Shown here: positions 1-64,000 of the stretch, piece after piece
Layout: every line of letters starts with the position of its first letter
How positions within the stretch are numbered: the first letter of the stretch is position 1
DNA from: Verrucomicrobiaceae bacterium
GTDB lineage: Bacteria > Verrucomicrobiota > Verrucomicrobiia > Verrucomicrobiales > Akkermansiaceae
DNA length: 64,000 nt
Direction: 5' to 3'
Assembly: GCA_027491155.1 (NCBI GenBank)
Contig: JAIXWR010000012.1
Coordinates: 186,001-250,000, forward strand
Notes under the pieces: generated by a model
The model's input: the letters and a program-made list of their open reading frames with translations, nothing else
What the model was told of the DNA's origin: nothing
The model's database searches: none
Program-made: the position numbers and the translations under genes

Positions 1-2276
1 ACGTCCGGCTGCACCGGCTGCGAGAGGTCGGGCGAGGCGTAGTCCCCGCGGGTCAGCACGTGGAATTGCCTCGGATACTTCGTCTCCTCCATGCACATGA
101 TCAGGGGAATGTGATCGAGGTAATCGTCATAGAGTGACTTGCGCGCGGCGGTCACCGCGGCCCGCGCGGCGGCCATTTCGGGATCGACGTGGGTCAGGTA
201 GTACTCGCGGACCAGGCCTTTCGCCGCGGCATCGCCGGTCTTCGCGGCCTGGAACGTGGCATCGAGCGGCGCCCCGGCCAGGTCCGCGACTTCCGCCGGC
301 GTGAGCGGATGGCGGAAGATCGCCAGGTCGTCGATTTTCCCCTGGGCGAAGCCGCGGTCGTCACGCGGCCGGGCACCGACTCGGAAAACGTCGGCCACGA
401 TTTTCTTGTCGAGGTGATCCCTCAGGTGCGAAGTCGCGGCCGGCTTGCCGTCGAAGTACATCTTCAGGCCGTCCGCCCGCGAAGTGCCGTCGTAGGTGAC
501 GGTGACCTGAACCCAATTGCCCACCGGGAAAGGCTCGGTGGTCTCGATCGATGCCGCGCAACCGGGCCACAGGTGGATGCAGCTCCAGCGCAGCTTGCCT
601 TTCTCCAACAGCAGCTCGAAGCCCGAGGCGTCGGCCGCCTGCGAGTACATGCCCGGACCGCTGTGGAGGATGACCGCGCGCTCCTTCGGATCCGGGCAGA
701 AGATGCGCAGCGTGATCGAAAGCGGATCGTGGCGGGTGATGCCCGCGACACCGTCGAGCTGCATCACCGTGTCGCCGTCGAACTGCACCGCTTGGCCGGA
801 GACGCCGGGCACGGAGGACAAGCTTCCGCCGGAGACCGAGGCCGGCTTGCCTTCCGGCACCCCGTTGGCGACGGGATTGTCGTCCATCGGATAGCGGGCG
901 AGCGCCGGGGAGATCGCGAGATTCGGCGTGGCCGCCAGCCAGGCTTCGAAGGCGGCTTCACGGGTGGCCGGCAGACCGGCGTGATGCTTTTCCGCGGCCT
1001 CCAGCGCGGCCCGGCGCTTGGCGACTTCCGCCGGATGATGCGGCTGCATCAGGTGCATCGACGGCTCCGGCGCGGTGGTGTGGATCGAGTACGGATAGAG
1101 CCCGGATTCATCGATCTGCCCGAACATCGACGCCATGCTGAAATACTCGCGCTGCGAGATCGGGTCGTATTTGTGATCGTGGCACTTCGAGCACTCCATG
1201 GTCAGCCCGAGGAAGGCGGTGCCGTAGGTGTGGACGCGGTCCGAGACATACTCCTGGCGGAACTCCGCCTCGATCGAGCCCCCCTCCTCGGTCTGGCGGT
1301 GGAGGCGGTTGAAGGCCGTGGCGAGCCGTTGCTCCTGCGTCGCCTCCGGCAAGAGGTCGCCGGCGATCTGCCAGGTCGCGAACTGGTCGAAGGGCAGGTT
1401 GTCGTTGAAGGCCTTGATCACCCAGTCGCGCCACGGCCAGACGAAGCAGGGCTTGTCACTCTGGTAGCCGTAGGTGTCGGCGTAGCGGGCGAGATCGAGC
1501 CAGTCCTGCGCCATCCGCTCGCCGTAGCGGGGCGAGGCGAGCAAGGCGTCGACCTGCTTCTCATAGGCATCGGGCGACTCGTCCTTCAAAAAAGCCTCCA
1601 TCTGCTCCGGCGAAGGCGGCAGGCCGGTCAAGGTCAGCGCCACGCGGCGCAACAGGGTCGCGCGGTCGGCCTCGGGATTCGGAGCCAGCTTTCCGGCTTC
1701 CATTTTCGCCAGCACGAAGCGGTCGATCTCATCGCGGCACCATGCGGCGTCTTTCACCGCGGGAGCTTCGTGCTTCTCCGGTGCCACGAAGGCCCAGTGC
1801 GGCTGGTACTCGGCACCCTGCTCGATCCATTTCTCAAGGATGAGCCGCTCGGTCTCGCTTAGCGGGCGGTCGAGCTTCGGCGGCGGCATGATCTCGTCCG
1901 GATCGTGATGCCGCATCCGGGCCACCATCTCGCTGGCGGAAACATCGCCGGGCACGATCGCCCGATTGCCGCTCTCCAGCTTCGCCGTGGCACCTTCGAA
2001 AGTATCAAGGCGCAACCCGGCCTCGCGGCCCTTGTTGGCATCCGGCCCGTGGCACGCGAAGCAGCGGTCGGAAAGCACCGGCCGCACGTCGCGGTTAAAA
2101 TCGATCTTCTCGGGAATGACGGCGCTTTCCGCCTCGTCCACCGGATCGGCGGACTCCACCTGCACCACCGGCTTGCCGGCCTCGCGGCACTGGCAAAGCG
2201 CAAGCGACGCGACGGCGGCCAGCCAGGGCGCGGCGCTCGATTTCATCCAGGACGGGATCGGTCGGGAAAACTCCAT
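1..2276 (-). CDS. PSCyt1/DUF1549/LamG secreted protein, 3' end cut by window
   Basis: This is a large secreted protein of the planctomycete/verrucomicrobial type that combines a cytochrome-c-like domain with DUF1549. The frame is open from 2276 down to base 1, so the C-terminus (normally DUF1553) lies outside the window. A hydrophobic N-terminal signal ends in LALCQC near residues 24-30. A haem-type CFACH motif (about residues 72-76) starts the Planctomycete cytochrome C domain. DUF1549 follows (about 180-390) and contains CSKCHDHK. A LamG/ConA-like domain lies at about 470-640. In this family such proteins are thought to act in periplasmic degradation of complex polysaccharides, often beside sulfatases; that role is inferred here. 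ATG at 2246 (MKSSAAPW) is an alternative start that gives a more standard signal peptide. Confidence 0.85.
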   Translation of the reverse strand, partial: MEFSRPIPSWMKSSAAPWLAAVASLALCQCREAGKPVVQVESADPVDEAESAVIPEKIDFNRDVRPVLSDRCFACHGPDANKGREAGLRLDTFEGATAKLESGNRAIVPGDVSASEMVARMRHHDPDEIMPPPKLDRPLSETERLILEKWIEQGAEYQPHWAFVAPEKHEAPAVKDAAWCRDEIDRFVLAKMEAGKLAPNPEADRATLLRRVALTLTGLPPSPEQMEAFLKDESPDAYEKQVDALLASPRYGERMAQDWLDLARYADTYGYQSDKPCFVWPWRDWVIKAFNDNLPFDQFATWQIAGDLLPEATQEQRLATAFNRLHRQTEEGGSIEAEFRQEYVSDRVHTYGTAFLGLTMECSKCHDHKYDPISQREYFSMASMFGQIDESGLYPYSIHTTAPEPSMHLMQPHHPAEVAKRRAALEAAEKHHAGLPATREAAFEAWLAATPNLAISPALARYPMDDNPVANGVPEGKPASVSGGSLSSVPGVSGQAVQFDGDTVMQLDGVAGITRHDPLSITLRIFCPDPKERAVILHSGPGMYSQAADASGFELLLEKGKLRWSCIHLWPGCAASIETTEPFPVGNWVQVTVTYDGTSRADGLKMYFDGKPAATSHLRDHLDKKIVADVFRVGARPRDDRGFAQGKIDDLAIFRHPLTPAEVADLAGAPLDATFQAAKTGDAAAKGLVREYYLTHVDPEMAAARAAVTAARKSLYDDYLDHIPLIMCMEETKYPRQFHVLTRGDYASPDLSQPVQPD

Positions 2277-2535
2277 CGGGTGCCGCTACGGAAGCACCTA
2301 TCCGGACTTGTCGCAACCCGACAGAAAATGGCATGTCCCCGGGCAATTCGCCCGAACTGCAAACGAGGTTGCTCCAGCAAACTTGGCTTGTCTTGCGACG
2401 GACCGGCAACCCAAGCGGCTTGGATCGCGCTTTCGATCAGAAGGCAAAAATCTCCATGATCCGGCCTCAAGATCCGCCGAAAGGATGCGAATTCAAGCAT
2501 CGCTCCCGGCCGCATTCCGTGGTCCATTGTCCCGG

Positions 2536-3123
2536 ATGACCCTCGCGAGCAAGATCACGCTCGGCCGCATCGCCCTGGTGCCGGTCTTTGCCGTGTACGT
2601 GGCCCGCTACGGCATGAGCGTCGCCCACGGCCAGCCGCAGGAGTCGCTGCGCTGGACCGCGCTCGCCTTGTTCATCGTCGCCTCCGCCACCGATGGCGTC
2701 GACGGCTGGATCGCCCGCCATTGGAACCAGAAGTCGAAGTTCGGGGCCTTCATCGATCCCCTCGCGGACAAATTCCTCCTCATCACCGCCATCGTTTTCC
2801 TCAGCGCCTTCCCCTGGGGCAGCGGCGACTGGCGGATGCCGCCCTGGTTCGCCTGGCTGGTCATCACCCGCGACTCGCTGATCGTGCTCGGCATCATCCT
2901 CGTCAAACGCGGTGCCCGCGAAGTCCACTACTCCCCGCACTGGACCGGCAAGGTCTGCACCGTCACCCAGATGATCGCCATCGGCTGGGTCATGCTGAAA
3001 GTCGACCTCCTCCCGCCGCTCTACCCTTGCCTGCTCGCCGCGCTGTTCACGCTGTGGTCGGCGGTGAATTACTACCTCGAGGCAAGGCGGCAGCTCCACG
3101 CGCGGCCCGCCGGCCAGCGGTAA
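2536..3123 (+). CDS. pgsA: CDP-diacylglycerol--glycerol-3-phosphate 3-phosphatidyltransferase
   Basis: This membrane enzyme makes phosphatidylglycerophosphate, the committed step to phosphatidylglycerol and cardiolipin. The protein has 195 residues, the usual length. It carries the CDP-alcohol phosphotransferase signature DGWIAR-x8-G-x3-D-x3-D around residues 56-80, and several hydrophobic segments follow. The start ATG at 2536 gives MTLASKITLGRIALVP, a typical PgsA N-terminus, although the frame is open further upstream. Its stop lies 41 nt before der, so the two are probably cotranscribed. Confidence 0.93.
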   Translation: MTLASKITLGRIALVPVFAVYVARYGMSVAHGQPQESLRWTALALFIVASATDGVDGWIARHWNQKSKFGAFIDPLADKFLLITAIVFLSAFPWGSGDWRMPPWFAWLVITRDSLIVLGIILVKRGAREVHYSPHWTGKVCTVTQMIAIGWVMLKVDLLPPLYPCLLAALFTLWSAVNYYLEARRQLHARPAGQR

Positions 3124-3164
3124 TGCCCTTGCTACGCGGGGATTGCTGCCCTAATGCCCTACGC

Positions 3165-4586
<1,422 letters not shown>

Positions 4587-4613
4587 GCGTTGAAGGGCGG
4601 AGCCCCGTGGACT

Positions 4614-4655
4614 GCGGCAGCCTGCTGCCGCTTTCAGCCGCCAGCCTGCTGGCGG
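4614..4655. repeat. Two tandem short palindromes (REP-like)
   Basis: Two perfect hairpins stand side by side between der and the ABC ATPase. Positions 4614-4631 have 8-nt arms around CT, and 4638-4655 also have 8-nt arms around CT (CCGCCAGC/GCTGGCGG). Compact palindromes with 2-4-nt loops recur in this window (15892, 23545, 41809). They resemble REP elements; no transposase is nearby and no transcriptional role is evident. Confidence 0.7.
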
Positions 4656-4743
4656 TTCGGGTCCCGACCTTGGCACCGAATCCGCTCCCCGGAAAAATCC
4701 GTGTCATTCCACGGCCATCCGTGGTTTGAATCTTCCCAGCGCC

Positions 4744-5721
4744 ATGCCCCTGCTCGACGTCCGCAATCTCACCACCCGCTTCCACACCCGCAACGGCATC
4801 GTCCACGCGGTGGAAGACGTTTCGTTCTCCGTCGCCGCCGGACAGACGCTCGGGATCGTCGGGGAGTCCGGCTCGGGGAAATCGGTGACCTGCTACTCGC
4901 TGCTCGGCCTGATCCCGATGCCTCCCGGCCGGATCCACGCCGGGACCGCGATGTTTGACGGTGTCGATCTGCTGAAGGCCTCCGAGAAGCAGCTCCGCAA
5001 GATCCGGGGGAAGCGGATCTCGATGATTTTCCAGGATCCGATGACCTCGCTGAATCCCTACCTGCGGGTCGCCGACCAGTTGGTCGAGCCGCTGGAGATC
5101 CACGAGGGCGTCACCGGCACCAAGGCCCTCGACCGGGCGATCGAAGCGCTGGCTGAGGTCGGCATCCCCGATCCCGAAAAGCGGATCCAGGCCTACCCGC
5201 ACGAGTTTTCCGGCGGCATGCGGCAGCGCGTGATGATCGCGATGGCGCTGATCACCCGCCCCGAGTTGCTGATCTGCGACGAGCCGACCACCGCGCTCGA
5301 CGTCACCGTGCAGAAGCAGGTGCTCGATCTGATCCGCGACCGCCAGCAGAAGCTCGGCACCGCGGTGATCTTCATCACCCACGACCTCGCGGTGGTGTCG
5401 GAAGTCTGCGACACGGTGAACGTGATGTATGCCGGCCGGATCGTCGAAAGCGCGCCGAAGGCCGAGCTGTTCCGCCATCCGCTGCACGCCTACACCCGTT
5501 CCCTGCTCAAGAGCATCCCGGCGATCCAGAAGAAGGGCGAGGACCTCTACACCATCCCCGGCCTGCCGCCGAACCTCTCGAATCCGCCCGTGGGTTGCGC
5601 CTTCAAGCCGCGGAATACCCTCGGAAATGCCGACCTCTGCCTGACCGACCGCCGGCCGCAGTTGGCGGACCAGGGGAGCGCGCATTTCGTGCAGGATTGC
5701 CCGGGGTGTTTGGCGAAGTAG
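4744..5721 (+). CDS. Oligopeptide/dipeptide ABC transporter ATP-binding protein (OppD/DppD type)
   Basis: This is the cytoplasmic ATPase subunit of a peptide/nickel-class ABC importer. The 325-residue protein has Walker A GESGSGKS (about residue 40), a Q-loop in [10 protein letters not shown], the signature FSGGMRQRV, Walker [13 protein letters not shown], the switch His in [10 protein letters not shown], and the C-terminal oligopeptide-type extension ending GCAFKPR. ATG at 4744 gives [13 protein letters not shown]; a TTG six codons upstream is less likely. No permease, binding protein or OppF partner is adjacent, so it is an orphan here. Its partners may lie elsewhere in the genome. Confidence 0.9.
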
Positions 5722-5810
5722 GCCGACTTTGACGCATGGGAGCGCGGAGCCCGGTAATGGCGCGGCATGCCAGATCGCCCCGCCGGCATCCACCGCTCCC
5801 GCGTTCCAAC

Positions 5811-6028
5811 GGGACTCCGTAACGAAGCCCAGGGTTGCGAGGAACGAGCTACCCTGGGTCGCTGCGACCGCCCTTGTGCTACGCCAAAGGCGTTGCGTCG
5901 CTTCGGTCCTCGGCGGCTCGCGGCACCAACCCGTCCGCAACCTCGTTGAGGTAGGTCATGGGGCGGGGCTTTTACCCAGGGTAGCGCCTCCTTCGTCGGC
6001 GCAACCCCGGGCTTTGTTGCGGAGTCCC
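5811..6028. repeat. Intergenic element with long imperfect terminal inverted repeats
   Basis: Positions 5811-5839 and 6000-6028 are inverted copies that differ at only three of 29 positions. A further exact 12-nt inverted pair (GCTACCCTGGGT) lies just inside, so each arm extends to about 50 nt. The whole is 218 bp with no convincing gene, and looks like a MITE or REP-type element. Copies elsewhere in the genome would be expected. Confidence 0.7.
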
Positions 6029-6146
6029 TTCGGGACATGAAACCACAGAATGCGGAGTCCAGTCGGAACACGGAGCCACCGAATGCGGAGTCCCGCCGGG
6101 ACACGAAGCCACAGAGGTATGGAGTCCCGTCGGGACTTTGATCCGC
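6016..6146. repeat. Four imperfect 33-nt tandem repeats
   Basis: Four units of about 33 nt begin near 6016, 6050, 6083 and 6117. Each contains GGAGTCC-n3-GG(G/A)AC and a tail resembling GAAGCCACAGA. The first unit overlaps the right arm of the preceding inverted-repeat element. They lie in the gap downstream of both the ABC ATPase and dnaN. No reading frame through them looks coding. Confidence 0.7.
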
Positions 6147-6147
6147 G

Positions 6148-6184
6148 AAAAAGCCCGCCTTCCTGTCGGAAGAGCGGGCTTTGA
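6148..6184 (-). terminator. Intrinsic terminator of dnaN
   Basis: The stem AAAGCCCGC (6150-6158) pairs with GCGGGCTTT (6174-6182), and inner pairing CTTCC/GGAAG strengthens it. Read on the minus strand, the hairpin is followed by a T run, 25 nt after the dnaN stop codon. Confidence 0.8.
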
Positions 6185-6206
6185 AATTCGTTAGCCTTTC
6201 AGCCGC

Positions 6207-7304
6207 TCAGCCCGTCACGCGCATCGGCATGATGACGTAGAGGAAGCTGCCGTCGATCCGCACCACGCCGGGGCTCATCTCGTCGATGAGGTCGAGGTAG
6301 ACGGTGTCGCTTTCGAGGTTCCGCAGCGGGGCCATCAGGAACTCGGGGTTGAAGGCGATCTGCATCGGCTTGCCGCTGTAGGCGACTTCCATCGTCTCAC
6401 GGGCTTCACCGACATCCGGCGAATTCGCGGTGACTTCGACCGTGTTGGAACCGAAGACCAGCTTCACCGAGTTCGACTTGTCGGAGGACAGCAGCGAGAC
6501 GCGGCGGACGGTCTCGAACATCGCCTCGCGCGGCAGTTCGACGCGCTCGGTCGAGTCGCCCGGGATGACCTGGCGGTAATTCGGGTAGTTGCCTTCGATC
6601 AGCTTGCTGATGAGAAGGTGATCGCCGATGGAGAAGGAAATCTGGCTGTCGGAGAGGCGGATCAGCACCTCGCCCGCATCGCCGAGCAGGCGCATCAGCT
6701 CCTGCACCGCCTTGGTCGGCACGATCACGTCGCACTCGTGGCTGGCGGGGAAATCGAGGTCGTTCTCGACCATCGCCAGGCGGCGGCCGTCGGTGGCGAC
6801 GAGCGTCAGCTTGCCCTCGCGGAACGAGGTGTAAATGCCGTTGAGCACGTAGCGGGTCTCGTCGGTGGAGATCGCGTAGGCGGTCTTCTTCAAGCCGTCG
6901 CGCAGCAGCGCCTGCGGCATGCGGAACTCCTTCGCGCCCTCGAAGTCCGGCAGCGGCGGGAAGTCGTCCTGACCGAGGCCGATGATCTTGAAGAACGACG
7001 GGCCGCTCTGGATGGAGGCCACGTTCTTGGAATCGACCGAAATCTCGACCTCGCTGGCGGGCAGTTCGCGGACGATGTTGACCAGCCGCTTGGCCGGCAG
7101 GGTGGTCGCGCCTTCCTTGTCGATCTTCGCCTCGACCGAGCCGGTGATCCCGACGTCGAGGTCGGTGGTGGTGAAGGTCAGGCGGCCGTTTTTCGCCACG
7201 AGGAGCACGTTGGAAAGGATGGGCAGGGTCGTGCGGGTGCTGACCACGTGCTGGACCTTCTGGAGCCCTTCAAGCAGGGCTTCTTTGGAAATGCTGAACT
7301 TCAT
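6207..7304 (-). CDS. dnaN: DNA polymerase III subunit beta (sliding clamp)
   Basis: This is the ring-shaped processivity clamp that tethers DNA polymerase III to DNA. It has 365 residues, the normal length, with the three-domain clamp pattern. It starts MKFSISKEALLEGLQ and ends with YVIMPMRVTG, a typical clamp C-terminus. The start ATG at 7304 was chosen because the frame upstream has only non-ATG starts and no clamp-like sequence. It follows dnaA in the same direction after 142 nt, the classical dnaA-dnaN order. No recF or gyrB follows. Confidence 0.96.
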   Translation of the reverse strand: MKFSISKEALLEGLQKVQHVVSTRTTLPILSNVLLVAKNGRLTFTTTDLDVGITGSVEAKIDKEGATTLPAKRLVNIVRELPASEVEISVDSKNVASIQSGPSFFKIIGLGQDDFPPLPDFEGAKEFRMPQALLRDGLKKTAYAISTDETRYVLNGIYTSFREGKLTLVATDGRRLAMVENDLDFPASHECDVIVPTKAVQELMRLLGDAGEVLIRLSDSQISFSIGDHLLISKLIEGNYPNYRQVIPGDSTERVELPREAMFETVRRVSLLSSDKSNSVKLVFGSNTVEVTANSPDVGEARETMEVAYSGKPMQIAFNPEFLMAPLRNLESDTVYLDLIDEMSPGVVRIDGSFLYVIMPMRVTG

Positions 7305-7446
7305 GGGGATGCGCGTCGGGGCGGGATCGGTTGGCGGATGCTCTCCGGAATCTCCGACCCTTGGCAAGCCAATCTATCGGGAATGCCAAGGAAGGCCGCC
7401 CTGTCCGGACGACCTCCCCGAATTTCAAAATTTCCCCCTCCCGGAC

Positions 7447-8865
7447 TCAGCGCCGGAGGGAGGCCTCGATGACCCCGACGGCATCGCGCACGGCGGGATC
7501 CAGCTCCATCTGGCTGGCGATCTTCTTGCAGGCGTGGATCACCGTCCCGTGGTCGCGCCCGCCGAAGGCCTCGCCGATTTCCATCAGCGAGCCCTTGGTC
7601 AGGGTGCGGCTCAGATACATCGCGATCTGGCGGGGGAAAGCGATGCTGGCCGGGCGGCGGCGGCTAGTCATGTCGGCCAGCCGCACGTCGAAATGCTCGG
7701 CCACCACCCGCTGGATCGCATCGATGGTCACCTGCTTCCCGGCTTCCTCGCGCAGCAGGTCGCGCAGCAGGTGCTCCACCCGCTCCTCGGTGATCTGCTC
7801 GCTGGCCAGCGAGGCGAAGGTGGCGACCCGCATCAGCGCGCCTTCGAGGCGGCGGACGTTGCTGCGGATGCGTTCGGCGAGGAAGCGGATGATGCCCTCG
7901 TCGACCTTCACCTTCCACTCGTCGCGCTTCTTGCCGAGGATCGCCAGGCGGGTCTCGAAGACCGGCGGCTGCAGCTCCACGGTCAGCCCGCATTCGAAGC
8001 GGGAAATCAGGCGCGGCTCGAGGTTCTTGATCTCGCTCGCCGGGCGGTCGCTGGTCAGCACGACCTGGCAGCGGCCGTCGAGCAGGGTGTTGAAGGTGTG
8101 GAAGAATTCCTCCTGCGAGCGCTCCTTGCCGCCGAGGAACTGGACGTCGTCGATCAGCATCACCTCGGCCGAGCGGTAGCGCTTGCGGAAGCGTTCCAGG
8201 TCGCCCTTGCGGACGGCGTCGATGAACTCGTTGGTGAACTTCTCGCAGGTCAGATAGACCACGCGGGAAGCCGGCACGCCGCGCAGCCATTCGTGGCCGA
8301 TGGCTTGCATCAGGTGGGTCTTGCCGAGGCCCGGTCCGCCGTGGATGAAGAGCGGGTTGTAGCCCGGTCCCTTGCGCTTGGCGACCGCCTCGCAGGCGGC
8401 GTGGGCGAACTGGCTGTTCGCACCGACGACGAAGGAATCGAAGGTGAACTGCGGGTTGATCCCCGCCGTCTTCAGGCGCTTCTCGAAGCTGACCTCGCAA
8501 GCCGCCAGAAGCGGCCTGGCCGGTTCCGCCGCGACCGGCGGCCGGGCGGTCGCGACCCCGTCCGCGTCTTGCGCGGCACCGTGGTCGACCACCAGCCGCA
8601 CGCCGCGGACTCCGTCGATGCTCTCGCTCACCGCGGAGGCGAGCTCGGGCAGGTAATTCGTTTCGATCCACACCTGGTGGATCTCGTTGGGCACCGCGAC
8701 CACCGCGCGGGAATCTTCCACCCCGACCAAGCGGGAGGTACGGAACCAGCGCTGGTAGGCATCCTTGCTCACCAGCCGTCCCAGAACCTCGCAGGCGGCC
8801 TCCCATTGGGCGGCTGCATCGTCGACGGCCACACCCGTCTCTTCCCCGAATTCCTCAAGATCCAT
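7447..8865 (-). CDS. dnaA: Chromosomal replication initiator protein DnaA
   Basis: DnaA binds origin boxes and melts DNA to start replication. The 472-residue protein has an N-terminal interaction domain, a variable linker (about 95-125), an AAA+ domain with Walker A GGPGLGKTH (175-183) and Walker B LIDDVQFL (about 236), and the C-terminal box-binding domain with GGRDHGTVIHACKKI. The alanine/acid-rich extension MDLEEFGEETGVAVDD precedes the usual start of domain I. Origin-like sequence lies upstream of it. Confidence 0.96.
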   Translation of the reverse strand: MDLEEFGEETGVAVDDAAAQWEAACEVLGRLVSKDAYQRWFRTSRLVGVEDSRAVVAVPNEIHQVWIETNYLPELASAVSESIDGVRGVRLVVDHGAAQDADGVATARPPVAAEPARPLLAACEVSFEKRLKTAGINPQFTFDSFVVGANSQFAHAACEAVAKRKGPGYNPLFIHGGPGLGKTHLMQAIGHEWLRGVPASRVVYLTCEKFTNEFIDAVRKGDLERFRKRYRSAEVMLIDDVQFLGGKERSQEEFFHTFNTLLDGRCQVVLTSDRPASEIKNLEPRLISRFECGLTVELQPPVFETRLAILGKKRDEWKVKVDEGIIRFLAERIRSNVRRLEGALMRVATFASLASEQITEERVEHLLRDLLREEAGKQVTIDAIQRVVAEHFDVRLADMTSRRRPASIAFPRQIAMYLSRTLTKGSLMEIGEAFGGRDHGTVIHACKKIASQMELDPAVRDAVGVIEASLRR

Positions 8866-9199
8866 GATTTTCGAATGTCTGACGTAAAAGGTTTTTGGCG
8901 ACTGCCGCGGAGGGATTCTCGTGCTTCCCTGAGCGGCGGAAGCGAGGGATAACCCCCGCCACCCACCCCGGGGATTCTTTTTTGGGGCCGTCTAACAGTC
9001 CGCCCCGGGCGCGCCCTTTTCCACAAGCGTTCCACGCTCCGGAAATTTAAAAACTTGACCCGAAATTTCATTAAACATCCCGAAGGAATCGCCTCCGGGC
9101 CGCCGCGCGAAAAGCCGCGGGGCGTTTGAAATCAAAGGTTTCGCCCCGCTCTCGATCCCGCGGAGCACCGGCCCTCCGGAACGCCGCGGCGGGCACTGT
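8866..9199. other. Gene-free region upstream of dnaA; possible oriC
   Basis: This 334-nt gap holds the dnaA promoter and may hold an origin. One sequence fits the relaxed DnaA box TTWTNCACA (TTTTCCACA, 9017-9025). A locally AT-rich stretch follows at 9040-9078 in otherwise GC-rich DNA. A cluster of boxes is not visible, so the origin call is tentative. Confidence 0.35.
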
Positions 9200-10807
9200 T
9201 CATTCGTCCCCCGGCAGTCCGGCCGCCTCGTCGCGACGGGATTGCTCCATCGTCGCCGCGGGCGTCGCGAAGCACAAGGCCACCGCCACGGTGACCAGCG
9301 TGCCGAGCGTCACCCGCCACGGAAAGGCCAGCACGAAGGGCTCGCCGAATCCGAGCGCCTGCTGGAGGCCGAAAGGATTGGAAAGGATGAACACCGCGAG
9401 AAATCCGCAGGCCATCGCGATCACGTTGCCGATGTCGTTGCCCCGCGATTTCGTCAGCACCGCCACGAGGAACACGCCGAGCAGCGAGCCGAAGGTGAAG
9501 CCCAGGATCCCGAGCACCAGGGGAATGATCTGCGCGCCGGGATCGTGCGCCATGTACCAGGCGGTGCCGAGGCCGACGAGGATGATGAACAGCGCGAACA
9601 AGGCGGTGCTCCAGCGCAGGATCCGCACCCGACGGACGTCGTCCAGATTCTCTTCGCCCACCCGGGGAAACACGAAGTCGCGGGCGAAGCTGGTGCCCAG
9701 CGCGTTGAGCGCGGTGCTCAGGGATCCCATCGCCGTCGCCAGCAAGCCGGCGATCACCAGGCCGCACATCCCGTGGGGCATCCGGGTGAGGATGAAGTGG
9801 GGGAACACCTCGCGCCCCGTGGCCGGCAAGGCCGGGTCCGGCATCGCCGCGTAGTAGGCCGAAAGCAGGATCCCGATGAAGATGAAGGCACCCACCACCG
9901 GGAAGTCCACCAGGCCGGAAAGGATCGTCGCGAAGGCGCTCTGCCGCCGGTTCTTCGCGGTCAGCATCCGCTGCACCGTGTCCTGGTCGATCCCGTGGGT
10001 CGCCATCGTCACGAAGGTGGATCCGATGATCGCCGCCCAGATCGTGTAGTCTTGGGTCAGCACGTTGTGAATCCACGGCCCGAATCCGTCCTCCGCCGGC
10101 TTGGCGAAGTTGAAGAAGGCGGGCTCCTTGACCTGATTCATCGCGGTCTCCCAACCGCCGGGAATCTCGCGCAGCAGGAACACGATCGTGAATCCCAGCG
10201 CCAGCACCAGCACGCCGACCTGGATGAAGTCGGTCCAGATCACCGCGCGGATCCCGCCGACAGCGGTGTAAACCGCCGTCGCCACGGTGATGGACACCAG
10301 CGCGATGGCGAAGATCCAGAACTTCTCCTGGTTGCTGACCGCCCCGCCTTTCCACAAGCCGTAGGCCAGCACCAGGATGATTGCGGACACGTAGAGCCGC
10401 GTCCCCATCGCCAGCACGCGGGTCACCAGGAAAGTCGCCGAGGCCACCACCCGCGTCACCGGACCGAAGCGCGTCCCGAGGAACTCGTAGAGGGACACCA
10501 CGCCGTGCCGGTAGAACACCGGGATGAACAGGTAGCTGACGATGATCCGCGCGAGCACCGTGCCGATCGCGAACTGGGCGTAGGTCCAGTTGTTCTTCAC
10601 GTAGCCCGATTCCGGGGCGCCCAGGAAGGTCGCGGCGCTGATCTCCGCGGCCAGGATCGACGTCAGGACCGCCCACCAGGGAGTCTGCCGGTCGCCGAGC
10701 GCGAATCCTTCCACCGACCCGCTCTTGGAGCGCTGCGAAAAGCCGATGGCGAAGATCACCGCGAAATAGGTCAGCAGCACCAGCCCGTCGATCCAGTAAT
10801 GTCCCAT
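9200..10807 (-). CDS. Sodium:solute symporter family (SSS) transporter
   Basis: This inner-membrane secondary transporter couples solute uptake to sodium. It has 535 residues and about 13-14 hydrophobic segments. Typical SSS features are the first helix after MGHYWIDGLVLLTYFAV, the loop FALGDRQTPWWAVLTSILA, the segment AEISAATFLGAPESGY, and the central ALNALGTSFARDF. The substrate cannot be told from sequence. ATG at 10807 matches the family N-terminus; the frame is open upstream but that part is not transporter-like. Confidence 0.9.
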   Translation of the reverse strand: MGHYWIDGLVLLTYFAVIFAIGFSQRSKSGSVEGFALGDRQTPWWAVLTSILAAEISAATFLGAPESGYVKNNWTYAQFAIGTVLARIIVSYLFIPVFYRHGVVSLYEFLGTRFGPVTRVVASATFLVTRVLAMGTRLYVSAIILVLAYGLWKGGAVSNQEKFWIFAIALVSITVATAVYTAVGGIRAVIWTDFIQVGVLVLALGFTIVFLLREIPGGWETAMNQVKEPAFFNFAKPAEDGFGPWIHNVLTQDYTIWAAIIGSTFVTMATHGIDQDTVQRMLTAKNRRQSAFATILSGLVDFPVVGAFIFIGILLSAYYAAMPDPALPATGREVFPHFILTRMPHGMCGLVIAGLLATAMGSLSTALNALGTSFARDFVFPRVGEENLDDVRRVRILRWSTALFALFIILVGLGTAWYMAHDPGAQIIPLVLGILGFTFGSLLGVFLVAVLTKSRGNDIGNVIAMACGFLAVFILSNPFGLQQALGFGEPFVLAFPWRVTLGTLVTVAVALCFATPAATMEQSRRDEAAGLPGDE

Positions 10808-10883
10808 GCCGGGCTCTAGCCGCCCGGCCCCCTGCCGTCGATGCCGCAATTGCCGCCGGGGGATTTTCGGGCTATCCCCCGCC

Positions 10884-11126
10884 ATGCACCCGGACCTCGC
10901 CGCCCTGCTCCGCCGACGCAAGGAAACCATCGCCGACCACGCCTTCCGCGACCGCGACCCCGCCGCGCACCTCGAGGCATTGAAAGCGGTGTCCCTCGAA
11001 ATCACCGCCTGGCACGAGTCGCATCGCGGCTCCCTGCCGCCGCGGCTCGAGCACTTCCTGAGCGGCTGCTCCTTCGACAAGGCCCTGCTGTTCCTCGAAT
11101 CCGACGGCACCTGGACGGGCCACTGA
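10884..11126 (+). CDS. Small conserved-looking hypothetical protein (80 aa)
   Basis: I do not recognise a family. The protein is soluble, helical and charged, starting MHPDLAALLRRRKETIADHA and ending FLESDGTWTGH. It is divergent from the symporter and lies upstream of the repeat cluster before kdsB. The coherent composition and lack of low-complexity sequence support a real gene. The ATG at 10884 follows a CCCCCGCC stretch without a clear ribosome-binding site. Confidence 0.55.
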   Translation: MHPDLAALLRRRKETIADHAFRDRDPAAHLEALKAVSLEITAWHESHRGSLPPRLEHFLSGCSFDKALLFLESDGTWTGH

Positions 11127-11129
11127 ACG

Positions 11130-11318
11130 AAGTTCCAAGTGGGGAAGTTCCAAGTGCCAAGAAAGGCAGGAAGCCCTGAAAGGCCTTCGCTTCGTCGCGC
11201 CTTTCCCCTTTGGCACTTGGAACTTCGTCCTTGGAACTTCTTCCCCTTGGCACTTGGAACTTCCCCACTTGGAACTTTCCCCCCTTGGCACTTGAAACTT
11301 TTCACTTGGAACTTCTTA
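11130..11318. repeat. Inverted and direct repeats of a TTGGCACTTGGAACTT motif
   Basis: A perfect 32-nt inverted repeat occurs at 11130-11161 and 11246-11277, spaced by 84 nt. At least two more partial copies of the same motif lie at about 11210-11240 and 11281-11318. The block begins directly after the small gene's stop and ends about 50 nt before kdsB. Confidence 0.85.
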
Positions 11319-11370
11319 CCCTTGCCCCGCCCCGGAGCGACCCCGTAGCTTCCCCGGCGACACCTTTCAC

Positions 11371-12128
11371 ATGGGCCAGAGCGCACCAACCATCATCGGA
11401 ATCCTCCCGGCACGCTGGGGCTCCACGCGCTTCCCCGGAAAGCCGCTCCACCTCATCGCCGGCAAGCCGCTGATCCAGCTCGTCTGGGAACAGTGCTCGA
11501 AATGCCGCCGGCTCGACGCGCTGGTCATCGCCACCGACGACGAGCGCATCCTCGCCGCCGCCGAAGGCTTCGGCGCGAAGGCCGTGATGACCTCGCCCGA
11601 ACACCCGACCGGCACCGACCGCCTGGCCGAGGCCGTCCGCTCGTTGCCGCAGGCCGACATCATCGTCAACATCCAGGGCGACGAACCGCTGATCGATCCG
11701 GATCTCGTCGACGAGCTCGCCGCCGCCATGGCCGCCGACCCGTCGCTCGACATGGCCACAGCCGCCAACCCGCTCGACCCCGCCGACCCCGCCGTCCAGG
11801 ACCCGAACGTGGTCAAGGTCGTCAGCGCCCTCGACGGCCGCGCTCTCTACTTCTCCCGCTCTCCCCTGCCCTTCTTCCGCAACGCCGTCGACGGCCTGCC
11901 CGTCCTGCGCCACAAAGGCATCTACGCCTACCGTCGTACTTTCCTCGAACGCTTTGTCGCGTGGCCGCCCTCGCCGCTCGAGAAAGCCGAATCGCTCGAA
12001 CAACTCCGCGCCCTGGAAAACGGCGCCAGCATCAAGGTCCTGATCACCAACGACACCTCGCCCGGTGTCGACACTCCCGAACAAGCCGCCCAAGTCGAAG
12101 CCATCCTCACCAGCCCATCCCCACTTCC

Positions 12129-12132
<4 letters not shown>
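11371..12132 (+). CDS. kdsB: 3-deoxy-manno-octulosonate cytidylyltransferase
   Basis: This cytoplasmic enzyme activates KDO as CMP-KDO for lipopolysaccharide inner-core synthesis. It has 253 residues with the nucleotide-binding start [16 protein letters not shown], then [27 protein letters not shown] and the C-terminal [17 protein letters not shown]. All are hallmark KdsB motifs. It overlaps pyrG by ATGA, so translation is probably coupled. It implies a KDO-containing LPS. Confidence 0.95.
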
Positions 12133-13745
<1,613 letters not shown>

Positions 13746-13824
13746 GCGAAGGCGGCGGTTTCCGGAAGACCACCCCCTTCGCCAAGGCCACCGGGAAGTG
13801 GCCGGGCCGCCATCCGGGTTCGTG

Positions 13825-14532
13825 CTAGTTCCGCAGCAGCGGATGCCCGGCCTTGGCCGCCGTCACGTGCGGCGGCCTCAGGTAAGCCGGCTGCGGTGGC
13901 AGCACCTCAAGCTCCGCCCGCGCCGCGTCGTCCAGCCCCAGCCAGGCCGCCGCCAGCCGCAGCGCGTCCGGCTGCTCCGCCGCGACGTCGAGCCCGATCT
14001 GCCCCGTCGGCTCCAGCGAAAACACCGCCCGGCCCGCTTCCCGCGCCGCCCGGACTTCTTCCTGCAATTCCGCCACCCCGCAAAGCTCCGGCCCCGAAAC
14101 CAGCCGGCCGCCCTCGATCCGCGCCCGCCAGCCGCTCCCGCGCCGGGCATCGCCCACCGCCAGCGCCGCAGCGCCCGCCGCAGACGGCACCGCCACCAGC
14201 GAACTCAGCCCCACCGCCGGGCAGCCGTGGACCAGCGCCACCCCCTGCCCCGCCGCGATCCCGACCCGCGTCCCGCTGTAGCTCCCCGGGCCGGTCCCGA
14301 TCACCACCGCCGCCAGCTTTTCCCCCGGCTCCAGCCGCTCCAGCGCCCGCTCCAGCGGTGCGAACAGCAGCGCGTTGTGGCTCCGGTCGCCCGCGAACGA
14401 CTCCTCGAACACCACCTCGCTGCCACGCAGCAAGGCCAGCGAGGCACGGGGCGTGCTACTTTCAATGAACAGGCGGGCGGCTTCCCTCACGCCGCCCAGC
14501 ATCCAAAACCCCCGCCCTTCCGCAACCCGCAA
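13825..14532 (-). CDS. tsaB: tRNA threonylcarbamoyladenosine biosynthesis protein TsaB
   Basis: TsaB partners TsaD and TsaE to make t6A at position 37 of ANN-decoding tRNAs. The 235-residue protein has the ASKHA-like start FIESSTPRASLALL and the characteristic GTGPGSYSGTRVGIA. Its C-terminal half is Ala/Arg-rich and less conserved. It converges with pyrG across 79 nt. The Sua5-type enzyme of the same pathway is encoded at 19063-20088. The true start could be the ATG coding MLGGVREAARL, ten residues downstream. Confidence 0.9.
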   Translation of the reverse strand: MRVAEGRGFWMLGGVREAARLFIESSTPRASLALLRGSEVVFEESFAGDRSHNALLFAPLERALERLEPGEKLAAVVIGTGPGSYSGTRVGIAAGQGVALVHGCPAVGLSSLVAVPSAAGAAALAVGDARRGSGWRARIEGGRLVSGPELCGVAELQEEVRAAREAGRAVFSLEPTGQIGLDVAAEQPDALRLAAAWLGLDDAARAELEVLPPQPAYLRPPHVTAAKAGHPLLRN

Positions 14533-14651
14533 TCCCCCGGAACTCCCCTCCCCGCGACGCTTTCCCGCCTCCCCGGATTTCTCCCCTTGCAGCCCCCCGC
14601 CCGACCCGCTTTCTTCCGTGCAAATTACGCACCCGTAACCATTTTCACCCC

Positions 14652-15782
14652 ATGACCGAATACGCCAAAGGCCTCGAAGGAGTCATCGCCAATGAATCCG
14701 CCCTCAGCAACGTGGAGGGCGCCGAAGGCCGCCTGAGCTACCTCGGTTACTCGATCGACTCGCTCGTCGAAAGCTGCTGCTACGAGGAAGTCGTCTTCCT
14801 CCTCCACAAGGGCCGACTGCCGAAACAGGCGGAGCTCGATGCCATCAACCAGCGCCTCCGCGGCGACCGCAGCCTGCCTCAGGGCGTGCTCGATTTCCTC
14901 AAGGCCGCGCCGAAAGACGCCAACCCGATGGACGTGCTCCGCACCGGCGTCTCGATGCTCGGCCTCTACGACGACCGCGACGCGATCGGCGAGCCCGACC
15001 TCGCGAAGGTCGAGGAAATCGGCCTCTCCCTCGTCGCCCAGGTCCCCATCATCGTCGCCGCCTTCCACCGCTACCGCCAGGGCCTCGAACTGCCGCCGGT
15101 CCGCTCCGACCTGTCGGAAGCCGCCCATTTCCTCTACCTCATCACCGGCGAAACCCCCAGCGAGACGGCGACCAAGACCCTCGACATCGCCTACATCCTC
15201 CATGCCGACCACGGCATGAACGCCTCCACCTTCTCCGCCCGCGTCACCGTCGCCACGCTGTCGGACATGTATTCCGCCGTCACCTCCGCCATCGGCACGC
15301 TGAAAGGCCCGCTCCACGGCGGCGCGAACGAAGGTGTCATCCACATGCTCCAGGAGATCGGCGAGCTCGACAAGGTCGACGCCTGGGTCGAAGGCAAGCT
15401 CGCCCGCAAGGAGAAGATCATGGGCATCGGCCACCGCGTTTACAAGGTGCTCGATCCCCGCGCGCCGCACCTCCGCAAGATCGCCATCCAGCTCACCGAG
15501 GAACTCGGCGAGCCCAAGTGGATCCAGATGTCCGAGCGCATCGCCGCCATCATGAGCGAGCGGAAAGGCCTCAACGCCAACGTCGATTTCTACTCGGCCA
15601 CCGTGTATTACTCGCTCGGCATCCCGACCGATCTCTTCACCCCGATCTTCGCCATCGCCCGCACCTCCGGCTGGACCGCCCAGGTCCTCGAGCAGCTCCG
15701 CGACAGCCGCCTCTACCGCCCCCTCACCCTCTACACCGGCCCGAAGGAGCTCATGCCCGTCCCGCCGATCGAGGCGCGGTAA
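14652..15782 (+). CDS. gltA: Citrate synthase
   Basis: This enzyme condenses acetyl-CoA and oxaloacetate at the entry to the TCA cycle. It has 376 residues, the length of the shorter citrate/2-methylcitrate synthase type. Active-site motifs are LHADHGMNASTF, GPLHGGANEGV, GIGHRVYK and NVDFYSATVYYSLGIP. 2-methylcitrate synthase is the main alternative, but no prp genes are nearby. It is divergent from tsaB, with 119 nt between them. Confidence 0.93.
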   Translation: MTEYAKGLEGVIANESALSNVEGAEGRLSYLGYSIDSLVESCCYEEVVFLLHKGRLPKQAELDAINQRLRGDRSLPQGVLDFLKAAPKDANPMDVLRTGVSMLGLYDDRDAIGEPDLAKVEEIGLSLVAQVPIIVAAFHRYRQGLELPPVRSDLSEAAHFLYLITGETPSETATKTLDIAYILHADHGMNASTFSARVTVATLSDMYSAVTSAIGTLKGPLHGGANEGVIHMLQEIGELDKVDAWVEGKLARKEKIMGIGHRVYKVLDPRAPHLRKIAIQLTEELGEPKWIQMSERIAAIMSERKGLNANVDFYSATVYYSLGIPTDLFTPIFAIARTSGWTAQVLEQLRDSRLYRPLTLYTGPKELMPVPPIEAR

Positions 15783-16340
15783 TGCGGACCGTGGCTCCGG
15801 CATCCGCGTCCCTCGTAGCTTCAGCGAAGTGGGGCCTGCCCTCGTAGCTGTTGCGAAGCGGTTTTGAGGGCCAAGGGCCCACCCATACCAGCCTAGGCCG
15901 CAGGCCTAGGTCCCCTCCGTCCGGAGATTTGAAGGGCCAACGGCCCGCTCCATCCGCCGCCACGGACCGTAACCCGCAATGGAACGGACCGTTGGCCCTC
16001 GCGAATGACTGCGATTCCAGTCCTAGGCCTGCGGCCTAGGCTGTTATGGAGTGCGCCTTTGGCGCTGGGTGATTTGTGGAAGAAATTCAGGCATCGCCCG
16101 GGGTTTTCCGTTCCCGGTTCAGGCACCCTGAAAGGGCACGACGGGGCCTGTCATCCTCTCGCGAGAATAAGCCTCATTGCCCGGCCCGGAGAACCTCGCC
16201 GCATACTGGACCGCGGACTTCAGTCCGCTCGTAGGCGACCGGGCCGGCGTTGCGGACTGAAGTCCGCCGTCCAGTACACGCCCCATCTTCAAAGCCGGCA
16301 GCCCCTCCGCGGTCGCGCCAGGAGAGCTCATCGATGGGAC
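15783..16340. repeat. Gene-free repeat region downstream of gltA
   Basis: This 558-nt gap holds two sets of inverted repeats. A perfect 22-nt inverted pair lies at 15889-15910 and 16022-16043; each arm is itself a palindrome (CCTAGGCC/GGCCTAGG). A 24-nt pair with one mismatch lies at 16205-16228 and 16252-16275, built on GCGGACT and AGTCCGC. Two copies of CCCTCGTAGCT-n5-GCGAAG occur near 15810 and 15840. No gene is convincing here. Confidence 0.75.
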
Positions 16341-17327
16341 TCACGGGGCCGCGACCACCCGGAAGAACATCCGCGGAGACACAAGGGTTCCGAAAGAAAC
16401 GGATGTGATCGGCTTGGTCGCATTGACCACGCCTCCGAACGTTTGCCAGATCGCACCATCCTCGCTGAACTGTGGCTGCCAGTTGCCGGTGGAAGGGAGC
16501 TTGAAGGGAACCGTCATGACATTGGTCTCGTGGAACAAGGGGTTGGCCCCCCCGGTCGACTGATACTGGGGACCATCGTGGTCGTCACCTGTGATCCGGA
16601 CGGACCGAATGGCCAGCGGGCCGTCGCCACCGCTGTCCTGATGGCTGAGCCGGATCGCGGTCGGTCCGCGAAAAACGCTCCAGTTGCGGGCTCCCGAGAA
16701 AACTTCGGAGAGTCCGGACTTGGTGACCGCGACTCCGTTGATCGTGACGGTCGTGCGAGCCTGGTTGATATCGGTTTCCCAAACGACGTGGACCGGCAGC
16801 GCGGTGTTGAAGCTGCCGGCTGGAGTTGCCTCGGTCACCGTATTGTTCGACCCGTTCGGATTCGGGGGAACCCTGGGAACATAAGAGCTGAGGATCACAT
16901 CGCCGTTTCCGCGGAAACGCAGCGATTGGGTGACTCCCGTATCGGTGAAAATCGTAAATCCCTCGTTCACCGCGAGGGCGGCAGGATTGACAAACTGGAA
17001 GGTCAGCTCGATGCGATGCTTCCTGAAAACGTAAACTCCTCCCGCAAACAAGTTGAACTCGATCGCGGCAAGATTGCCCGGTGCGACCGACCGAAGAATC
17101 GCGCAGGCGAAAGTCTCGGGAGAAAAGTCCGGCGGAGCCTCGTCATGAACGGCAGAGCCAAAGCTGATCGAACTGCACTGGATGCGACCGGGATAAGCCC
17201 CTTGGCCCGTCGGCAGCGGATCGGGGGCGTAGGTTTCGGGCCGGGTGAAATCGACTTCATAAAGGACGATCTCCTTGGCGGGTAGAACAAGAGGCAAGGC
17301 CGCAGTGGCGAGGAGCAGGAATTTCAT
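16341..17327 (-). CDS. Secreted protein of unknown function (328 aa)
   Basis: A clear Sec signal peptide (MKFLLLATAALPLVLPA) starts the protein. The mature part is beta-rich, resembling the ConA-like or autotransporter-adjacent secreted proteins common in Verrucomicrobia. The C-terminus FGTLVSPRMFFRVVAAP resembles the terminal segment of secreted verrucomicrobial proteins. No catalytic motif is visible. ATG at 17327 was chosen because it places the signal peptide at the start. No operon partner is evident. Confidence 0.75.
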   Translation of the reverse strand: MKFLLLATAALPLVLPAKEIVLYEVDFTRPETYAPDPLPTGQGAYPGRIQCSSISFGSAVHDEAPPDFSPETFACAILRSVAPGNLAAIEFNLFAGGVYVFRKHRIELTFQFVNPAALAVNEGFTIFTDTGVTQSLRFRGNGDVILSSYVPRVPPNPNGSNNTVTEATPAGSFNTALPVHVVWETDINQARTTVTINGVAVTKSGLSEVFSGARNWSVFRGPTAIRLSHQDSGGDGPLAIRSVRITGDDHDGPQYQSTGGANPLFHETNVMTVPFKLPSTGNWQPQFSEDGAIWQTFGGVVNATKPITSVSFGTLVSPRMFFRVVAAP

Positions 17328-17402
17328 TGGGGGGCACGGGAAAGAAAACGCGGGGCACTTCGAAACTCCAGCATGGATTCCCAAAAGACGGATGCGTGAG
17401 CG

Positions 17403-18416
17403 CTACCCCGCCCGCCCCTCAATCCTCCCCACCGCCCACGCCGCATGCTCCGCAATCAACGGATCCTCATCCTCCGCCGCCATCTTCAACGCCGGCAAAT
17501 CCTCCGCGGTCCCGGTATTCCCCAGCACCACGCAGACGTTCCGCAAGAACCTCGCCCGCTTGATCCGCTTGATCGGCGACTTGGCAAACAGCGAGCGGAA
17601 CTCCTCATCCGTCAGCGCCAGAAACTCCCGCGGCTTCTTCTGAAACACCGCCTCCCTCGCATGAAAGCGGCTCTCCCTCGAAACCTGCGCGAAGCGGTTC
17701 CACGGACACACCTCCAGGCACTCGTCGCAGCCGTAAAGCCGGTCGCCGATCGCCTCGCGGAACTCCTCCGGAATCGGCCCCTTGTGCTCGATCGTCAGAT
17801 ACGAAATGCAGCGCCGCGCATCGACCCGGTGCGGCGCGGTGATCGCCTTCGTCGGGCAGGCATCGATGCAGCGCGTGCACTTCCCGCAGTGATCGCCGAA
17901 GGGCGCATCCGCCGGCAACTCCAGCGTCGTCAGCAGCTCCGCCAGAAAAGTCCAGGTTCCGAGCCGGCGGTGGATCTGCACCGTCGACTTTCCGTTCCAG
18001 CCCAGCCCCGCCGCCGTCGCATGATCGCGCTCCAGCACCGGTCCGGTATCGACATAAAACCGCTGCGTCCCGCCCAGCGCCTGCATCCCCTCGTCCATCC
18101 GCCGCAGCATCTTCTCGATGATGTCGTGATAGTCCTCGTTCCACGCATAGCGGGCGATCCGGTAGCCGTCCCCTGCGTTACTACCCGGATAGTAGTTCAG
18201 CGCCAGGCACACCACCGACTTGCACCCCGCCAGCACCTCGCGCGGATCGCAGCGCCGCTCCGGCGTCCGCTCCATCCACGCCATTTCGCCATGGCAGCCG
18301 TCGGCGATCCATTCGCGGAACTCTCCCGCATGCAAGGCCTCCCCCGCCGCCGCGATCCGGCAGTCGTCGAAGCCCGCCTCTCGGGCGAGCTGCTTGATGG
18401 CATCCGCCGCGCTCAC
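17403..18416 (-). CDS. queG: Epoxyqueuosine reductase QueG
   Basis: QueG carries out the last step of queuosine tRNA modification, reducing epoxyqueuosine with cobalamin and two 4Fe-4S clusters. The 337-residue protein has an N-terminal DUF1730-type domain, the cluster motifs CGKCTRCIDACPTKAI and CDECLEVCPWNRF with CISYL between them, and a C-terminal HEAT-like repeat (LPALKMAAEDEDPLIAEHAA). Its ATG overlaps the aroK stop by four bases. The GTA-anticodon tRNA-Tyr in this window is a potential substrate. Confidence 0.94.
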   Translation of the reverse strand: MSAADAIKQLAREAGFDDCRIAAAGEALHAGEFREWIADGCHGEMAWMERTPERRCDPREVLAGCKSVVCLALNYYPGSNAGDGYRIARYAWNEDYHDIIEKMLRRMDEGMQALGGTQRFYVDTGPVLERDHATAAGLGWNGKSTVQIHRRLGTWTFLAELLTTLELPADAPFGDHCGKCTRCIDACPTKAITAPHRVDARRCISYLTIEHKGPIPEEFREAIGDRLYGCDECLEVCPWNRFAQVSRESRFHAREAVFQKKPREFLALTDEEFRSLFAKSPIKRIKRARFLRNVCVVLGNTGTAEDLPALKMAAEDEDPLIAEHAAWAVGRIEGRAG

Positions 18417-18964
18417 GCCTTCGCCGCGAAGTGATACCGCGCGCTCTCCAAAATCCCGCAGGCGATCTCCTCCGTCTCCAGGCCCGCGGTCTCCAGCTCC
18501 AGATCCGCGATCTCATGGTAAAGCGGGCTCCGCTCCGCCAGCAGCCGCTCGATCTTCTCCCGCGGGTTCTCCGTCTGCAGCAGCGGCCGGTCGCGGTTGC
18601 GGCCGGTGCGCTGGAGGATGACTTCCACCGGTGCTTGCAGCCAGACCACGTAACCGAGCTGGGACAGCAGCTTGCGGTTCGCCTTGCGCCCGATGATCCC
18701 GCCGCCGGTCGCGATGATCCGCCGCGGGGTGCCGGGGGCCGACAATTCCTGCAGCACCGCGCTTTCCAGCTCCCGGAAATACGGCTCGCCGCGGCGGGCG
18801 AAAATCTCGGCGATGCTCGTGCCCGCCTTCTCCTCGATCAACTGGTCGGTGTCCACCAGCGGGTAGCCGAGCAGCGTCTGGAGCTTGCGGCCGATGGTCG
18901 ACTTGCCGCAGCCCATCAAGCCGATCAGCACGATGTTCTTGGGAATTCCGTCGGCAGGGTTCAT
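18413..18964 (-). CDS. aroK: Shikimate kinase
   Basis: This enzyme phosphorylates shikimate in aromatic amino acid synthesis. The 183-residue protein has the P-loop LMGCGKSTIGRKL (about 16-28), DTDQLIEEKAGTSIAEIF for shikimate binding, FRELESAVL, the GGG motif IATGGGI, and the lid RDRPLL. It is upstream of, and translationally coupled to, queG. Confidence 0.95.
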   Translation of the reverse strand: MNPADGIPKNIVLIGLMGCGKSTIGRKLQTLLGYPLVDTDQLIEEKAGTSIAEIFARRGEPYFRELESAVLQELSAPGTPRRIIATGGGIIGRKANRKLLSQLGYVVWLQAPVEVILQRTGRNRDRPLLQTENPREKIERLLAERSPLYHEIADLELETAGLETEEIACGILESARYHFAAKA

Positions 18965-19062
18965 GGGTCGAGCCTAGCGGGGCTCCGGCCCGGCGCAAAG
19001 TTCCAAGTCTGCAATTGTAAATACGCGCTGGCCCCTTCCCGGCCCGGACGCTACTGCGGGGC

Positions 19063-20088
19063 GTGCCCGAGACCCGCCTGCTCTCCACCGAAGAAGACGA
19101 CATGAACGACGCCGTGCGCGAAGCCGCGGCGCTGCTCGCCGCCGGCGAGGTCGTCGCCCTGCCGACCGAGACGGTTTACGGCCTCGCCGCCGACGCCTTC
19201 AACCCGGACGCGGTGGCCAAGGTCTTCGCGGCGAAGGAACGCCCGTCCTTCGACCCGCTGATCGTCCACATCGCCTCCTTCAAGGAGCTGGCCGACGTCG
19301 CCGAGGTGCCGGCAGACATCGCCGACACCGTGAAAAGTATCGCCGGGGCATTCTGGCCGGGGCCGCTCACCATCGTGCTGCCGAAGTCCGCGAAGGTCCC
19401 CGACCTCGTCACCAGCGGCCTGCCGACCGTCGCCGTGCGGCAAAGCGGCCATGTCATCTTCCGGGCCATCGGCCGCGCCCTCGGCCGCCCGATCGCCGCG
19501 CCCAGCGCCAACCGCTTCGGCCGCATTTCCCCGACCTCCGCCGGCGCGGTGATGAAGGAACTCGGCGGCCGCATCCCGCTGATCATCGACGGCGGCGCCT
19601 GCCGCGAGGGGCTGGAAAGCACCATCATCGCGATCGAGGCCCGCGGCGACCAACGCCCGCTGATCCGCATCCTGCGCGCCGGGCCGGTGACCAAGGAGGA
19701 CCTCCAGAAATTCGGCAAGGTGGTGATCGAGAAAAAGGTCACCGACCGCCCCGACGTCCCCGGCCAACTCGCCAGCCACTACGCCCCGCGCACCCCGCTG
19801 CTGATGTTCGACCGGCCGCAGGATTTCAAACCCGAGCCCGGCAAGAAATACGGCCTGCTCAGCTACCGCGGCGACCCGAAGACCGGTTACATCGACCTCC
19901 ACGACTGGGAAGTCGTCGAGGAACTCAGCCCCGGCAGCGGCAAGCTGATGGAAGCCGCCCTCCGCCTCTTCCACGTCATGCGCGTCCTCGACGAAGCCGG
20001 CCTCGACGCCATCGTCGCCGAGCCCGTCAGCGAAACCGGCCTCGGCGTCGCCATCATGGACCGCCTCCGCCGGGCTTCGGCGAAGTAG
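19063..20088 (+). CDS. tsaC: L-threonylcarbamoyladenylate synthase (Sua5 type)
   Basis: This enzyme makes threonylcarbamoyl-AMP for t6A tRNA modification. The 341-residue protein has the YrdC domain (VALPTETVYGLAADA, FWPGPLTIVL, APSANRFGRISPT) and a C-terminal Sua5 domain after the linker PGQLASHYAPRTPL, so it is the long Sua5 form. The GTG start at 19063 is preferred, because TRLLSTEEDDMNDAV resembles the family N-terminus; an ATG at 19102 would shorten it by 13 residues. It works with TsaB, encoded at 13825-14532. Confidence 0.93.
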   Translation: MPETRLLSTEEDDMNDAVREAAALLAAGEVVALPTETVYGLAADAFNPDAVAKVFAAKERPSFDPLIVHIASFKELADVAEVPADIADTVKSIAGAFWPGPLTIVLPKSAKVPDLVTSGLPTVAVRQSGHVIFRAIGRALGRPIAAPSANRFGRISPTSAGAVMKELGGRIPLIIDGGACREGLESTIIAIEARGDQRPLIRILRAGPVTKEDLQKFGKVVIEKKVTDRPDVPGQLASHYAPRTPLLMFDRPQDFKPEPGKKYGLLSYRGDPKTGYIDLHDWEVVEELSPGSGKLMEAALRLFHVMRVLDEAGLDAIVAEPVSETGLGVAIMDRLRRASAK

Positions 20089-20161
20089 GGCAAGCTTCCG
20101 TGGGACTCGGGCAAGCAACCCGTTTTCTCGTTCCGTCAGGATTTCTTCACTCAAGAATCTC

Positions 20162-20263
20162 AACCGCGAAAAACGCGAATGAGCGCGAAATCTGAAAGAT
20201 GCCGGAATCGGAAGGCCTTTCGGCTGTTACAGATTTCGCGCTCATTCGCGTTCTTTAGCGGTT
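20162..20263. repeat. Long near-perfect inverted repeat
   Basis: The 33-nt arm at 20162-20194 pairs with 20230-20263 with one insertion and one mismatch. The two arms enclose 35 nt. The repeat lies between two plus-strand genes and would form a long RNA hairpin downstream of tsaC. It lacks a T run, so it is not a clear terminator. Confidence 0.8.
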
Positions 20264-20349
20264 CCAATATTGAGCCGGAATCTCGATAAGAGCCCGTCTC
20301 GACCCTCCCCCTTGCGCCACGCAAGTTCCCGCCTAGCATCCTCACCGCG

Positions 20350-20976
20350 ATGCACCGCAAGCGAATCCTTCTCCAGTCCCTCCTGATCCTGCTCGCGGTC
20401 TGGGGAGTCGTCGCGGCGGTCCGCTCCTACGCAGGGTCGAAACGGATCACCGCGGAAAAGGTGGCCGCCGAGGTGAACTCCGCCGCCTTCGAAGACTGGT
20501 CGCAGGGCCCCGGCTCCGCCGCCACCGGCAAACAGCGCGAGGAAAAGCTGCGTGAAATCGCCGGGCTGGTGAACCGCCTCGATTTCAACGAACGCGAACG
20601 CAACCGCGAGGACCGCTCGGTGGAGCGGATGTTCCGCCTCCTTTCCACCGACGAGAAGAAGCTCTTCATCGACCTCACCGTCCGCGAATCGATGGGCAAG
20701 TTCATGGAAGCCCTCGACGCCCTGCCACCGGCCGAGCGGAAGAAGTTCGTCGAGAAAGGCCTCGAGGAAATCCGCAGCGGCCGGACGGAGGAGGAAATGG
20801 CCCGCGCCGAGGAACTGGGGGACGACCTGCTGGAAACCATCGCCGGCGAAGGCATGCGCGCCTATTTCGAGAAGGCGAATGCCGACACCAAGCTCGACCT
20901 CGCGCCGCTGATGGAGTCGATGAACGAAGTCATGCAAGGCCTTCGCGGCCAGCAATTCGGCCCCGGCGCGCAATGA
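20350..20976 (+). CDS. Membrane-anchored hypothetical protein (208 aa)
   Basis: One N-terminal transmembrane segment (about residues 7-24, LLQSLLILLAVWGVVAAV) is followed by a long charged, helical, probably periplasmic or cytoplasmic domain rich in Glu, Arg and Lys. No known family is recognised. Its stop overlaps the start of the prepilin-like gene (ATGA), so the two probably work together or at least share expression. Confidence 0.75.
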   Translation: MHRKRILLQSLLILLAVWGVVAAVRSYAGSKRITAEKVAAEVNSAAFEDWSQGPGSAATGKQREEKLREIAGLVNRLDFNERERNREDRSVERMFRLLSTDEKKLFIDLTVRESMGKFMEALDALPPAERKKFVEKGLEEIRSGRTEEEMARAEELGDDLLETIAGEGMRAYFEKANADTKLDLAPLMESMNEVMQGLRGQQFGPGAQ

Positions 20977-21494
20977 AAAGCTCCCGCCCCGGCTTCACCC
21001 TCACCGAGCTGCTGGTGGTCCTCGCCATTCTCGGCGCGCTGACCGCCATCGCCATCCCCGCCGGCCGCGCCGTCCAGGCCCGCTCGCGAACCGCGGGCTG
21101 CCTGTCGAACCTCCGGCAGATCGCCGTCGGGCTTGAATCCTACCTCCAGGACCACAACCAGACCATGCCCGACATCGCCGCCGGCCGGAAAAGCAAGGCC
21201 GAGGACGTGCCGGTACTCGAAACCGAACTCGCGTCCTACCTCCCCGATCCCAAGGTCTTCAAATGCCCCGCCGACCACAAGGTCTTCGAGGCGTCCGGCT
21301 GCAGCTACATCTGGAACAGCTCCCAAAGCGGCCGCCACCGCTTGAAGCTCGAGTTCTTCGGCAAGACCGGCCAGGACAACCGCATCCCGCTCGTCAGCGA
21401 CAAGGAGTCCTGGCACCCCGGCGAGTCGGGCGTGAATTTCCTCTACGCCGACCTCTCCGCCTCGACCAAGGTCAACTTCGGCGTGAGCCCGTGA
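20973..21494 (+). CDS. Prepilin-type N-terminal domain protein
   Basis: The N-terminus MKSSRPGFTLTELLVVLAIL is a type IV pilin/type II secretion leader; prepilin peptidase would cut after the Gly of GFTLTE and methylate the Phe. The hydrophobic helix is followed by a globular domain containing CSYIWNSSQSGRH and ending LYADLSASTKVNFGVSP, as in the DUF1559-like pseudopilins of Verrucomicrobia and Planctomycetes. It has 173 residues. It is coupled to the preceding membrane-anchored protein. Confidence 0.85.
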   Translation: MKSSRPGFTLTELLVVLAILGALTAIAIPAGRAVQARSRTAGCLSNLRQIAVGLESYLQDHNQTMPDIAAGRKSKAEDVPVLETELASYLPDPKVFKCPADHKVFEASGCSYIWNSSQSGRHRLKLEFFGKTGQDNRIPLVSDKESWHPGESGVNFLYADLSASTKVNFGVSP

Positions 21495-21541
21495 AGAAGA
21501 TGGTAGATGGTAGATGGTAGATCCCCCAGAAACACTGACTT

Positions 21542-21660
21542 GCCATCCGCCATCCGCCATCCGCCATCCGCCTTCCGCCTTCCGCCTTCCGCCTTCCGCC
21601 TTCCGCCTTCCGCCTTCCGCCTTCCGCCTTCCGCCTTCCGCCTTCCGCCATCCGCCATCT
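21542..21660. repeat. Heptamer tandem repeat (17 units)
   Basis: Seventeen 7-nt units in a row: four GCCATCC, eleven GCCTTCC, then GCCATCC and GCCATCT. The array ends six bases before the ATG of the following ABC ATPase and occupies the place of its ribosome-binding site. On the opposite strand it reads GGAAGGC, which is Shine-Dalgarno-like but in the wrong orientation. Confidence 0.9.
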
Positions 21661-21666
21661 CGTCCC

Positions 21667-22551
21667 ATGCTCACCGTCACCGGCCTCCACAAATCCTTCG
21701 GCGGGAAGCCGGCCCTGCACGATGTCTCGTTCACGGTCGAACGAGGCGAGATCCACGGCCTGTTAGGCCACAACGGCGCGGGCAAGAGCACCACGCTCGG
21801 CATCATCCTCGGGATGGTCGCGCCGGACCGGGGCGACGCGACGATCGGCGGCATTTCGGTCCAGAAGGACCACGCCGGAGCCCTCCGCCAGGTCGGCGCG
21901 ATCTTCGAAAGCCCGGCCTTCTACGAATACCTCAGCGGCTGGGAGAACCTCCGCATCCTCGCCAGCTACTCGGGCCCCTTTGAAGTGAAAGCCGCGCGGG
22001 AAATCGTCGAACGCGTCGGCCTGACCCAACGCATCGACTCCAAAGTCCGCACCTATTCCCACGGCATGCGCCAGCGGCTCGCCCTCGCCCAGGCTTTGCT
22101 GCCGGAGCCCAAGGTCCTGCTGCTCGACGAACCGACCGACGGCCTCGACCCGGAAGGCATCAAGTGGTTCCGCGACTTCATCCTCGGCCTGCGTGCCGAC
22201 CGCGGGATGACCGTCCTTTTCAACTCCCACCTGCTCGCCGAGGTCGAGCAGATGTGCGACCGCGTGACCATCCTCCGCCAGGGCCGGCTGGTCCATGAAG
22301 GCGCCCTCAAGGACCTCCGCGAGGAAGCGCCGGTTTACGAGGTGGATCTCGATCCCTGGGAGAAAGCCGCCGCTTTCCTCGAACTCAACGGCGCGCGGAT
22401 CCTTTCGCCCGGCCGCATCGCCCTGCCCGCCGATGCCGACCCCGCGCTCACCGTGGCCGCCCTGGTCGGCAGCGGCATCCGCGTCTCCGCCTTCGCCCCG
22501 GTGCGCCGCTCGCTGGAAGACCTCTACCTCGAAATCACCGCCGCCCGATGA
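21667..22551 (+). CDS. ABC transporter ATP-binding protein (ABC-2 exporter type)
   Basis: This is the ATPase of an export-type ABC system, partnered with the permease that overlaps it. The 294-residue protein has Walker A GHNGAGKST (about residue 37), the signature YSHGMRQRLALAQAL, Walker B VLLLDEPTDGLDP and the switch His in NSHLLAEVEQ. The ATG at 21667 gives the canonical MLTVTGLHKSFGG. The frame remains open upstream through the heptamer repeat, but the translated repeat is not family-like. The substrate is unknown. Confidence 0.9.
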   Translation: MLTVTGLHKSFGGKPALHDVSFTVERGEIHGLLGHNGAGKSTTLGIILGMVAPDRGDATIGGISVQKDHAGALRQVGAIFESPAFYEYLSGWENLRILASYSGPFEVKAAREIVERVGLTQRIDSKVRTYSHGMRQRLALAQALLPEPKVLLLDEPTDGLDPEGIKWFRDFILGLRADRGMTVLFNSHLLAEVEQMCDRVTILRQGRLVHEGALKDLREEAPVYEVDLDPWEKAAAFLELNGARILSPGRIALPADADPALTVAALVGSGIRVSAFAPVRRSLEDLYLEITAAR

Positions 22552-23396
22552 ATTTCCTCCGCCAGCTCCGCGGCGAACTCCGCAAGCTCTTCGCCCGGCC
22601 CCGTTCCTACATGGGCTACGCCGTCTTCGTCGCGATGGAGGCCCTCATCCTCGCCGTCTACAAGTTCGGACGCGGCCAGGAACACATGCGCGATCTGATC
22701 GAGCGGAACGGCTATTCGTTCGCGACCTACTTCAGCTCGCTGTCGATCACCTTCATGATCATGATGCTGAGCATGTTCCTGCTCGGCTCCGTGTTCTTCG
22801 CGCTGGTCGCGGGAGACATCGTGGCGAAGGAGACCGAGGACGGCAACCTGCGCCTGGTCATGGCCCGGCCGGTCAGCCGGCTGCGGCTGCTGCTGATCAA
22901 GTATGCCTCGATCATGATCTACACCTTCACCTTCGTCTTCTTCGTCGGCGTGACCGGCTACCTGATGGCCGTGGCGGCGATGGGCTTCGAAGGCGGGCTC
23001 TTCGTGATCGAACCGAAGATGAAAGTGTTCGCCGTCTTCCCATCGTGGACCGAAGGGGCGGTACGCCTGACGCTCGGCGCGGCGGGCATCGCCGTCAGCA
23101 TGATCACCCTGTCGTCGCTGGCCTTCATGTTCTCCTGCTTCAAGATCAAGCCGGCCGCCGCGACCATCATCACGCTGGCGCTGCTGTTCGTGGACATGAT
23201 CCTCCAGAACTTCCCCTTCTTCCGTCCCTACGAGGAATGGTTCGTCACCTGGCGGATGAGCTGCTGGCTGTTCCTGATGGAGAACCAGATCTCCTGGCCG
23301 AAGATCTTCGAGTCCTACGCCTTCCTGATCGGCCTGAATGCCACGCTTTTCCTCATCGGCTACACCTCGTTCCGCCTGCGGGATTTCAAGACCTGA
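22548..23396 (+). CDS. ABC-2 type transporter permease
   Basis: This 282-residue membrane protein has about six hydrophobic segments. The motif VAGDIVAKETEDGNLRLVMA is typical of ABC-2 permeases, following a first helix near VFVAMEALILAVYKF. ATGA overlap with the upstream ATPase indicates a two-gene export operon. The substrate cannot be deduced. Confidence 0.87.
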   Translation: MNFLRQLRGELRKLFARPRSYMGYAVFVAMEALILAVYKFGRGQEHMRDLIERNGYSFATYFSSLSITFMIMMLSMFLLGSVFFALVAGDIVAKETEDGNLRLVMARPVSRLRLLLIKYASIMIYTFTFVFFVGVTGYLMAVAAMGFEGGLFVIEPKMKVFAVFPSWTEGAVRLTLGAAGIAVSMITLSSLAFMFSCFKIKPAAATIITLALLFVDMILQNFPFFRPYEEWFVTWRMSCWLFLMENQISWPKIFESYAFLIGLNATLFLIGYTSFRLRDFKT

Positions 23397-23771
23397 GCCC
23401 CTCTTTTTGTAGCGGCGCGTCTGCCTGCCCTTCGTAGCCTTGGCGAAGAAGGACGACCGCCGCACTTTGCAAACGAGGCGACCTTGGATGCCCGCTTGAG
23501 CTTCGATGGAACAGCCCCTCTCCCGTGGCTTCCTTTACAGCCACCGGCGGTCGCAGACCGCCGCTACAGCCGGAAAGCACAGCGGGCGACCGGCGGATCA
23601 CCCGGGGTCGCCGTCCCGGGAGTCGCCGATCGCCCGCGGAGAGGGAGACCGAATCCGTTGGGGCGTCGCCGCCTGCCAACGGGATGACTCTCCCACGAGG
23701 CGCGGGTTTCCGGTATTCCCTGATCGCGTAGGGTGCTTTCCTCGTTTGCAAGCCGGCCCATCCTCGGAAAG
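23397..23771. repeat. Structured gene-free region before bioA
   Basis: A 12-nt exact inverted pair (23467-23478 and 23740-23751) bounds about 285 nt. Inside are a perfect palindrome at 23545-23563 (CGGCGGTC/GACCGCCG, loop GCA) and a nested stem in which GGGAGA (23643-23648) pairs with TCTCCC (23689-23694) and CCGTTGG (23655-23661) with CCAACGG (23676-23682). No reading frame looks genuine. It may be a non-autonomous mobile element or a structured RNA. Confidence 0.5.
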
Positions 23772-23780
23772 ATGCCCCCG

Positions 23781-25031
23781 ATGCGCGACGACACGCGAGC
23801 TTGGATCGAGGCCGACAAGGCCCGCTGCTGGCACCCCTTCACGCCCCAGGACGCGTGGACGGCGGGCGAGCCGCTGGTGCTGGTCCGCGGCGAGGGCGCG
23901 TGGCTTCGGGACTCCGAAGGCCGCAAGTACCTCGACGGCAATTCCTCGATCTGGACCAACATCCACGGCCACAACCATCCGCACCTCAATGCCGCCCTCA
24001 TTCGCCAGCTCGGCGAAGTCGCCCACACCTCCTACCTCGGCTTCGCCAATCCGCGCGCCAGCGAACTGTCGGAGCGCCTCTGCGCCTTATTCCCGGCCGG
24101 CACGCTGGATCGCGTGTTCTTCTCCGACGACGGCTCCACCGCCATCGAGTGCGCGATGAAGATGGCCATCCAGTTCCGCCAGCAGACCGGCGAACCGGAG
24201 CGCACCGGCTTCATCGCCTTCGACCAGGCCTACCACGGCGACACCCTGGGCGCGGCTTCGCTCGGTGGCGTCGCGCGCTTCCACGACCGTTTCCGCAAGC
24301 ACGGCCTTCCGGTGCATTTCGTCGCGGACCTCGATGCCCTGCGCGCGCTGCCCGACGATGTCGTCGCAAGCACCGCCGCGGTGGTCATCGAGCCGCTGAT
24401 CCAGGGCGTCAACGAGATGCGCCCCTGGCCCGCCGGCATGCTGCGGGAACTCCGCGCCTGGTGCGATGAACACGGCATCCACCTGATCCTCGACGAGGTC
24501 ATGACCGGCTTCGGCCGCACCGGGAAGATGTTCGCCTGCCAGCACGAGGACGTGATTCCCGATTTCCTCTGCCTCGCCAAGGGCCTGACCGGCGGCTACC
24601 TGCCGATGGCCGCGACGCTGACGACCTCAAGCGTTTACGATGCCTTCCTCGGCGGCCCCGAACGCGCCTTCTACTACGGCCATAGTTACACCGCGAATCC
24701 TCTCGGCTGCGCGGCGGCGCTGGCTAGCCTGGACGTTTTCGAGAACGAGCGGACGCTGGAATCCCTGCAGCCGAAGATCGCCTTGATGGCGGAACTGCTG
24801 GCCGCCTTGAAAGCGGACTGCCCGGCAATCATCGACGTCCGCCAATGCGGCTTCATCGCCGGCATCGAGTTCGACCGCGACGCCGCGCCGATCTGCCTCG
24901 CCGCCCGCGACCACGGCCTGCTCACTCGCCCGATCCGCAACACGGTGGTCCTGATGCCGCCGCTTTGCATCACCGGGCCCGATCTCAGGCGGGCGTTCCG
25001 TGCCATCGACGCCGCGGCGAGCGAGAAGTGA
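23781..25031 (+). CDS. bioA: Adenosylmethionine--8-amino-7-oxononanoate aminotransferase
   Basis: This PLP enzyme makes 7,8-diaminopelargonate in biotin synthesis. Family features are WHPFTPQD, YLDGNSSIWTNIHGHNHP, FSDDGSTAIECAMKMAIQF, ILDEVMTGFGRTG, the PLP lysine in LAKGLTGGYLP, and GHSYTANPLGCAAALASL. The ATG at 23781 has GGAAAG nine bases upstream; ATG at 23772 would add three residues. No other bio genes are adjacent. Related class III aminotransferases are the alternative, but the WHPFT and YTANPLGCA motifs favour BioA. Confidence 0.88.
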   Translation: MRDDTRAWIEADKARCWHPFTPQDAWTAGEPLVLVRGEGAWLRDSEGRKYLDGNSSIWTNIHGHNHPHLNAALIRQLGEVAHTSYLGFANPRASELSERLCALFPAGTLDRVFFSDDGSTAIECAMKMAIQFRQQTGEPERTGFIAFDQAYHGDTLGAASLGGVARFHDRFRKHGLPVHFVADLDALRALPDDVVASTAAVVIEPLIQGVNEMRPWPAGMLRELRAWCDEHGIHLILDEVMTGFGRTGKMFACQHEDVIPDFLCLAKGLTGGYLPMAATLTTSSVYDAFLGGPERAFYYGHSYTANPLGCAAALASLDVFENERTLESLQPKIALMAELLAALKADCPAIIDVRQCGFIAGIEFDRDAAPICLAARDHGLLTRPIRNTVVLMPPLCITGPDLRRAFRAIDAAASEK

Positions 25032-25054
25032 GCCCCCCTCTTCGGCTCGCCGCC

Positions 25055-25086
25055 ACGAAAAACCGGCATCCCCTCTCGAGAATGCC
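25055..25086 (-). terminator. Intrinsic terminator of the outer-membrane protein gene
   Basis: CCGGCAT (25061-25067) pairs with ATGCCGG (25080-25086). On the minus strand the hairpin is followed by a T run (the plus strand has AAAAA at 25056-25060). It lies 27 nt beyond the stop of the minus-strand gene. Confidence 0.75.
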
Positions 25087-25113
25087 GGCCGTCCGGGGGT
25101 AAAGGATTCCGGT

Positions 25114-25818
25114 TCAGAAGTTGAAACGGACGCCGAGTTCGCCGAGGAAGTCGTCGTCGAAGGTCGCGATCCCGGAAGCCGGCGCTCCGGCAACGCTGTT
25201 GTCATCCATGTAGATCCAGCGGAAACCGCTGTAGATCTCGAACGAATCGCTCACGTCGTAGTTCAGGCCGGTGAATGCCTGTGCATAGAAGGCCTCGTCA
25301 TCGTTCGAAACGTAGAGGTCGGGCACCCGCGCGAAATTGGCGTAGCCGTCGAACGAGGTGAACGCCACACCGGCGCCGACACCGAAGTAGAAGTTCAGGT
25401 TGTTGGCGATCTCACGCTCCAGCTTGAAGTTCAGGGTCACCGGCACCATCGAAAACTCCGAAGTGAAGGGAACAAGGACGGGACCGGGTCCGGGGCCGGG
25501 CCCCTTGCCGCGCGGCGTCACCAGCACCTGGGGATTGATGAAGGTCGGATCGTTGATCAGCGTGCTGTTCTCAGTCTCGGCATAGCCGACTTCCACGAAG
25601 AACGCGGAACGCCAGCCACCCCAGTTCCACGGGGTGTCGACGCCGATGTGGCCGTGGTACATTTCCTCCTCGTAGTCGAAGAGGTAGCCGACGCTGGCTC
25701 CGGCGAACCATTCCCAGAGGCCGGCTTCCGCGGGGGCCGGCGGGATGACTTCCTTGGAGGAGGGACCGGCGAACGCAGTGCCGCCGGCTAACAATAGCGC
25801 TATCATTGTATTTCTCAT
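25114..25818 (-). CDS. Outer-membrane beta-barrel protein
   Basis: The protein has a signal peptide (MRNTMIALLLAGGTAFA, cut before GP), alternating aromatic/polar strands, and a C-terminal Phe (LGELGVRFNF), as expected for a barrel of about 8-10 strands. It has 234 residues. A low-complexity GKGPGPGPGPV segment sits in the middle, probably in a loop. AAGGA about seven bases before the ATG is a good ribosome-binding site. It has its own terminator and is divergent from nothing nearby, so it is monocistronic. Function beyond a barrel porin-like or structural protein is unknown. Confidence 0.8.
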   Translation of the reverse strand: MRNTMIALLLAGGTAFAGPSSKEVIPPAPAEAGLWEWFAGASVGYLFDYEEEMYHGHIGVDTPWNWGGWRSAFFVEVGYAETENSTLINDPTFINPQVLVTPRGKGPGPGPGPVLVPFTSEFSMVPVTLNFKLEREIANNLNFYFGVGAGVAFTSFDGYANFARVPDLYVSNDDEAFYAQAFTGLNYDVSDSFEIYSGFRWIYMDDNSVAGAPASGIATFDDDFLGELGVRFNF

Positions 25819-25920
25819 GGCTTTGTCCTTATAATATTAAAAGCATTCATGAGTAAATGAATTTAATTAAGACCACACCAGTTTACGTTTAACTTTTAAT
25901 TAGCATTTCCACCCTATCTG
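25819..25920 (-). promoter_or_regulatory. AT-rich leader and promoter of the outer-membrane protein gene
   Basis: About 100 nt upstream of the start is strikingly AT-rich for this genome. On the minus strand it contains TTTAATATTATAAGGAC, which includes the ribosome-binding site, and several TAATTAA-like hexamers that could serve as -10 boxes. The exact -35/-10 pair cannot be fixed. A long AT-rich untranslated leader suggests strong expression. Confidence 0.4.
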
Positions 25921-26037
25921 GATGGCGACACCCCGACTCCCGTTTCGTTCGAACTTTGTCGCAATCGCAGCAGCAGCAGTTCGCAGGGCCATTTGCCATC
26001 CCTCTTCATGGCCGGCCCAACGGACGGCGGGGATCGG

Positions 26038-28524
26038 CTACAGGTCTCCAAACAAATCCATCTGCGGCGGATTCGCCTCCGGCATCGGGTCCTGCCGGGT
26101 GTTCTTCGCCTTCGGTCCCTTCTGCTTGGCGTCGGGCTTGGTCGAGTTGACCTCGAGGTGCGAGAGGATCGCCTTGGCCCGGTCGATGATCGGTTTCGGC
26201 AAGCCGGCCAGCCGGGCGACCTGGATGCCGTAACTCTTGTCCGCCGCGCCGGGGAGGATCTTGCGGAGGAAGATGATCTCCTCGTTCCACTCGCGGACGG
26301 CGACGTTGAAGTTCGCCACCGCGGGGCGGGTGTTGGCGAGGTCGGTCAACTCGTGGTAGTGGGTCGCGAAGAGGGTGCGGCAGCCGATGACGTCGTGCAG
26401 GTGCTCCGCCACCGCCCAGGCGATCGACAGGCCGTCGAAGGTCGCGGTGCCGCGGCCGATCTCGTCGAGGATGACCAGCGAGCGGTCGGTGGCGTGGTTG
26501 AGAATGAGGGCGGTCTCGTTCATCTCGACCATGAAGGTCGATTGACCGCGCGACAGGTCGTCGGAGGCACCGACGCGGCAGAAGATGCGGTCGACCATGC
26601 CGATGCGCGCGCTGGCGGCAGGGACGAAGGCACCGGTCTGGGCCATCAGGGTGATCAGGGCGACCTGGCGGATGTAGGTCGATTTGCCGGCCATGTTCGG
26701 GCCGGTGAGAATCTGGAGCAGCGAGTCGGCGGGATCGAAGGTCGTGTCGTTCGGCACGAATTTCTCCTCGACCAGGGTTTGCTCGAGCACCGGATGGCGG
26801 CCGTCGGTGATGACCAGGTGACGGGAGTCGTCGAGCTCCGGCCGGACGTGGCCGTGGGTCTGGGCGGTTTCCGCGAGGCCGCAGAGGACGTCGATTTCGG
26901 CGATGGCCGCGGCGGTCTGTTGCAGGGCGTCGAGGCGGGTGCAGACCTGCTGGCGGAGCTGAAGGAAGAGCTCCGTCTCCAGCTGCTTGGCCCGCTCTTC
27001 CGCGCCGAGGACCTTGTTCTCCATTTCCTTGAGCGCCGGGGTGATGTAGCGCTCGCAGTTGGCCATGGTCTGCTTGCGGGTGTAGTCGTCGGGGACCTTG
27101 GCGAGCTTCGACGAGGTGATCTCGATGAAGTAGCCGAATACGTTGTTGAACTTCACCTTCAGCGAGTCGATGCCGGTGCGCTGGCGTTCGTCTTCCTGGA
27201 GCTTCGCGATCCACGACTTGCCGTCGCGGGACAGCGAGCGGAGTTCATCGAGCTCCGGCGAGTGGCCGTCGCGAATGATCCCGCCGTCGCGGAGGTTGGC
27301 CGGAGGTTCGTCGGCGAGGGAGCGTTCGAGGAGTTCGACGAGGTCGGGGAAGGCGGAGAGATTGCTGATTGTTGATTGTTGATTGTTGATTGGACCAAGG
27401 CAGGAGAGGTCTTCCTGGAGGGCGGGGATGTGGGCGAGGGAGTTGCCGAGGGACTGGAGGTCGCGGGCGTTGCCGGCACCTTGCGAAAGTCGGCCGACGG
27501 TGCGCTCGATGTCGCGGATGCCTTGCAGGGATTCGCGGCACTTCGAGAGGATGAAGGGCTGGGCGAGCAGGGCGGCGATGAAGTCGTGGCGGACGGCCAG
27601 CGCGTCGCGGTCGCGCAGCGGGTGGAGGATCCAGTCGCGCAGCAGCCGGGCACCCATCGGCGTGCGGGTGCGGTCCAGCACGCCGAGCAGCGTGTGCTTT
27701 TTCCCGGAGCGAGAGTCGATCAGGTCGAGGTTCCGCTGCGAGGCGGCGTCGATCAGGACGTGGCGGCGCTGGTCGAGCGTGCGCGGCGGGCGCAGGTGAT
27801 CGCAAGGGCGGCGGAGCTGGTGGATCAGGTAGTGCAGGATCGCGCCAGCCGCGGCGACGGCGGAGGGCGCATCCGCACAGCCGAAGCCGTCGAGCGAATG
27901 GACGCCGAAGTGGTCGCACAGCAACTGCCGCGCGGGGTCGGGCAGGAAGGCGTAGCCATCGTAAGGCTGCGCGGCGGGCAGGGCGCCGAAGACGGCGAGC
28001 TGCTCGTCGGACACCAGCAGTTCGGACGGGGTGAGGCGCGCGAGTTCGTCGTCGAGCTGCGCGGGATCGGCGAACTCGGCGACGGTGAAGGCACCGGTCG
28101 AGTGGTCGACGCAGGCGAGGCCGCGGGTTTTGCCGAGCTGGAAGACGGCGGCGAGGTAATTCGGCCGCTGGTCGTCGAGCAGGTGGGTTTCAAGGATGGA
28201 CCCGGCGGAAATGATGCGGGTGATCTCGCGTTCGACGATCTTGCCGGGCTTCGGTTCGCTGGTTTGTTCGGCGATGGCGACCCGTTTGCCGGCCTTGACC
28301 AGTTTGGCGATGTAGTTTTCCGCGGCGTGGTAGGGGACGCCGCACATCGGCACCGCGTTGCGTCGGGTGAGGGCGACGTTGAGGAGGGGCGCGGCGGTCT
28401 TCGCGTCCTCGAAGAACATCTCGTAGAAATCGCCGAGGCGGTAGAGCAGCAGCACGTCGTCAGGCAGCGAGCGGCGCATCGCCTGGTACTGCGCCATCAT
28501 CGGGGTGAGCGTCGGTGCGGACAT
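26038..28524 (-). CDS. mutS: DNA mismatch repair protein MutS
   Basis: MutS recognises mismatches and starts mismatch repair. The 828-residue protein begins MSAPTLTPMMAQYQAMRR, with the mismatch-binding motif GDFYEMFFEDAK near residue 32. The ATPase domain has Walker A TGPNMAGKSTYIRQ, Walker B LVILDEIGRGTATFDG and ATHYHELTDL. The C-terminus ends PPQMDLFGDL. Inside the core domain a short segment (GPINNQQSTISN) is encoded by an intergenic-type repeat (27361-27394). ATG at 28524 matches the family start; the upstream open frame is not MutS-like. Confidence 0.96.
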   Translation of the reverse strand: MSAPTLTPMMAQYQAMRRSLPDDVLLLYRLGDFYEMFFEDAKTAAPLLNVALTRRNAVPMCGVPYHAAENYIAKLVKAGKRVAIAEQTSEPKPGKIVEREITRIISAGSILETHLLDDQRPNYLAAVFQLGKTRGLACVDHSTGAFTVAEFADPAQLDDELARLTPSELLVSDEQLAVFGALPAAQPYDGYAFLPDPARQLLCDHFGVHSLDGFGCADAPSAVAAAGAILHYLIHQLRRPCDHLRPPRTLDQRRHVLIDAASQRNLDLIDSRSGKKHTLLGVLDRTRTPMGARLLRDWILHPLRDRDALAVRHDFIAALLAQPFILSKCRESLQGIRDIERTVGRLSQGAGNARDLQSLGNSLAHIPALQEDLSCLGPINNQQSTISNLSAFPDLVELLERSLADEPPANLRDGGIIRDGHSPELDELRSLSRDGKSWIAKLQEDERQRTGIDSLKVKFNNVFGYFIEITSSKLAKVPDDYTRKQTMANCERYITPALKEMENKVLGAEERAKQLETELFLQLRQQVCTRLDALQQTAAAIAEIDVLCGLAETAQTHGHVRPELDDSRHLVITDGRHPVLEQTLVEEKFVPNDTTFDPADSLLQILTGPNMAGKSTYIRQVALITLMAQTGAFVPAASARIGMVDRIFCRVGASDDLSRGQSTFMVEMNETALILNHATDRSLVILDEIGRGTATFDGLSIAWAVAEHLHDVIGCRTLFATHYHELTDLANTRPAVANFNVAVREWNEEIIFLRKILPGAADKSYGIQVARLAGLPKPIIDRAKAILSHLEVNSTKPDAKQKGPKAKNTRQDPMPEANPPQMDLFGDL
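27361..27394 (-). repeat. In-frame TTGATTG repeat inside mutS
   Basis: TTGATTG units are tandemly repeated at 27361-27394 and encode INNQQSTISN on the minus strand. They keep the mutS frame open. The composition is unlike the flanking GC-rich coding sequence. Confidence 0.75.
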
Positions 28525-28638
28525 CTGCGGCGGAGTTTGCGCGAGGCCGCGGCGGGGCGGGAAGCGGGAAAAGCGCAGAGGCTTCCCCGTTTCGCCTTCT
28601 TGACAGGAGCCTCCAGCCGGGACTGTATCCCGGCGCGT

Positions 28639-29055
28639 ATGAAGAAACTGATTTTCCCCGCGATGTTGCTGGCCGCCGCCTGCATGGTTCCCGCCCCCGT
28701 CCGTGCCGACGACACCCCGCTGGCCAAGGAGATGGAAGCGATGGACGACGCCTACAAGGCCTTCCGCCGCGAAACCGATCCCGCCAAGGGCGCCAAGGCC
28801 GCCCGCGAGGCGCAGGAGTCCGTGCTCAAGGCGATCCCCTTGGTGCCCGCGATGGTCGAGAAGATGCCGGCCGGTGAAGCCAAGGACAAGGCGATCGCCA
28901 GCTACCGCACCCAGATGGGCAAGCTTTTCGTTTCGCTCTGCGAAGTGGAGGCCGCCTTCGTCGCCAAGGATCTGGCCAAGGTGGCTACCCTGGTCGACAC
29001 CCTCAAGGGCCAGAAGAAGGAGGGGCACAACGAGTTCATCGAGGACGAGGAATGA
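28639..29055 (+). CDS. Cytochrome b562-like secreted protein
   Basis: This is a periplasmic four-helix protein of the cytochrome b562 family. A signal peptide (MKKLIFPAMLLAAACMVPAPVRA) precedes a 115-residue mature helical domain. Possible haem ligands are a Met in AKEMEAMDD near the mature N-terminus and the His in KKEGHNEF near the C-terminus, the spacing expected for b562. It has 138 residues in total. It faces away from mutS and ends just before a strong terminator. Redox role is inferred from the family only. Confidence 0.8.
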   Translation: MKKLIFPAMLLAAACMVPAPVRADDTPLAKEMEAMDDAYKAFRRETDPAKGAKAAREAQESVLKAIPLVPAMVEKMPAGEAKDKAIASYRTQMGKLFVSLCEVEAAFVAKDLAKVATLVDTLKGQKKEGHNEFIEDEE

Positions 29056-29082
29056 GTTTCCCCGCCTGAAGATCCGATCACG

Positions 29083-29118
29083 AAAAAGCCCCGGCCGCAC
29101 GAGCGGCCGGGGCTTTTT
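29083..29118. terminator. Strong bidirectional intrinsic terminator
   Basis: Sixteen-base arms (29083-29098 and 29103-29118) pair perfectly around ACGA, with A and T runs at the ends, so it can stop transcription in either direction. It lies 27 nt after the cytochrome gene. Confidence 0.92.
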
Positions 29119-29150
29119 GACGTTCTTAACCACCCGCCGTGACCCACGAT

Positions 29151-29387
29151 ATTCTGCCAATCGTTGTTACTAAACCGGTGGCTGAACGTTCTAAAAGAGA
29201 CCTGCTTTGCTGCTAGCTCCCTTCGTAGCTGTGTTGCGCCTACCTCGTTCGAGTCGAAAGTGGCGAAGCGTGTTTCCCGAAACCGCGGAACCTTTGCCGG
29301 CCACTGACTCTTCACCCGCCAATCAACCTAGCGTCAACAGCAGGCCGCGAAAATGGCACTTGGCAAAAAGTCCCAGATTGGCAGAAT
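29151..29387. repeat. 12-nt inverted pair around a gene-free segment
   Basis: ATTCTGCCAATC at 29151-29162 and its inverse at 29376-29387 enclose about 213 nt upstream of an AT-rich orphan gene; both are flanked by CGAT-like bases. No gene is visible between them. They may mark the end of an inserted segment. Confidence 0.45.
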
Positions 29388-29401
29388 AATCGTCAATCAA
29401 C

Positions 29402-30373
29402 ATGGCAGATTTAATCGAAAAAACGACCTACCAAAGCTCGGGCCCTTGGCTACTGGAATACGATTCTTTAGAAGAGCTTGATCGCCTAATTGATGAGGAA
29501 TGGCAGCGCCTGAAATCTTATCGGGAGGAGAAAATACGTGAGACCCTAGAAATAGAAATCGCGGAATATTCATTACTTCACGAATGGGAAAACAAGGACA
29601 GGAAAACACTGAAGAAAGAGCTCAGGGAACGCATCGAATGCAGGTACGGTTTTGAAGTCACAAAATCGCTAACGATACTTTATTCAAATGAACGCAGGCT
29701 CGAAGTAGATTCATTTACTTCCGCTAACAGGGATCCCAAATGCGCACATGATACGCCGGCCGGATTTATATTAACCATGAGGTGCGCCGATGTAAGTTGC
29801 AACCTTCAACTTCCTCACACGGCAACTTCATTAAGACTCCAGGTAGCCCCGGATAACATTCCCGCCTCCAAGGAACTATTCACCGTGATTCGGGGCTGGA
29901 TCGAATCCAAGCGCGCGCCTTTGTGGCAACGCATTTGGACAAACTTACATGGATTCCATTGGATTTTTCTTTTTCTATCGTTTCTCATCTCGCTTCAGTT
30001 TTTTTCGAATACAAGTCAAGAAGGGCGATCCAAATACAGCAAAGAAGCAGTCGAGCTTCTAAAAGACGGATTATCCGAATCCGAAAAAACTAGAGCCCTG
30101 GAATTAATTCTTTGCCTTGAAGCACGTCTTGTTCCAAACGAATATGCCGAGCCCATTCCAGCCTGGTTTTGGTGGTCTTTTTTCTTTGGTGTCGTTATTT
30201 GCTTGCTTTTATCGTTTGCGCCAAAAATCACGCTTGGACTTGGCACTGGAAAATCAGCTATAAAGCGATGGAAATTTTACTCCAAATTCATATTTGTTTC
30301 AATTCCATCTTGGTTCATTGGCACGTTTTTCCTCCCCAAGATCGCCGATCTGATTAACAGACTTTGGAGTTAA
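29402..30373 (+). CDS. AT-rich orphan membrane protein (323 aa)
   Basis: I do not recognise the family. The N-terminal 170 residues are charged and helical (EELDRLIDEEWQRLKSY, then KTLKKELRERIECRYG). Three hydrophobic segments follow, at about 183-201 (FHWIFLFLSFLISLQFF), 256-275 (WFWWSFFFGVVICLLLSF) and 296-315 (FIFVSIPSWFIGTFFLP). Base and codon use is clearly more AT-rich than both neighbours, which suggests recent acquisition. It stands alone between a strong terminator and a converging gene. Confidence 0.7.
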   Translation: MADLIEKTTYQSSGPWLLEYDSLEELDRLIDEEWQRLKSYREEKIRETLEIEIAEYSLLHEWENKDRKTLKKELRERIECRYGFEVTKSLTILYSNERRLEVDSFTSANRDPKCAHDTPAGFILTMRCADVSCNLQLPHTATSLRLQVAPDNIPASKELFTVIRGWIESKRAPLWQRIWTNLHGFHWIFLFLSFLISLQFFSNTSQEGRSKYSKEAVELLKDGLSESEKTRALELILCLEARLVPNEYAEPIPAWFWWSFFFGVVICLLLSFAPKITLGLGTGKSAIKRWKFYSKFIFVSIPSWFIGTFFLPKIADLINRLWS

Positions 30374-30431
30374 GAATTTAAGGAGCCCGCGGAACGGAAG
30401 CAGGAGCCTCTGGGTTCTTCCTTTTCAGATC

Positions 30432-31085
30432 TTACTCCTCGACCGACACCAGGGTGCCGATCTTCACCTTGCCGTAAACGATCGGCATCACGGCACTCGG
30501 ACCGCGGATGCAGGCGTGGGACGCGGCGCGGCGGGAGCGGGGAATGGGGCCGATGTGATGGCCGATGCCGTCCCAGGTCAGGCGCATCCAGTAGCGCATC
30601 GGCGCGCCGACGAACTTGCCGCCTTCCGGCACATCCTTGGGCGTTTCCCCGCCGACCTGATTGCCTTCGGCATCGAAGACCTTGCCGTAGGCGTTGGACG
30701 ACTTGTCGACGATCTTCTCGAGGATCTTGTAGTTGCCCGGCGGTGTCGGGCGGGACGGGACGCCGCTGGAAATCGGGTAGTCGATCACCACCTCGTCGCC
30801 CTTCATCAGGAAGCCGCGCTGGATCGGCAGGGAGATGACGATGCGGGAATTGCCCTCGTGGGTGGAGGGAAGGAGCTGGTCGTTCTTCCAGACCTTCATC
30901 GTCTTCGGGTAATCCGGCTCGGCCTTGAAGTGTTCGTAGGTTCCCGGCGGGAAGGGATTGTTCGGGCGGCCCCGCGAATCGACCGGCTTGCCATCCGGAC
31001 CCAGGACAACCTTGTTGGCGCAACTCGCGAGGACGAGGGCGAGCACGCTGGCGATGATGGAAAAGAGGGACTTCGGAAGCTTCAT
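30432..31085 (-). CDS. L,D-transpeptidase lipoprotein (YkuD family)
   Basis: This enzyme forms 3-3 peptidoglycan cross-links or attaches proteins to peptidoglycan. The 217-residue protein has a lipoprotein signal with lipobox LASC, and the YkuD active site GHHIGPIPRSRRAASHACIRG with catalytic His and Cys. It ends VKIGTLVSVEE. ATG at 31085 was chosen because it starts the signal peptide. It is the last of four minus-strand genes spaced by 50-60 nt. Confidence 0.9.
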   Translation of the reverse strand: MKLPKSLFSIIASVLALVLASCANKVVLGPDGKPVDSRGRPNNPFPPGTYEHFKAEPDYPKTMKVWKNDQLLPSTHEGNSRIVISLPIQRGFLMKGDEVVIDYPISSGVPSRPTPPGNYKILEKIVDKSSNAYGKVFDAEGNQVGGETPKDVPEGGKFVGAPMRYWMRLTWDGIGHHIGPIPRSRRAASHACIRGPSAVMPIVYGKVKIGTLVSVEE

Positions 31086-31145
31086 GGGCTGGCTGGGGCG
31101 CGGTTCTATACCGTGACTCCCCGGATCCCGCAACCCATTAAGCAC

Positions 31146-32489
31146 CTAGGGCGGATCGAGGGCGTCCGCCCGCTGGATCAAGGCATCCGCGGCCTCGGTG
31201 TTGCGCTTTCCGGCGGTCCAGATGCCCGCCAAGCGGCGCAGGGCCGCGGCGGTTTCCTTCTTTTTCTCCGCCGGATAGGCCCGGATCGCCAGCCGCAGCC
31301 GCTCCTCCGCCGCCGCGGTCTGGCCGCCTTCGAGCAGCGACTCGGCGAACTCGCGCAGGAACTCCGGATCCTTCGCCGGGCCGTCCGTCCCCGACATCGC
31401 CTCGGCTTCGCGGAACAGCCGCGACGCCTTTTCCCGCGATTCCGGATCGCGGCGTGCGGCGACCGCCAGCTTCACCATGAGCTCGGGGTCGGAAGGATGA
31501 AAAAAGACCGCCTTCTCCAACAGGAGCCGGGCCTCCCGGGGCAGGCCGGCGGTGAGAAACTCGTCCGCCAGCACGACGAACTCCGAAGGATCCCCACCTC
31601 GGATCTTCAGCACCTCGGCGGCGTGCGGACGGGCTTCCTCGACGCGGTCCAGCTTGCGGTAAAGCTTGGCCAGCGACTGGTGGGCGAGGGATTGCCGGGG
31701 ATCGATCGCCAGCACGTCGAGCAGCGCCCGCTCCCCTTCCTCCGTCCGTTCCGCGGCCAGCATCAGGATGCCCGCCCGGATCCGCAGGGGCAGCGACGAC
31801 GGATCGGCGGCGGTGTGGGCGGCGAGGATGTCGATCGCTTCCGGCAGCCGGGCCGTGGTGCGGAAATGCTCGCTGGCAGCCCGGGCGAGCACCGGGTTCG
31901 AGGGATCGCTGCGGCAGGCATTGCGGAACAAGTCGTCGACCCGGGCACGGGCTTCCGGATCGTCCTTGGGAAACAAGGTGCGGGCCATCTCGACGGCCGC
32001 GAGGGTTTGCGAATGCCCGGGCGGCCCGGCCGCCACCGCCTCGAAGACCCCGAGCGACTTCGCGCGCTGTTCCAGCGACTCATAGACACGGAACAAGCGC
32101 CGCTGGACCTCGAGTTCGCCGGGAAAGCGCTCGCCCGACTTCTCGAGGACCTCCAGCGCCATCTTTCCCGCGAAGTCGTCGTCCGGCGACGAATCGCGCA
32201 GGAAATCGACATAACTCAACTGCGCCTCCAGCCGCTCCGGATGGGCCGCCGCGAACTCGCGGTGGAGGGTCGAAGCCCCGGCGAGGTCGCCCTCCTCCTG
32301 CAAGCGGCCGGCAACCCGCAGCATCAGCGGGAAGGCGGCCGGATCGGTCTCGCGCGCCCGTTCGAAGGCCTCGGCCGCGGCCGCGGCGTCGCCCCGCTGC
32401 TCCGCCAGCACCCCGCGCGCGAATTCAAGCCGCGGCGATGCGGCGCAGGCCAGCGTTCCGGCAAAGAACAGCAACGCGGTGGATCTCAT
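31146..32489 (-). CDS. Secreted TPR-repeat protein
   Basis: A signal peptide (MRSTALLFFAGTLACA) precedes at least eight degenerate tetratricopeptide repeats with Ala-rich helices (for example AAAAAEAFERARETDPAAFP). TPR proteins mediate protein-protein contacts; the partner is unknown. It has 447 residues. It lies between the M42 peptidase and the L,D-transpeptidase, all on the minus strand, and they may form one unit. Confidence 0.82.
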   Translation of the reverse strand: MRSTALLFFAGTLACAASPRLEFARGVLAEQRGDAAAAAEAFERARETDPAAFPLMLRVAGRLQEEGDLAGASTLHREFAAAHPERLEAQLSYVDFLRDSSPDDDFAGKMALEVLEKSGERFPGELEVQRRLFRVYESLEQRAKSLGVFEAVAAGPPGHSQTLAAVEMARTLFPKDDPEARARVDDLFRNACRSDPSNPVLARAASEHFRTTARLPEAIDILAAHTAADPSSLPLRIRAGILMLAAERTEEGERALLDVLAIDPRQSLAHQSLAKLYRKLDRVEEARPHAAEVLKIRGGDPSEFVVLADEFLTAGLPREARLLLEKAVFFHPSDPELMVKLAVAARRDPESREKASRLFREAEAMSGTDGPAKDPEFLREFAESLLEGGQTAAAEERLRLAIRAYPAEKKKETAAALRRLAGIWTAGKRNTEAADALIQRADALDPP

Positions 32490-32540
32490 GCGGTGATCGA
32501 TTCAAGCCCTCCTCCCCGCCGCGGTCAAACCCGCGGGCGA

Positions 32541-33599
32541 TCAGAAGGCCCAGTCGCCCTTGTCGAGGTCGCACACGCAGGCCACCAGCAGGTCGATCGA
32601 TGCCTGGAGGTCCTTCTTGTGCACCGTCTCGATGGTCTGGTGGATGTGACGCGTCGGCACGGACACGGCACCGGCGATGGATCCGCCAGGCACCATCCGC
32701 TGCAGGCCGGCGGTGTCGGTGCCGCCGGCGGACAGGATCTCCGGCTGCCACTTGATCTTGTACTTGTCCGCCGTCTTCTTCATGTAGGCGACCATCCGGT
32801 AATCGCAGATCACCGAGCTATCCATGATCTTGATCCCCGCCCCTTCGCCGAGCGAGGTGCAGCGCTCCTGCGGGGTCGAGCCGGGCACGTCGTAAGCGAT
32901 GGTGGTGTCGAGGCCGAAACCGAAGTCCGGCTTGATGTCCAGGGCGGACACGTTCGCGCCGCGCAGGCCGACTTCCTCCTGCACGGTGAAGACGGCGTAG
33001 AAATCGTAGGCCGGCTTCTTGCGCGACTTCTTCAGCGCCTTGAGCGCCTCGATCAGCAGGAAGACGCAGACGCGGTTGTCGAGCGACTTCACGTTCACGC
33101 ATTCGCCGAGCTCCAGCAGCGGGCTCCAGCGGGTGACCGGGTTGCCGACCTCGACGTATTTCACGACCTCCTTCTTCGGCAGTCCGGTGTCGATGAAGTA
33201 GTCGGTGATCTTGGCCGGCTTGTTGCGGTCTTCCGGCTGCATGATGTGGGTCGGCTTGGAACCCATCACGCCCAGCAGGTCTTTCTTGCCGTGGACGATC
33301 ACGCGCTGGGAGGTCAGCGTCTTGGGATCGAAACCGCCGAGCGGGTTGAAGCGGATGAAGCCCTTGTCGTCGACGTGGGTGACAATGAAGCCGATCTCGT
33401 CCATGTGGGCGGCGGCCATCGAGCGCTTGGCGGACGAGCGCCCCTTTTTCAAAGCGATCACGTTCCCCATGTTGTCGACCCGGACCTCGTCGGCCAGGCC
33501 TTCGAGTTCCGTGAGCACCAGCCCCCGGATCAGTTTCTCGAATCCCGGGGCACCGGGGGCTTCACAGACACGGGAAAGGAGAGCGAGGTCGATGGCCAT
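32541..33599 (-). CDS. M42 family metallopeptidase (glutamyl aminopeptidase-like)
   Basis: This is a cytoplasmic di-zinc aminopeptidase forming tetrahedral assemblies in known relatives. The 352-residue protein has the metal ligand motifs AAHMDEIGFI, SLDNRV and TVQEEVGLRGA, then GLDTTIAYD and PTRHIHQTIETV. The start MAIDLALLSRVCEAPGAPG is typical of M42. ATG at 33599 was used; the frame upstream is open but runs into sulfatase shadow sequence. Confidence 0.9.
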   Translation of the reverse strand: MAIDLALLSRVCEAPGAPGFEKLIRGLVLTELEGLADEVRVDNMGNVIALKKGRSSAKRSMAAAHMDEIGFIVTHVDDKGFIRFNPLGGFDPKTLTSQRVIVHGKKDLLGVMGSKPTHIMQPEDRNKPAKITDYFIDTGLPKKEVVKYVEVGNPVTRWSPLLELGECVNVKSLDNRVCVFLLIEALKALKKSRKKPAYDFYAVFTVQEEVGLRGANVSALDIKPDFGFGLDTTIAYDVPGSTPQERCTSLGEGAGIKIMDSSVICDYRMVAYMKKTADKYKIKWQPEILSAGGTDTAGLQRMVPGGSIAGAVSVPTRHIHQTIETVHKKDLQASIDLLVACVCDLDKGDWAF

Positions 33600-33652
33600 G
33601 CCCGGCACGCTAGGAGGTCGCCCCCGGCGGTGGAAATCAGAAATCCCGGGGA

Positions 33653-35086
33653 TCAGCGCGATTTTTCGCCCGCCCCCGCCAGCTCCGGGAAGCTGGTCCG
33701 CAGGTCGAGCGGATCGCCGCTCTCCTTCTGGATCTCCAGCAGGCGGCGGAAAAGCTCCTTGGCGATCGCCCGCCCTTCGGGGGTGCCGGCCAGATCCTTC
33801 ATCTCGCCGGGATCCGCCTTGAGGTCGAAGACCCGCGCCACTTTCGCCTTCGGGTAGAGGATCAGCTTTTTGCCGTCCTTCTCGATCATCCGCTGGCGGT
33901 CCATGTAGGCACCGATCGCCGCGTCGCGGGGCGTCCCCTTTCCTTCCCAATGCGGGCGCAGGTCCTGGAAGTCGATGTCGTCCCCGACCTCCGCGCCGGC
34001 CAGTTTCAAGGCCGTCGGCATCGCGTCCTGCAGATAGACCGGCGCCGCGGCCTTCTTGCCCGCCGGCACTCCCGGTCCCGCCACGAGGAAGGGCACGCGA
34101 ACGCTGGCATCGTAAAGGTTCTGCTTCCCCATCAGGCCGTGCTCGCCGCAGGACAGGCCGTGGTCCGCGGTGAAGAAGATGTAGGTGTTCGCTCCCGCGG
34201 GACTCTTCTCCAGACCGTCGAGGATCTTCCCGATCTGCGCGTCGAGGTGGGAGACGATGGCGTAGTACTCGCGGCGGTGGGTTTGTACGGCGAATCTCGT
34301 ACGTGGGAACGGCGCGAGGTTCTCGTCGCGCAAGCCCTTCGCGGCGCCCATCGCCTCGCGGTGCGGGTAGAGCGGCAGGAAGTTGGCCGGCACCTTGACC
34401 CGGTCGAGCGGATAGCGGTCGAGGAATTCCTGCGGCGACTGCCGGGGATCGTGCGGCGCGTTGAAGGAAAGATACATGAACCACGGCCGCGGATCCGCGT
34501 CGGCGAGGAAGGCGTTGAAATCTTCCACCATCACCTCGCTCCAGTGCTTGCCGCCTTCCCAGAACCCGCCCCTTTCCGGATCGGCCGCGTTCCAGGGATC
34601 CGGCTTCCCTTCCACCGGCCGGAAATAGGCGCGCTGCCCGTCCTTCGGCATGCCCCCGGGGTGATAGGTCCGGATCTGCGAGAACACCTTCCGGTGGTCC
34701 GCCTCGATGTGCCACTTGCCGGCGAAGCAGGTGCGGTAGCCCTGCGCCGCCATCCGCTGCGGCCAGAAGCGCTGCCTCGCGACAAAGTCCTCCTGCAGCC
34801 GCTTCTCCGCATCGCGCGCCCGCCACAGCTGCTTGCCGGTCATCAGCATCGTGCGGCTCGCCACGCAGATCGCGCCGTGCCAGCCGCCCGGATTGTAGGC
34901 ATGGGTGAAGGTCGTGCCGCGTGCCGCCAGACGGTCGAGGTTGGGCGTGTCGATGTCCTCCTTGCCCAGCGTCCGGATCGACTTCCAAGTCATGTCGTCG
35001 GCGAACAGGAAGAGGATGTTCGGCTTCTGCGCCGCGGCGGCGGGCATCAGCAGCGCGAGGATGAAGAGCAGGATCTTGGATCTCAT
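33653..35086 (-). CDS. Sulfatase family protein
   Basis: This is a secreted sulfatase acting on sulfated organics or glycans. It has a signal peptide (MRSKILLFILALLMPAAAA), the metal-binding LFADD, the formylglycine site CVASR (the proline of CxPSR is replaced by Ala, an accepted variant), GKWH, and FTADHGLSCGEHGLMGK. The 477 residues match the family. Formylglycine maturation would need a separate FGE or anSME enzyme, not seen here. The PSCyt1 protein at the window start belongs to the same degradation theme. Confidence 0.9.
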   Translation of the reverse strand: MRSKILLFILALLMPAAAAQKPNILFLFADDMTWKSIRTLGKEDIDTPNLDRLAARGTTFTHAYNPGGWHGAICVASRTMLMTGKQLWRARDAEKRLQEDFVARQRFWPQRMAAQGYRTCFAGKWHIEADHRKVFSQIRTYHPGGMPKDGQRAYFRPVEGKPDPWNAADPERGGFWEGGKHWSEVMVEDFNAFLADADPRPWFMYLSFNAPHDPRQSPQEFLDRYPLDRVKVPANFLPLYPHREAMGAAKGLRDENLAPFPRTRFAVQTHRREYYAIVSHLDAQIGKILDGLEKSPAGANTYIFFTADHGLSCGEHGLMGKQNLYDASVRVPFLVAGPGVPAGKKAAAPVYLQDAMPTALKLAGAEVGDDIDFQDLRPHWEGKGTPRDAAIGAYMDRQRMIEKDGKKLILYPKAKVARVFDLKADPGEMKDLAGTPEGRAIAKELFRRLLEIQKESGDPLDLRTSFPELAGAGEKSR

Positions 35087-35291
35087 GGACGAGGAACTAC
35101 GGGATCGATCCTCCGGAATCGATCATTTCCCCAAGAACTTCCGCAGCCCCGCGTTCCTGCCGTTGAAGGAGATCGCGGCGGCGGAAACGCGCGGCCTCCG
35201 GAGTTTCCGCGAATCGGGAAGGCTCTCCGCCTTCATCACCCCCGGACCCCTCGGTCCGGGCATCCGTCCCCTTGTCACCGATCCGCATACC

Positions 35292-36773
35292 ATGAGCCTC
35301 CACGCCTCCCTCGACCCCGTGGCGCAGCGCGCCCTCGACGCGCAACGCCGCCGCTCCACCGCCGCCAGCATCTTCATCGCGCTTCTGGGCGTCACCTTCA
35401 TCGCCCTCGTCCTCAGCCTCGTCGCCTTGAGCACGATGACGGTCCGCCAGACCGACATCACCGTGAACTATCCCGAGGAACTCCCGCCCGATGATCTTCC
35501 ACGGCCGCAGGTCACCTCCAGCCTCCGCAATCCGGCCGCACCGAAAGCCCGGGCGATGCCCAGTATCCTGGGCCTGGCCCCCTCCCCGCTCTCGGTCCCG
35601 CAAGTCGAAGTGTCGTCCGACACGCCCGGCTTCGTCTCCGGAAGCGGCGATGATTTCGGCGACACCGGCCTGGAGGGCGACGGCCCCGGCCAATGGACGC
35701 CCATCCCCGCCTCCCTCCGCAAGCGCTGCACGCCCGAGGACCGTCTGGCCCAGCTCGAAGCTGGCGGCGGCACACCGGAGATCGAGGAACACGTGACCCG
35801 CGCGCTGCGCTTCCTCAAGCAGACCCAGGCCCCGGACGGCGGCTGGGGCAACGACCACCGCGCCGCGATGACCGGCCTCGCGCTGCTCGCCTACCTCGGC
35901 CGCTGCGAAACCCCGCTCAGCGAGGAGTTCGGCGACTCCTGCCTGAGGTCGATGGTCTTCCTGATCGACCGCGCCGCGAAACAGGACGGCCGCTTTCCCG
36001 ACCCCGCCGCCGGCCGCCACTGGCCCTACGAGCAGGCCATCGCCACCTACGCCCTCGCCGAGGCCCACACGATGTGCCGCGCCCTCGGCCTGAACATCCC
36101 CAACCTCGCCGATACCGTCCAGCGCTCCGGCCAGATGCTCGTCAACCGCCAGCACGAGTCCGGCGGCTGGGACTACGACTACGAGGAATCTAGTAGCCGC
36201 GGCGGCGACCTCTCCATCACCGCCTGGCACATCCAGGCGCTGAAGGCATGCAAGCTCACCGGGATCGACTTCAAGAACCTCACCCGCTGCCTCAAGCGCT
36301 CGCTCGACTACGTCGAAGCCCGCCAGGCCGCCGACGGCAGCTTCGGCTACACCGGCACCACCCCGGCCGGCGACCTCCCCCGCCCGAGCCTGACCGGGGC
36401 CGGCATGCTGAGCCTCCAGATGGGCGGCCGCGAAAGCTCGCCCGCCGTCCGCCGCGGTGCCCGCCATGCCTTGGAAAACTCGCCCTTCCAGTGGGACGGG
36501 CCCGATTGCGACCTCTACGCCCACTACTACCTGGCCCAGGCGATGTTCCAGCGCGGCGGCAAGGAATGGGACGCCTACCAGCCGCGCTTCCGCGACAGCC
36601 TGACCGCCCGCCAGTCGCCCGACGGCTCGTGGCCGAAGCCCGGCGGCGGCGGCAAGGTCCACGCCGTCGGCGCGCTCTTTACCAGCGACAGCCCCAGCGG
36701 CATCCACTACCGCACCACACTCGCCGCCCTGATGCTGGAAGTCTACTACCGCTACCTGCCCGCCACCCGCTGA
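35292..36773 (+). CDS. Membrane-anchored prenyltransferase/squalene-oxidase-repeat protein
   Basis: The 493-residue protein has one N-terminal transmembrane helix (about residues 26-48, SIFIALLGVTFIALVLSLVA), a Pro/Asp-rich linker (50-150), and an alpha-alpha toroid with repeated QxxDGGWG-type motifs (QAPDGGWGNDH, ESGGWDYDYE, QAADGSFGYTG, QSPDGSWPKPG). Such anchored toroid proteins are widespread in Planctomycetes and Verrucomicrobia with unknown role. The DxDD motif of squalene cyclase is absent, so cyclase activity is unlikely. It is divergent from the sulfatase, 205 nt apart. Confidence 0.82.
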   Translation: MSLHASLDPVAQRALDAQRRRSTAASIFIALLGVTFIALVLSLVALSTMTVRQTDITVNYPEELPPDDLPRPQVTSSLRNPAAPKARAMPSILGLAPSPLSVPQVEVSSDTPGFVSGSGDDFGDTGLEGDGPGQWTPIPASLRKRCTPEDRLAQLEAGGGTPEIEEHVTRALRFLKQTQAPDGGWGNDHRAAMTGLALLAYLGRCETPLSEEFGDSCLRSMVFLIDRAAKQDGRFPDPAAGRHWPYEQAIATYALAEAHTMCRALGLNIPNLADTVQRSGQMLVNRQHESGGWDYDYEESSSRGGDLSITAWHIQALKACKLTGIDFKNLTRCLKRSLDYVEARQAADGSFGYTGTTPAGDLPRPSLTGAGMLSLQMGGRESSPAVRRGARHALENSPFQWDGPDCDLYAHYYLAQAMFQRGGKEWDAYQPRFRDSLTARQSPDGSWPKPGGGGKVHAVGALFTSDSPSGIHYRTTLAALMLEVYYRYLPATR

Positions 36774-36854
36774 GGATGAGGCGCATGGAATTCCCGCCGC
36801 CCGCGCACCTTGGACTTGGCCTTGCCCGGCCGACCCGTTAAGGCGTCCGGCCAC

Positions 36855-37625
36855 ATGTCCGCCCCGACCCTCCCCTTCCGCCTCGACGGCCGCGTCGCCT
36901 GGATCACCGGATCCAGCCGCGGCCTCGGACGGATCATCGCCGAAACCCTCGCCGCCGCCGGTGCCCGCACGGTCGTGAACTGCCACGCGAGCCGCGAGCA
37001 GGGACAGGCCGTGGTCGACACCATCCGCGCCGCCGGCGGGGAGGCCATGCTGGTCGCCGGCGATGCGATGGCCGAGGCCGAGGTCGACCGGATGGCCGGG
37101 GAAATCGAGGCCGCCTTCGGACCGGTCGACATCGTGGTCGCCAATGCCACGCCTTTCCAACCGATGAAGTGGATCGAGGACTACCGCTGGGAGGAATACC
37201 AGTCGATGCTCGATGCCTTCGTCAAAAGCCCTTATCTCCTCACCCGGCGGTTGCTGCCGTCGATGAAAGCCCGGCGTCAGGGCCGCATCATCAACATCAC
37301 CAGCGAGGTCTTCCACGCCGGCATGCCGCAGTTCAGCGCCTACGTCGCGGCCAAGGGCGGCCAGATCGGCTGGAGCCGCTCGATGGCCAACGAGCTCGCC
37401 CCCCACGGCATCACGGTGAACACCGTGGCCCCCGGCTGGATCCCGGTGGAGCGCCACGACGAGGTCCCGGAATCCGACAAGGCCGCCTACCTCGCCACCG
37501 TGCCGATGGCCCGCTGGGGCAAGCCGGCCGACGTCGCCCATGCCGTGAATTTCTTCGCCTCGGCCGAGGCGGCCTTCGTCACCGGCCAGACCCTGATCGT
37601 CAACGGCGGCCGGACGCTCTGGTGA
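36855..37625 (+). CDS. SDR family oxidoreductase
   Basis: This is a short-chain dehydrogenase of 256 residues. It has the NAD(P)-binding motif TGSSRGLGRIIAE, the ANA motif in VVANATPF, catalytic Ser (NITSEVF), the pair YVAAKGG (Y-x3-K), and the C-terminal GQTLIVNGGRTLW. The family includes FabG-like 3-oxoacyl-ACP reductases; the substrate cannot be set. It stands immediately before the tRNA-Tyr gene and the island. Confidence 0.88.
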   Translation: MSAPTLPFRLDGRVAWITGSSRGLGRIIAETLAAAGARTVVNCHASREQGQAVVDTIRAAGGEAMLVAGDAMAEAEVDRMAGEIEAAFGPVDIVVANATPFQPMKWIEDYRWEEYQSMLDAFVKSPYLLTRRLLPSMKARRQGRIINITSEVFHAGMPQFSAYVAAKGGQIGWSRSMANELAPHGITVNTVAPGWIPVERHDEVPESDKAAYLATVPMARWGKPADVAHAVNFFASAEAAFVTGQTLIVNGGRTLW

Positions 37626-37725
37626 GGGCTGCACCGGGCCTCCCGAAAAGTCTCGGGAAAGCCCCGGATTTTCCCTTGCCAAACCCCGCCCCTCCCCCTA
37701 CCTCTTCGCCCCCGCCGAACAAAAA

Positions 37726-37808
37726 GGGTAGGTTCCGGAGCGGCCAAACGGGGCAGACTGTAAATCTGCTGTCTTACGACTTCGCTGGTTCGAATCCAGC
37801 CCTGCCCA
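37726..37808 (+). tRNA. tRNA-Tyr (GTA)
   Basis: A class II tRNA of 83 nt. The acceptor GGGTAGG pairs with CCTGCCC (one G-T), the anticodon stem GCAGA/TCTGC holds CTGTAAA with anticodon GTA, there is a long variable arm (TGTCTTACGACTTC), and the T arm is GCTGG-TTCGAAT-CCAGC. The base after the acceptor is A followed by TC, so CCA is not encoded. Its 3' part is the left attachment site of the island. Confidence 0.95.
37752..37808 (+). other. attL: left attachment site in tRNA-Tyr
   Basis: These 57 nt, from the anticodon arm to the discriminator base, are perfectly repeated at 58217-58273. Identity stops at once on both sides. This is the usual pattern of tyrosine-recombinase integration into a tRNA gene. 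Confidence 0.93.
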
Positions 37809-38141
37809 TCTTCCTCTAAGTGAGGGAGTTGTGATCCCGGAAGCCTTCGCTTCTCCTCGCGTCCGGGAAATCCTCCCCGGCAGTTTCCCGGCAGAAATCA
37901 AACGGACCCCCATCGGCTTGCGCCCGCCTTGAGCGGCTGCCCACCGAATCAGATTCGGTCGGTAGCTGCAACCCTCTCCCCCATGTCGGCAGCTTCCTTC
38001 GGGTTGGAACGTCAAGGTGCGACCTCTTGGAGTCGGTGACTGGCCGCAGAGTCGGGCTTCCCAATGCCCCCGCGCAGGATCACGCGGGTGCCCCCCCTAC
38101 CTGGCCATATTGGGGGAAGTCCCCCGTCCTGATTCTCCCGC
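37809..38141. other. Gene-free left end of the island
   Basis: This 333-nt stretch between attL and the first island gene has no convincing coding sequence. A short palindrome GGGGGA-AG-TCCCCC lies at 38112-38125, next to CCATATTGGG, which vaguely resembles the palindromes near the XRE gene. Confidence 0.4.
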
Positions 38142-38435
38142 TCACCTCCCGTAGCTGAACCGCGGCTTCCCGCCATGTCCCTTGCCGGTCGGAGGCCGCT
38201 TCCCTCGGAACGGGTGCCGGAGCCACAAGAGGCGAGCCCGCTTTTCCGCCCCGAGGTCCCGCGCCTGGCGAACGAGGGCGTCAAATGCTGGATCCGCCCG
38301 CCAGTACGTCACGGCCCGGCGGTCAATACCTGCGGCCGCAGCGGCCTCGGGGAAGGTCGCGCCCTCCTCGGCAATCTTGCGAAGGACCACGCGGCGGCGC
38401 CATGGGAGGGCGGAAAGGGCTTCGTCGAAGGTCAT
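38142..38435 (-). CDS. HTH protein resembling phage terminase small subunits
   Basis: This is a 97-residue protein with an HTH near residues 20-45 (EEGATFPEAAAAAGIDRRAV, then YWRADPAFDALVRQAR). The pattern of a homeodomain-like helix-turn-helix followed by WRADPAF is that of many phage terminase small subunits and phage-derived regulators. ATG at 38435 (MTFDEALSALPWRRR) was chosen; an upstream start would add 11 residues. Position close to attL suggests an element-maintenance role; the call is by pattern only. Confidence 0.6.
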   Translation of the reverse strand: MTFDEALSALPWRRRVVLRKIAEEGATFPEAAAAAGIDRRAVTYWRADPAFDALVRQARDLGAEKRARLLWLRHPFRGKRPPTGKGHGGKPRFSYGR

Positions 38436-38550
38436 GGGCCGGAGACTATCAGCCGCGGGCGGGAGGTCCATGGGGTTTCCGCATGTGGTGTAGGCCCTAC
38501 CCTCGTTCCCGCTCGGCTCAATCGACGACTACAGCCAATGGGGGAAGTCA

Positions 38551-39468
38551 CTATTCTTGGACCGAGGAATCACCGGAGTTTCGTGTTAGCAAACCTATTA
38601 GAGTTGAAACTTCCTTTCGAGCATCGGCAACGGATCTACTCCAAGCCAGAATCAGATCGATTCGGATTTCAGCAAGCTCCCCAATCTTTGCCACCTCAAG
38701 CCCGGCGGCCTTTGAAGCAGCGACCGCAAGTTCTGGCACCAAGCCAATAAAGTCTCCCACCGCGCACGCCTCAATCACTTGGGGATGCGAGGTGCACTCG
38801 AGCCCTATCTCAGGAGTCGATCCCTCAGGATCTATAAGCCTTTCAATTTTCCCTCGCAGTTGTCCCCTCCCTTCGAGCAACGCAAGACGCCTGCCCCGCA
38901 GATCCGCCCATCTGGCAGATTTCGACTTTCCGAACAATCCTGATTTCGCAACGGCGACCATGCCGTAGCTCGCAATCTTCACCGATTCTAAGTCCCCGGC
39001 CGCATCCTCGGCGGGCACGACAGCCAAATCAATTTTCCGGCTCCGAACGCCTTCGATAGCTTCACGCGAGGTCATATTGCGGAACTGCAAGCGCCATTCC
39101 GCCCCGCCCAGTCGTCCTCCGAGTAGCGGAATAATCAGCCACTGAAAGATGCTCTCTCCTGCTCCGATCGCCAGATGGGGCGCATTCCCCTTCGATACGT
39201 TGAGCAGACGGTCCGTCCCTGAGAAGAATTCCCTCGCCAGACTATCAAGCCGCCACCCCACCTCTGTCAGCCTATACGGCACTTCCGAGCGGTCGAGCAA
39301 TTCAAGGCCCAGCGCCGCTTCCAGCTCCTTCATCTGCCGGCTGTAAAGGCTCTGACGGTTCGGATCCCCCTTCGCCGCCGCCATGATGCTTCCCGCCTCG
39401 GCGATCAGGCAAAATGTCTGAAACCGCTCCAAGGAAACCCCGCGCCGACCGACGAATGAACTCAACAT
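38551..39468 (-). CDS. LysR family transcriptional regulator
   Basis: This is a LysR-type regulator of 305 residues. The winged-HTH region reads SLERFQTFCLIAEAGSIMAA, then QSLYSRQMKELEAALGLELL and YRLTEVG. A two-lobe effector domain follows (RKIDLAVVPAEDAAG, then VAVAKSGLFG). ATG at 39468 gives the usual length; 39489 and a GTG at 39555 are alternatives. It is divergent from hsdR with 89 nt between, so it may regulate the restriction operon. HTH recognition helix variation and the ligand are unknown. Confidence 0.85.
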   Translation of the reverse strand: MLSSFVGRRGVSLERFQTFCLIAEAGSIMAAAKGDPNRQSLYSRQMKELEAALGLELLDRSEVPYRLTEVGWRLDSLAREFFSGTDRLLNVSKGNAPHLAIGAGESIFQWLIIPLLGGRLGGAEWRLQFRNMTSREAIEGVRSRKIDLAVVPAEDAAGDLESVKIASYGMVAVAKSGLFGKSKSARWADLRGRRLALLEGRGQLRGKIERLIDPEGSTPEIGLECTSHPQVIEACAVGDFIGLVPELAVAASKAAGLEVAKIGELAEIRIDLILAWSRSVADARKEVSTLIGLLTRNSGDSSVQE

Positions 39469-39557
39469 GACCGCCCAGTCATGTGGCATGCGACCGATCA
39501 GATTGCAATTCCTAAGCCGCCCGCTAATCTCTAGACACGTTTCGACGCCCTCCACGA

Positions 39558-41786
39558 ATGCCTGACGACTCAGAAGCCGACGCCCGGATCAACATCGACC
39601 AGCTCCTCCGGGAGGCCGGTTGGGATCCGTCGGACAAGCGCCAGGTCCGCACCGAGGTCCCCGTGACCCCTGAAACCGGCCTCGCGGAAGCCGACCTCCG
39701 ATTCCCCAAAAAGGCCGATTACGTCCTGTACGACAGCAACGGCAGGCCGCTCGCCGTCATCGAAGCCAAGAAGAACGGCATCGACCCCTACCGATCCAAA
39801 CAGCAGGCGCTCCAATACGCTCGTGCCATTCTCGCCCCCTTTGTCTTCCTCTCGAATGGCGACGTGATCTACTTCTGGGACTTCATGGAAGGCGACGCCC
39901 GTCCGGTCGCTTCCTTCTTCTCCCAACGCGATCTCGAGCGGCTCGTCCACCAGCGGAAGAACCGCAAGGACCTCGCCACGCTTCCGCTCTCCGACAACTA
40001 CCTCCGCGCCGGCGAGGTCCGCCTGCTCCGCCTCTACCAGCTTGCCTGCATGCGGGCCCTCGACTCGGCCCTCCTGCTCGGAAAACGCCGCTTCCTCATC
40101 GAGCTGCCCACCGGCTGCGGCAAGACCGACCTCGTCGTCCTTTACGTCAAGCGCCTGCTCCAGGCCGGCCACGCCGAACGCGTGCTGTTCCTCGTCGATC
40201 GCGAGTCACTCGCCAAGCAGGCGCTCGAAGCCATCCAGGACCTCCTTCCCGACTACTCCAGCTACTGGCTCAAAGCCGGCACCGCCCCGCAGCACAAGCA
40301 GATCACCGTCGTCCTGCTCCAGACGATGATGAGCCGCTACGAATCCTTCACCAGCGGCTACTTCGATGTCGTGGTCGCGGACGAGGCCCACCGCTCGATC
40401 TACGGCGCCTGGCGGCCCGCCCTCGAATTCTTCGACGCCTTCCACATCGGCCTCACCGCCACCCCCGCCCGCTACATCGAGCGGAATACCTACGAATTCT
40501 ACCACTGCGACGGGAACCAGCCCGACTTCTCCCACCCCATCGAGCAGGCCTTCGCCGACGGCCACCTCATCCCCTACAAGTTCGCCGAAGGCATCACCGA
40601 GCTGCTGGCCGATCCCTTCGAGGCCGATGGCGAGGAATACGACCCCGCCGCCTTCGAGCGCGAATGGACGAATGCGGAGACCAACGAACTCATGATGCGC
40701 GAGTTCGACCGCCTGGCCCACGAGAACTTCCGCGAACTCGCCCCCGGCCTCAAGGACAGCGATGCCCCCGGAAAGGCCATCGTTTTCGCCATCACGAAGA
40801 ACCACGCCACCCGCCTCGCGAAGATCCTCAACGACCTCCACCCCGAGGCGAAGGGCCACTACGCCGAGATCATCACCTCCGACATCGCCGATCCCGACGC
40901 GATGATCCGCAAGTTCAAGCGCGAGCCCTACCCCCGCGTCGCCGTCTCGGTCGGCATGCTCGACACCGGCTTCGACTGCCGGGAAGTCCTCCACCTCGTC
41001 CTCTGCCGCCGCGTCCGCTCGCCCATCCTCTACCAGCAGATGCGCGGCCGCGGCACCCGCACCGCCCCGCACATCGGGAAGAAGGGCTTCGTCATCTACG
41101 ACTTCTTCAAGAACCACGAATACTTCGGCGACTCCGACGACCATCCCTTCACCGGCTCGGGCGTCGGCAGCGGCAGCGGTGCCGTCCCCAAGGGCTCCGG
41201 CGGACGCGAACTCGTCGAGCTCGACATCGACGACCGCTGGCGCGAACGCGTCACCTACGTCGAAGTCGGCCCGCTCGACACACGGATCGAGAAAGATGAA
41301 TACCGCTCCCGCTGGGAACGCGTCATCACCGAAGCCGACGCCTCCGCCGATCCGATCGTGCGAAAGATCAAGGCAGGTGAGCCGCTCGACGACGCCGAGC
41401 AGGATGCCCTCACCGGCCGCCTGAACGAGAGCGAGAACTACTTCAACGAAGAGAACCTCCGCCACGCCTACCGCACCCGCACCGGCACCCTCATCGACTT
41501 CATCCGCGCCGCGCTCGGCCTGACCCGCGTGAAATCCCGCGAGGAACAGATCGACGACAACTTCCGCGCCTGGCTCGTCGCGAACCAATTCAACACCGAG
41601 CAAGCGGACCTCCTTTCCATGCTCAAGGCCCGCGGCGTCGCCAACGGCAAGGTCGAGGTCGCCGACCTCTTCCAGCCGCCGCTCGACCACTTCAACGCCC
41701 CCGAGAAAGCCGGCGAACTCTTCGGCCCGAAGATCGTCTACATCGTCGCCGACCTCAACACCGCCGTCTTCGACGCCACCGCCTGA
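39558..41786 (+). CDS. hsdR: Type I restriction enzyme subunit R
   Basis: HsdR is the translocase and nuclease of a type I restriction complex (with HsdM and HsdS). The 742-residue protein has an N-terminal PD-(D/E)xK nuclease core (ADYVLYDSNGRPLAVIEAKK, about residues 52-71), Walker A LPTGCGKTD (about 183), DEAH (about 275) and SF2 motif VI QQMRGRGTR. The C-terminal third is less conserved and contains a Gly/Ser-rich segment (TGSGVGSGSGAVPKGSG). It is the first gene of the operon; the ATG at 39558 gives MPDDSEADARINIDQLL. Confidence 0.94.
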   Translation: MPDDSEADARINIDQLLREAGWDPSDKRQVRTEVPVTPETGLAEADLRFPKKADYVLYDSNGRPLAVIEAKKNGIDPYRSKQQALQYARAILAPFVFLSNGDVIYFWDFMEGDARPVASFFSQRDLERLVHQRKNRKDLATLPLSDNYLRAGEVRLLRLYQLACMRALDSALLLGKRRFLIELPTGCGKTDLVVLYVKRLLQAGHAERVLFLVDRESLAKQALEAIQDLLPDYSSYWLKAGTAPQHKQITVVLLQTMMSRYESFTSGYFDVVVADEAHRSIYGAWRPALEFFDAFHIGLTATPARYIERNTYEFYHCDGNQPDFSHPIEQAFADGHLIPYKFAEGITELLADPFEADGEEYDPAAFEREWTNAETNELMMREFDRLAHENFRELAPGLKDSDAPGKAIVFAITKNHATRLAKILNDLHPEAKGHYAEIITSDIADPDAMIRKFKREPYPRVAVSVGMLDTGFDCREVLHLVLCRRVRSPILYQQMRGRGTRTAPHIGKKGFVIYDFFKNHEYFGDSDDHPFTGSGVGSGSGAVPKGSGGRELVELDIDDRWRERVTYVEVGPLDTRIEKDEYRSRWERVITEADASADPIVRKIKAGEPLDDAEQDALTGRLNESENYFNEENLRHAYRTRTGTLIDFIRAALGLTRVKSREEQIDDNFRAWLVANQFNTEQADLLSMLKARGVANGKVEVADLFQPPLDHFNAPEKAGELFGPKIVYIVADLNTAVFDATA

Positions 41787-41808
41787 TTAAATCCCTCAAT
41801 CACGGAGC

Positions 41809-41824
41809 GCCGGCTTCAGCCGGC
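41809..41824. repeat. Hairpin between hsdR and hsdM
   Basis: GCCGGC-TTCA-GCCGGC forms a perfect 6-bp stem in the 52-nt gap between hsdR and hsdM. It matches the compact palindromes elsewhere in the genome and could tune relative expression of the two genes. Confidence 0.6.
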
Positions 41825-41838
41825 ATCTAACATCATCC

Positions 41839-43509
41839 ATGGACTTACAAACTCGCCAGAAGCTCGACAAGATCACCGACACCATGTGGTCCGGCGGCCT
41901 GGCCAATCCCATCACCTACGTCGAGCAGCTCTCCTACCTGCTCTACCTGAAGCTCCTCGACGAGGCGGAGAACCAGCACACCCAGGCCGAGCTGCTCGGC
42001 ATCACCCTCGACCGCCCCACGCTCTTCCCCGCCCAGGCGAAGCGCTACCGCTGGTCGGAGTGGCGCTTCAAATCCGGCCGCGAGCTGCTCGACTTCGTCA
42101 GCGACGAGGTCTTCCCCTACATGGCCTCCCTCGTCCGCGAGGCCCCCTCCGTCGCCACCTTCTTCGCCGACGCCCGCTTCCAGTTCGAGGACCCGCACGT
42201 CTTCAAGGAAGTCGTCGACATCCTCGACACCTTCCAGTTCGCCAAGCTCGGGCCGGACGTGAAGGGCGATATCTTCGAATACCAGCTCCTCAAGCTCCAG
42301 AACCAGGCCAAGTCCGACCTCGGCCAGTTCCGCACCCCGCGCCAGCTCCGCCAGTTCATGGTCCAGCTCGTCGATCCCGACATCGGCGACTCCATCTACG
42401 ACCCCGCCTGCGGCACCGGCGGCTTCCTGGTCGAGGCGCTCGACCACATCCTCGCCAAATACTCCACCACCACCCGCCTCGTCCCGATCTACGGCGAAGG
42501 CTGGGAGGAACGCCAGGGCTGCTCCACGGTCGAGGCCGCGCTGGAAAAATTCCCGCGCCTCCAGACCTACCGCCGCGGCATCGGCGACCGGCTGGCGAAG
42601 GACGATTGGCGGAAGCTCGAAGCCTCCCTCTACGGCCACGATGTCTCCGGCCAGATGGTCCGCGTGGCCCTCATGAACCTGGTCCTCCACGGCGTCCCCA
42701 AGGCCCGCATCCGCCGCGCCAACGCCCTCTCCGAAACCGGCGGCCTGACCGAGGACGACAAGAGCCGCAAGTACAAGGTCATCCTCGCCAACCCGCCCTT
42801 CGCCGGCCTGCTGCCGAAGGACTCCATCCGCTCCGACCTCCCCACGAACTCGAAGAAGAGCGAGCTGCTCTTCCTCGCCATCATGATGGACGCCCTCGCC
42901 CCCGGCGGACGCTGCGCCGTCGTCGTCCCGGAGGGCCTGCTCTTCGGCTCCACCGGCTCCCACATCGAGCTGCGCAAGAAGCTCGTCGAAGACTTCGACC
43001 TCCACGCCGTCATCTCCCTCCCCGCTGGCGTCTTCAAGCCCTACGCCGGCGTGAAGACCTCCGTCCTCGTGTTTTCGAAGCCGCTAGAGCACGCTAAGAC
43101 TGTCGCCCTGAATCGCATGAATTTGCGGAAGCCAATCTGGTTCTACGACATCAAGAACGACGGCTACGACCCCGACAAAGTCTCCGGCGGAGGCCGCGTC
43201 GAGACTCCGAACGAAAACGGCATTCCCGCCCTCCTCGACGCCTGGGCGACCTTCAAGTCCACCGACTTTCAATCCCCGCCCGGCCCGCAGGCGAACACCC
43301 TGCTCCCCGCCGACGCCACCGAACCGGCCTGTTGGTGGGCCACCGTGGCGAAGATCGCGGATTCCGACTACTCCCTCTCCGCCGCCGCTTACAAGCCGGT
43401 CCTCCCCGCGGCCGCCAACCCCGAGGATCCGCTCCAGCTTATTGACCAACTCATCAATCTCGAAACCGGCATCATCGCGGACCTGAACCATCTGAAATCA
43501 AAGCTGTGA
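41839..43509 (+). CDS. hsdM: Type I restriction enzyme subunit M (N6-adenine methyltransferase)
   Basis: HsdM methylates adenine in the target site and is part of both modification and restriction complexes. The 556-residue protein has the helical HsdM N-terminal domain (about 1-140), the SAM motif DPACGTGGFLVEALDHI (about 190), and catalytic NPPF (about 318). Its start follows a 52-nt gap from hsdR; its stop overlaps the hsdS GTG start. Confidence 0.95.
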   Translation: MDLQTRQKLDKITDTMWSGGLANPITYVEQLSYLLYLKLLDEAENQHTQAELLGITLDRPTLFPAQAKRYRWSEWRFKSGRELLDFVSDEVFPYMASLVREAPSVATFFADARFQFEDPHVFKEVVDILDTFQFAKLGPDVKGDIFEYQLLKLQNQAKSDLGQFRTPRQLRQFMVQLVDPDIGDSIYDPACGTGGFLVEALDHILAKYSTTTRLVPIYGEGWEERQGCSTVEAALEKFPRLQTYRRGIGDRLAKDDWRKLEASLYGHDVSGQMVRVALMNLVLHGVPKARIRRANALSETGGLTEDDKSRKYKVILANPPFAGLLPKDSIRSDLPTNSKKSELLFLAIMMDALAPGGRCAVVVPEGLLFGSTGSHIELRKKLVEDFDLHAVISLPAGVFKPYAGVKTSVLVFSKPLEHAKTVALNRMNLRKPIWFYDIKNDGYDPDKVSGGGRVETPNENGIPALLDAWATFKSTDFQSPPGPQANTLLPADATEPACWWATVAKIADSDYSLSAAAYKPVLPAAANPEDPLQLIDQLINLETGIIADLNHLKSKL

Positions 43510-44729
43510 CTTTCTCTGCTTCGACTCTACCCAATGAATGGCGATCCGTCGCCCTAGGTGAGCTGGTTAGTTCCAGGTCCGGAAACTCGAAGCTGATCAA
43601 AGGAAAGCTCTCAGCTGAGGAATCCGAAGGGCTTTACCAAGGATATAGCGCCTCTGGGCCAGATGTTTGGCTGGAAGAATATGCGTATGATTCAGAAGCG
43701 ATCATTATTTCCGCGGTCGGCGCCAAGTGCGGAAAGTGCTTCTTAGCCAAAGGAAAGTGGACCGCGATCGCCAACACACACATCATCTTCAAGAAATCTC
43801 AGGCGATCGATTTAAGCTACCTTTGGCGCTTCGTGAATAATTCGGATTTCTGGGTGCGAGGAGGGGCAGCCCAACCGTTTGTTAAAGTAACAGATTCAAT
43901 GCGGTTGATGATCCCGCTCCCGCCCCTCCCCGAACAACACCGCATCGTCGAAATCCTCGACCAAGCCGACGCCCTCCGCCAGCAACGCCGCCAGGCCGAC
44001 GAGATCTCCCGCAAGATTGCCCCCGCGCTTTTCTACGACGCATTTGGCGATCTCCGCCGAAACCCGAAACACTGGGAGACACTCGAATTGGGGCAGGTCG
44101 CCGAGATTGTTTCCGGCATTACCAAAGGCCGCCGCACCAGTGAGACCTCTTTGCGGGAGATCGCCTATCTCAGCGTCGCCAACGTTCAGGATGGCCATTT
44201 GCGTTTGGACAACGTCAAGCGGATCGAGGCTTCCGAAGCCGAGATCGAACGCTTTCGTCTTATGCGCAACGATTTGGTTCTCACCGAAGGAGGCGACCCC
44301 GACAAACTCGGGCGTGGTGCTCTTTGGACCAGCGAAATGAACGAGTGCATTCACCAGAACCACGTATTCAGAGTGCGGGTTACTTCGCCAAAGATCCTCC
44401 CCACCTTTCTTGCCGCTCTCACCGGAAGTGAATACGGCAAGGCCTACTTTCTGAGTGTCGCGAAGAAGACCACGGGAATCGCCTCGATCAACAAGACCCA
44501 GCTCTCAGCATTCCCCGTCGTGATTCCTCCTCTCGGAATCCAGGAAAGATTCGTAGACGCCATTTCCTCGCTCAACGGCAGCTCGGTTTCTCAAGCAACT
44601 TCCGCCGCCACTCTCGGAACCCTCTTCCAAACCCTCCTCCACCGCGCCTTCGACGGCAGCCTGACCGCCAAGTGGCGCGAAGCCCACGCGCAGGAACTGC
44701 TCCAGGAAATGGAGCACCAAGCCCGCTGA
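43506..44729 (+). CDS. hsdS: Type I restriction enzyme subunit S (specificity)
   Basis: HsdS sets the DNA target with two target-recognition domains. The 407-residue protein has TRD1 at about 5-135 followed by the conserved helix MRLMIPLPPLPEQHRIVEIL and a coiled-coil spacer. TRD2 lies at about 190-340 followed by the second conserved motif (QLSAFPVVIPPLGIQERFV). The GTG start overlaps the hsdM stop. The lower GC of the recognition domains relative to hsdR/hsdM fits their known exchange between strains. The target sequence cannot be read from this. Confidence 0.93.
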   Translation: MTFSASTLPNEWRSVALGELVSSRSGNSKLIKGKLSAEESEGLYQGYSASGPDVWLEEYAYDSEAIIISAVGAKCGKCFLAKGKWTAIANTHIIFKKSQAIDLSYLWRFVNNSDFWVRGGAAQPFVKVTDSMRLMIPLPPLPEQHRIVEILDQADALRQQRRQADEISRKIAPALFYDAFGDLRRNPKHWETLELGQVAEIVSGITKGRRTSETSLREIAYLSVANVQDGHLRLDNVKRIEASEAEIERFRLMRNDLVLTEGGDPDKLGRGALWTSEMNECIHQNHVFRVRVTSPKILPTFLAALTGSEYGKAYFLSVAKKTTGIASINKTQLSAFPVVIPPLGIQERFVDAISSLNGSSVSQATSAATLGTLFQTLLHRAFDGSLTAKWREAHAQELLQEMEHQAR

Positions 44730-44733
44730 CCTG

Positions 44734-46623
44734 ATGAAACTCCATTCCATCGAGATTTCGAACTTCAAAGCCTTTGGGAGCGCAGCCCAGGTGATTCCTC
44801 TCAAACCGATCACCTTGTTGTTCGGGCCGAACTCCGCCGGCAAGTCGTCCGTTCTCCACTCGCTCCTTTGGATGTCCTCCGTCAGCAAGACCGGCGAACT
44901 CGACGTGCGCCGCCCTCTCGCAGCTGGGGGCGAGGTCGATCTCGGGGGATTCCGGCAATTCACCCACAGGAATGATCCCGCCAACCGGATCCGTTCAAAG
45001 GTTTCGATTGCAGCCGCTCAACTGCCTCGGCTCTTGGCCGTTCCATTCGGCATCAAGTCGGAAGTGACCTACGAGTTGACCTGCGCGGTCATCACCAATC
45101 AGGCGCAGCTTGAAGCCTACGTAGAGTCCGCTGTGGAGAAAGCACGCGCCGATCGCGAATCGAAAAGGAAGGCGCAAGCGGGATCTGATGATGCAGACCA
45201 GTCCTCGGGTCCCGATGTCGACCAAGAAATCGACAAGCTGATTTACGGCCAGTCCATGGACGACTTCATGCTCGGCCAGTTGCGCGAGAAGCTCCTCAAG
45301 GACCTTCAATTCCGATTTTTCCGCGGGGATTCCGCGCCTTACATCCATACGATCAGCATATCGGTTGACGGGGCCGAAGTCCTCCGCGCCACCGCAAAGC
45401 TGCCCGGGCCGTTGATGATTACCATCCTCGACGTCGACTTTATCGATCGGCCAACACGTTACGCGGACTCGCTCTTTTCGGATCCCTCCGATCCGGACCC
45501 AATGGACTCACCAAGCGCGGCTCTGTGGTTAGAGGCGATGGTGAACCAAGGCTTGCTGTTCCTGACACCGTCGGATTCCACGATTCCGAACCGGATTCGC
45601 TTCGATGACCAGTTCACCGCGAAATGGACACCACCCGATTCATTGGCAACCGATCGTCTCGGATCGCCACCAATCGCCTCACCCGAAGTAGTCTTGGGCC
45701 GGGTCGAACATTTCTCTTCCCTGATCGGAGCAGTGCTTTCTGCGGCGACCTCAAGCTTGGGTGAGCTCGCCTACATTCCGCCTCTCCGGGATTTGCCCGA
45801 GCGTGTCGGCAGCGAAGGCAGCGAACATCGTGAGACGCCTTGGAAGACGCTCAGAACCAATCAGAAAGTTCGCCAGCGCGTTAATGACTGGCTCGCTTCC
45901 GATTTCCTCAGATCGCACTACGAGTTCAGGACCGACTCAAGGGTTTCGCTCCAGACGCTCAGGGACACCTTGCTGAAGTCGATGGAAGATCTCGTTCATC
46001 GGAAGCGGACGGAGTTCGAGGAAGGGGCTAACGATTGGTATGACGAACTCGAAGACGATCCCTACGAAGCTTTTCAAAAGCCGGTCAGAGACTGGGACGG
46101 TGAAGCGGAAGCGCTTCGCATCTATCAGGAAATCGAATCTCGCACCGCTCCGGGAGCCACCTTCGAAATAGCGCTGTTCGACAAGCGGGCAGGGATCCAA
46201 GTGAGCCTCAGGGATGTGGGCGTTGGAATCTCCCAAGTGCTTCCTGTTCTCGTCGAAAGCTACGCCACCACCGGCAAGCTCATCGCCATCGAGCAACCCG
46301 AGATCCACATTCACCCCGCGCTCCAAGCCGAGTTGGGCGACGTCTTCATCGAGTCCGCCCTCGGCGAGAACAAGAACACCTTCCTCCTCGAAACCCACAG
46401 CGAGCACCTGATCCTGCGCCTGCTGCGGCGGATCCGGGAGACGACCCGGGGCAAGCTCCCTGAAGGCAAGTTGCCGATCACGCCTGCCGACATTGCCGTC
46501 CTCTACGTCGAGCCGGGCGAGGAAGGCTCCGTCGTCCGTGAATTGCGCGTGAACGACCAAGGCCGCTTCATCGACAACTGGCCGAACGGGTTCTTCGAGG
46601 AGCGATTCAACGAGGAGTTTTGA
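44734..46623 (+). CDS. AAA ATPase with DUF3696-type C-terminus
   Basis: This is an OLD/RecF-like ABC-fold ATPase of 629 residues. It starts MKLHSIEISNFKAFG, with Walker A LFGPNSAGKSSVLHSL (about 29-44), a long insertion with a Lys/Asp-rich region (145-170), an ABC-like signature VGVGISQVLPVL, Walker B AIEQPEIHIHPALQ (about 520) and LLETHSEHLILRLLRR. The C-terminal DWPxGFF-like tail (IDNWPNGFFEERFNEEF) matches DUF3696. It begins 4 nt after hsdS and ends 2 nt before its partner, so it belongs to the same operon. Such ATPases are common in phage-defence loci, usually with an effector partner; that role is inferred. Confidence 0.85.
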   Translation: MKLHSIEISNFKAFGSAAQVIPLKPITLLFGPNSAGKSSVLHSLLWMSSVSKTGELDVRRPLAAGGEVDLGGFRQFTHRNDPANRIRSKVSIAAAQLPRLLAVPFGIKSEVTYELTCAVITNQAQLEAYVESAVEKARADRESKRKAQAGSDDADQSSGPDVDQEIDKLIYGQSMDDFMLGQLREKLLKDLQFRFFRGDSAPYIHTISISVDGAEVLRATAKLPGPLMITILDVDFIDRPTRYADSLFSDPSDPDPMDSPSAALWLEAMVNQGLLFLTPSDSTIPNRIRFDDQFTAKWTPPDSLATDRLGSPPIASPEVVLGRVEHFSSLIGAVLSAATSSLGELAYIPPLRDLPERVGSEGSEHRETPWKTLRTNQKVRQRVNDWLASDFLRSHYEFRTDSRVSLQTLRDTLLKSMEDLVHRKRTEFEEGANDWYDELEDDPYEAFQKPVRDWDGEAEALRIYQEIESRTAPGATFEIALFDKRAGIQVSLRDVGVGISQVLPVLVESYATTGKLIAIEQPEIHIHPALQAELGDVFIESALGENKNTFLLETHSEHLILRLLRRIRETTRGKLPEGKLPITPADIAVLYVEPGEEGSVVRELRVNDQGRFIDNWPNGFFEERFNEEF

Positions 46624-46625
46624 CC

Positions 46626-47495
46626 ATGTTTCACTACGTCTTCCTCGACCCTGCGACGATCGACGATGCCGCTGCAGCCGGTGAAATGGGTCTCGGGCGC
46701 CTGATTGAACTGCTTCAAGGGTTTCGCCGTGATGTGATCCTGGCTGAAACCGATGCATGGAGATTAGAGAGCGAGCTGGGCGAACGGGTGAAAGCGATTC
46801 CGGTCAAGTATCAACACGAACGAAAGTTGATCGGTGACCTTCTGATCTGGATGAAGCGGAACAGCCCGCTGATGCTCGTGGAAGGCGACGAGGATCCGAC
46901 AGTGACGCTCGCGGACTTTGCCCGCGCCCATGCTGAAGTGTCGGAACTCGATCTGATCCTCAGCCCCGGAGATTCCGAGGTCATCGGTGGAAGGGTGATC
47001 AAGTCGAGTTTGGCGAAAGCACACGATACCGACATGAGCAGGCTCAGGTCGCAGCTCTCAAGCGGCCTTACTTTCGCGCAGGGGACGAGAAACTACGAGC
47101 AGGTGGCGAACGAATGCTTTCGAAAACTGGTGCGCCACGCCGAGAACATCCGGGTCTACGACTACGCTCTGGGAGAGTATTACAACAACGACCAGCCCGT
47201 GAATCTGAAAAGGCTGGTTCGCTATCTCCGGGATCACGCGGCCAAGCTCCGAAGGCTTGAACTGATCACCTTGCCAAACGGTCGGGTGAGTCTTGATCGG
47301 GATCTATGCGATCTACGGCATGAAGTGGATTTCGAAATCCTCGTGGACTACCGCGCCGGAAAAGCCGACCTCCCGCACCCCCGCTATCTCGGTGCCGACA
47401 GCCGCTACTTGGACATCGACCGGGGAATCGACCTTTGCGACGCTCACGACCGCTGCCGGTTGACGCAGATCAAATACGCGGCGGCTCCCGAGTGA
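46626..47495 (+). CDS. Partner protein of the AAA ATPase, possible PLD-like fold
   Basis: I do not recognise a named family. The 289-residue protein is soluble and begins MFHYVFLDPATIDDAAAAGE. The C-terminal half has the pattern RHAENIRVYDYALGEYYNN-(x5)-LKRLVRYLRD followed by HPRYLGADSRYLDIDRGIDL, which resembles the MIT-C/phospholipase-D-like module found in some defence proteins. Catalytic HKD motifs are not clear, so the fold call is weak. It starts 2 nt after the ATPase stop, which suggests a two-protein ATPase/effector unit. Confidence 0.75.
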   Translation: MFHYVFLDPATIDDAAAAGEMGLGRLIELLQGFRRDVILAETDAWRLESELGERVKAIPVKYQHERKLIGDLLIWMKRNSPLMLVEGDEDPTVTLADFARAHAEVSELDLILSPGDSEVIGGRVIKSSLAKAHDTDMSRLRSQLSSGLTFAQGTRNYEQVANECFRKLVRHAENIRVYDYALGEYYNNDQPVNLKRLVRYLRDHAAKLRRLELITLPNGRVSLDRDLCDLRHEVDFEILVDYRAGKADLPHPRYLGADSRYLDIDRGIDLCDAHDRCRLTQIKYAAAPE

Positions 47496-47537
47496 TGCTT
47501 CCCGGTGGAACAGAAGAGCCGATACGATAAAGAGCCC

Positions 47538-49472
47538 ATGAGCGACGCGATTTTCCTCCCCGACGATTTCACCGAGACGCTTGAGATCGAGGCCAAGCTC
47601 GCGCAGGGTCGCGACGGCCGCGGCGAGCTGCCGCAATCGTTTTGGGAGACCTACTCGGCATTCGCGAATAGCCAAGGGGGCACGGTCTTTCTGGGTCTGA
47701 AGGAGGTCAGTCCGCAGGAGTTCAGGGCCATCGGGATCGCCGAGGTTGAGCGGGTCGAAACGGATTTGTGGAACCAGCTCAACAACCGGAAGAAGGTCAG
47801 CCACAATCTGCTTCAAGCCCATCACGTCCGGCGGCATCCGCTGCCCGGCGGCAGATCGGTGTTGATCGTGGAAGTCCCCCGGGCGACGAGGATCCAACGC
47901 CCGGTCTTCATCGGCAGCGACATGTTTGCCGGGAGCTACAAACGGAACCGCAGCGGCGACTACCAGTGCGGGCGGGAAGAAGTGGAGCGCATGGTGGCGG
48001 AGCGGGTGGAGGAATCCCGCGACACGCGGATCTTGCCGCACTTTGGCTTCGAAGACCTGGTGAGCGACACGATCACAGCCTACCGCCAACGGTTGGCGGG
48101 TTTGAAGCCGGATCATCCCTTCAACAGCCAGAATCCGCGCGAGTTCCTCCGCTCGGTGGGTGCTTGGGGCCGCAACCGGGAGACGGGAGAGGAAGGGCTC
48201 ACGGTCGCCGGCTTGCTGATGTTCGGCAGCGATGCAGCGATCCGCGAAGCATGCCCCCACTACTTCCTCGATTACCGGGAGCTCCCGGTCAGCGGATCCA
48301 AAACCGAATGGGTGGATCGCCTGACTCCGGACGGGACATGGAGCGGCAACCTCTACGACTTCTATCGGCGTGTCATCGGCCGTCTCTTCCAGGATCTCAA
48401 GGTGCCGCTCGCGATTTCCAAGGACCAACGGAAGGACGACACGCCGCTCCACAAGTCCCTGCGCGAGGCCTTGGTCAACGCTCTGGTCCATGCGGACTAC
48501 ACCGAGCGGGCTTCGGTCATGGTGGTAAAGGCTCCGGACTATTTCGGATTCAGGAATCCCGGCAACATGCGCATTCCCATCGCGGACGCCATGCAGGGTG
48601 GCAAGAGCGACTGCCGGAACCGGACACTCCAGCGCATGTTCAGCCTGATCGGCCTCGGCGAACAGGCAGGATCGGGAATTCCGCGGATCGTCAAGAACTG
48701 GGACGACCTTTCCTTCCGCCGGCCGGAGCTTTGGGAGGACGGAAGTCCGCCTGCCACGCTGATGAGGCTGCGGACGGTCAGCCTGCTGCCGGCGGAAACG
48801 ATCCGCGCGCTCCAAGACCATTTTGGACGTAGCTTCAACGGGCTCCCTGAGACGGAAAGGCTCGCCGTGGTCACCGCACAAGTGGAAGGCTTTGTGAGCA
48901 ACCGGCGCTTGCAGGAAGTTTGCCGGGACCACCCTCACGACATCACCAAGATGCTCCGGAAGCTGGTGGACCAGGGATTTCTCGTGCCCGACGGCTTGGG
49001 AAGAGCCACCACCTATCGCGTCCGGGGTGGTAGCTCACCCGACCTTGCGATGGTAGCCGCGCCACCGGCAGATCCTTTTTTGCCGGAGTCCAGCTCACCC
49101 GATAGCGGCCCGAGGTCACCCGATAGCGGCCCGAGGTCACCCCATAAGGGCGCTCTGAATGCCCACGACGAGCCCCATTTCCACCTGGTGGAGGAGAGCG
49201 GCGAAGAGTGGAGTAAGCTCATGGCGGACGCCGAAGAGGTCCGCCGGCGGAAACGAACGCCACCTGAGGTGACGGCCCAGATGATCCTACGGCTTTGCGA
49301 CTCTCGCTTCCTGACCACCGAGCAGTTTGCAAAATTGTTGGGAATCAGGCCCAAAGGGATACGGGACCGGTTTCTTACACCGCTGTTCAACCAAGGGGCC
49401 TTGGAGCGGCGTTTCCCGCACACTCCCAACCACGAGCAACAAGCCTACCGGCGGAAGACACCGGGCGATTGA
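47538..49472 (+). CDS. AlbA_2/Schlafen-like DNA-binding and HATPase-type protein
   Basis: This protein has 644 residues. The N-terminal AlbA_2 (divergent AAA-4) domain reads TLEIEAKLAQGRDGRGELPQ and WETYSAFANSQGGTVFLGLK (10-60). A GHKL-like ATPase region (HATPase_c_4) contains LREALVNALVHADY (about 315) and GLGEQAGSGIPRI (about 378). Winged-helix domains follow. A 21-bp tandem duplication encodes PDSGPRS twice near residue 530. ATG at 47538 has AAAGAG upstream. Such proteins are often near type I RM loci and are proposed to regulate or process nucleic acids. Confidence 0.85.
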   Translation: MSDAIFLPDDFTETLEIEAKLAQGRDGRGELPQSFWETYSAFANSQGGTVFLGLKEVSPQEFRAIGIAEVERVETDLWNQLNNRKKVSHNLLQAHHVRRHPLPGGRSVLIVEVPRATRIQRPVFIGSDMFAGSYKRNRSGDYQCGREEVERMVAERVEESRDTRILPHFGFEDLVSDTITAYRQRLAGLKPDHPFNSQNPREFLRSVGAWGRNRETGEEGLTVAGLLMFGSDAAIREACPHYFLDYRELPVSGSKTEWVDRLTPDGTWSGNLYDFYRRVIGRLFQDLKVPLAISKDQRKDDTPLHKSLREALVNALVHADYTERASVMVVKAPDYFGFRNPGNMRIPIADAMQGGKSDCRNRTLQRMFSLIGLGEQAGSGIPRIVKNWDDLSFRRPELWEDGSPPATLMRLRTVSLLPAETIRALQDHFGRSFNGLPETERLAVVTAQVEGFVSNRRLQEVCRDHPHDITKMLRKLVDQGFLVPDGLGRATTYRVRGGSSPDLAMVAAPPADPFLPESSSPDSGPRSPDSGPRSPHKGALNAHDEPHFHLVEESGEEWSKLMADAEEVRRRKRTPPEVTAQMILRLCDSRFLTTEQFAKLLGIRPKGIRDRFLTPLFNQGALERRFPHTPNHEQQAYRRKTPGD

Positions 49473-49500
49473 TCCACTCCGAAACCAACCCTCTGACATC

Positions 49501-50550
49501 ATGTCCCTCTGGCTCATGCGCTCCGGCTCGTCCGGCGAATACGAATCGCGTTTCCTCACCGAGAAGCGCATCTACTTCAGTTGGAGCGGACTGCTGACCG
49601 ACCTCGGCGCGCTTTCCGATCTAGATGCCTTCTACAAGGTCTTCGGTGACACCTACCCGGACGCCAAGAAGGGCAAGGTTCAGAACAACGCTCGCCAAGG
49701 CTTCCAATTCTCCCAGAAGATGCAGCCCGGCGATTGGGTCGCGATGCCTAGCAAATTCAACCCGACCATCCACCTCGGGAAGGTCACCGGCCCCTACCAG
49801 TTTGACGCAAAGGCCGAGGACCGCTTCCAGCATTCGCGGGCCGTCGAGTGGTTCGCTCAGGACATCCCGCGCGACCGCTTCGATCAGGACATCCTCTACT
49901 CGCTCGGGGCCTTCCTCACCGTCTGCCGGATCCAGCGCAACAACGCCGAGGAACGGATCAAGGAAATGGCCGCGGCCGATTGGAAGGTCCCCGCCCACTC
50001 GAAGGCGACCCTTGGCAACGGATCCGGCGACGTGGTCGCGGACGATGAGACCACCACACCAGTCGACATCGAGCAGACGGCGATGGACCAGATCTCGCGC
50101 CTGATCCTCGCCAAGTTCAAAGGCCACGGCCTCGCGACGCTGGTGAAGGCGATCCTTGAGGCTCAGGGCTACACCGTTCACCAACCGCCGCCGGGACCCG
50201 ACAAAGGCGTCGATCTGCTCGCCGCCCCCGGCCCGCTCGGCTTTGGGCATCCGCGGATCTGCGTGCAGGTGAAATCGACGGATTCGCCCATCGAACAAGA
50301 AGTGATGGACCGGCTGGTCGGCACGATGAACAACGTCCGAGCTGATCACGGGCTGCTGGTCAGTTGGGGAGGCTTCAAGCAATCTGCCGAGAAGGAGCGC
50401 TCCATCCAGTTCTTTCGCGTCCGCCTCTGGAACCGCAATGACCTGATCCAGAACCTTCTCGCCCACTACGACAAACTGGATGACGACTTGCGCTCCGAGT
50501 TGCCGCTAAAGCGAATCTGGACGATCACCAGCTCCGAAGCTGAAAGCTGA
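49501..50550 (+). CDS. Mrr-type restriction endonuclease
   Basis: This 349-residue protein has an N-terminal EVE-like domain (MSLWLMRSGSSGEYESRFL to about residue 150) and a C-terminal Mrr-cat domain. In the latter, LVKAILEAQGYTVHQPPPGPDKGVDLLAA (about 215-241) is followed by ICVQVKS (about 253-259), the D-x(n)-QxK nuclease core. EVE-Mrr pairings suggest modification-dependent (type IV) restriction. It is the last gene of the island's defence operon, 28 nt after the AlbA_2 gene. Confidence 0.85.
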   Translation: MSLWLMRSGSSGEYESRFLTEKRIYFSWSGLLTDLGALSDLDAFYKVFGDTYPDAKKGKVQNNARQGFQFSQKMQPGDWVAMPSKFNPTIHLGKVTGPYQFDAKAEDRFQHSRAVEWFAQDIPRDRFDQDILYSLGAFLTVCRIQRNNAEERIKEMAAADWKVPAHSKATLGNGSGDVVADDETTTPVDIEQTAMDQISRLILAKFKGHGLATLVKAILEAQGYTVHQPPPGPDKGVDLLAAPGPLGFGHPRICVQVKSTDSPIEQEVMDRLVGTMNNVRADHGLLVSWGGFKQSAEKERSIQFFRVRLWNRNDLIQNLLAHYDKLDDDLRSELPLKRIWTITSSEAES

Positions 50551-50651
50551 AAGATTCTCGTCTCCGGAAAGTCTTTTCCTGCTTCTCAGCCAGCCGGCAT
50601 TCAATAAGTGCGATCTGCCGTTCCAGATTATGCGGATCACACTTGGCACTT

Positions 50652-50879
50652 TTATGGCACCTTAAGAAGTTTTGAAAGGTCAAGGCCGAGCGCCCGCGCC
50701 AGCTTCAGAAGCCCATAGAGGGTCGGGCTCGTTTCCAAGGATTCGATGTGCCGGAGCCCAGTCCGGCTGATTCCCGCCATTTCGGCGAGCCTCTGCTGGG
50801 AGATTCCTTGCGCCATCCGGGCACTTCGGAGCGCACGGCAGATTCGTTCGACAGTCTTTCGGTCCGGGTCCGGCTTCAC
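50652..50879 (-). CDS. XRE family transcriptional regulator
   Basis: This is a 75-residue single HTH_3 domain: ARMAQGISQQRLAEMAGISR then LRHIESLETSPTLYGLLKLA. A GTG start at 50879 is used because no ATG lies at the domain edge. It is divergent from the membrane protein next to it, with palindromic sequence between, so it is likely an autoregulated repressor. Confidence 0.88.
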   Translation of the reverse strand: MKPDPDRKTVERICRALRSARMAQGISQQRLAEMAGISRTGLRHIESLETSPTLYGLLKLARALGLDLSKLLKVP

Positions 50880-50885
50880 GCCTGA

Positions 50886-50931
50886 CCATTTATGGCCTTG
50901 AGGCGATGGCGCTGGATGGCCATATATGGCC
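50886..50931. promoter_or_regulatory. Candidate operators for the XRE regulator
   Basis: A perfect 14-nt palindrome GGCCATATATGGCC lies at 50918-50931. A related imperfect copy, CCATTTATGG, is at 50886-50895. They sit between the divergent XRE and membrane-protein genes, 25 nt apart edge to edge, which suits cooperative binding of a small repressor. Confidence 0.6.
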
Positions 50932-50932
50932 C

Positions 50933-51670
50933 ATGACCGGGCCGGTAATCAGCTCCTTCAAATCGACCCTAGCAATCATGTCACTGGCAGGGGCCGCCTT
51001 GATTTCCGTGGCAGGTGCCATCGAATACAAGAGCGACGAGTGGTATCAGGCGAAGGATGCAGCGTGGCGGCAGGTGGGCCAGCTTTGGCCGGAGGCGATG
51101 AATGACGGGCCGTTTCGGAAGCGGATGTTCGAACTGGACGAATGGGCAAAAGAATACGACCGAGATCTCTTCGAAGATCCTGAGAAGCCGATGCGGTATG
51201 CGTGGATGGTTGTGGTCGAGCAAAGGCTCGCAGGTGAACGGGCGGCGGCCGAGAATGTTGCCACCGAGAGCGATCCGATGGTTCAGGATCTGAATGTTTT
51301 CCGAGACTCAACTCGAAACGAAATACAAGCCGCCCAACAGACAGATCGAGACCATCTGCTGTTCGCCCTTGTGTTGAACCCGCTAGCGGCGGTCGTGGGG
51401 TTTTGGACGTCCGGAAGCGGATTGACCCGTCGAGGAATCTGGATCTGGTTCATCGGGATTGTCGGCGTCGCGGCGCTCATCAGTTCGGACTCCGGGCTGA
51501 GTGGCCTCCTTCCCATTCTGGCGGGAGTCTATTCGGGTGCGCTTGGATCACGGGCACTGAATGCCGGGTATCCAATTTGGCTCGCTGCTATCGCCGGCGT
51601 TCCCTTGCTCTCACTTCCTCTCGTGGCGCACCTGATGTTCTTCAATGGCCGGAGGAAGGCGGCGGAGTAG
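50933..51670 (+). CDS. Multi-pass membrane protein of unknown function
   Basis: I do not recognise the family. With the start at 50933 it has 245 residues: an N-terminal hydrophobic segment (STLAIMSLAGAALISVAGAI), a charged soluble part (about 35-140), and four hydrophobic segments near the C-terminus (LLFALVLNPLAAVVGF, IWIWFIGIVGVAALI, GLLPILAGVYSGAL, WLAAIAGVPLLSLPLVAHL). An ATG at 50906 is in frame, but the palindrome at 50918-50931 would then lie inside the coding sequence. XRE-controlled expression is inferred. Confidence 0.75.
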   Translation: MTGPVISSFKSTLAIMSLAGAALISVAGAIEYKSDEWYQAKDAAWRQVGQLWPEAMNDGPFRKRMFELDEWAKEYDRDLFEDPEKPMRYAWMVVVEQRLAGERAAAENVATESDPMVQDLNVFRDSTRNEIQAAQQTDRDHLLFALVLNPLAAVVGFWTSGSGLTRRGIWIWFIGIVGVAALISSDSGLSGLLPILAGVYSGALGSRALNAGYPIWLAAIAGVPLLSLPLVAHLMFFNGRRKAAE

Positions 51671-51898
51671 CTGCGACAAGATTCGCCCGAGACCAACACC
51701 GCTGATTCGCCGACGGCTCAATTGAAAAGTCGATCAGAGCTTCAAAATGAAGCCGCTCTTCGCTTTGATTGGCACGAAGTGCGGTCGATTCGCATCCGGT
51801 TGGCATCCCGCCGGACGGAATTCGGCCTGCTGGCACCAAGGTCAACTCCACTGCCTCCGCCGGTCGAGTAGATCCGCCCGGAATCGTCCGCGGGATGC

Positions 51899-52243
51899 CT
51901 ACGATCCTGAATCCACCGTCGGATCCGCCTCAGTAAGATGCTTCCGCAACTGTTCGCGAAGTGCGGGCGAAGATCGAAGACGCTCGACCAGGTCAATGCC
52001 AGGCTGCGCATCGACGTTGATGTTGAGGGTTTCGGTTCTCTGGGCCGGTCGGCCGACGAGGTAGTTCAAAGCAAGTTCGGCCGCAGCGAGGCGGGTGCGA
52101 TGGTCGGGAATCCGTGCACCGCTTTTCGTCACTGCATCAGCCGTCAGCGCACCCGCGATGGCTCGGGCGATCAGTGCCGGCGCAAGCTCGGATTCAAGGG
52201 CCTCCGAGATCTCACGCGGAGCCGGTGTGATGGATTCGCTCAT
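51899..52243 (-). CDS. Small phage-derived-looking protein
   Basis: This 114-residue protein is helical, with HRTRLAAAELALNYLVGRPA followed by a disordered-like tail ending LTEADPTVDSGS. The pattern RLAAAELxLxYLVGRPxQ is seen in terminase small subunit-like phage proteins; the call is tentative. ATG at 52243 overlaps the upstream gene's stop (ATGA). It is the last of a three-gene coupled minus-strand cassette. Confidence 0.6.
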   Translation of the reverse strand: MSESITPAPREISEALESELAPALIARAIAGALTADAVTKSGARIPDHRTRLAAAELALNYLVGRPAQRTETLNINVDAQPGIDLVERLRSSPALREQLRKHLTEADPTVDSGS

Positions 52244-52452
52244 CGTTTCGTTCTTCTCGGGGTGATTCGAAGCGTCCGCCGGACCTTGCCCGGCGTGAGC
52301 AAATCGCGGCGAATGCCGGCCTGCGCCTCCGCTGGCAGGCATGCGATCTTCGCAGCGACAACTTCGGGTGTGATCTTCGAAAACAGCGCTGGAACCACCG
52401 GATTCGAGGCGATGGCGCGACGGATTTCGTCGGCAGTGATATTCTCATTCAT
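52240..52452 (-). CDS. Small hypothetical protein (70 aa)
   Basis: No family is recognised. The protein is MNENITADEIRRAIASNPVV followed by a basic C-terminus RRTLRITPRRTKR. It overlaps both neighbours (8 nt upstream, 4 nt downstream), so it is translated in a coupled cassette. Confidence 0.6.
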   Translation of the reverse strand: MNENITADEIRRAIASNPVVPALFSKITPEVVAAKIACLPAEAQAGIRRDLLTPGKVRRTLRITPRRTKR

Positions 52453-53356
52453 CGTCGGCGGGAGGATGAGATTCTTGAAACCGGGTGACGTTCGTCGCCT
52501 CGAATGAAATCAGTCCGCCGCCGAACTCGACATAGCCGCGAGTCGGCACCTGAAGCCGCCCGGACCGGTCGCGCCGGAAGTCACCCGGGAACCCTTTCTG
52601 ATCGCTTCCGCGGGGGATGCGGTCGCGGAAGAATTCAACGTCGCTCCGTCGGATCGGGGGCTCGATGATCGGCCCGAAACTGCCGGCACGTTCGACCCTG
52701 AAGACCTGCGCTCCAATCCGGAAATCAACCGCCATGCCGCAGTTGCATTCCTTCGATTCTAACAGCCCGCATTCATGGTGGTGGGTCACTCGCCATTCAA
52801 CGGTCGATCCACGCTGAAGCCCCATCGGGTCCGTGTAATCGCCCGCCGCCAGCCCGTGGTCGGCAAGGCGCGGAAGAGCGCCCGGGGCGCATCGGCCAGA
52901 CCATTCAATAGCACCGTCACGCCGGCGCAGGAACTCGCGTTCAACAGCCGTCGCGCCCTCGATGTAGCGGCCCGTCACTTCGCACCATCGCGAGGAGATC
53001 GCCGGCGGGAACTCGAACACCCGATGCCGCGCCGGCCCGGGAGTCGGCGGCGGGGACAGCGACGGGGGCGGTGCGTGAACGTGGCTGAAGGTCACAACCA
53101 GGCGACGACCGATGATCGCAGCCGTCTCGACGACGAGGGACGACACTGAGCGGACCGCTTTCGATCTGGCAGAAGTCCGCGGGCGGGCGGAGTCCATCCG
53201 CATCCGCAATGAGCGACCCTGCCGGCGAGCCTCAGCGGCGAAAACCTCAACGGCAGTTTCGAGCTTGATTTCGACCTTCCTTTGGATGCGGGCGACCCGA
53301 ATCGCTTCTTGGGTCCGGCGGTATTGATCCGGCTTGTGACGTTTGATCGAACTCAT
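52445..53356 (-). CDS. Hypothetical protein with Cys/His-rich middle (303 aa)
   Basis: I do not recognise the family. The N-terminus is basic (MSSIKRHKPDQYRRTQEAIR), a Pro-rich linker follows (HVHAPPPSLSPPPTPGPARH), and the middle has THHHECGLLESKECNCGM, a possible metal-binding patch. ATG at 53356 was chosen; an upstream start would add 18 residues. It is first in a coupled three-gene cassette downstream of the primase-helicase. Confidence 0.6.
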   Translation of the reverse strand: MSSIKRHKPDQYRRTQEAIRVARIQRKVEIKLETAVEVFAAEARRQGRSLRMRMDSARPRTSARSKAVRSVSSLVVETAAIIGRRLVVTFSHVHAPPPSLSPPPTPGPARHRVFEFPPAISSRWCEVTGRYIEGATAVEREFLRRRDGAIEWSGRCAPGALPRLADHGLAAGDYTDPMGLQRGSTVEWRVTHHHECGLLESKECNCGMAVDFRIGAQVFRVERAGSFGPIIEPPIRRSDVEFFRDRIPRGSDQKGFPGDFRRDRSGRLQVPTRGYVEFGGGLISFEATNVTRFQESHPPADDE

Positions 53357-53412
53357 GGTTGTTGGCCCGGGAGGGCATTCGGAAAAATCGGGGCAGGCAA
53401 AGGCAGGCACCA

Positions 53413-53454
53413 GGAAGAAACTCCCCGCTCCCCTTTAGGGGCGGGGTTTCTTCC
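53413..53454. terminator. Stable hairpin after the primase-helicase gene
   Basis: GGAAGAAAC and TTTCTTCC form the base, with CCCCGC/CGGGG and CCCCTTTAGGGG inside (53413-53454). It lies 63 nt beyond the primase stop on the minus strand. The T run is short, so it may be a terminator or an attenuator before the next gene. Confidence 0.5.
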
Positions 53455-53516
53455 AGGTGCTTTGCCGCGTGGAAACTTTCCACATGGAAACAATTCCGGG
53501 TGTTTCTTCCGGGTGG

Positions 53517-55637
53517 TCATGACGGCAAGCAGCGGAGGTAATGGACCGGCGGACCGCCGCCGGGTCGGGGTTCGGATTTCGCGATCTCGATCAGGCCCTT
53601 CTGAGAAAGATTGTTGAGGATGTTCCTGACGGTTCTGTCGCTGACGCTGAAGGTGCTCATCAACTCGGCAACGAGTCGGTCCTTGGCGACCATCGCCGAC
53701 GGATGGCCGATGGCTTTCAACACGTCGTCATCGGTCAGTGTTCGCTTCCGCCCGCCGGACTTCGCCGGCTCCGCTTCGGGCTTCTCAACCTCGCACCATC
53801 CCAGGCCAACCGCAGAGTGCGCGAGAAAGATCTCATCCACGGGCAATGAAGAGAACTTGGATGTCATGCCGGCCCTGTTTCCGCGCTTCGTCAGCATGAA
53901 CCGGAAGACTCCTTTGTGAGGCGGGACTGGCAGGATGCACGCCGTAGCACGCGGCCAGTTGGAAAGCTCGGACGATCCCATCCCGATGTACTGGAAATCG
54001 GACTGGACCCAGTTCGCGCGGGACCGGGTATCGCTCGATGTCTTGCCGGTGTGATGGACGAAGATCATGACCACGCCGGTTTTCCTGAGGATCGGCTGGC
54101 AGGCACCCCGGAAGAACTGCGACGCGACTTCCTGCTTCGAAATGTCGCCTCCGGCGTAGGAAAGCAGCGGGTCGATGAACACCACGTCGCACCCGGACTC
54201 CCGAACAATCTCCTCCAGCCAGATTGCGAACCGCTCGCCGGTCAGCTCGGCTTGGTGGATGAACGTCAGGTTCGATTTCGCGTTCTCGATCTCGGCCGGA
54301 GCAAAATACCCGGCGAGCGTCTCCAGCGCCGCGGCACCCATCTCAGTAAGATCGCCCTCGTCGTTCTCCGCCTGGATCACCAGCACTTTCAGCGCCCGCT
54401 TGGGCTTGATCCCGTGCCATGGCGCGCCCGCCGCCCAATGCGCCGCCATCGAGGTAATGAGAGTCGATTTCCCGATGCCGCTCGGGCCGGTGAAAATCAT
54501 GCTCGTGCCGCGACCGAGCCAGCGCCGTTCATGGCCGATCAGAGCGTCAGGGTCGTTCTTCCCCGCTCGCCCTGCCAGCTCATCGAGAGTCTTCGCTGTC
54601 GCCATCAATGGGCTCCGGGCAGCTTCGACCAGCCGCCGCCGGACCATCTTCGGCTCCGGCTTTCCGTCGCGGATCCAATCGTTCGCGTCCTTGAACTTTT
54701 CCGGCACCCGGCCGACCAGCACGCGGGTATTCGCGTGGCGGGTCGCCCGGATCCGCTCCAGCCACTCCTCGGCCGGCGTCCGGCCGGTCTTCTTGTTCCG
54801 CTTCGCCTCGGGGTCGTTCTGGGGAATGGCGATGACCGCGGGGAGATCGAAAGCCGAGAAGTCCGTGTTCGAAGTCGCGCCGCGCGTGACGATCGCTGCG
54901 AATGCCGCCGGGTCTTCGTGGTAGCCGAGCGAATCCAACACGGCGAAGGCGTCCCACTGGCTTTCGAAGGCGAGCGTGAATTCCGCCGATGTCGGGTCGC
55001 CGATCACCAGCGCCGCGGTATCGCCGCCGCGGGGCTCGTACATCCAGCCCCCATCCTCTCGCCTGTAGTGGCACCGGACGACGGCTCCGTTGTCGCCGTG
55101 AACCGCGATGGCGGGTTTCCCGTGATAGAGCCCGATCAGCCGCTCCGAGTGCATCCGGGTGAGGAATTCGGCGGAGATCCCGCGCCATGCGGCGAGTTTC
55201 TCGATTTCCGCCGGCGTCAGGGCATCGATGCACGGTTGCCAGTCGAACGGCGCTTCATCGTCGTCCCGCGGGCGCTTCTTCGGCTTGAACTCCGGCTCGT
55301 GCTCCGGGTCGCGATACTCGAAAGCGGAGGGATCGAGCTTCTTCGGCCTGGCGTTCTCCTCGACGTGGATTCCCAGCGGCCCGGCGAGTTCCTTCACCGC
55401 TTCCGGGAACGTGATGCCCTTGTGGGATTGCAGGAACCGGATCGCGTCGCCGTGCCACCCGCACCCGAAGCAATGCGCCCTCTCCTCGTTCACCTTGAAG
55501 GACGGCGATTTCTCGTTGTGGAACAGACAGCACCCGGTGAACTCCGCCCCTACCTTCTTCAGCGGCACGAAGCGGCCGATTAACTCGACGAGGTTGGTCC
55601 GCTGGCGGATGGCGTCGATGGTCGATTCTGGGATCAT
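53517..55637 (-). CDS. CHC2 primase / RepA-like helicase fusion
   Basis: This is a 706-residue replication protein of a mobile element. The N-terminal CHC2 zinc finger has CCLFHNEKSPSF and HCFGCGWHGDAIRFL, then a TOPRIM-like region. The C-terminal AAA_25/RepA-type ATPase has Walker A FTGPSGIGKSTLI (about residue 360) and Walker B CDVVFIDPLLSY, ending in a winged-helix-like domain (SDRTVRNILNNLSQKGL). Fused primase-helicases of this type occur in satellites and integrative plasmids. Confidence 0.88.
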   Translation of the reverse strand: MIPESTIDAIRQRTNLVELIGRFVPLKKVGAEFTGCCLFHNEKSPSFKVNEERAHCFGCGWHGDAIRFLQSHKGITFPEAVKELAGPLGIHVEENARPKKLDPSAFEYRDPEHEPEFKPKKRPRDDDEAPFDWQPCIDALTPAEIEKLAAWRGISAEFLTRMHSERLIGLYHGKPAIAVHGDNGAVVRCHYRREDGGWMYEPRGGDTAALVIGDPTSAEFTLAFESQWDAFAVLDSLGYHEDPAAFAAIVTRGATSNTDFSAFDLPAVIAIPQNDPEAKRNKKTGRTPAEEWLERIRATRHANTRVLVGRVPEKFKDANDWIRDGKPEPKMVRRRLVEAARSPLMATAKTLDELAGRAGKNDPDALIGHERRWLGRGTSMIFTGPSGIGKSTLITSMAAHWAAGAPWHGIKPKRALKVLVIQAENDEGDLTEMGAAALETLAGYFAPAEIENAKSNLTFIHQAELTGERFAIWLEEIVRESGCDVVFIDPLLSYAGGDISKQEVASQFFRGACQPILRKTGVVMIFVHHTGKTSSDTRSRANWVQSDFQYIGMGSSELSNWPRATACILPVPPHKGVFRFMLTKRGNRAGMTSKFSSLPVDEIFLAHSAVGLGWCEVEKPEAEPAKSGGRKRTLTDDDVLKAIGHPSAMVAKDRLVAELMSTFSVSDRTVRNILNNLSQKGLIEIAKSEPRPGGGPPVHYLRCLPS

Positions 55638-55734
55638 CTGGCTTGCTCAGTTGCAAGCCGCTCCTGCCGGTGATAAGAACGCCGTGTAGTTTCATTCGGC
55701 GGGCCGTCTCCACGCACCGGTGGGGGCGGCCTGT

Positions 55735-55929
55735 TTATGCAAGAAGGGCGTCAAGATCGGAGCGGCGGAAGCGGAATTCTCCGGTCGGCGTCCGCTTCGG
55801 AATCAGTCTTCCCGCCTTGATCCAGCGACGCAATGTGATGGTGGAGATCCCAAGGTGACGGCAGGCATCGGCCGTGCTGATCCATGGCTCCGGAAGCGTG
55901 GCGAGGGATGGTTTCGATTGGCTGTTCAT
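55735..55929 (-). CDS. Excisionase/AlpA-like HTH protein
   Basis: This is a 64-residue MerR/HTH_17-type protein: WISTADACRHLGISTITLRR and IPKRTPTGEFRFRRSDLDAL. Small proteins of this type act as excisionases or regulators next to integrases. It lies between the primase-helicase and the integrase unit, all on the minus strand. Confidence 0.85.
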   Translation of the reverse strand: MNSQSKPSLATLPEPWISTADACRHLGISTITLRRWIKAGRLIPKRTPTGEFRFRRSDLDALLA

Positions 55930-55974
55930 GATGATCAGAGTCTTCTCATGATCCGTCCCTGCTTCACCCCACTT

Positions 55975-56742
55975 TTAATCGGGTATTCGCTCCAGTCCTT
56001 TCAAAACCGCCATGATCTTCTGTTTCATAATGGAGGGACCACGAGGACCATCATCCACGACTCGACCTGTTTTGGGTTCAATTCGCTGCTTTCTGAGAGT
56101 TCGGGCGATTACCTCCGGAATCAGGAACGGATTTGCTTCCGCCAAGTCGGTCATCACACCCGCCCATTGCATTCTCGATTCCGGGCCGAAGTCCGGCAAT
56201 CGCATGACATCAGCGAGCAGACACGGGGCGAGCACCTCCACCTCGGATGCTTTCCGAAGTATCCGGAGATCAACCTCCGAGATCGCTTCAGCACACGCTC
56301 CGAGGCTGAAAGCTCCCTTGCGAATGAACTCCACTCGATCAAGCAGGACGTATGCGAAATCCCTGTGAGAGCCGGCATCAAACTTCGGAGGTTGTCCTTT
56401 GCTTTTCGCTGCTGATCCACCAATTCTAAGCCTCAACGCTCTGTCCACATCCTCCGTCCGCTCTCTCTTTGACCGCCTCAAGATCACAGGCCACTCGGTC
56501 ACGGTGCCTGCAAATCCAACATGCTTCTCGTTGAGAAAGGAGGTGATTGATGTCGCCTGCTTGTGCAGCGCGACCAGCGCTCGCTCGTCGCCAGCCTCAG
56601 CCGCTTTCATCAGATCCGAAATCCCCTGCATCACCTCAAAGTCGTCGCGATAGACCCTTGGAGCGTGGCTGAAATGGTCGGCGCTGGCCGGGATATCCGA
56701 CAAATCGGCGCGGACTCCGTCGATCTCGTTGCCATCACTCAT
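55975..56742 (-). CDS. Hypothetical protein coupled to the integrase (255 aa)
   Basis: No family is recognised. The protein starts MSDGNEIDGVRADLSDIPAS and is helical and charged. It overlaps the integrase stop by ATGA, so it is translated from the integrase message. It may be an accessory factor of integration; this is inference from position. Confidence 0.65.
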   Translation of the reverse strand: MSDGNEIDGVRADLSDIPASADHFSHAPRVYRDDFEVMQGISDLMKAAEAGDERALVALHKQATSITSFLNEKHVGFAGTVTEWPVILRRSKRERTEDVDRALRLRIGGSAAKSKGQPPKFDAGSHRDFAYVLLDRVEFIRKGAFSLGACAEAISEVDLRILRKASEVEVLAPCLLADVMRLPDFGPESRMQWAGVMTDLAEANPFLIPEVIARTLRKQRIEPKTGRVVDDGPRGPSIMKQKIMAVLKGLERIPD

Positions 56743-58169
56743 GCCTTCCGCTTTTTGGGTTTGCCTGCCTTCGCCTGGTTGATCGGTACCGATGCCGCTC
56801 CGCGAAGCAGACCGTCGAATGACTTCGGGGTGATGGTCTTCTTCTTGTCGGCGTAGATCGCGGAGGTGATTCGGATGTCGGAATGCCTCAAGTAGCGGCT
56901 GGCCTCGAAAATCCCGTGCTCGCTGGCGATGATGCTTCCGATCTCCTTCCGCATGGTGTGGAGCGGCTTCGAGGATTCGACGCCCTGCTCGCGCAGCCAC
57001 TCCAGCACGCGCTTGAAGGTCGCGTCGCAGCGGTAGCAGCGGGCCTTTGTCTCGCTCCGCGGCTTGTTCGGGCTCTCGATCACGAATGCCGCCTTGGGGT
57101 TCTGGGCGCGGAACCCGCGGAAGATGGCCAAGGTGTCGTCGTCGAGGTCGATCTCGCCGGCGCTGTCCTCGCTTTTCAGCTCCTTGAACTCGGTGGATTC
57201 CACCCGTAGCACCTTTCGCCCGAAGTCGAAGGACCGCCAAAGGAGGTGGTCGATCTCGGATCGACGGAGGCCGCAGACCAGCGCCAGCAGCAGCACCTTG
57301 AACGCCTCCGGCTCCTTCTCGGCCAGTTCCTGCCTGGCGACGGCGAGAATCCCGAATGCGTCCACCTTGGAGACGTAGCGCATCGATGGCGGCTTCTCGA
57401 AGGTCACCCCGTCGAACGGCAACGGCCGCGGGATGGTCACGCTTTGCTCGATGAACGGCAGGAGCTTCTTCCCGAAGAGTGACTTGGCGTTCCGCATGAG
57501 GGAATTCACCGTCACGGCCGCGCGGCGTTTCGCCAGCGGGTCGGACTCCGCGGCCCGGAGGCGGGAATTCTTCCAAGCCATCACGTCGGCCGGCGTGATG
57601 TCGGCCAGCGGTACGGCGTCCACTTTCTCCCGCCATGCCGCGTGCGCGCTCCCCTTCCCGTCCGCGTTCTCGCCTGCCCTGATGCCTTTGATCTCCGCGA
57701 CGATGCATCGCAGCGCCTTCGTGTAGGCGTCGAGGGAATGCCGGCGGGCGGTCGAAAGCTTCGTCGCCGTGGCGATCAACGTCCCGAAGGTGGCTTGGGC
57801 GTTCCTCTTCTTGTCCGCGGTGCGGTAGAGAGCGCATCCGGCGTCCCATCCTTTGGTGACGATGATCGTGAAAAGCTCGGAAGCCCGCTTGGCGGCCGTC
57901 GCCTGGTTCGAGGTGGCGAGGCAGAACTGGCCGCGCCGGCCGCGGACAGAGAAACGGCAGGAGTAGTCCGCGCTCTCGTCCTTGAAGAGCCTTCCGGGAA
58001 CAAGCCAGTACCTCGCATCCCCCTTCGAGAACTTGGCTCGGGAGTCTGCCGAATCCTTCCCCGGCAATTCCCCGGCAGTTTTTTGGTGCATCGATGATTC
58101 CGATTGATCGCCTTTGATCGCCTTCACGGGATCTTTCTTCACTGAATTCCAGTGATTTGCAACATTCAA
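56739..58169 (-). CDS. int: Tyrosine-type site-specific integrase
   Basis: This enzyme integrates and excises the island. The 476-residue protein has an N-terminal arm/core-binding part (about 50-260) and a catalytic domain with CGLRRSEIDHLL (Arg302), HTMR (His404, Arg407), RHSD (His429) and nucleophile Tyr439 in SAIYADKK. It lies 47 nt inside the right attachment site and points away from it. The last 20 residues are Lys-rich. Confidence 0.94.
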   Translation of the reverse strand: MNVANHWNSVKKDPVKAIKGDQSESSMHQKTAGELPGKDSADSRAKFSKGDARYWLVPGRLFKDESADYSCRFSVRGRRGQFCLATSNQATAAKRASELFTIIVTKGWDAGCALYRTADKKRNAQATFGTLIATATKLSTARRHSLDAYTKALRCIVAEIKGIRAGENADGKGSAHAAWREKVDAVPLADITPADVMAWKNSRLRAAESDPLAKRRAAVTVNSLMRNAKSLFGKKLLPFIEQSVTIPRPLPFDGVTFEKPPSMRYVSKVDAFGILAVARQELAEKEPEAFKVLLLALVCGLRRSEIDHLLWRSFDFGRKVLRVESTEFKELKSEDSAGEIDLDDDTLAIFRGFRAQNPKAAFVIESPNKPRSETKARCYRCDATFKRVLEWLREQGVESSKPLHTMRKEIGSIIASEHGIFEASRYLRHSDIRITSAIYADKKKTITPKSFDGLLRGAASVPINQAKAGKPKKRKA

Positions 58170-58189
58170 TCGCGATCATTCGCGATCAT
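58170..58189. repeat. Direct repeat TCGCGATCAT next to attR
   Basis: Two tandem 10-nt units sit between the integrase start and attR. The inverse motif ATGATCGCG occurs at 58289-58297 on the other side of attR. They could be arm-type integrase or excisionase sites, or part of the integrase promoter. Confidence 0.45.
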
Positions 58190-58216
58190 GCGTAAGTCAT
58201 TGAAAATGGACGTATC

Positions 58217-58273
58217 GGCAGACTGTAAATCTGCTGTCTTACGACTTCGCTGGTTCGAATCCAGCCCTGCCCA
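58217..58273 (+). other. attR: right attachment site (tRNA-Tyr 3' fragment)
   Basis: A perfect 57-nt copy of positions 37752-37808, lacking the 5' part of the tRNA. Here the sequence continues CCA after the discriminator A, as in a CCA-encoding tRNA gene, so this copy is probably the original chromosomal 3' end. Confidence 0.93.
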
Positions 58274-58385
58274 CCATCCTTTTTGGGGATGATCGCGGTT
58301 GCAAGGCGGCTAAAGTCGTCGGTCTACCGAACAGTTCCTCGGCGGAATCCGAAGAACCTCCCCCTGCCACGGATTCACGCTCCGG

Positions 58386-59069
58386 TCACCAGTTGGACGG
58401 TTTGGAAACCGTCGATCCATCCGGAAGCAGCACCGTCGGCGGAAACAGGGAAGCCTGAAGCAGGCCCTTTCGAACGCCATCATTACGGGTCTTCACGTTC
58501 TTCCCTGCCTTCGCATCCCATCGGTAGTGAGTGCCTCGGTAGGCGGTGGCCACCGTTTCCAAGTGGTAGCTACTTCGCATTTGAGGATTGAGAACCACCA
58601 CCGCCTTTCCAAATTCGGCCCGCGCCATTCGGATCGGGGTGGAAAGGTCGCCGTCGCCGCTGACAACAACGGCAGTATCGTAGTTCCCCCGGACGGCGTC
58701 GAGCAACAGATGGCAGGCAAGATTCACGTCCGACTGCTTCTCTTCGCTGCGGATGATCGAGACTTCGCGCGAGCCGGTGGCCGGCTTCACCGAGAGAAGA
58801 GCCTTGGTTATCTTCTGGAGGTAGTGGCCTTCGATGATTTCGACTCGCGGCAAAGTGCCGAGGGCCGACAAATAGGCATCTTGCCGCTTGCACGGTCCCG
58901 AATCGCCCTCGAACGGCTTCACCCGCGCCGTGAATTACTTGATGCCGACAATCTGGTTCTTCGGGAACTGGCGATCAAGCCACTGTTCAAGATCGAGCCA
59001 ATTGCAACCGAGCGGCTTGAGGGCCCCGAAGTAGAGGTTGAAGGCATCGATGTAGGCGATGGTCCGCAT
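58386..59069 (-). pseudogene. NYN-domain protein, disrupted by a nonsense codon
   Basis: The gene encodes a PIN-like NYN/DUF88 RNase. The N-terminus MRTIAYIDAFNLYFGALKPL and the downstream part (HLLLDAVRGNYDTAVVVSGD, then GDLSTPIRMA) are in the same frame, separated by one TAA at codon 45. The expected sequence there is K-Y-F, so TAC to TAA explains the break. Acidic residues D8, the D of SDVNLACH and the D pair of SGDGDLS fit the active site. It sits 113 nt outside attR. A sequencing error or readthrough cannot be excluded. Confidence 0.85.
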
Positions 59070-59175
59070 GCGAGGAAATAGCAAGGGCCGCCCGAGGGCG
59101 GCCCTGCGCTCGGCTTGTGGCCGAGGGGATGATGCCGGGACGCTACGCCGGACACCTGGCGATTCAAGCCATAAA

Positions 59176-59243
59176 CATTTGCGTTGATCGCAAATGATCC
59201 CCTTTTTACCCCCACCGCTCCCCGCCGGCGGGCGCCGGCGGGG
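59176..59243. repeat. Two strong palindromes in the gap before the Abi-alpha gene
   Basis: CATTTGCG-TTGAT-CGCAAATG lies at 59176-59196, and a palindrome with 11-nt arms around GG at 59220-59243. A T run follows the first palindrome after six bases, so it may stop rightward transcription. Between 59243 and 59525 no convincing complete gene is visible; the minus-strand open frame ending near 59220 may be a decayed gene remnant. Confidence 0.55.
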
Positions 59244-59525
59244 CAGGGGCGGCGGCTGGCCTGGCGGTCGAGGGTCGCGCGGTATTTCGCGGAGGCTTCG
59301 ACAAGGACGCCGTGAAGCCAGCGGCGGAGCGTGCGGCCGTGGCGGTGGGCGAGGGCGTCGAGAACGACGCGGCAGCGCCATGCAAGCGATTCGTGGGAGG
59401 CGGGCTCGGGATTGTTCGGAAGTCATGGTTGGAGAGCAGCAGTGGCACGCTCAAGGTTCATGGGTTCGAATCGTTCCTGCGTTTTCCACTGTTCCGCTCT
59501 CCGCTCGCGATTCAACCTGCCAGCC

Positions 59526-60218
59526 ATGCTGCCCGTAGACCCAGAAGCACAGTTGGATGAAGCGATCTCCGGAATGCTTTCGTCGGCACCGCCTGAAGCG
59601 TGGGTAGCGGCAGTGACCACGGCAGGCGGGATCGTGAAGGACATCCTTGCGCCGCTGACATCCACGACCGCCGGCCTCGGGAGGCTGATCCAAACGAAGT
59701 TCGACGGATTCATTGAGGTGCAGCGGGTACTTGCCGCCGACACTCTCCGTCGGACCAACGAGAAGATCCTGGCGGCGGGAACCACCATGAAGGAGGGATT
59801 CAATCCAGCGGTGGTGATCCCGTGCCTCGACGAATCGTCCAAGCAGGTCGAGCAGGAGATGCGCGACCTTTGGGCGAATCTACTGGCCCGAGAGTTGACC
59901 GGCGGGGGTATCCATCCGGAATTCCCGAGGGTCCTCGCTCGGCTGACATCGGATGATGCGAACGAGCTGGTGAAGATATCGAAGTCTTCCCGGCGGTGGT
60001 TCCTGAAGTCAATCACCCGGAATCGGGGGAAGCCAGCTCCCCGGCTCTTTCGTCGAGCCGACCCCTCACTTAGTGAGGAGGTGCTTAGGGCGGCGGGCTT
60101 GGTCGAGAGGGACGAAGCCGGAACGAAGCTGACTGGGCTCGGTCGTGCGTTTCTGAATGCCGTTGCACCGTTTGAGAAGGAGCAGCCGGCAGCGTCGCCT
60201 GAGGAAGAGCCCGACTAG
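59526..60218 (+). CDS. Abi-alpha (DUF4393) family protein
   Basis: This is a 230-residue protein of the abortive-infection alpha family. The hallmark is the run CLDESSKQVEQEMRDLWANL, then LARELTGG and HPEFPRVLARLTSDDANEL, with a helical N-terminus MLPVDPEAQLDEAISGMLSS. Members are linked to phage resistance, mechanism unknown. ATG at 59526 begins the homology region. Confidence 0.82.
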   Translation: MLPVDPEAQLDEAISGMLSSAPPEAWVAAVTTAGGIVKDILAPLTSTTAGLGRLIQTKFDGFIEVQRVLAADTLRRTNEKILAAGTTMKEGFNPAVVIPCLDESSKQVEQEMRDLWANLLARELTGGGIHPEFPRVLARLTSDDANELVKISKSSRRWFLKSITRNRGKPAPRLFRRADPSLSEEVLRAAGLVERDEAGTKLTGLGRAFLNAVAPFEKEQPAASPEEEPD

Positions 60219-60321
60219 CCTCCGCGGCTTTCATCCTCTTTAGCGAGGTCGCGACCCATGAGAAGCGCGCCGATCAGCTCCTCGAATGTGAGCCCGGTCA
60301 GGGTCGAAGCACGGTTCGTCT

Positions 60322-60609
60322 TCACTGGCCATCGCCTCCGGGTTGAGGTTCGTGCAGCAGGCGGCTGATCTCCGACGGCGGGATCATCACTCGCGGCGCG
60401 TTCGGCTCCGTCTTGATCTGGCCGGCTTCGATCCGCCGATAGAGCGTGTTCCGGCTCCAGCCCAGGGCGGCGGCGGCTTGGCTCACCGACAGCGGCCAGC
60501 CGTTCGCGTGGTTCGCGCCGGGCAGCCGGGCGGCGATCATCCCGGCCTGCGTTTCGAGCTGGTCGTCGGGCAGGCGGACTTCAATGATGATAGGCGCGCT
60601 CATGGACAT
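60322..60609 (-). CDS. Excisionase-like HTH DNA-binding protein
   Basis: This is a 95-residue protein with a MerR/excisionase-type HTH: LSVSQAAAALGWSRNTLYRR followed by IEAGQIKTEPNAPRVMIPPS. The N-terminal 40 residues are of no known domain. ATG at 60609 or 60603 may be used. Together with neighbours it suggests a second, decayed element outside the island. Confidence 0.75.
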   Translation of the reverse strand: MSMSAPIIIEVRLPDDQLETQAGMIAARLPGANHANGWPLSVSQAAAALGWSRNTLYRRIEAGQIKTEPNAPRVMIPPSEISRLLHEPQPGGDGQ

Positions 60610-60719
60610 GGGTCTTCATTGTTGGTCTTCACGGTGAACGAAAACGACAGATCCCCGAAGCGAAAAGCCCCGCCTGCCGGAGCAAGCGAGGCTTGGGCAC
60701 CAACTGCGTGCGCTCCACA

Positions 60720-60902
60720 TCAAGCGCGTCGCTTGGCCTCATCCCGCCGCCAGAGGGCGGCATGGTAATCGACGGCGAGTGCCCTGTACTCAGCCGCAGA
60801 GATACCAAGGCCTCGGGCAGCCTCTTGGATCCTGATCCAATACTCACGCTTCCCACTGAGCTTGGGGCGTGGGCTAGCGGCAAGCAACAAGGCAAAGGGC
60901 AA
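60720..60902 (-). CDS. Small hypothetical protein (60 aa)
   Basis: The frame MPFALLLAASPRPKLSGKRE to ALWRRDEAKRRA includes a sensible-looking helical segment (YWIRIQEAARGLGISAAEYR). No family is recognised and no ribosome-binding site is obvious, so this may be a remnant or not a gene. Confidence 0.35.
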   Translation of the reverse strand: MPFALLLAASPRPKLSGKREYWIRIQEAARGLGISAAEYRALAVDYHAALWRRDEAKRRA

Positions 60903-60917
60903 GGAGGGCGCTGCGAA

Positions 60918-61547
60918 TCATGAGCCACCGCCGCCAAGGAACCACTTAAAAACGGGACTCATCTTTGAAAGAATGTCACCAAACCAACAAAGCAAAGACT
61001 GCACGAATGTTACCAATAAGCGAAAATGGAAGCAGAACTCGACCCATGCCTTTGCTGCAAAGCTTCTTGCGGAGGAAGCCGCCTCAAGACGGTCAGCCTT
61101 CATCTCCTCAAAGAAGGGTTCGAAAGCCTGTTTGCGGATTCTACGTGGTAGCAGAAACCCTACTAATTCACCAAGCCGCTCCACGGGGCTTCCAAGTTGC
61201 GCACGTTTCTCCAATTGAGAAATAATTTCGTTCAATCTGGCCGCGCTAAGTTGATCGCCGACCAAATGCTCACGAAACTCCCTGAGATACAGAGCTCTTC
61301 CCGAATTGAGCCGATCATACATATGCCCTTGCAGAAAAACCAAGAACCACCCTGCCAAGTAAATGATGATGACGCATAGAGATATAACCTCGCGACCCAA
61401 TACTTCGTGACCCTTAAATAGGTAAATTAATCCGCCAACACACGCGGCCAGGAAACAATAGGCAGCAAGACCCGTGAACCGACAGACCTTTGCGAAAGCC
61501 TCAAGACGAGCAAATCGAACTTTCCGTTGGAATTCAAGCGAGTCCAT
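60918..61547 (-). CDS. Two-TM membrane protein of unknown family
   Basis: The protein has 209 residues. It begins MDSLEFQRKVRFARLEAFAK; two hydrophobic segments (GLAAYCFLAACVGGLIYLF and VISLCVIIIYLAGWFLVFL) are followed by a helical charged domain and a C-terminal hydrophobic patch. It overlaps the upstream PadR gene by 14 nt, so expression is coupled. Function is unknown; a PadR-controlled membrane effector is possible. Confidence 0.7.
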   Translation of the reverse strand: MDSLEFQRKVRFARLEAFAKVCRFTGLAAYCFLAACVGGLIYLFKGHEVLGREVISLCVIIIYLAGWFLVFLQGHMYDRLNSGRALYLREFREHLVGDQLSAARLNEIISQLEKRAQLGSPVERLGELVGFLLPRRIRKQAFEPFFEEMKADRLEAASSARSFAAKAWVEFCFHFRLLVTFVQSLLCWFGDILSKMSPVFKWFLGGGGS

Positions 61548-61842
61548 AACGTGCGGCAATTGGGGTGTAGAAATTCGCGGCACTGCGAAGAGCCTTTTCG
61601 CCCTCGCCCGTCAGAGTATAGCGGCGCTCCTTGATGCGCTGGCCCTCGATTACCTTTTCGTCATAATGGCCGCGAACAAACTGGGAGTCCTCCAGCCGCG
61701 CCATAAGCTGGTAAAAGGCGGGGCCGTTCTTGGAAACGCCTGCTTGCTTCAATGCCTCTCTCAGCTCACGCCCCGAAAGCTCTTTGGCTCCGAGTGCGTC
61801 TAGGACGGCAATCTGTAGGTGGGAAAGTTCGGGGACGCTCAT
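61534..61842 (-). CDS. PadR-like winged-helix regulator
   Basis: This is a 102-residue winged-helix protein: LSHLQIAVLDALGAKELSGRELRE, then YQLMARLEDSQFVRGHYDEK and RRYTLTGEGEKAL. Order and length fit the PadR family. It overlaps the downstream membrane protein gene and may sense its status or a ligand. The inverted pair GTTAC/GTAAC at 61848-61872 in front of it may be its operator. Confidence 0.82.
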   Translation of the reverse strand: MSVPELSHLQIAVLDALGAKELSGRELREALKQAGVSKNGPAFYQLMARLEDSQFVRGHYDEKVIEGQRIKERRYTLTGEGEKALRSAANFYTPIAARYGLA

Positions 61843-62224
61843 GCTTGGTTACCTAATGCCTCGTTATGTAACGCCTGTCGAGAAGAAAATCCGGCCACGT
61901 GCCCTCGGGTCGGCCACCACACGGTCGGCACGAGGAACGTAAAGGGTTGTCAGCGAGAATTACACATCGGGACCGCCTAACCCTCAGATCACTTCCTCTG
62001 GGTTCCCACCCGCAGTTCTGATTCCCGGACTTCTTGATCGATTCTCATGGCCGTTGGTACCGCAAAACCGTCCAGTCATCCAACGCCTGCTGAGCGGGAG
62101 GCGCTAGGATGCCTGTTTTGCGAGATCGGCGAACAGTAGGAGTTTTCTGACGAGAAATGGCGAGCAAGCCAGGCGGCAAAAGACCCGTAGCGGGGAACGG
62201 CAGCAGCCCTGCGCCGTCCTCCTC
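61843..62224. other. Gene-free region between padR-like gene and glycoside hydrolase
   Basis: This 382-nt stretch has the inverted pair GTTAC/GTAAC (61848-61872) near the padR-like start, a possible regulator site. The rest holds no convincing gene or clear terminator. Promoters of both divergent genes must lie here. Confidence 0.4.
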
Positions 62225-64000
62225 ATGAAACCCATCCTCGCGCTCCTTCCCCTGCTCGCCGCCAGCGCCGTGGCCGAGCCCGTGCTCGATGCCCGCAAGC
62301 TGCTCGAGCAGCAGGACTTCCTGGTGAACCGGGACTACGACTGGTACGAACGGCACATCCCCTTCTTCGACAGCCCGGACGAGGAGATCGACAAGACCTA
62401 CTACTACCGATGGGAGCTGGTCACCCGGCACCTCGTGTATGGCAATCCGAACCACGGATACGCCTTCACCGAATTCTCCAACCGGCCCTTCTGGTCCGGC
62501 GCGTACGGCACCATCGCCTGCCCGGCCGGCCACCAGATCAACGAGGTCCGCTGGCTGCGGGACCCGAGATACGTGCGGGACTTCGTCCGCTTCTGGATGC
62601 GCCACCCCGGCGCACAGCCGCGCAACTATTCCTTCTGGGCCGCCGACGCCGCCTGGGCCGCCCACCAGGTCCAGCCCAACGATCCCTTCATCACCGACCT
62701 GTTAGACGACCTGGTCCGCAACTATCGGGAATGGGAAAAGAAGTGCTGGGTCGAGGAGATGGGCCTCTTCTGGCAGACGGGGCATGACGACGGCATGGAG
62801 TTCGACATCAACGCCCAACAGACCAAGGACATCCTGCGCGGCGGCCAGTCGCTGCGGCCGAGCTTCAACGCCTACATGTGGGCGGACGCGGTCGCCATTT
62901 CGAGGATCGCGAAGCTGAAGGGCGACGGGGCCACCGCGGAAGCCTTCGCGGCCAAGGCGGCGCGGATCAAGAGCCAGCTGGAGAAGCTGCTGTGGGATCC
63001 GCAGCGCGAGTTCTTCTTCCCGATGAGCAACCAGGAGCACGAGAAGGACGGCCACGTGGTGAAGAAGCACACGCTGACCTACCAAAGCGGCAAGTTCGCC
63101 GGCAGCATGCACGGCCGCGAGCTGCACGGCTACGTGCCCTGGGCCTTCAACCTGCCGGGCCCGGGCTTCGAGGACGCCTGGCAGTTCCTGACCGACGAGT
63201 ATTTCTTCAAAGCCCCCTTCGGCCCGACCAGCATCGAGCGCCACGACCCGCAGTTCGTGCTGAAGGACGGCTGCTGCTGGTGGAGCGGGCAATCCTGGCC
63301 CTTCGCCACCACCCAGACCCTGAAGGCGATGGCCAACCTGCTGCACCACTACCGGCAGGACCACGTGAACCGCGCGGATTACGTCGAACTGCTGCACACC
63401 TTCGCCATCTCCCATCGCAAGGACGGCAAACCCTACATCGCGGAAGCGCTCAATCCCTTCGACGGCTCGTGGAAAGGCCACGACATGGAAAACCGCAGCG
63501 AACACTACTTCCACTCCGGCTTCACCGACCTCGTCATCACCGGACTGGCCGGCATCCAGACTTCGGAGAGCGGCACGCTGGTGGTCGATCCGCTGGTTCC
63601 GGAAAGCTGGGACCACTTCGCCCTCGACCGCGTGGCCTACCACGGCCACGAGATCTCGGTCATCTGGGACAGGACCGGCGAGCGCTACCGGGCCGGCAAG
63701 GGGCTGCAAGTCCTGGTCAACGGCAAGCAGGCCGCCGCTTCGCCCGGCCTCGGCAAGCTGGTCGTCCAACTGCCCGCGATGAAGGTCATCCCGGTCGATG
63801 ACAACCCGCCGATGAACTACGCCGTGAACAACGACGGCGACTACTACCCGCGCTACCAGGCGTCCCAAGTCCACCCGCGCAGCTCGCTGGCGATGCTCAG
63901 CGACGGCCAATACCGCTACGACATCCGGCCGGTCAACCGCTGGACCACGGTCGATTCGCCCAACGCCTCGGACTGGGTCGAAGTGGACTTCGGCACGCCG
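62225..64000 (+). CDS. Secreted MGH1-like glycoside hydrolase, cut by window end
   Basis: The frame is open to the window end (592 codons, C-terminus missing). A signal peptide (MKPILALLPLLAASAVA) is followed by a six-hairpin alpha-toroid catalytic domain. Motifs include HDDGMEFDINAQQT, SFNAYMWADAVAISRIAKL, GGQSLRP, DGCCWWSGQSWPFATTQT and HDMENRSEHYFHSGFTDL. A C-terminal F5/8-type discoidin-like region follows (VDDNPPMNYAVNNDGDYYP). It resembles mannosylglycerate-hydrolase-like/GH63-like enzymes of Verrucomicrobia. The substrate is likely a plant or algal glycan; not determined. Confidence 0.85.
   Translation, partial: MKPILALLPLLAASAVAEPVLDARKLLEQQDFLVNRDYDWYERHIPFFDSPDEEIDKTYYYRWELVTRHLVYGNPNHGYAFTEFSNRPFWSGAYGTIACPAGHQINEVRWLRDPRYVRDFVRFWMRHPGAQPRNYSFWAADAAWAAHQVQPNDPFITDLLDDLVRNYREWEKKCWVEEMGLFWQTGHDDGMEFDINAQQTKDILRGGQSLRPSFNAYMWADAVAISRIAKLKGDGATAEAFAAKAARIKSQLEKLLWDPQREFFFPMSNQEHEKDGHVVKKHTLTYQSGKFAGSMHGRELHGYVPWAFNLPGPGFEDAWQFLTDEYFFKAPFGPTSIERHDPQFVLKDGCCWWSGQSWPFATTQTLKAMANLLHHYRQDHVNRADYVELLHTFAISHRKDGKPYIAEALNPFDGSWKGHDMENRSEHYFHSGFTDLVITGLAGIQTSESGTLVVDPLVPESWDHFALDRVAYHGHEISVIWDRTGERYRAGKGLQVLVNGKQAAASPGLGKLVVQLPAMKVIPVDDNPPMNYAVNNDGDYYPRYQASQVHPRSSLAMLSDGQYRYDIRPVNRWTTVDSPNASDWVEVDFGTP

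Follow-up and report, generated by a model that had tools for sequence, protein, structure and literature searches.

A heptamer array before an ABC transporter gene as the longer arm of an inverted repeat in a Verrucomicrobiaceae bacterium

Tandem heptamers that end a few nucleotides before a start codon raise the question of whether their number controls the gene behind them. Such an array, with units of the form GCCWTCC, directly precedes the gene for an ABC transporter ATPase in the stretch of 64,000 nucleotides analysed here (the window, from contig JAIXWR010000012.1). An earlier sequence-only reading had proposed that the array takes the place of a normal ribosome-binding region, and that its copy number could alter expression by changing the frame of an upstream start or the spacing of an upstream signal. 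The analysis points on balance to a different reading, according to which the array is probably a 3’ arm that has outgrown its partner in an inverted repeat with heptamer arms, a slippage-prone, hairpin-forming and tolerated intercistronic spacer.

The array and its partner arm

The count of seventeen units and the distance of six bases between the last of them and the ATG, both given by the sequence-only reading, were borne out. In order, the units are four GCCATCC, eleven GCCTTCC, one GCCATCC and a terminal GCCATCT; TRF reports the array at 21542-21656, with a period of 7 and a score of 195. The uniform GCCTTCC block appears to have arisen by multiplication of a single mutated unit.

A second array had been overlooked. 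It begins 3 nt past the stop of the upstream prepilin-like gene and its AGATGGT units are roughly the reverse complement of GCCATCC (Table 1). With this partner, the 17-unit array forms one side, the longer one, of an inverted repeat that occupies the gap between the prepilin-like and ABC genes with two very unequal tandem arms. In the centroid RNA fold, pairing is limited to the left arm and the first GCCATCC units, and the minimum-energy fold adds weak pairs within the GCCUUCC run. The fold of the junction is no better than those of dinucleotide shuffles (z -0.48), shuffling being a weak control for a repeat of this kind. A known structured RNA family was rejected for the junction, as Rfam gave no match above the gathering score at 20000-24000 of the window.

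Table 1. Features of the junction, in window coordinates
Feature	Position	Strand	Evidence
Upstream gene, prepilin-like (N_methyl)	20973..21494	+	Pfam PF07963, E 8.9e-07; NCBIfam TIGR02532; stop TGA 21492-21494
Left (5’) arm, AGATGGT x3.6, purine-rich	21498..21522	+	TRF; centroid RNA fold pairing
Loop between arms, 19 nt	21523..21541	+	Read from sequence
Right (3’) arm, 17 heptamers	21542..21660	+	Sequence, TRF, unit listing
Spacer CGTCCC before start codon, without Shine-Dalgarno	21661..21666	+	Sequence; SD tests
ABC transporter ATPase gene, 294 aa	21667..22551	+	Pfam PF00005, E 1.8e-31
ABC-2 permease gene, 4-nt overlap with the end of the ATPase gene	22548..23396	+	PF12730, E 1.4e-07

The prepilin-like and ABC genes are co-directional and probably cotranscribed. 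No terminator was found at 20950-21700, nor any sigma-70-like promoter, the scan having been confined to this promoter type. If the array is an overgrown arm, such arrays would grow and become homogeneous through replication slippage in 7-nt steps, and they would persist beside start codons because their sense strand remains C/T-rich and mostly free of pairing, like that of ordinary leaders that lack a Shine-Dalgarno (SD) sequence. For the same reason, copy number would matter little to the ABC gene. The paired part behind the stop codon may have a slight influence on mRNA stability or on reinitiation. The spacer arm would thus be tolerated and not tuned; we infer both the mechanism of growth and the tolerance.

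Heptamers across the genome and the genus

For each period, perfect tandem runs with 14 matches or more were tallied in 464 kb of the own genome (G000), which comprise the window and 20 further stretches (400 kb) and amount to about 8% of the genome. Period 7 accounted for nine of the 11 runs with periods from 4 to 13. The 20 further stretches had been picked non-randomly, before their content was seen, on contigs 2, 3, 5, 8, 24, 27, 28, 29, 35 and 40, all ten of which were known from hits with the ABC gene or with heptamers. The nine runs represent seven loci with several unrelated units, and three of them are the ABC-junction element itself; one of the sampled stretches (C3:1-20000) opens inside an array at the contig end. 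Periods 8 and 12 contributed one run each and periods 4-6 none. Longer periods, for which runs were not itemised, included 14 and 21 (four each), probably as multiples of 7, and 16 and 18 (two each). A single simulation of these 464 kb under an order-2 Markov model produced no run at any period from 4 to 21. In this sample the exact 7-nt unit is in excess over other lengths, as in bacterial heptameric SSRs.

Heptamer arrays are also found in frame inside genes, namely mutS in the window and priA at locus L163 (both named by NCBIfam). The mutS array, at 27360-27392, encodes INNQQSTIS, and an effect at the protein level was rejected since this peptide falls in a loop of variable length. mutS was matched in 16 genomes, 12 of which were aligned; the array is common to G010, is different or shorter in nine other relatives, and has no corresponding residues in G005.

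Hairpins with the layout GATGGYR...YRCCATC stand at three further co-directional junctions of the own genome: asd-ispA, ureA-ureB and that between an exopolyphosphatase-like gene and ppk. The names asd and ispA derive from Pfam and ureA from NCBIfam, ppk is named from a fragment scoring below the curated cut-off, and the remaining two genes are what we take to be ureB and an exopolyphosphatase-like gene. A strict form of this pattern, which may miss other hairpins, found four in the own genome. Within the genus it occurs at 12 distinct places in five of the 18 genomes, a distribution that requires three changes on a two-protein tree; beyond the genus, one of 242 other family genomes has a short and doubtful hairpin. 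The backward pattern was absent from all 260 genomes, and the arm-exchanged pattern from the 18 of the genus.

Other repeats were observed in the same DNA. At 11127-11370 of the window, a tandem-armed inverted repeat (AAGTTCCAAGTG / CACTTGGAACTT) with 32-bp arms and a fold z of -8.1 lies between co-directional genes, and its family recurs at L160 15829-15906 and L163 7398-7522. The word TGCCTTT/TGCCTTA recurs in the hairpin loops of two families at L007, L055, L052, L063 and L160 15829-15906, and it is also seen near the ispA start in several relatives. TGCCTTT could be the mark of one mobile family: it recurs in several loops, but among the leaders it is found in just 4 of 266. At 6018-6136 of the window, a 33-nt repeat in 3.6 copies carries a GTCCCGTCGGGAC palindrome.

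The ABC gene was matched at E <= 1e-60 in 28 of 38 genomes, the own included, among them all 18 of the genus, and its junction was compared between species with one genome for each. Alongside the 17 units of G000, there are 9.9 copies of CCCATCT in G010, a shorter mixed GCCATCY array in G006, a decayed hairpin in G008 and five copies of the unrelated ACCTCCG in G011. The remaining 13 genomes have no array, and their ABC gene starts 5-42 nt past the stop codon. Both length and sequence therefore vary between related species at one place, as heptamer SSRs do, and the turnover of array length and unit between species is fast, as judged from these genomes. The idea of a length-variable array is thus sustained as a difference between species. 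In a check of 80 loci, period-7 runs with 14 matches or more were found at the ABC junction only in L077 and L083, which are G010 and G006 again and not independent cases.

Units also differ at other junctions. Before tsaD (NCBIfam name), AAGTTCC hairpins are present in G000 and G010 and CAATCGC units in G001, and at the ppk junction there are GATGG hairpins in G000 and G008, CTCGCTA units in G003 and other heptamers in G006; each of the two queries was matched in 17 of the 18 genomes. When 70 windows of 160 nt upstream of the ABC, ppk, tsaD and ispA genes were taken together, 12 of the 15 runs had period 7 (nine at ABC, two at ppk, one at tsaD and none at ispA), two had period 9 and one period 10, with no runs in the gene-body control. 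Two of these windows had been misplaced by contig ends (tsaD in G006 and ppk in G001), and a period-7 run was absent from them on rereading.

Less likely readings: a selected hairpin, length control or a mobile element

The recurrence of paired arms could also mean that an intercistronic RNA hairpin is under selection, with a stem that sets mRNA stability or translational coupling and an arm sequence that is free to change. Such selection may act on the stem at asd-ispA, since hairpins recur there with different sequences: z is below -3 in 11 of the 16 measured junctions, a count that leaves out G013 (asd end not found) and G017 (996 nt, no true junction), and at least four kinds of arm can be told apart by eye. 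The same layout is seen at several junctions of the own genome. Nevertheless, among 122 co-directional junctions of 45-260 nt, stems reaching from stop to start numbered 41 against 43.7 expected, for which reason a bridging hairpin was rejected as a general rule, and z fell below -3 in only 12 of the 122. Furthermore, no such hairpin is seen at the ABC junction in the 13 genomes with a short spacer, and the stem in the own genome spans the first units only. Selection for a hairpin is thus an unlikely explanation of the array.

The proposal that the array replaces the ribosome-binding region was not confirmed. In the 464-kb sample, where genes were called by a home-made model with approximate starts, SD cores were found upstream of 4.3% of ATG starts (n=278), compared with 12.6% for internal ATGs (n=1518) and 9.0% in the control window. 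The genome avoids SD sequences, and none of the 18 genus genomes has one before the ABC gene. Akkermansia is the type genus of the family. It is counted among SD-scarce bacteria in the available part of PMC10783764, which agrees with the avoidance seen here. Leaders of the own genome are C-rich around starts, and their sense strand abounds in C/T words, with ATCCGCC, for instance, in 14 of 266 leaders (the ABC gene being one of the 266), against 2.65 in shuffles and 2 for the reverse complement. The array resembles a continuation of this pattern.

These results bear on the possibility of a contingency locus, in which slippage would change the expression of the ABC transporter by altering how upstream signals are spaced or framed. 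In its favour are the length and homogeneity of the array, its distance of only 6 nt to the start, the differences in its length between species, and the promoter-proximal repeats that serve as rheostats elsewhere, as in H. pylori sabA according to the available text of PMC4081817. Moreover, the own leader is predicted to be the most open of the 12 genus leaders folded (0.68 vs 0.24-0.59; 12 of 18 genomes). Predicted accessibility of the start is, however, flat at 0.71-0.73 from 2 to 19 copies of GCCTTCC, compared with 0.63 at one copy and 0.33 at none. Given these values, initiation might gain from having the array at all, but hardly from its exact length or from further copies. Of the claim that copy number alters expression, the variation between species is supported, and the predicted accessibility lends no support to an effect over 2-19 copies. 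As to the two routes that had been suggested, there is neither a sigma-70-like promoter in the scanned region nor an SD to be spaced, and the in-frame upstream ATG at 21514, which opens a 345-aa ORF, shows no sign of conservation. In addition, most of the genus does without the array, and relatives carry heptamer arrays upstream of ppk and tsaD, as the own genome does within mutS and priA. Control through array length appears improbable.

A third explanation is that a tyrosine (Y1/RAYT) transposase moved a REP-like palindrome and that the arms of this palindrome expanded later. Hairpins of one family are indeed dispersed in five of the 18 genus genomes, Y1_Tnp matches are present in all 18, and contig C40 of the own genome has an AGATGGC x10 array some 310 bp away from a partial Y1_Tnp match. 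Conversely, this match is bordered on both sides by a different palindrome (by eye), copies are few (the four hairpins of the strict pattern, which may miss others), and genus genomes without hairpins carry Y1_Tnp too. Among 30 Y1_Tnp loci, all high-scoring matches taken from a longer list at one or two per genome, period-7 runs were present in four and absent from 26. A REP/RAYT origin was judged weak, and we regard it as quite improbable. Long mosaic arrays, made of successive 7-, 8- or 9-nt units whose sequence switches from block to block, were observed next to genes for a Y1 transposase in G013 and G002 (L196 178-423 and 1119-1436; L197 1144-1303; L214 1084-1306). As the period-7 runs at four of the 30 Y1 loci include these mosaics, heptamer arrays may have some link to mobile elements.

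An assembly artefact or a coding extension of the ABC protein is scarcely credible: heptamer arrays may break assemblies, given that contig C3 of the own genome begins inside a (CCACCAT)13 array (L159 1-92), and the frame is open from the ATG at 21514, but a 119-nt array should lie within common read lengths, other genomes have arrays at the ABC junction, the sequence is absent from 13 of the 18 genus genomes, and the coding extension is not supported by the open frame around the ABC match, which measures 267-555 aa in genus relatives (one cut by a contig end) and 345 aa in none.

Known heptamer repeats and meaning for the genus

Heptamer repeats are already known from bacteria, and what is new here is the presence of different heptamers at one junction in related species. 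According to the available sections of PMC4692102 and PMC4679880, such repeats are over-represented in many bacteria, vary between close species, form inverted pairs and occur near start codons, and the preference for 7 nt is explained there by hypothesis only. The Xanthomonas and Nostoc repeats, (GGGAATC)n and (GGGGAYT)n, belong to one G-rich unit family per organism in the portion of PMC4692102 at hand. In contrast, the genome analysed here has several unrelated units, arms of the GATGGYR/YRCCATC type and a junction at which the unit differs between related species.

The TAACTGA repeats upstream of starts in Beggiatoaceae, cyanobacteria and Bacteroidetes (PMC4679880, available text) resemble the present array in that the heptamers lie only a few nucleotides from the start. 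They are mostly counted without an RBS among the table rows listed there, indels in 7-nt steps separate two close Cyanothece strains, and some Bacteroidetes have other heptamers in the TAACTGA intergenic regions. Notwithstanding, TAACTGA is one shared heptamer, proposed in the same text as a possible regulator binding site, while here species differ in the unit that they carry at the same junction. That unrelated heptamers replace one another at a single junction within one genus is not described in the available parts of PMC4692102 and PMC4679880. No literature on Verrucomicrobia with heptamer repeats or the term heptanucleotide was found in the paper library searched, and the exact repeat words led to no relevant paper, as judged by title and the start of the abstract.

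REP/GTAG palindromes with their RAYT are, like the hairpins here, dispersed short palindromes and, in the accessible text of PMC3733652, are also found in Verrucomicrobia (O. terrae). Unlike these, the arms described here are tandem heptamers of variable length, with no consistent link to a Y1 transposase. Instead of the high copy number and the GTAG or CGTC end tag of REPs, four hairpins were found in the own genome with the strict pattern, and GTAG occurs inside the AGATGGT units and not as a single end tag. The T-tract of H. pylori sabA (PMC4081817, in part) and the repeat of Moraxella uspA2 (mentioned in the available text of PMC4679880) are upstream-proximal as well, but changes in expression were measured there, whereas no sigma-70-like promoter was found near the present array.

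A broader and rather tentative possibility is that a repeat process which counts in sevens favours gene leaders in this genus. Related species would then acquire unrelated new arrays, many of them hairpins, at matching operon junctions, and the spacer ahead of the start codon would be exchanged repeatedly with its C/T-rich sense strand kept. If this is true, the machinery, for example the footprint of a polymerase or of repair, would set the unit length, whereas the local leader would set the unit sequence. Leaders of this sort would then be a fast-evolving type for SD-independent translation. An array proximal to a start codon should not be equated with a phase switch unless strain or expression data are at hand. 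A genus with species-specific heptamers at several junctions offers natural replicates for slippage, hairpin-based copying and leader selection.
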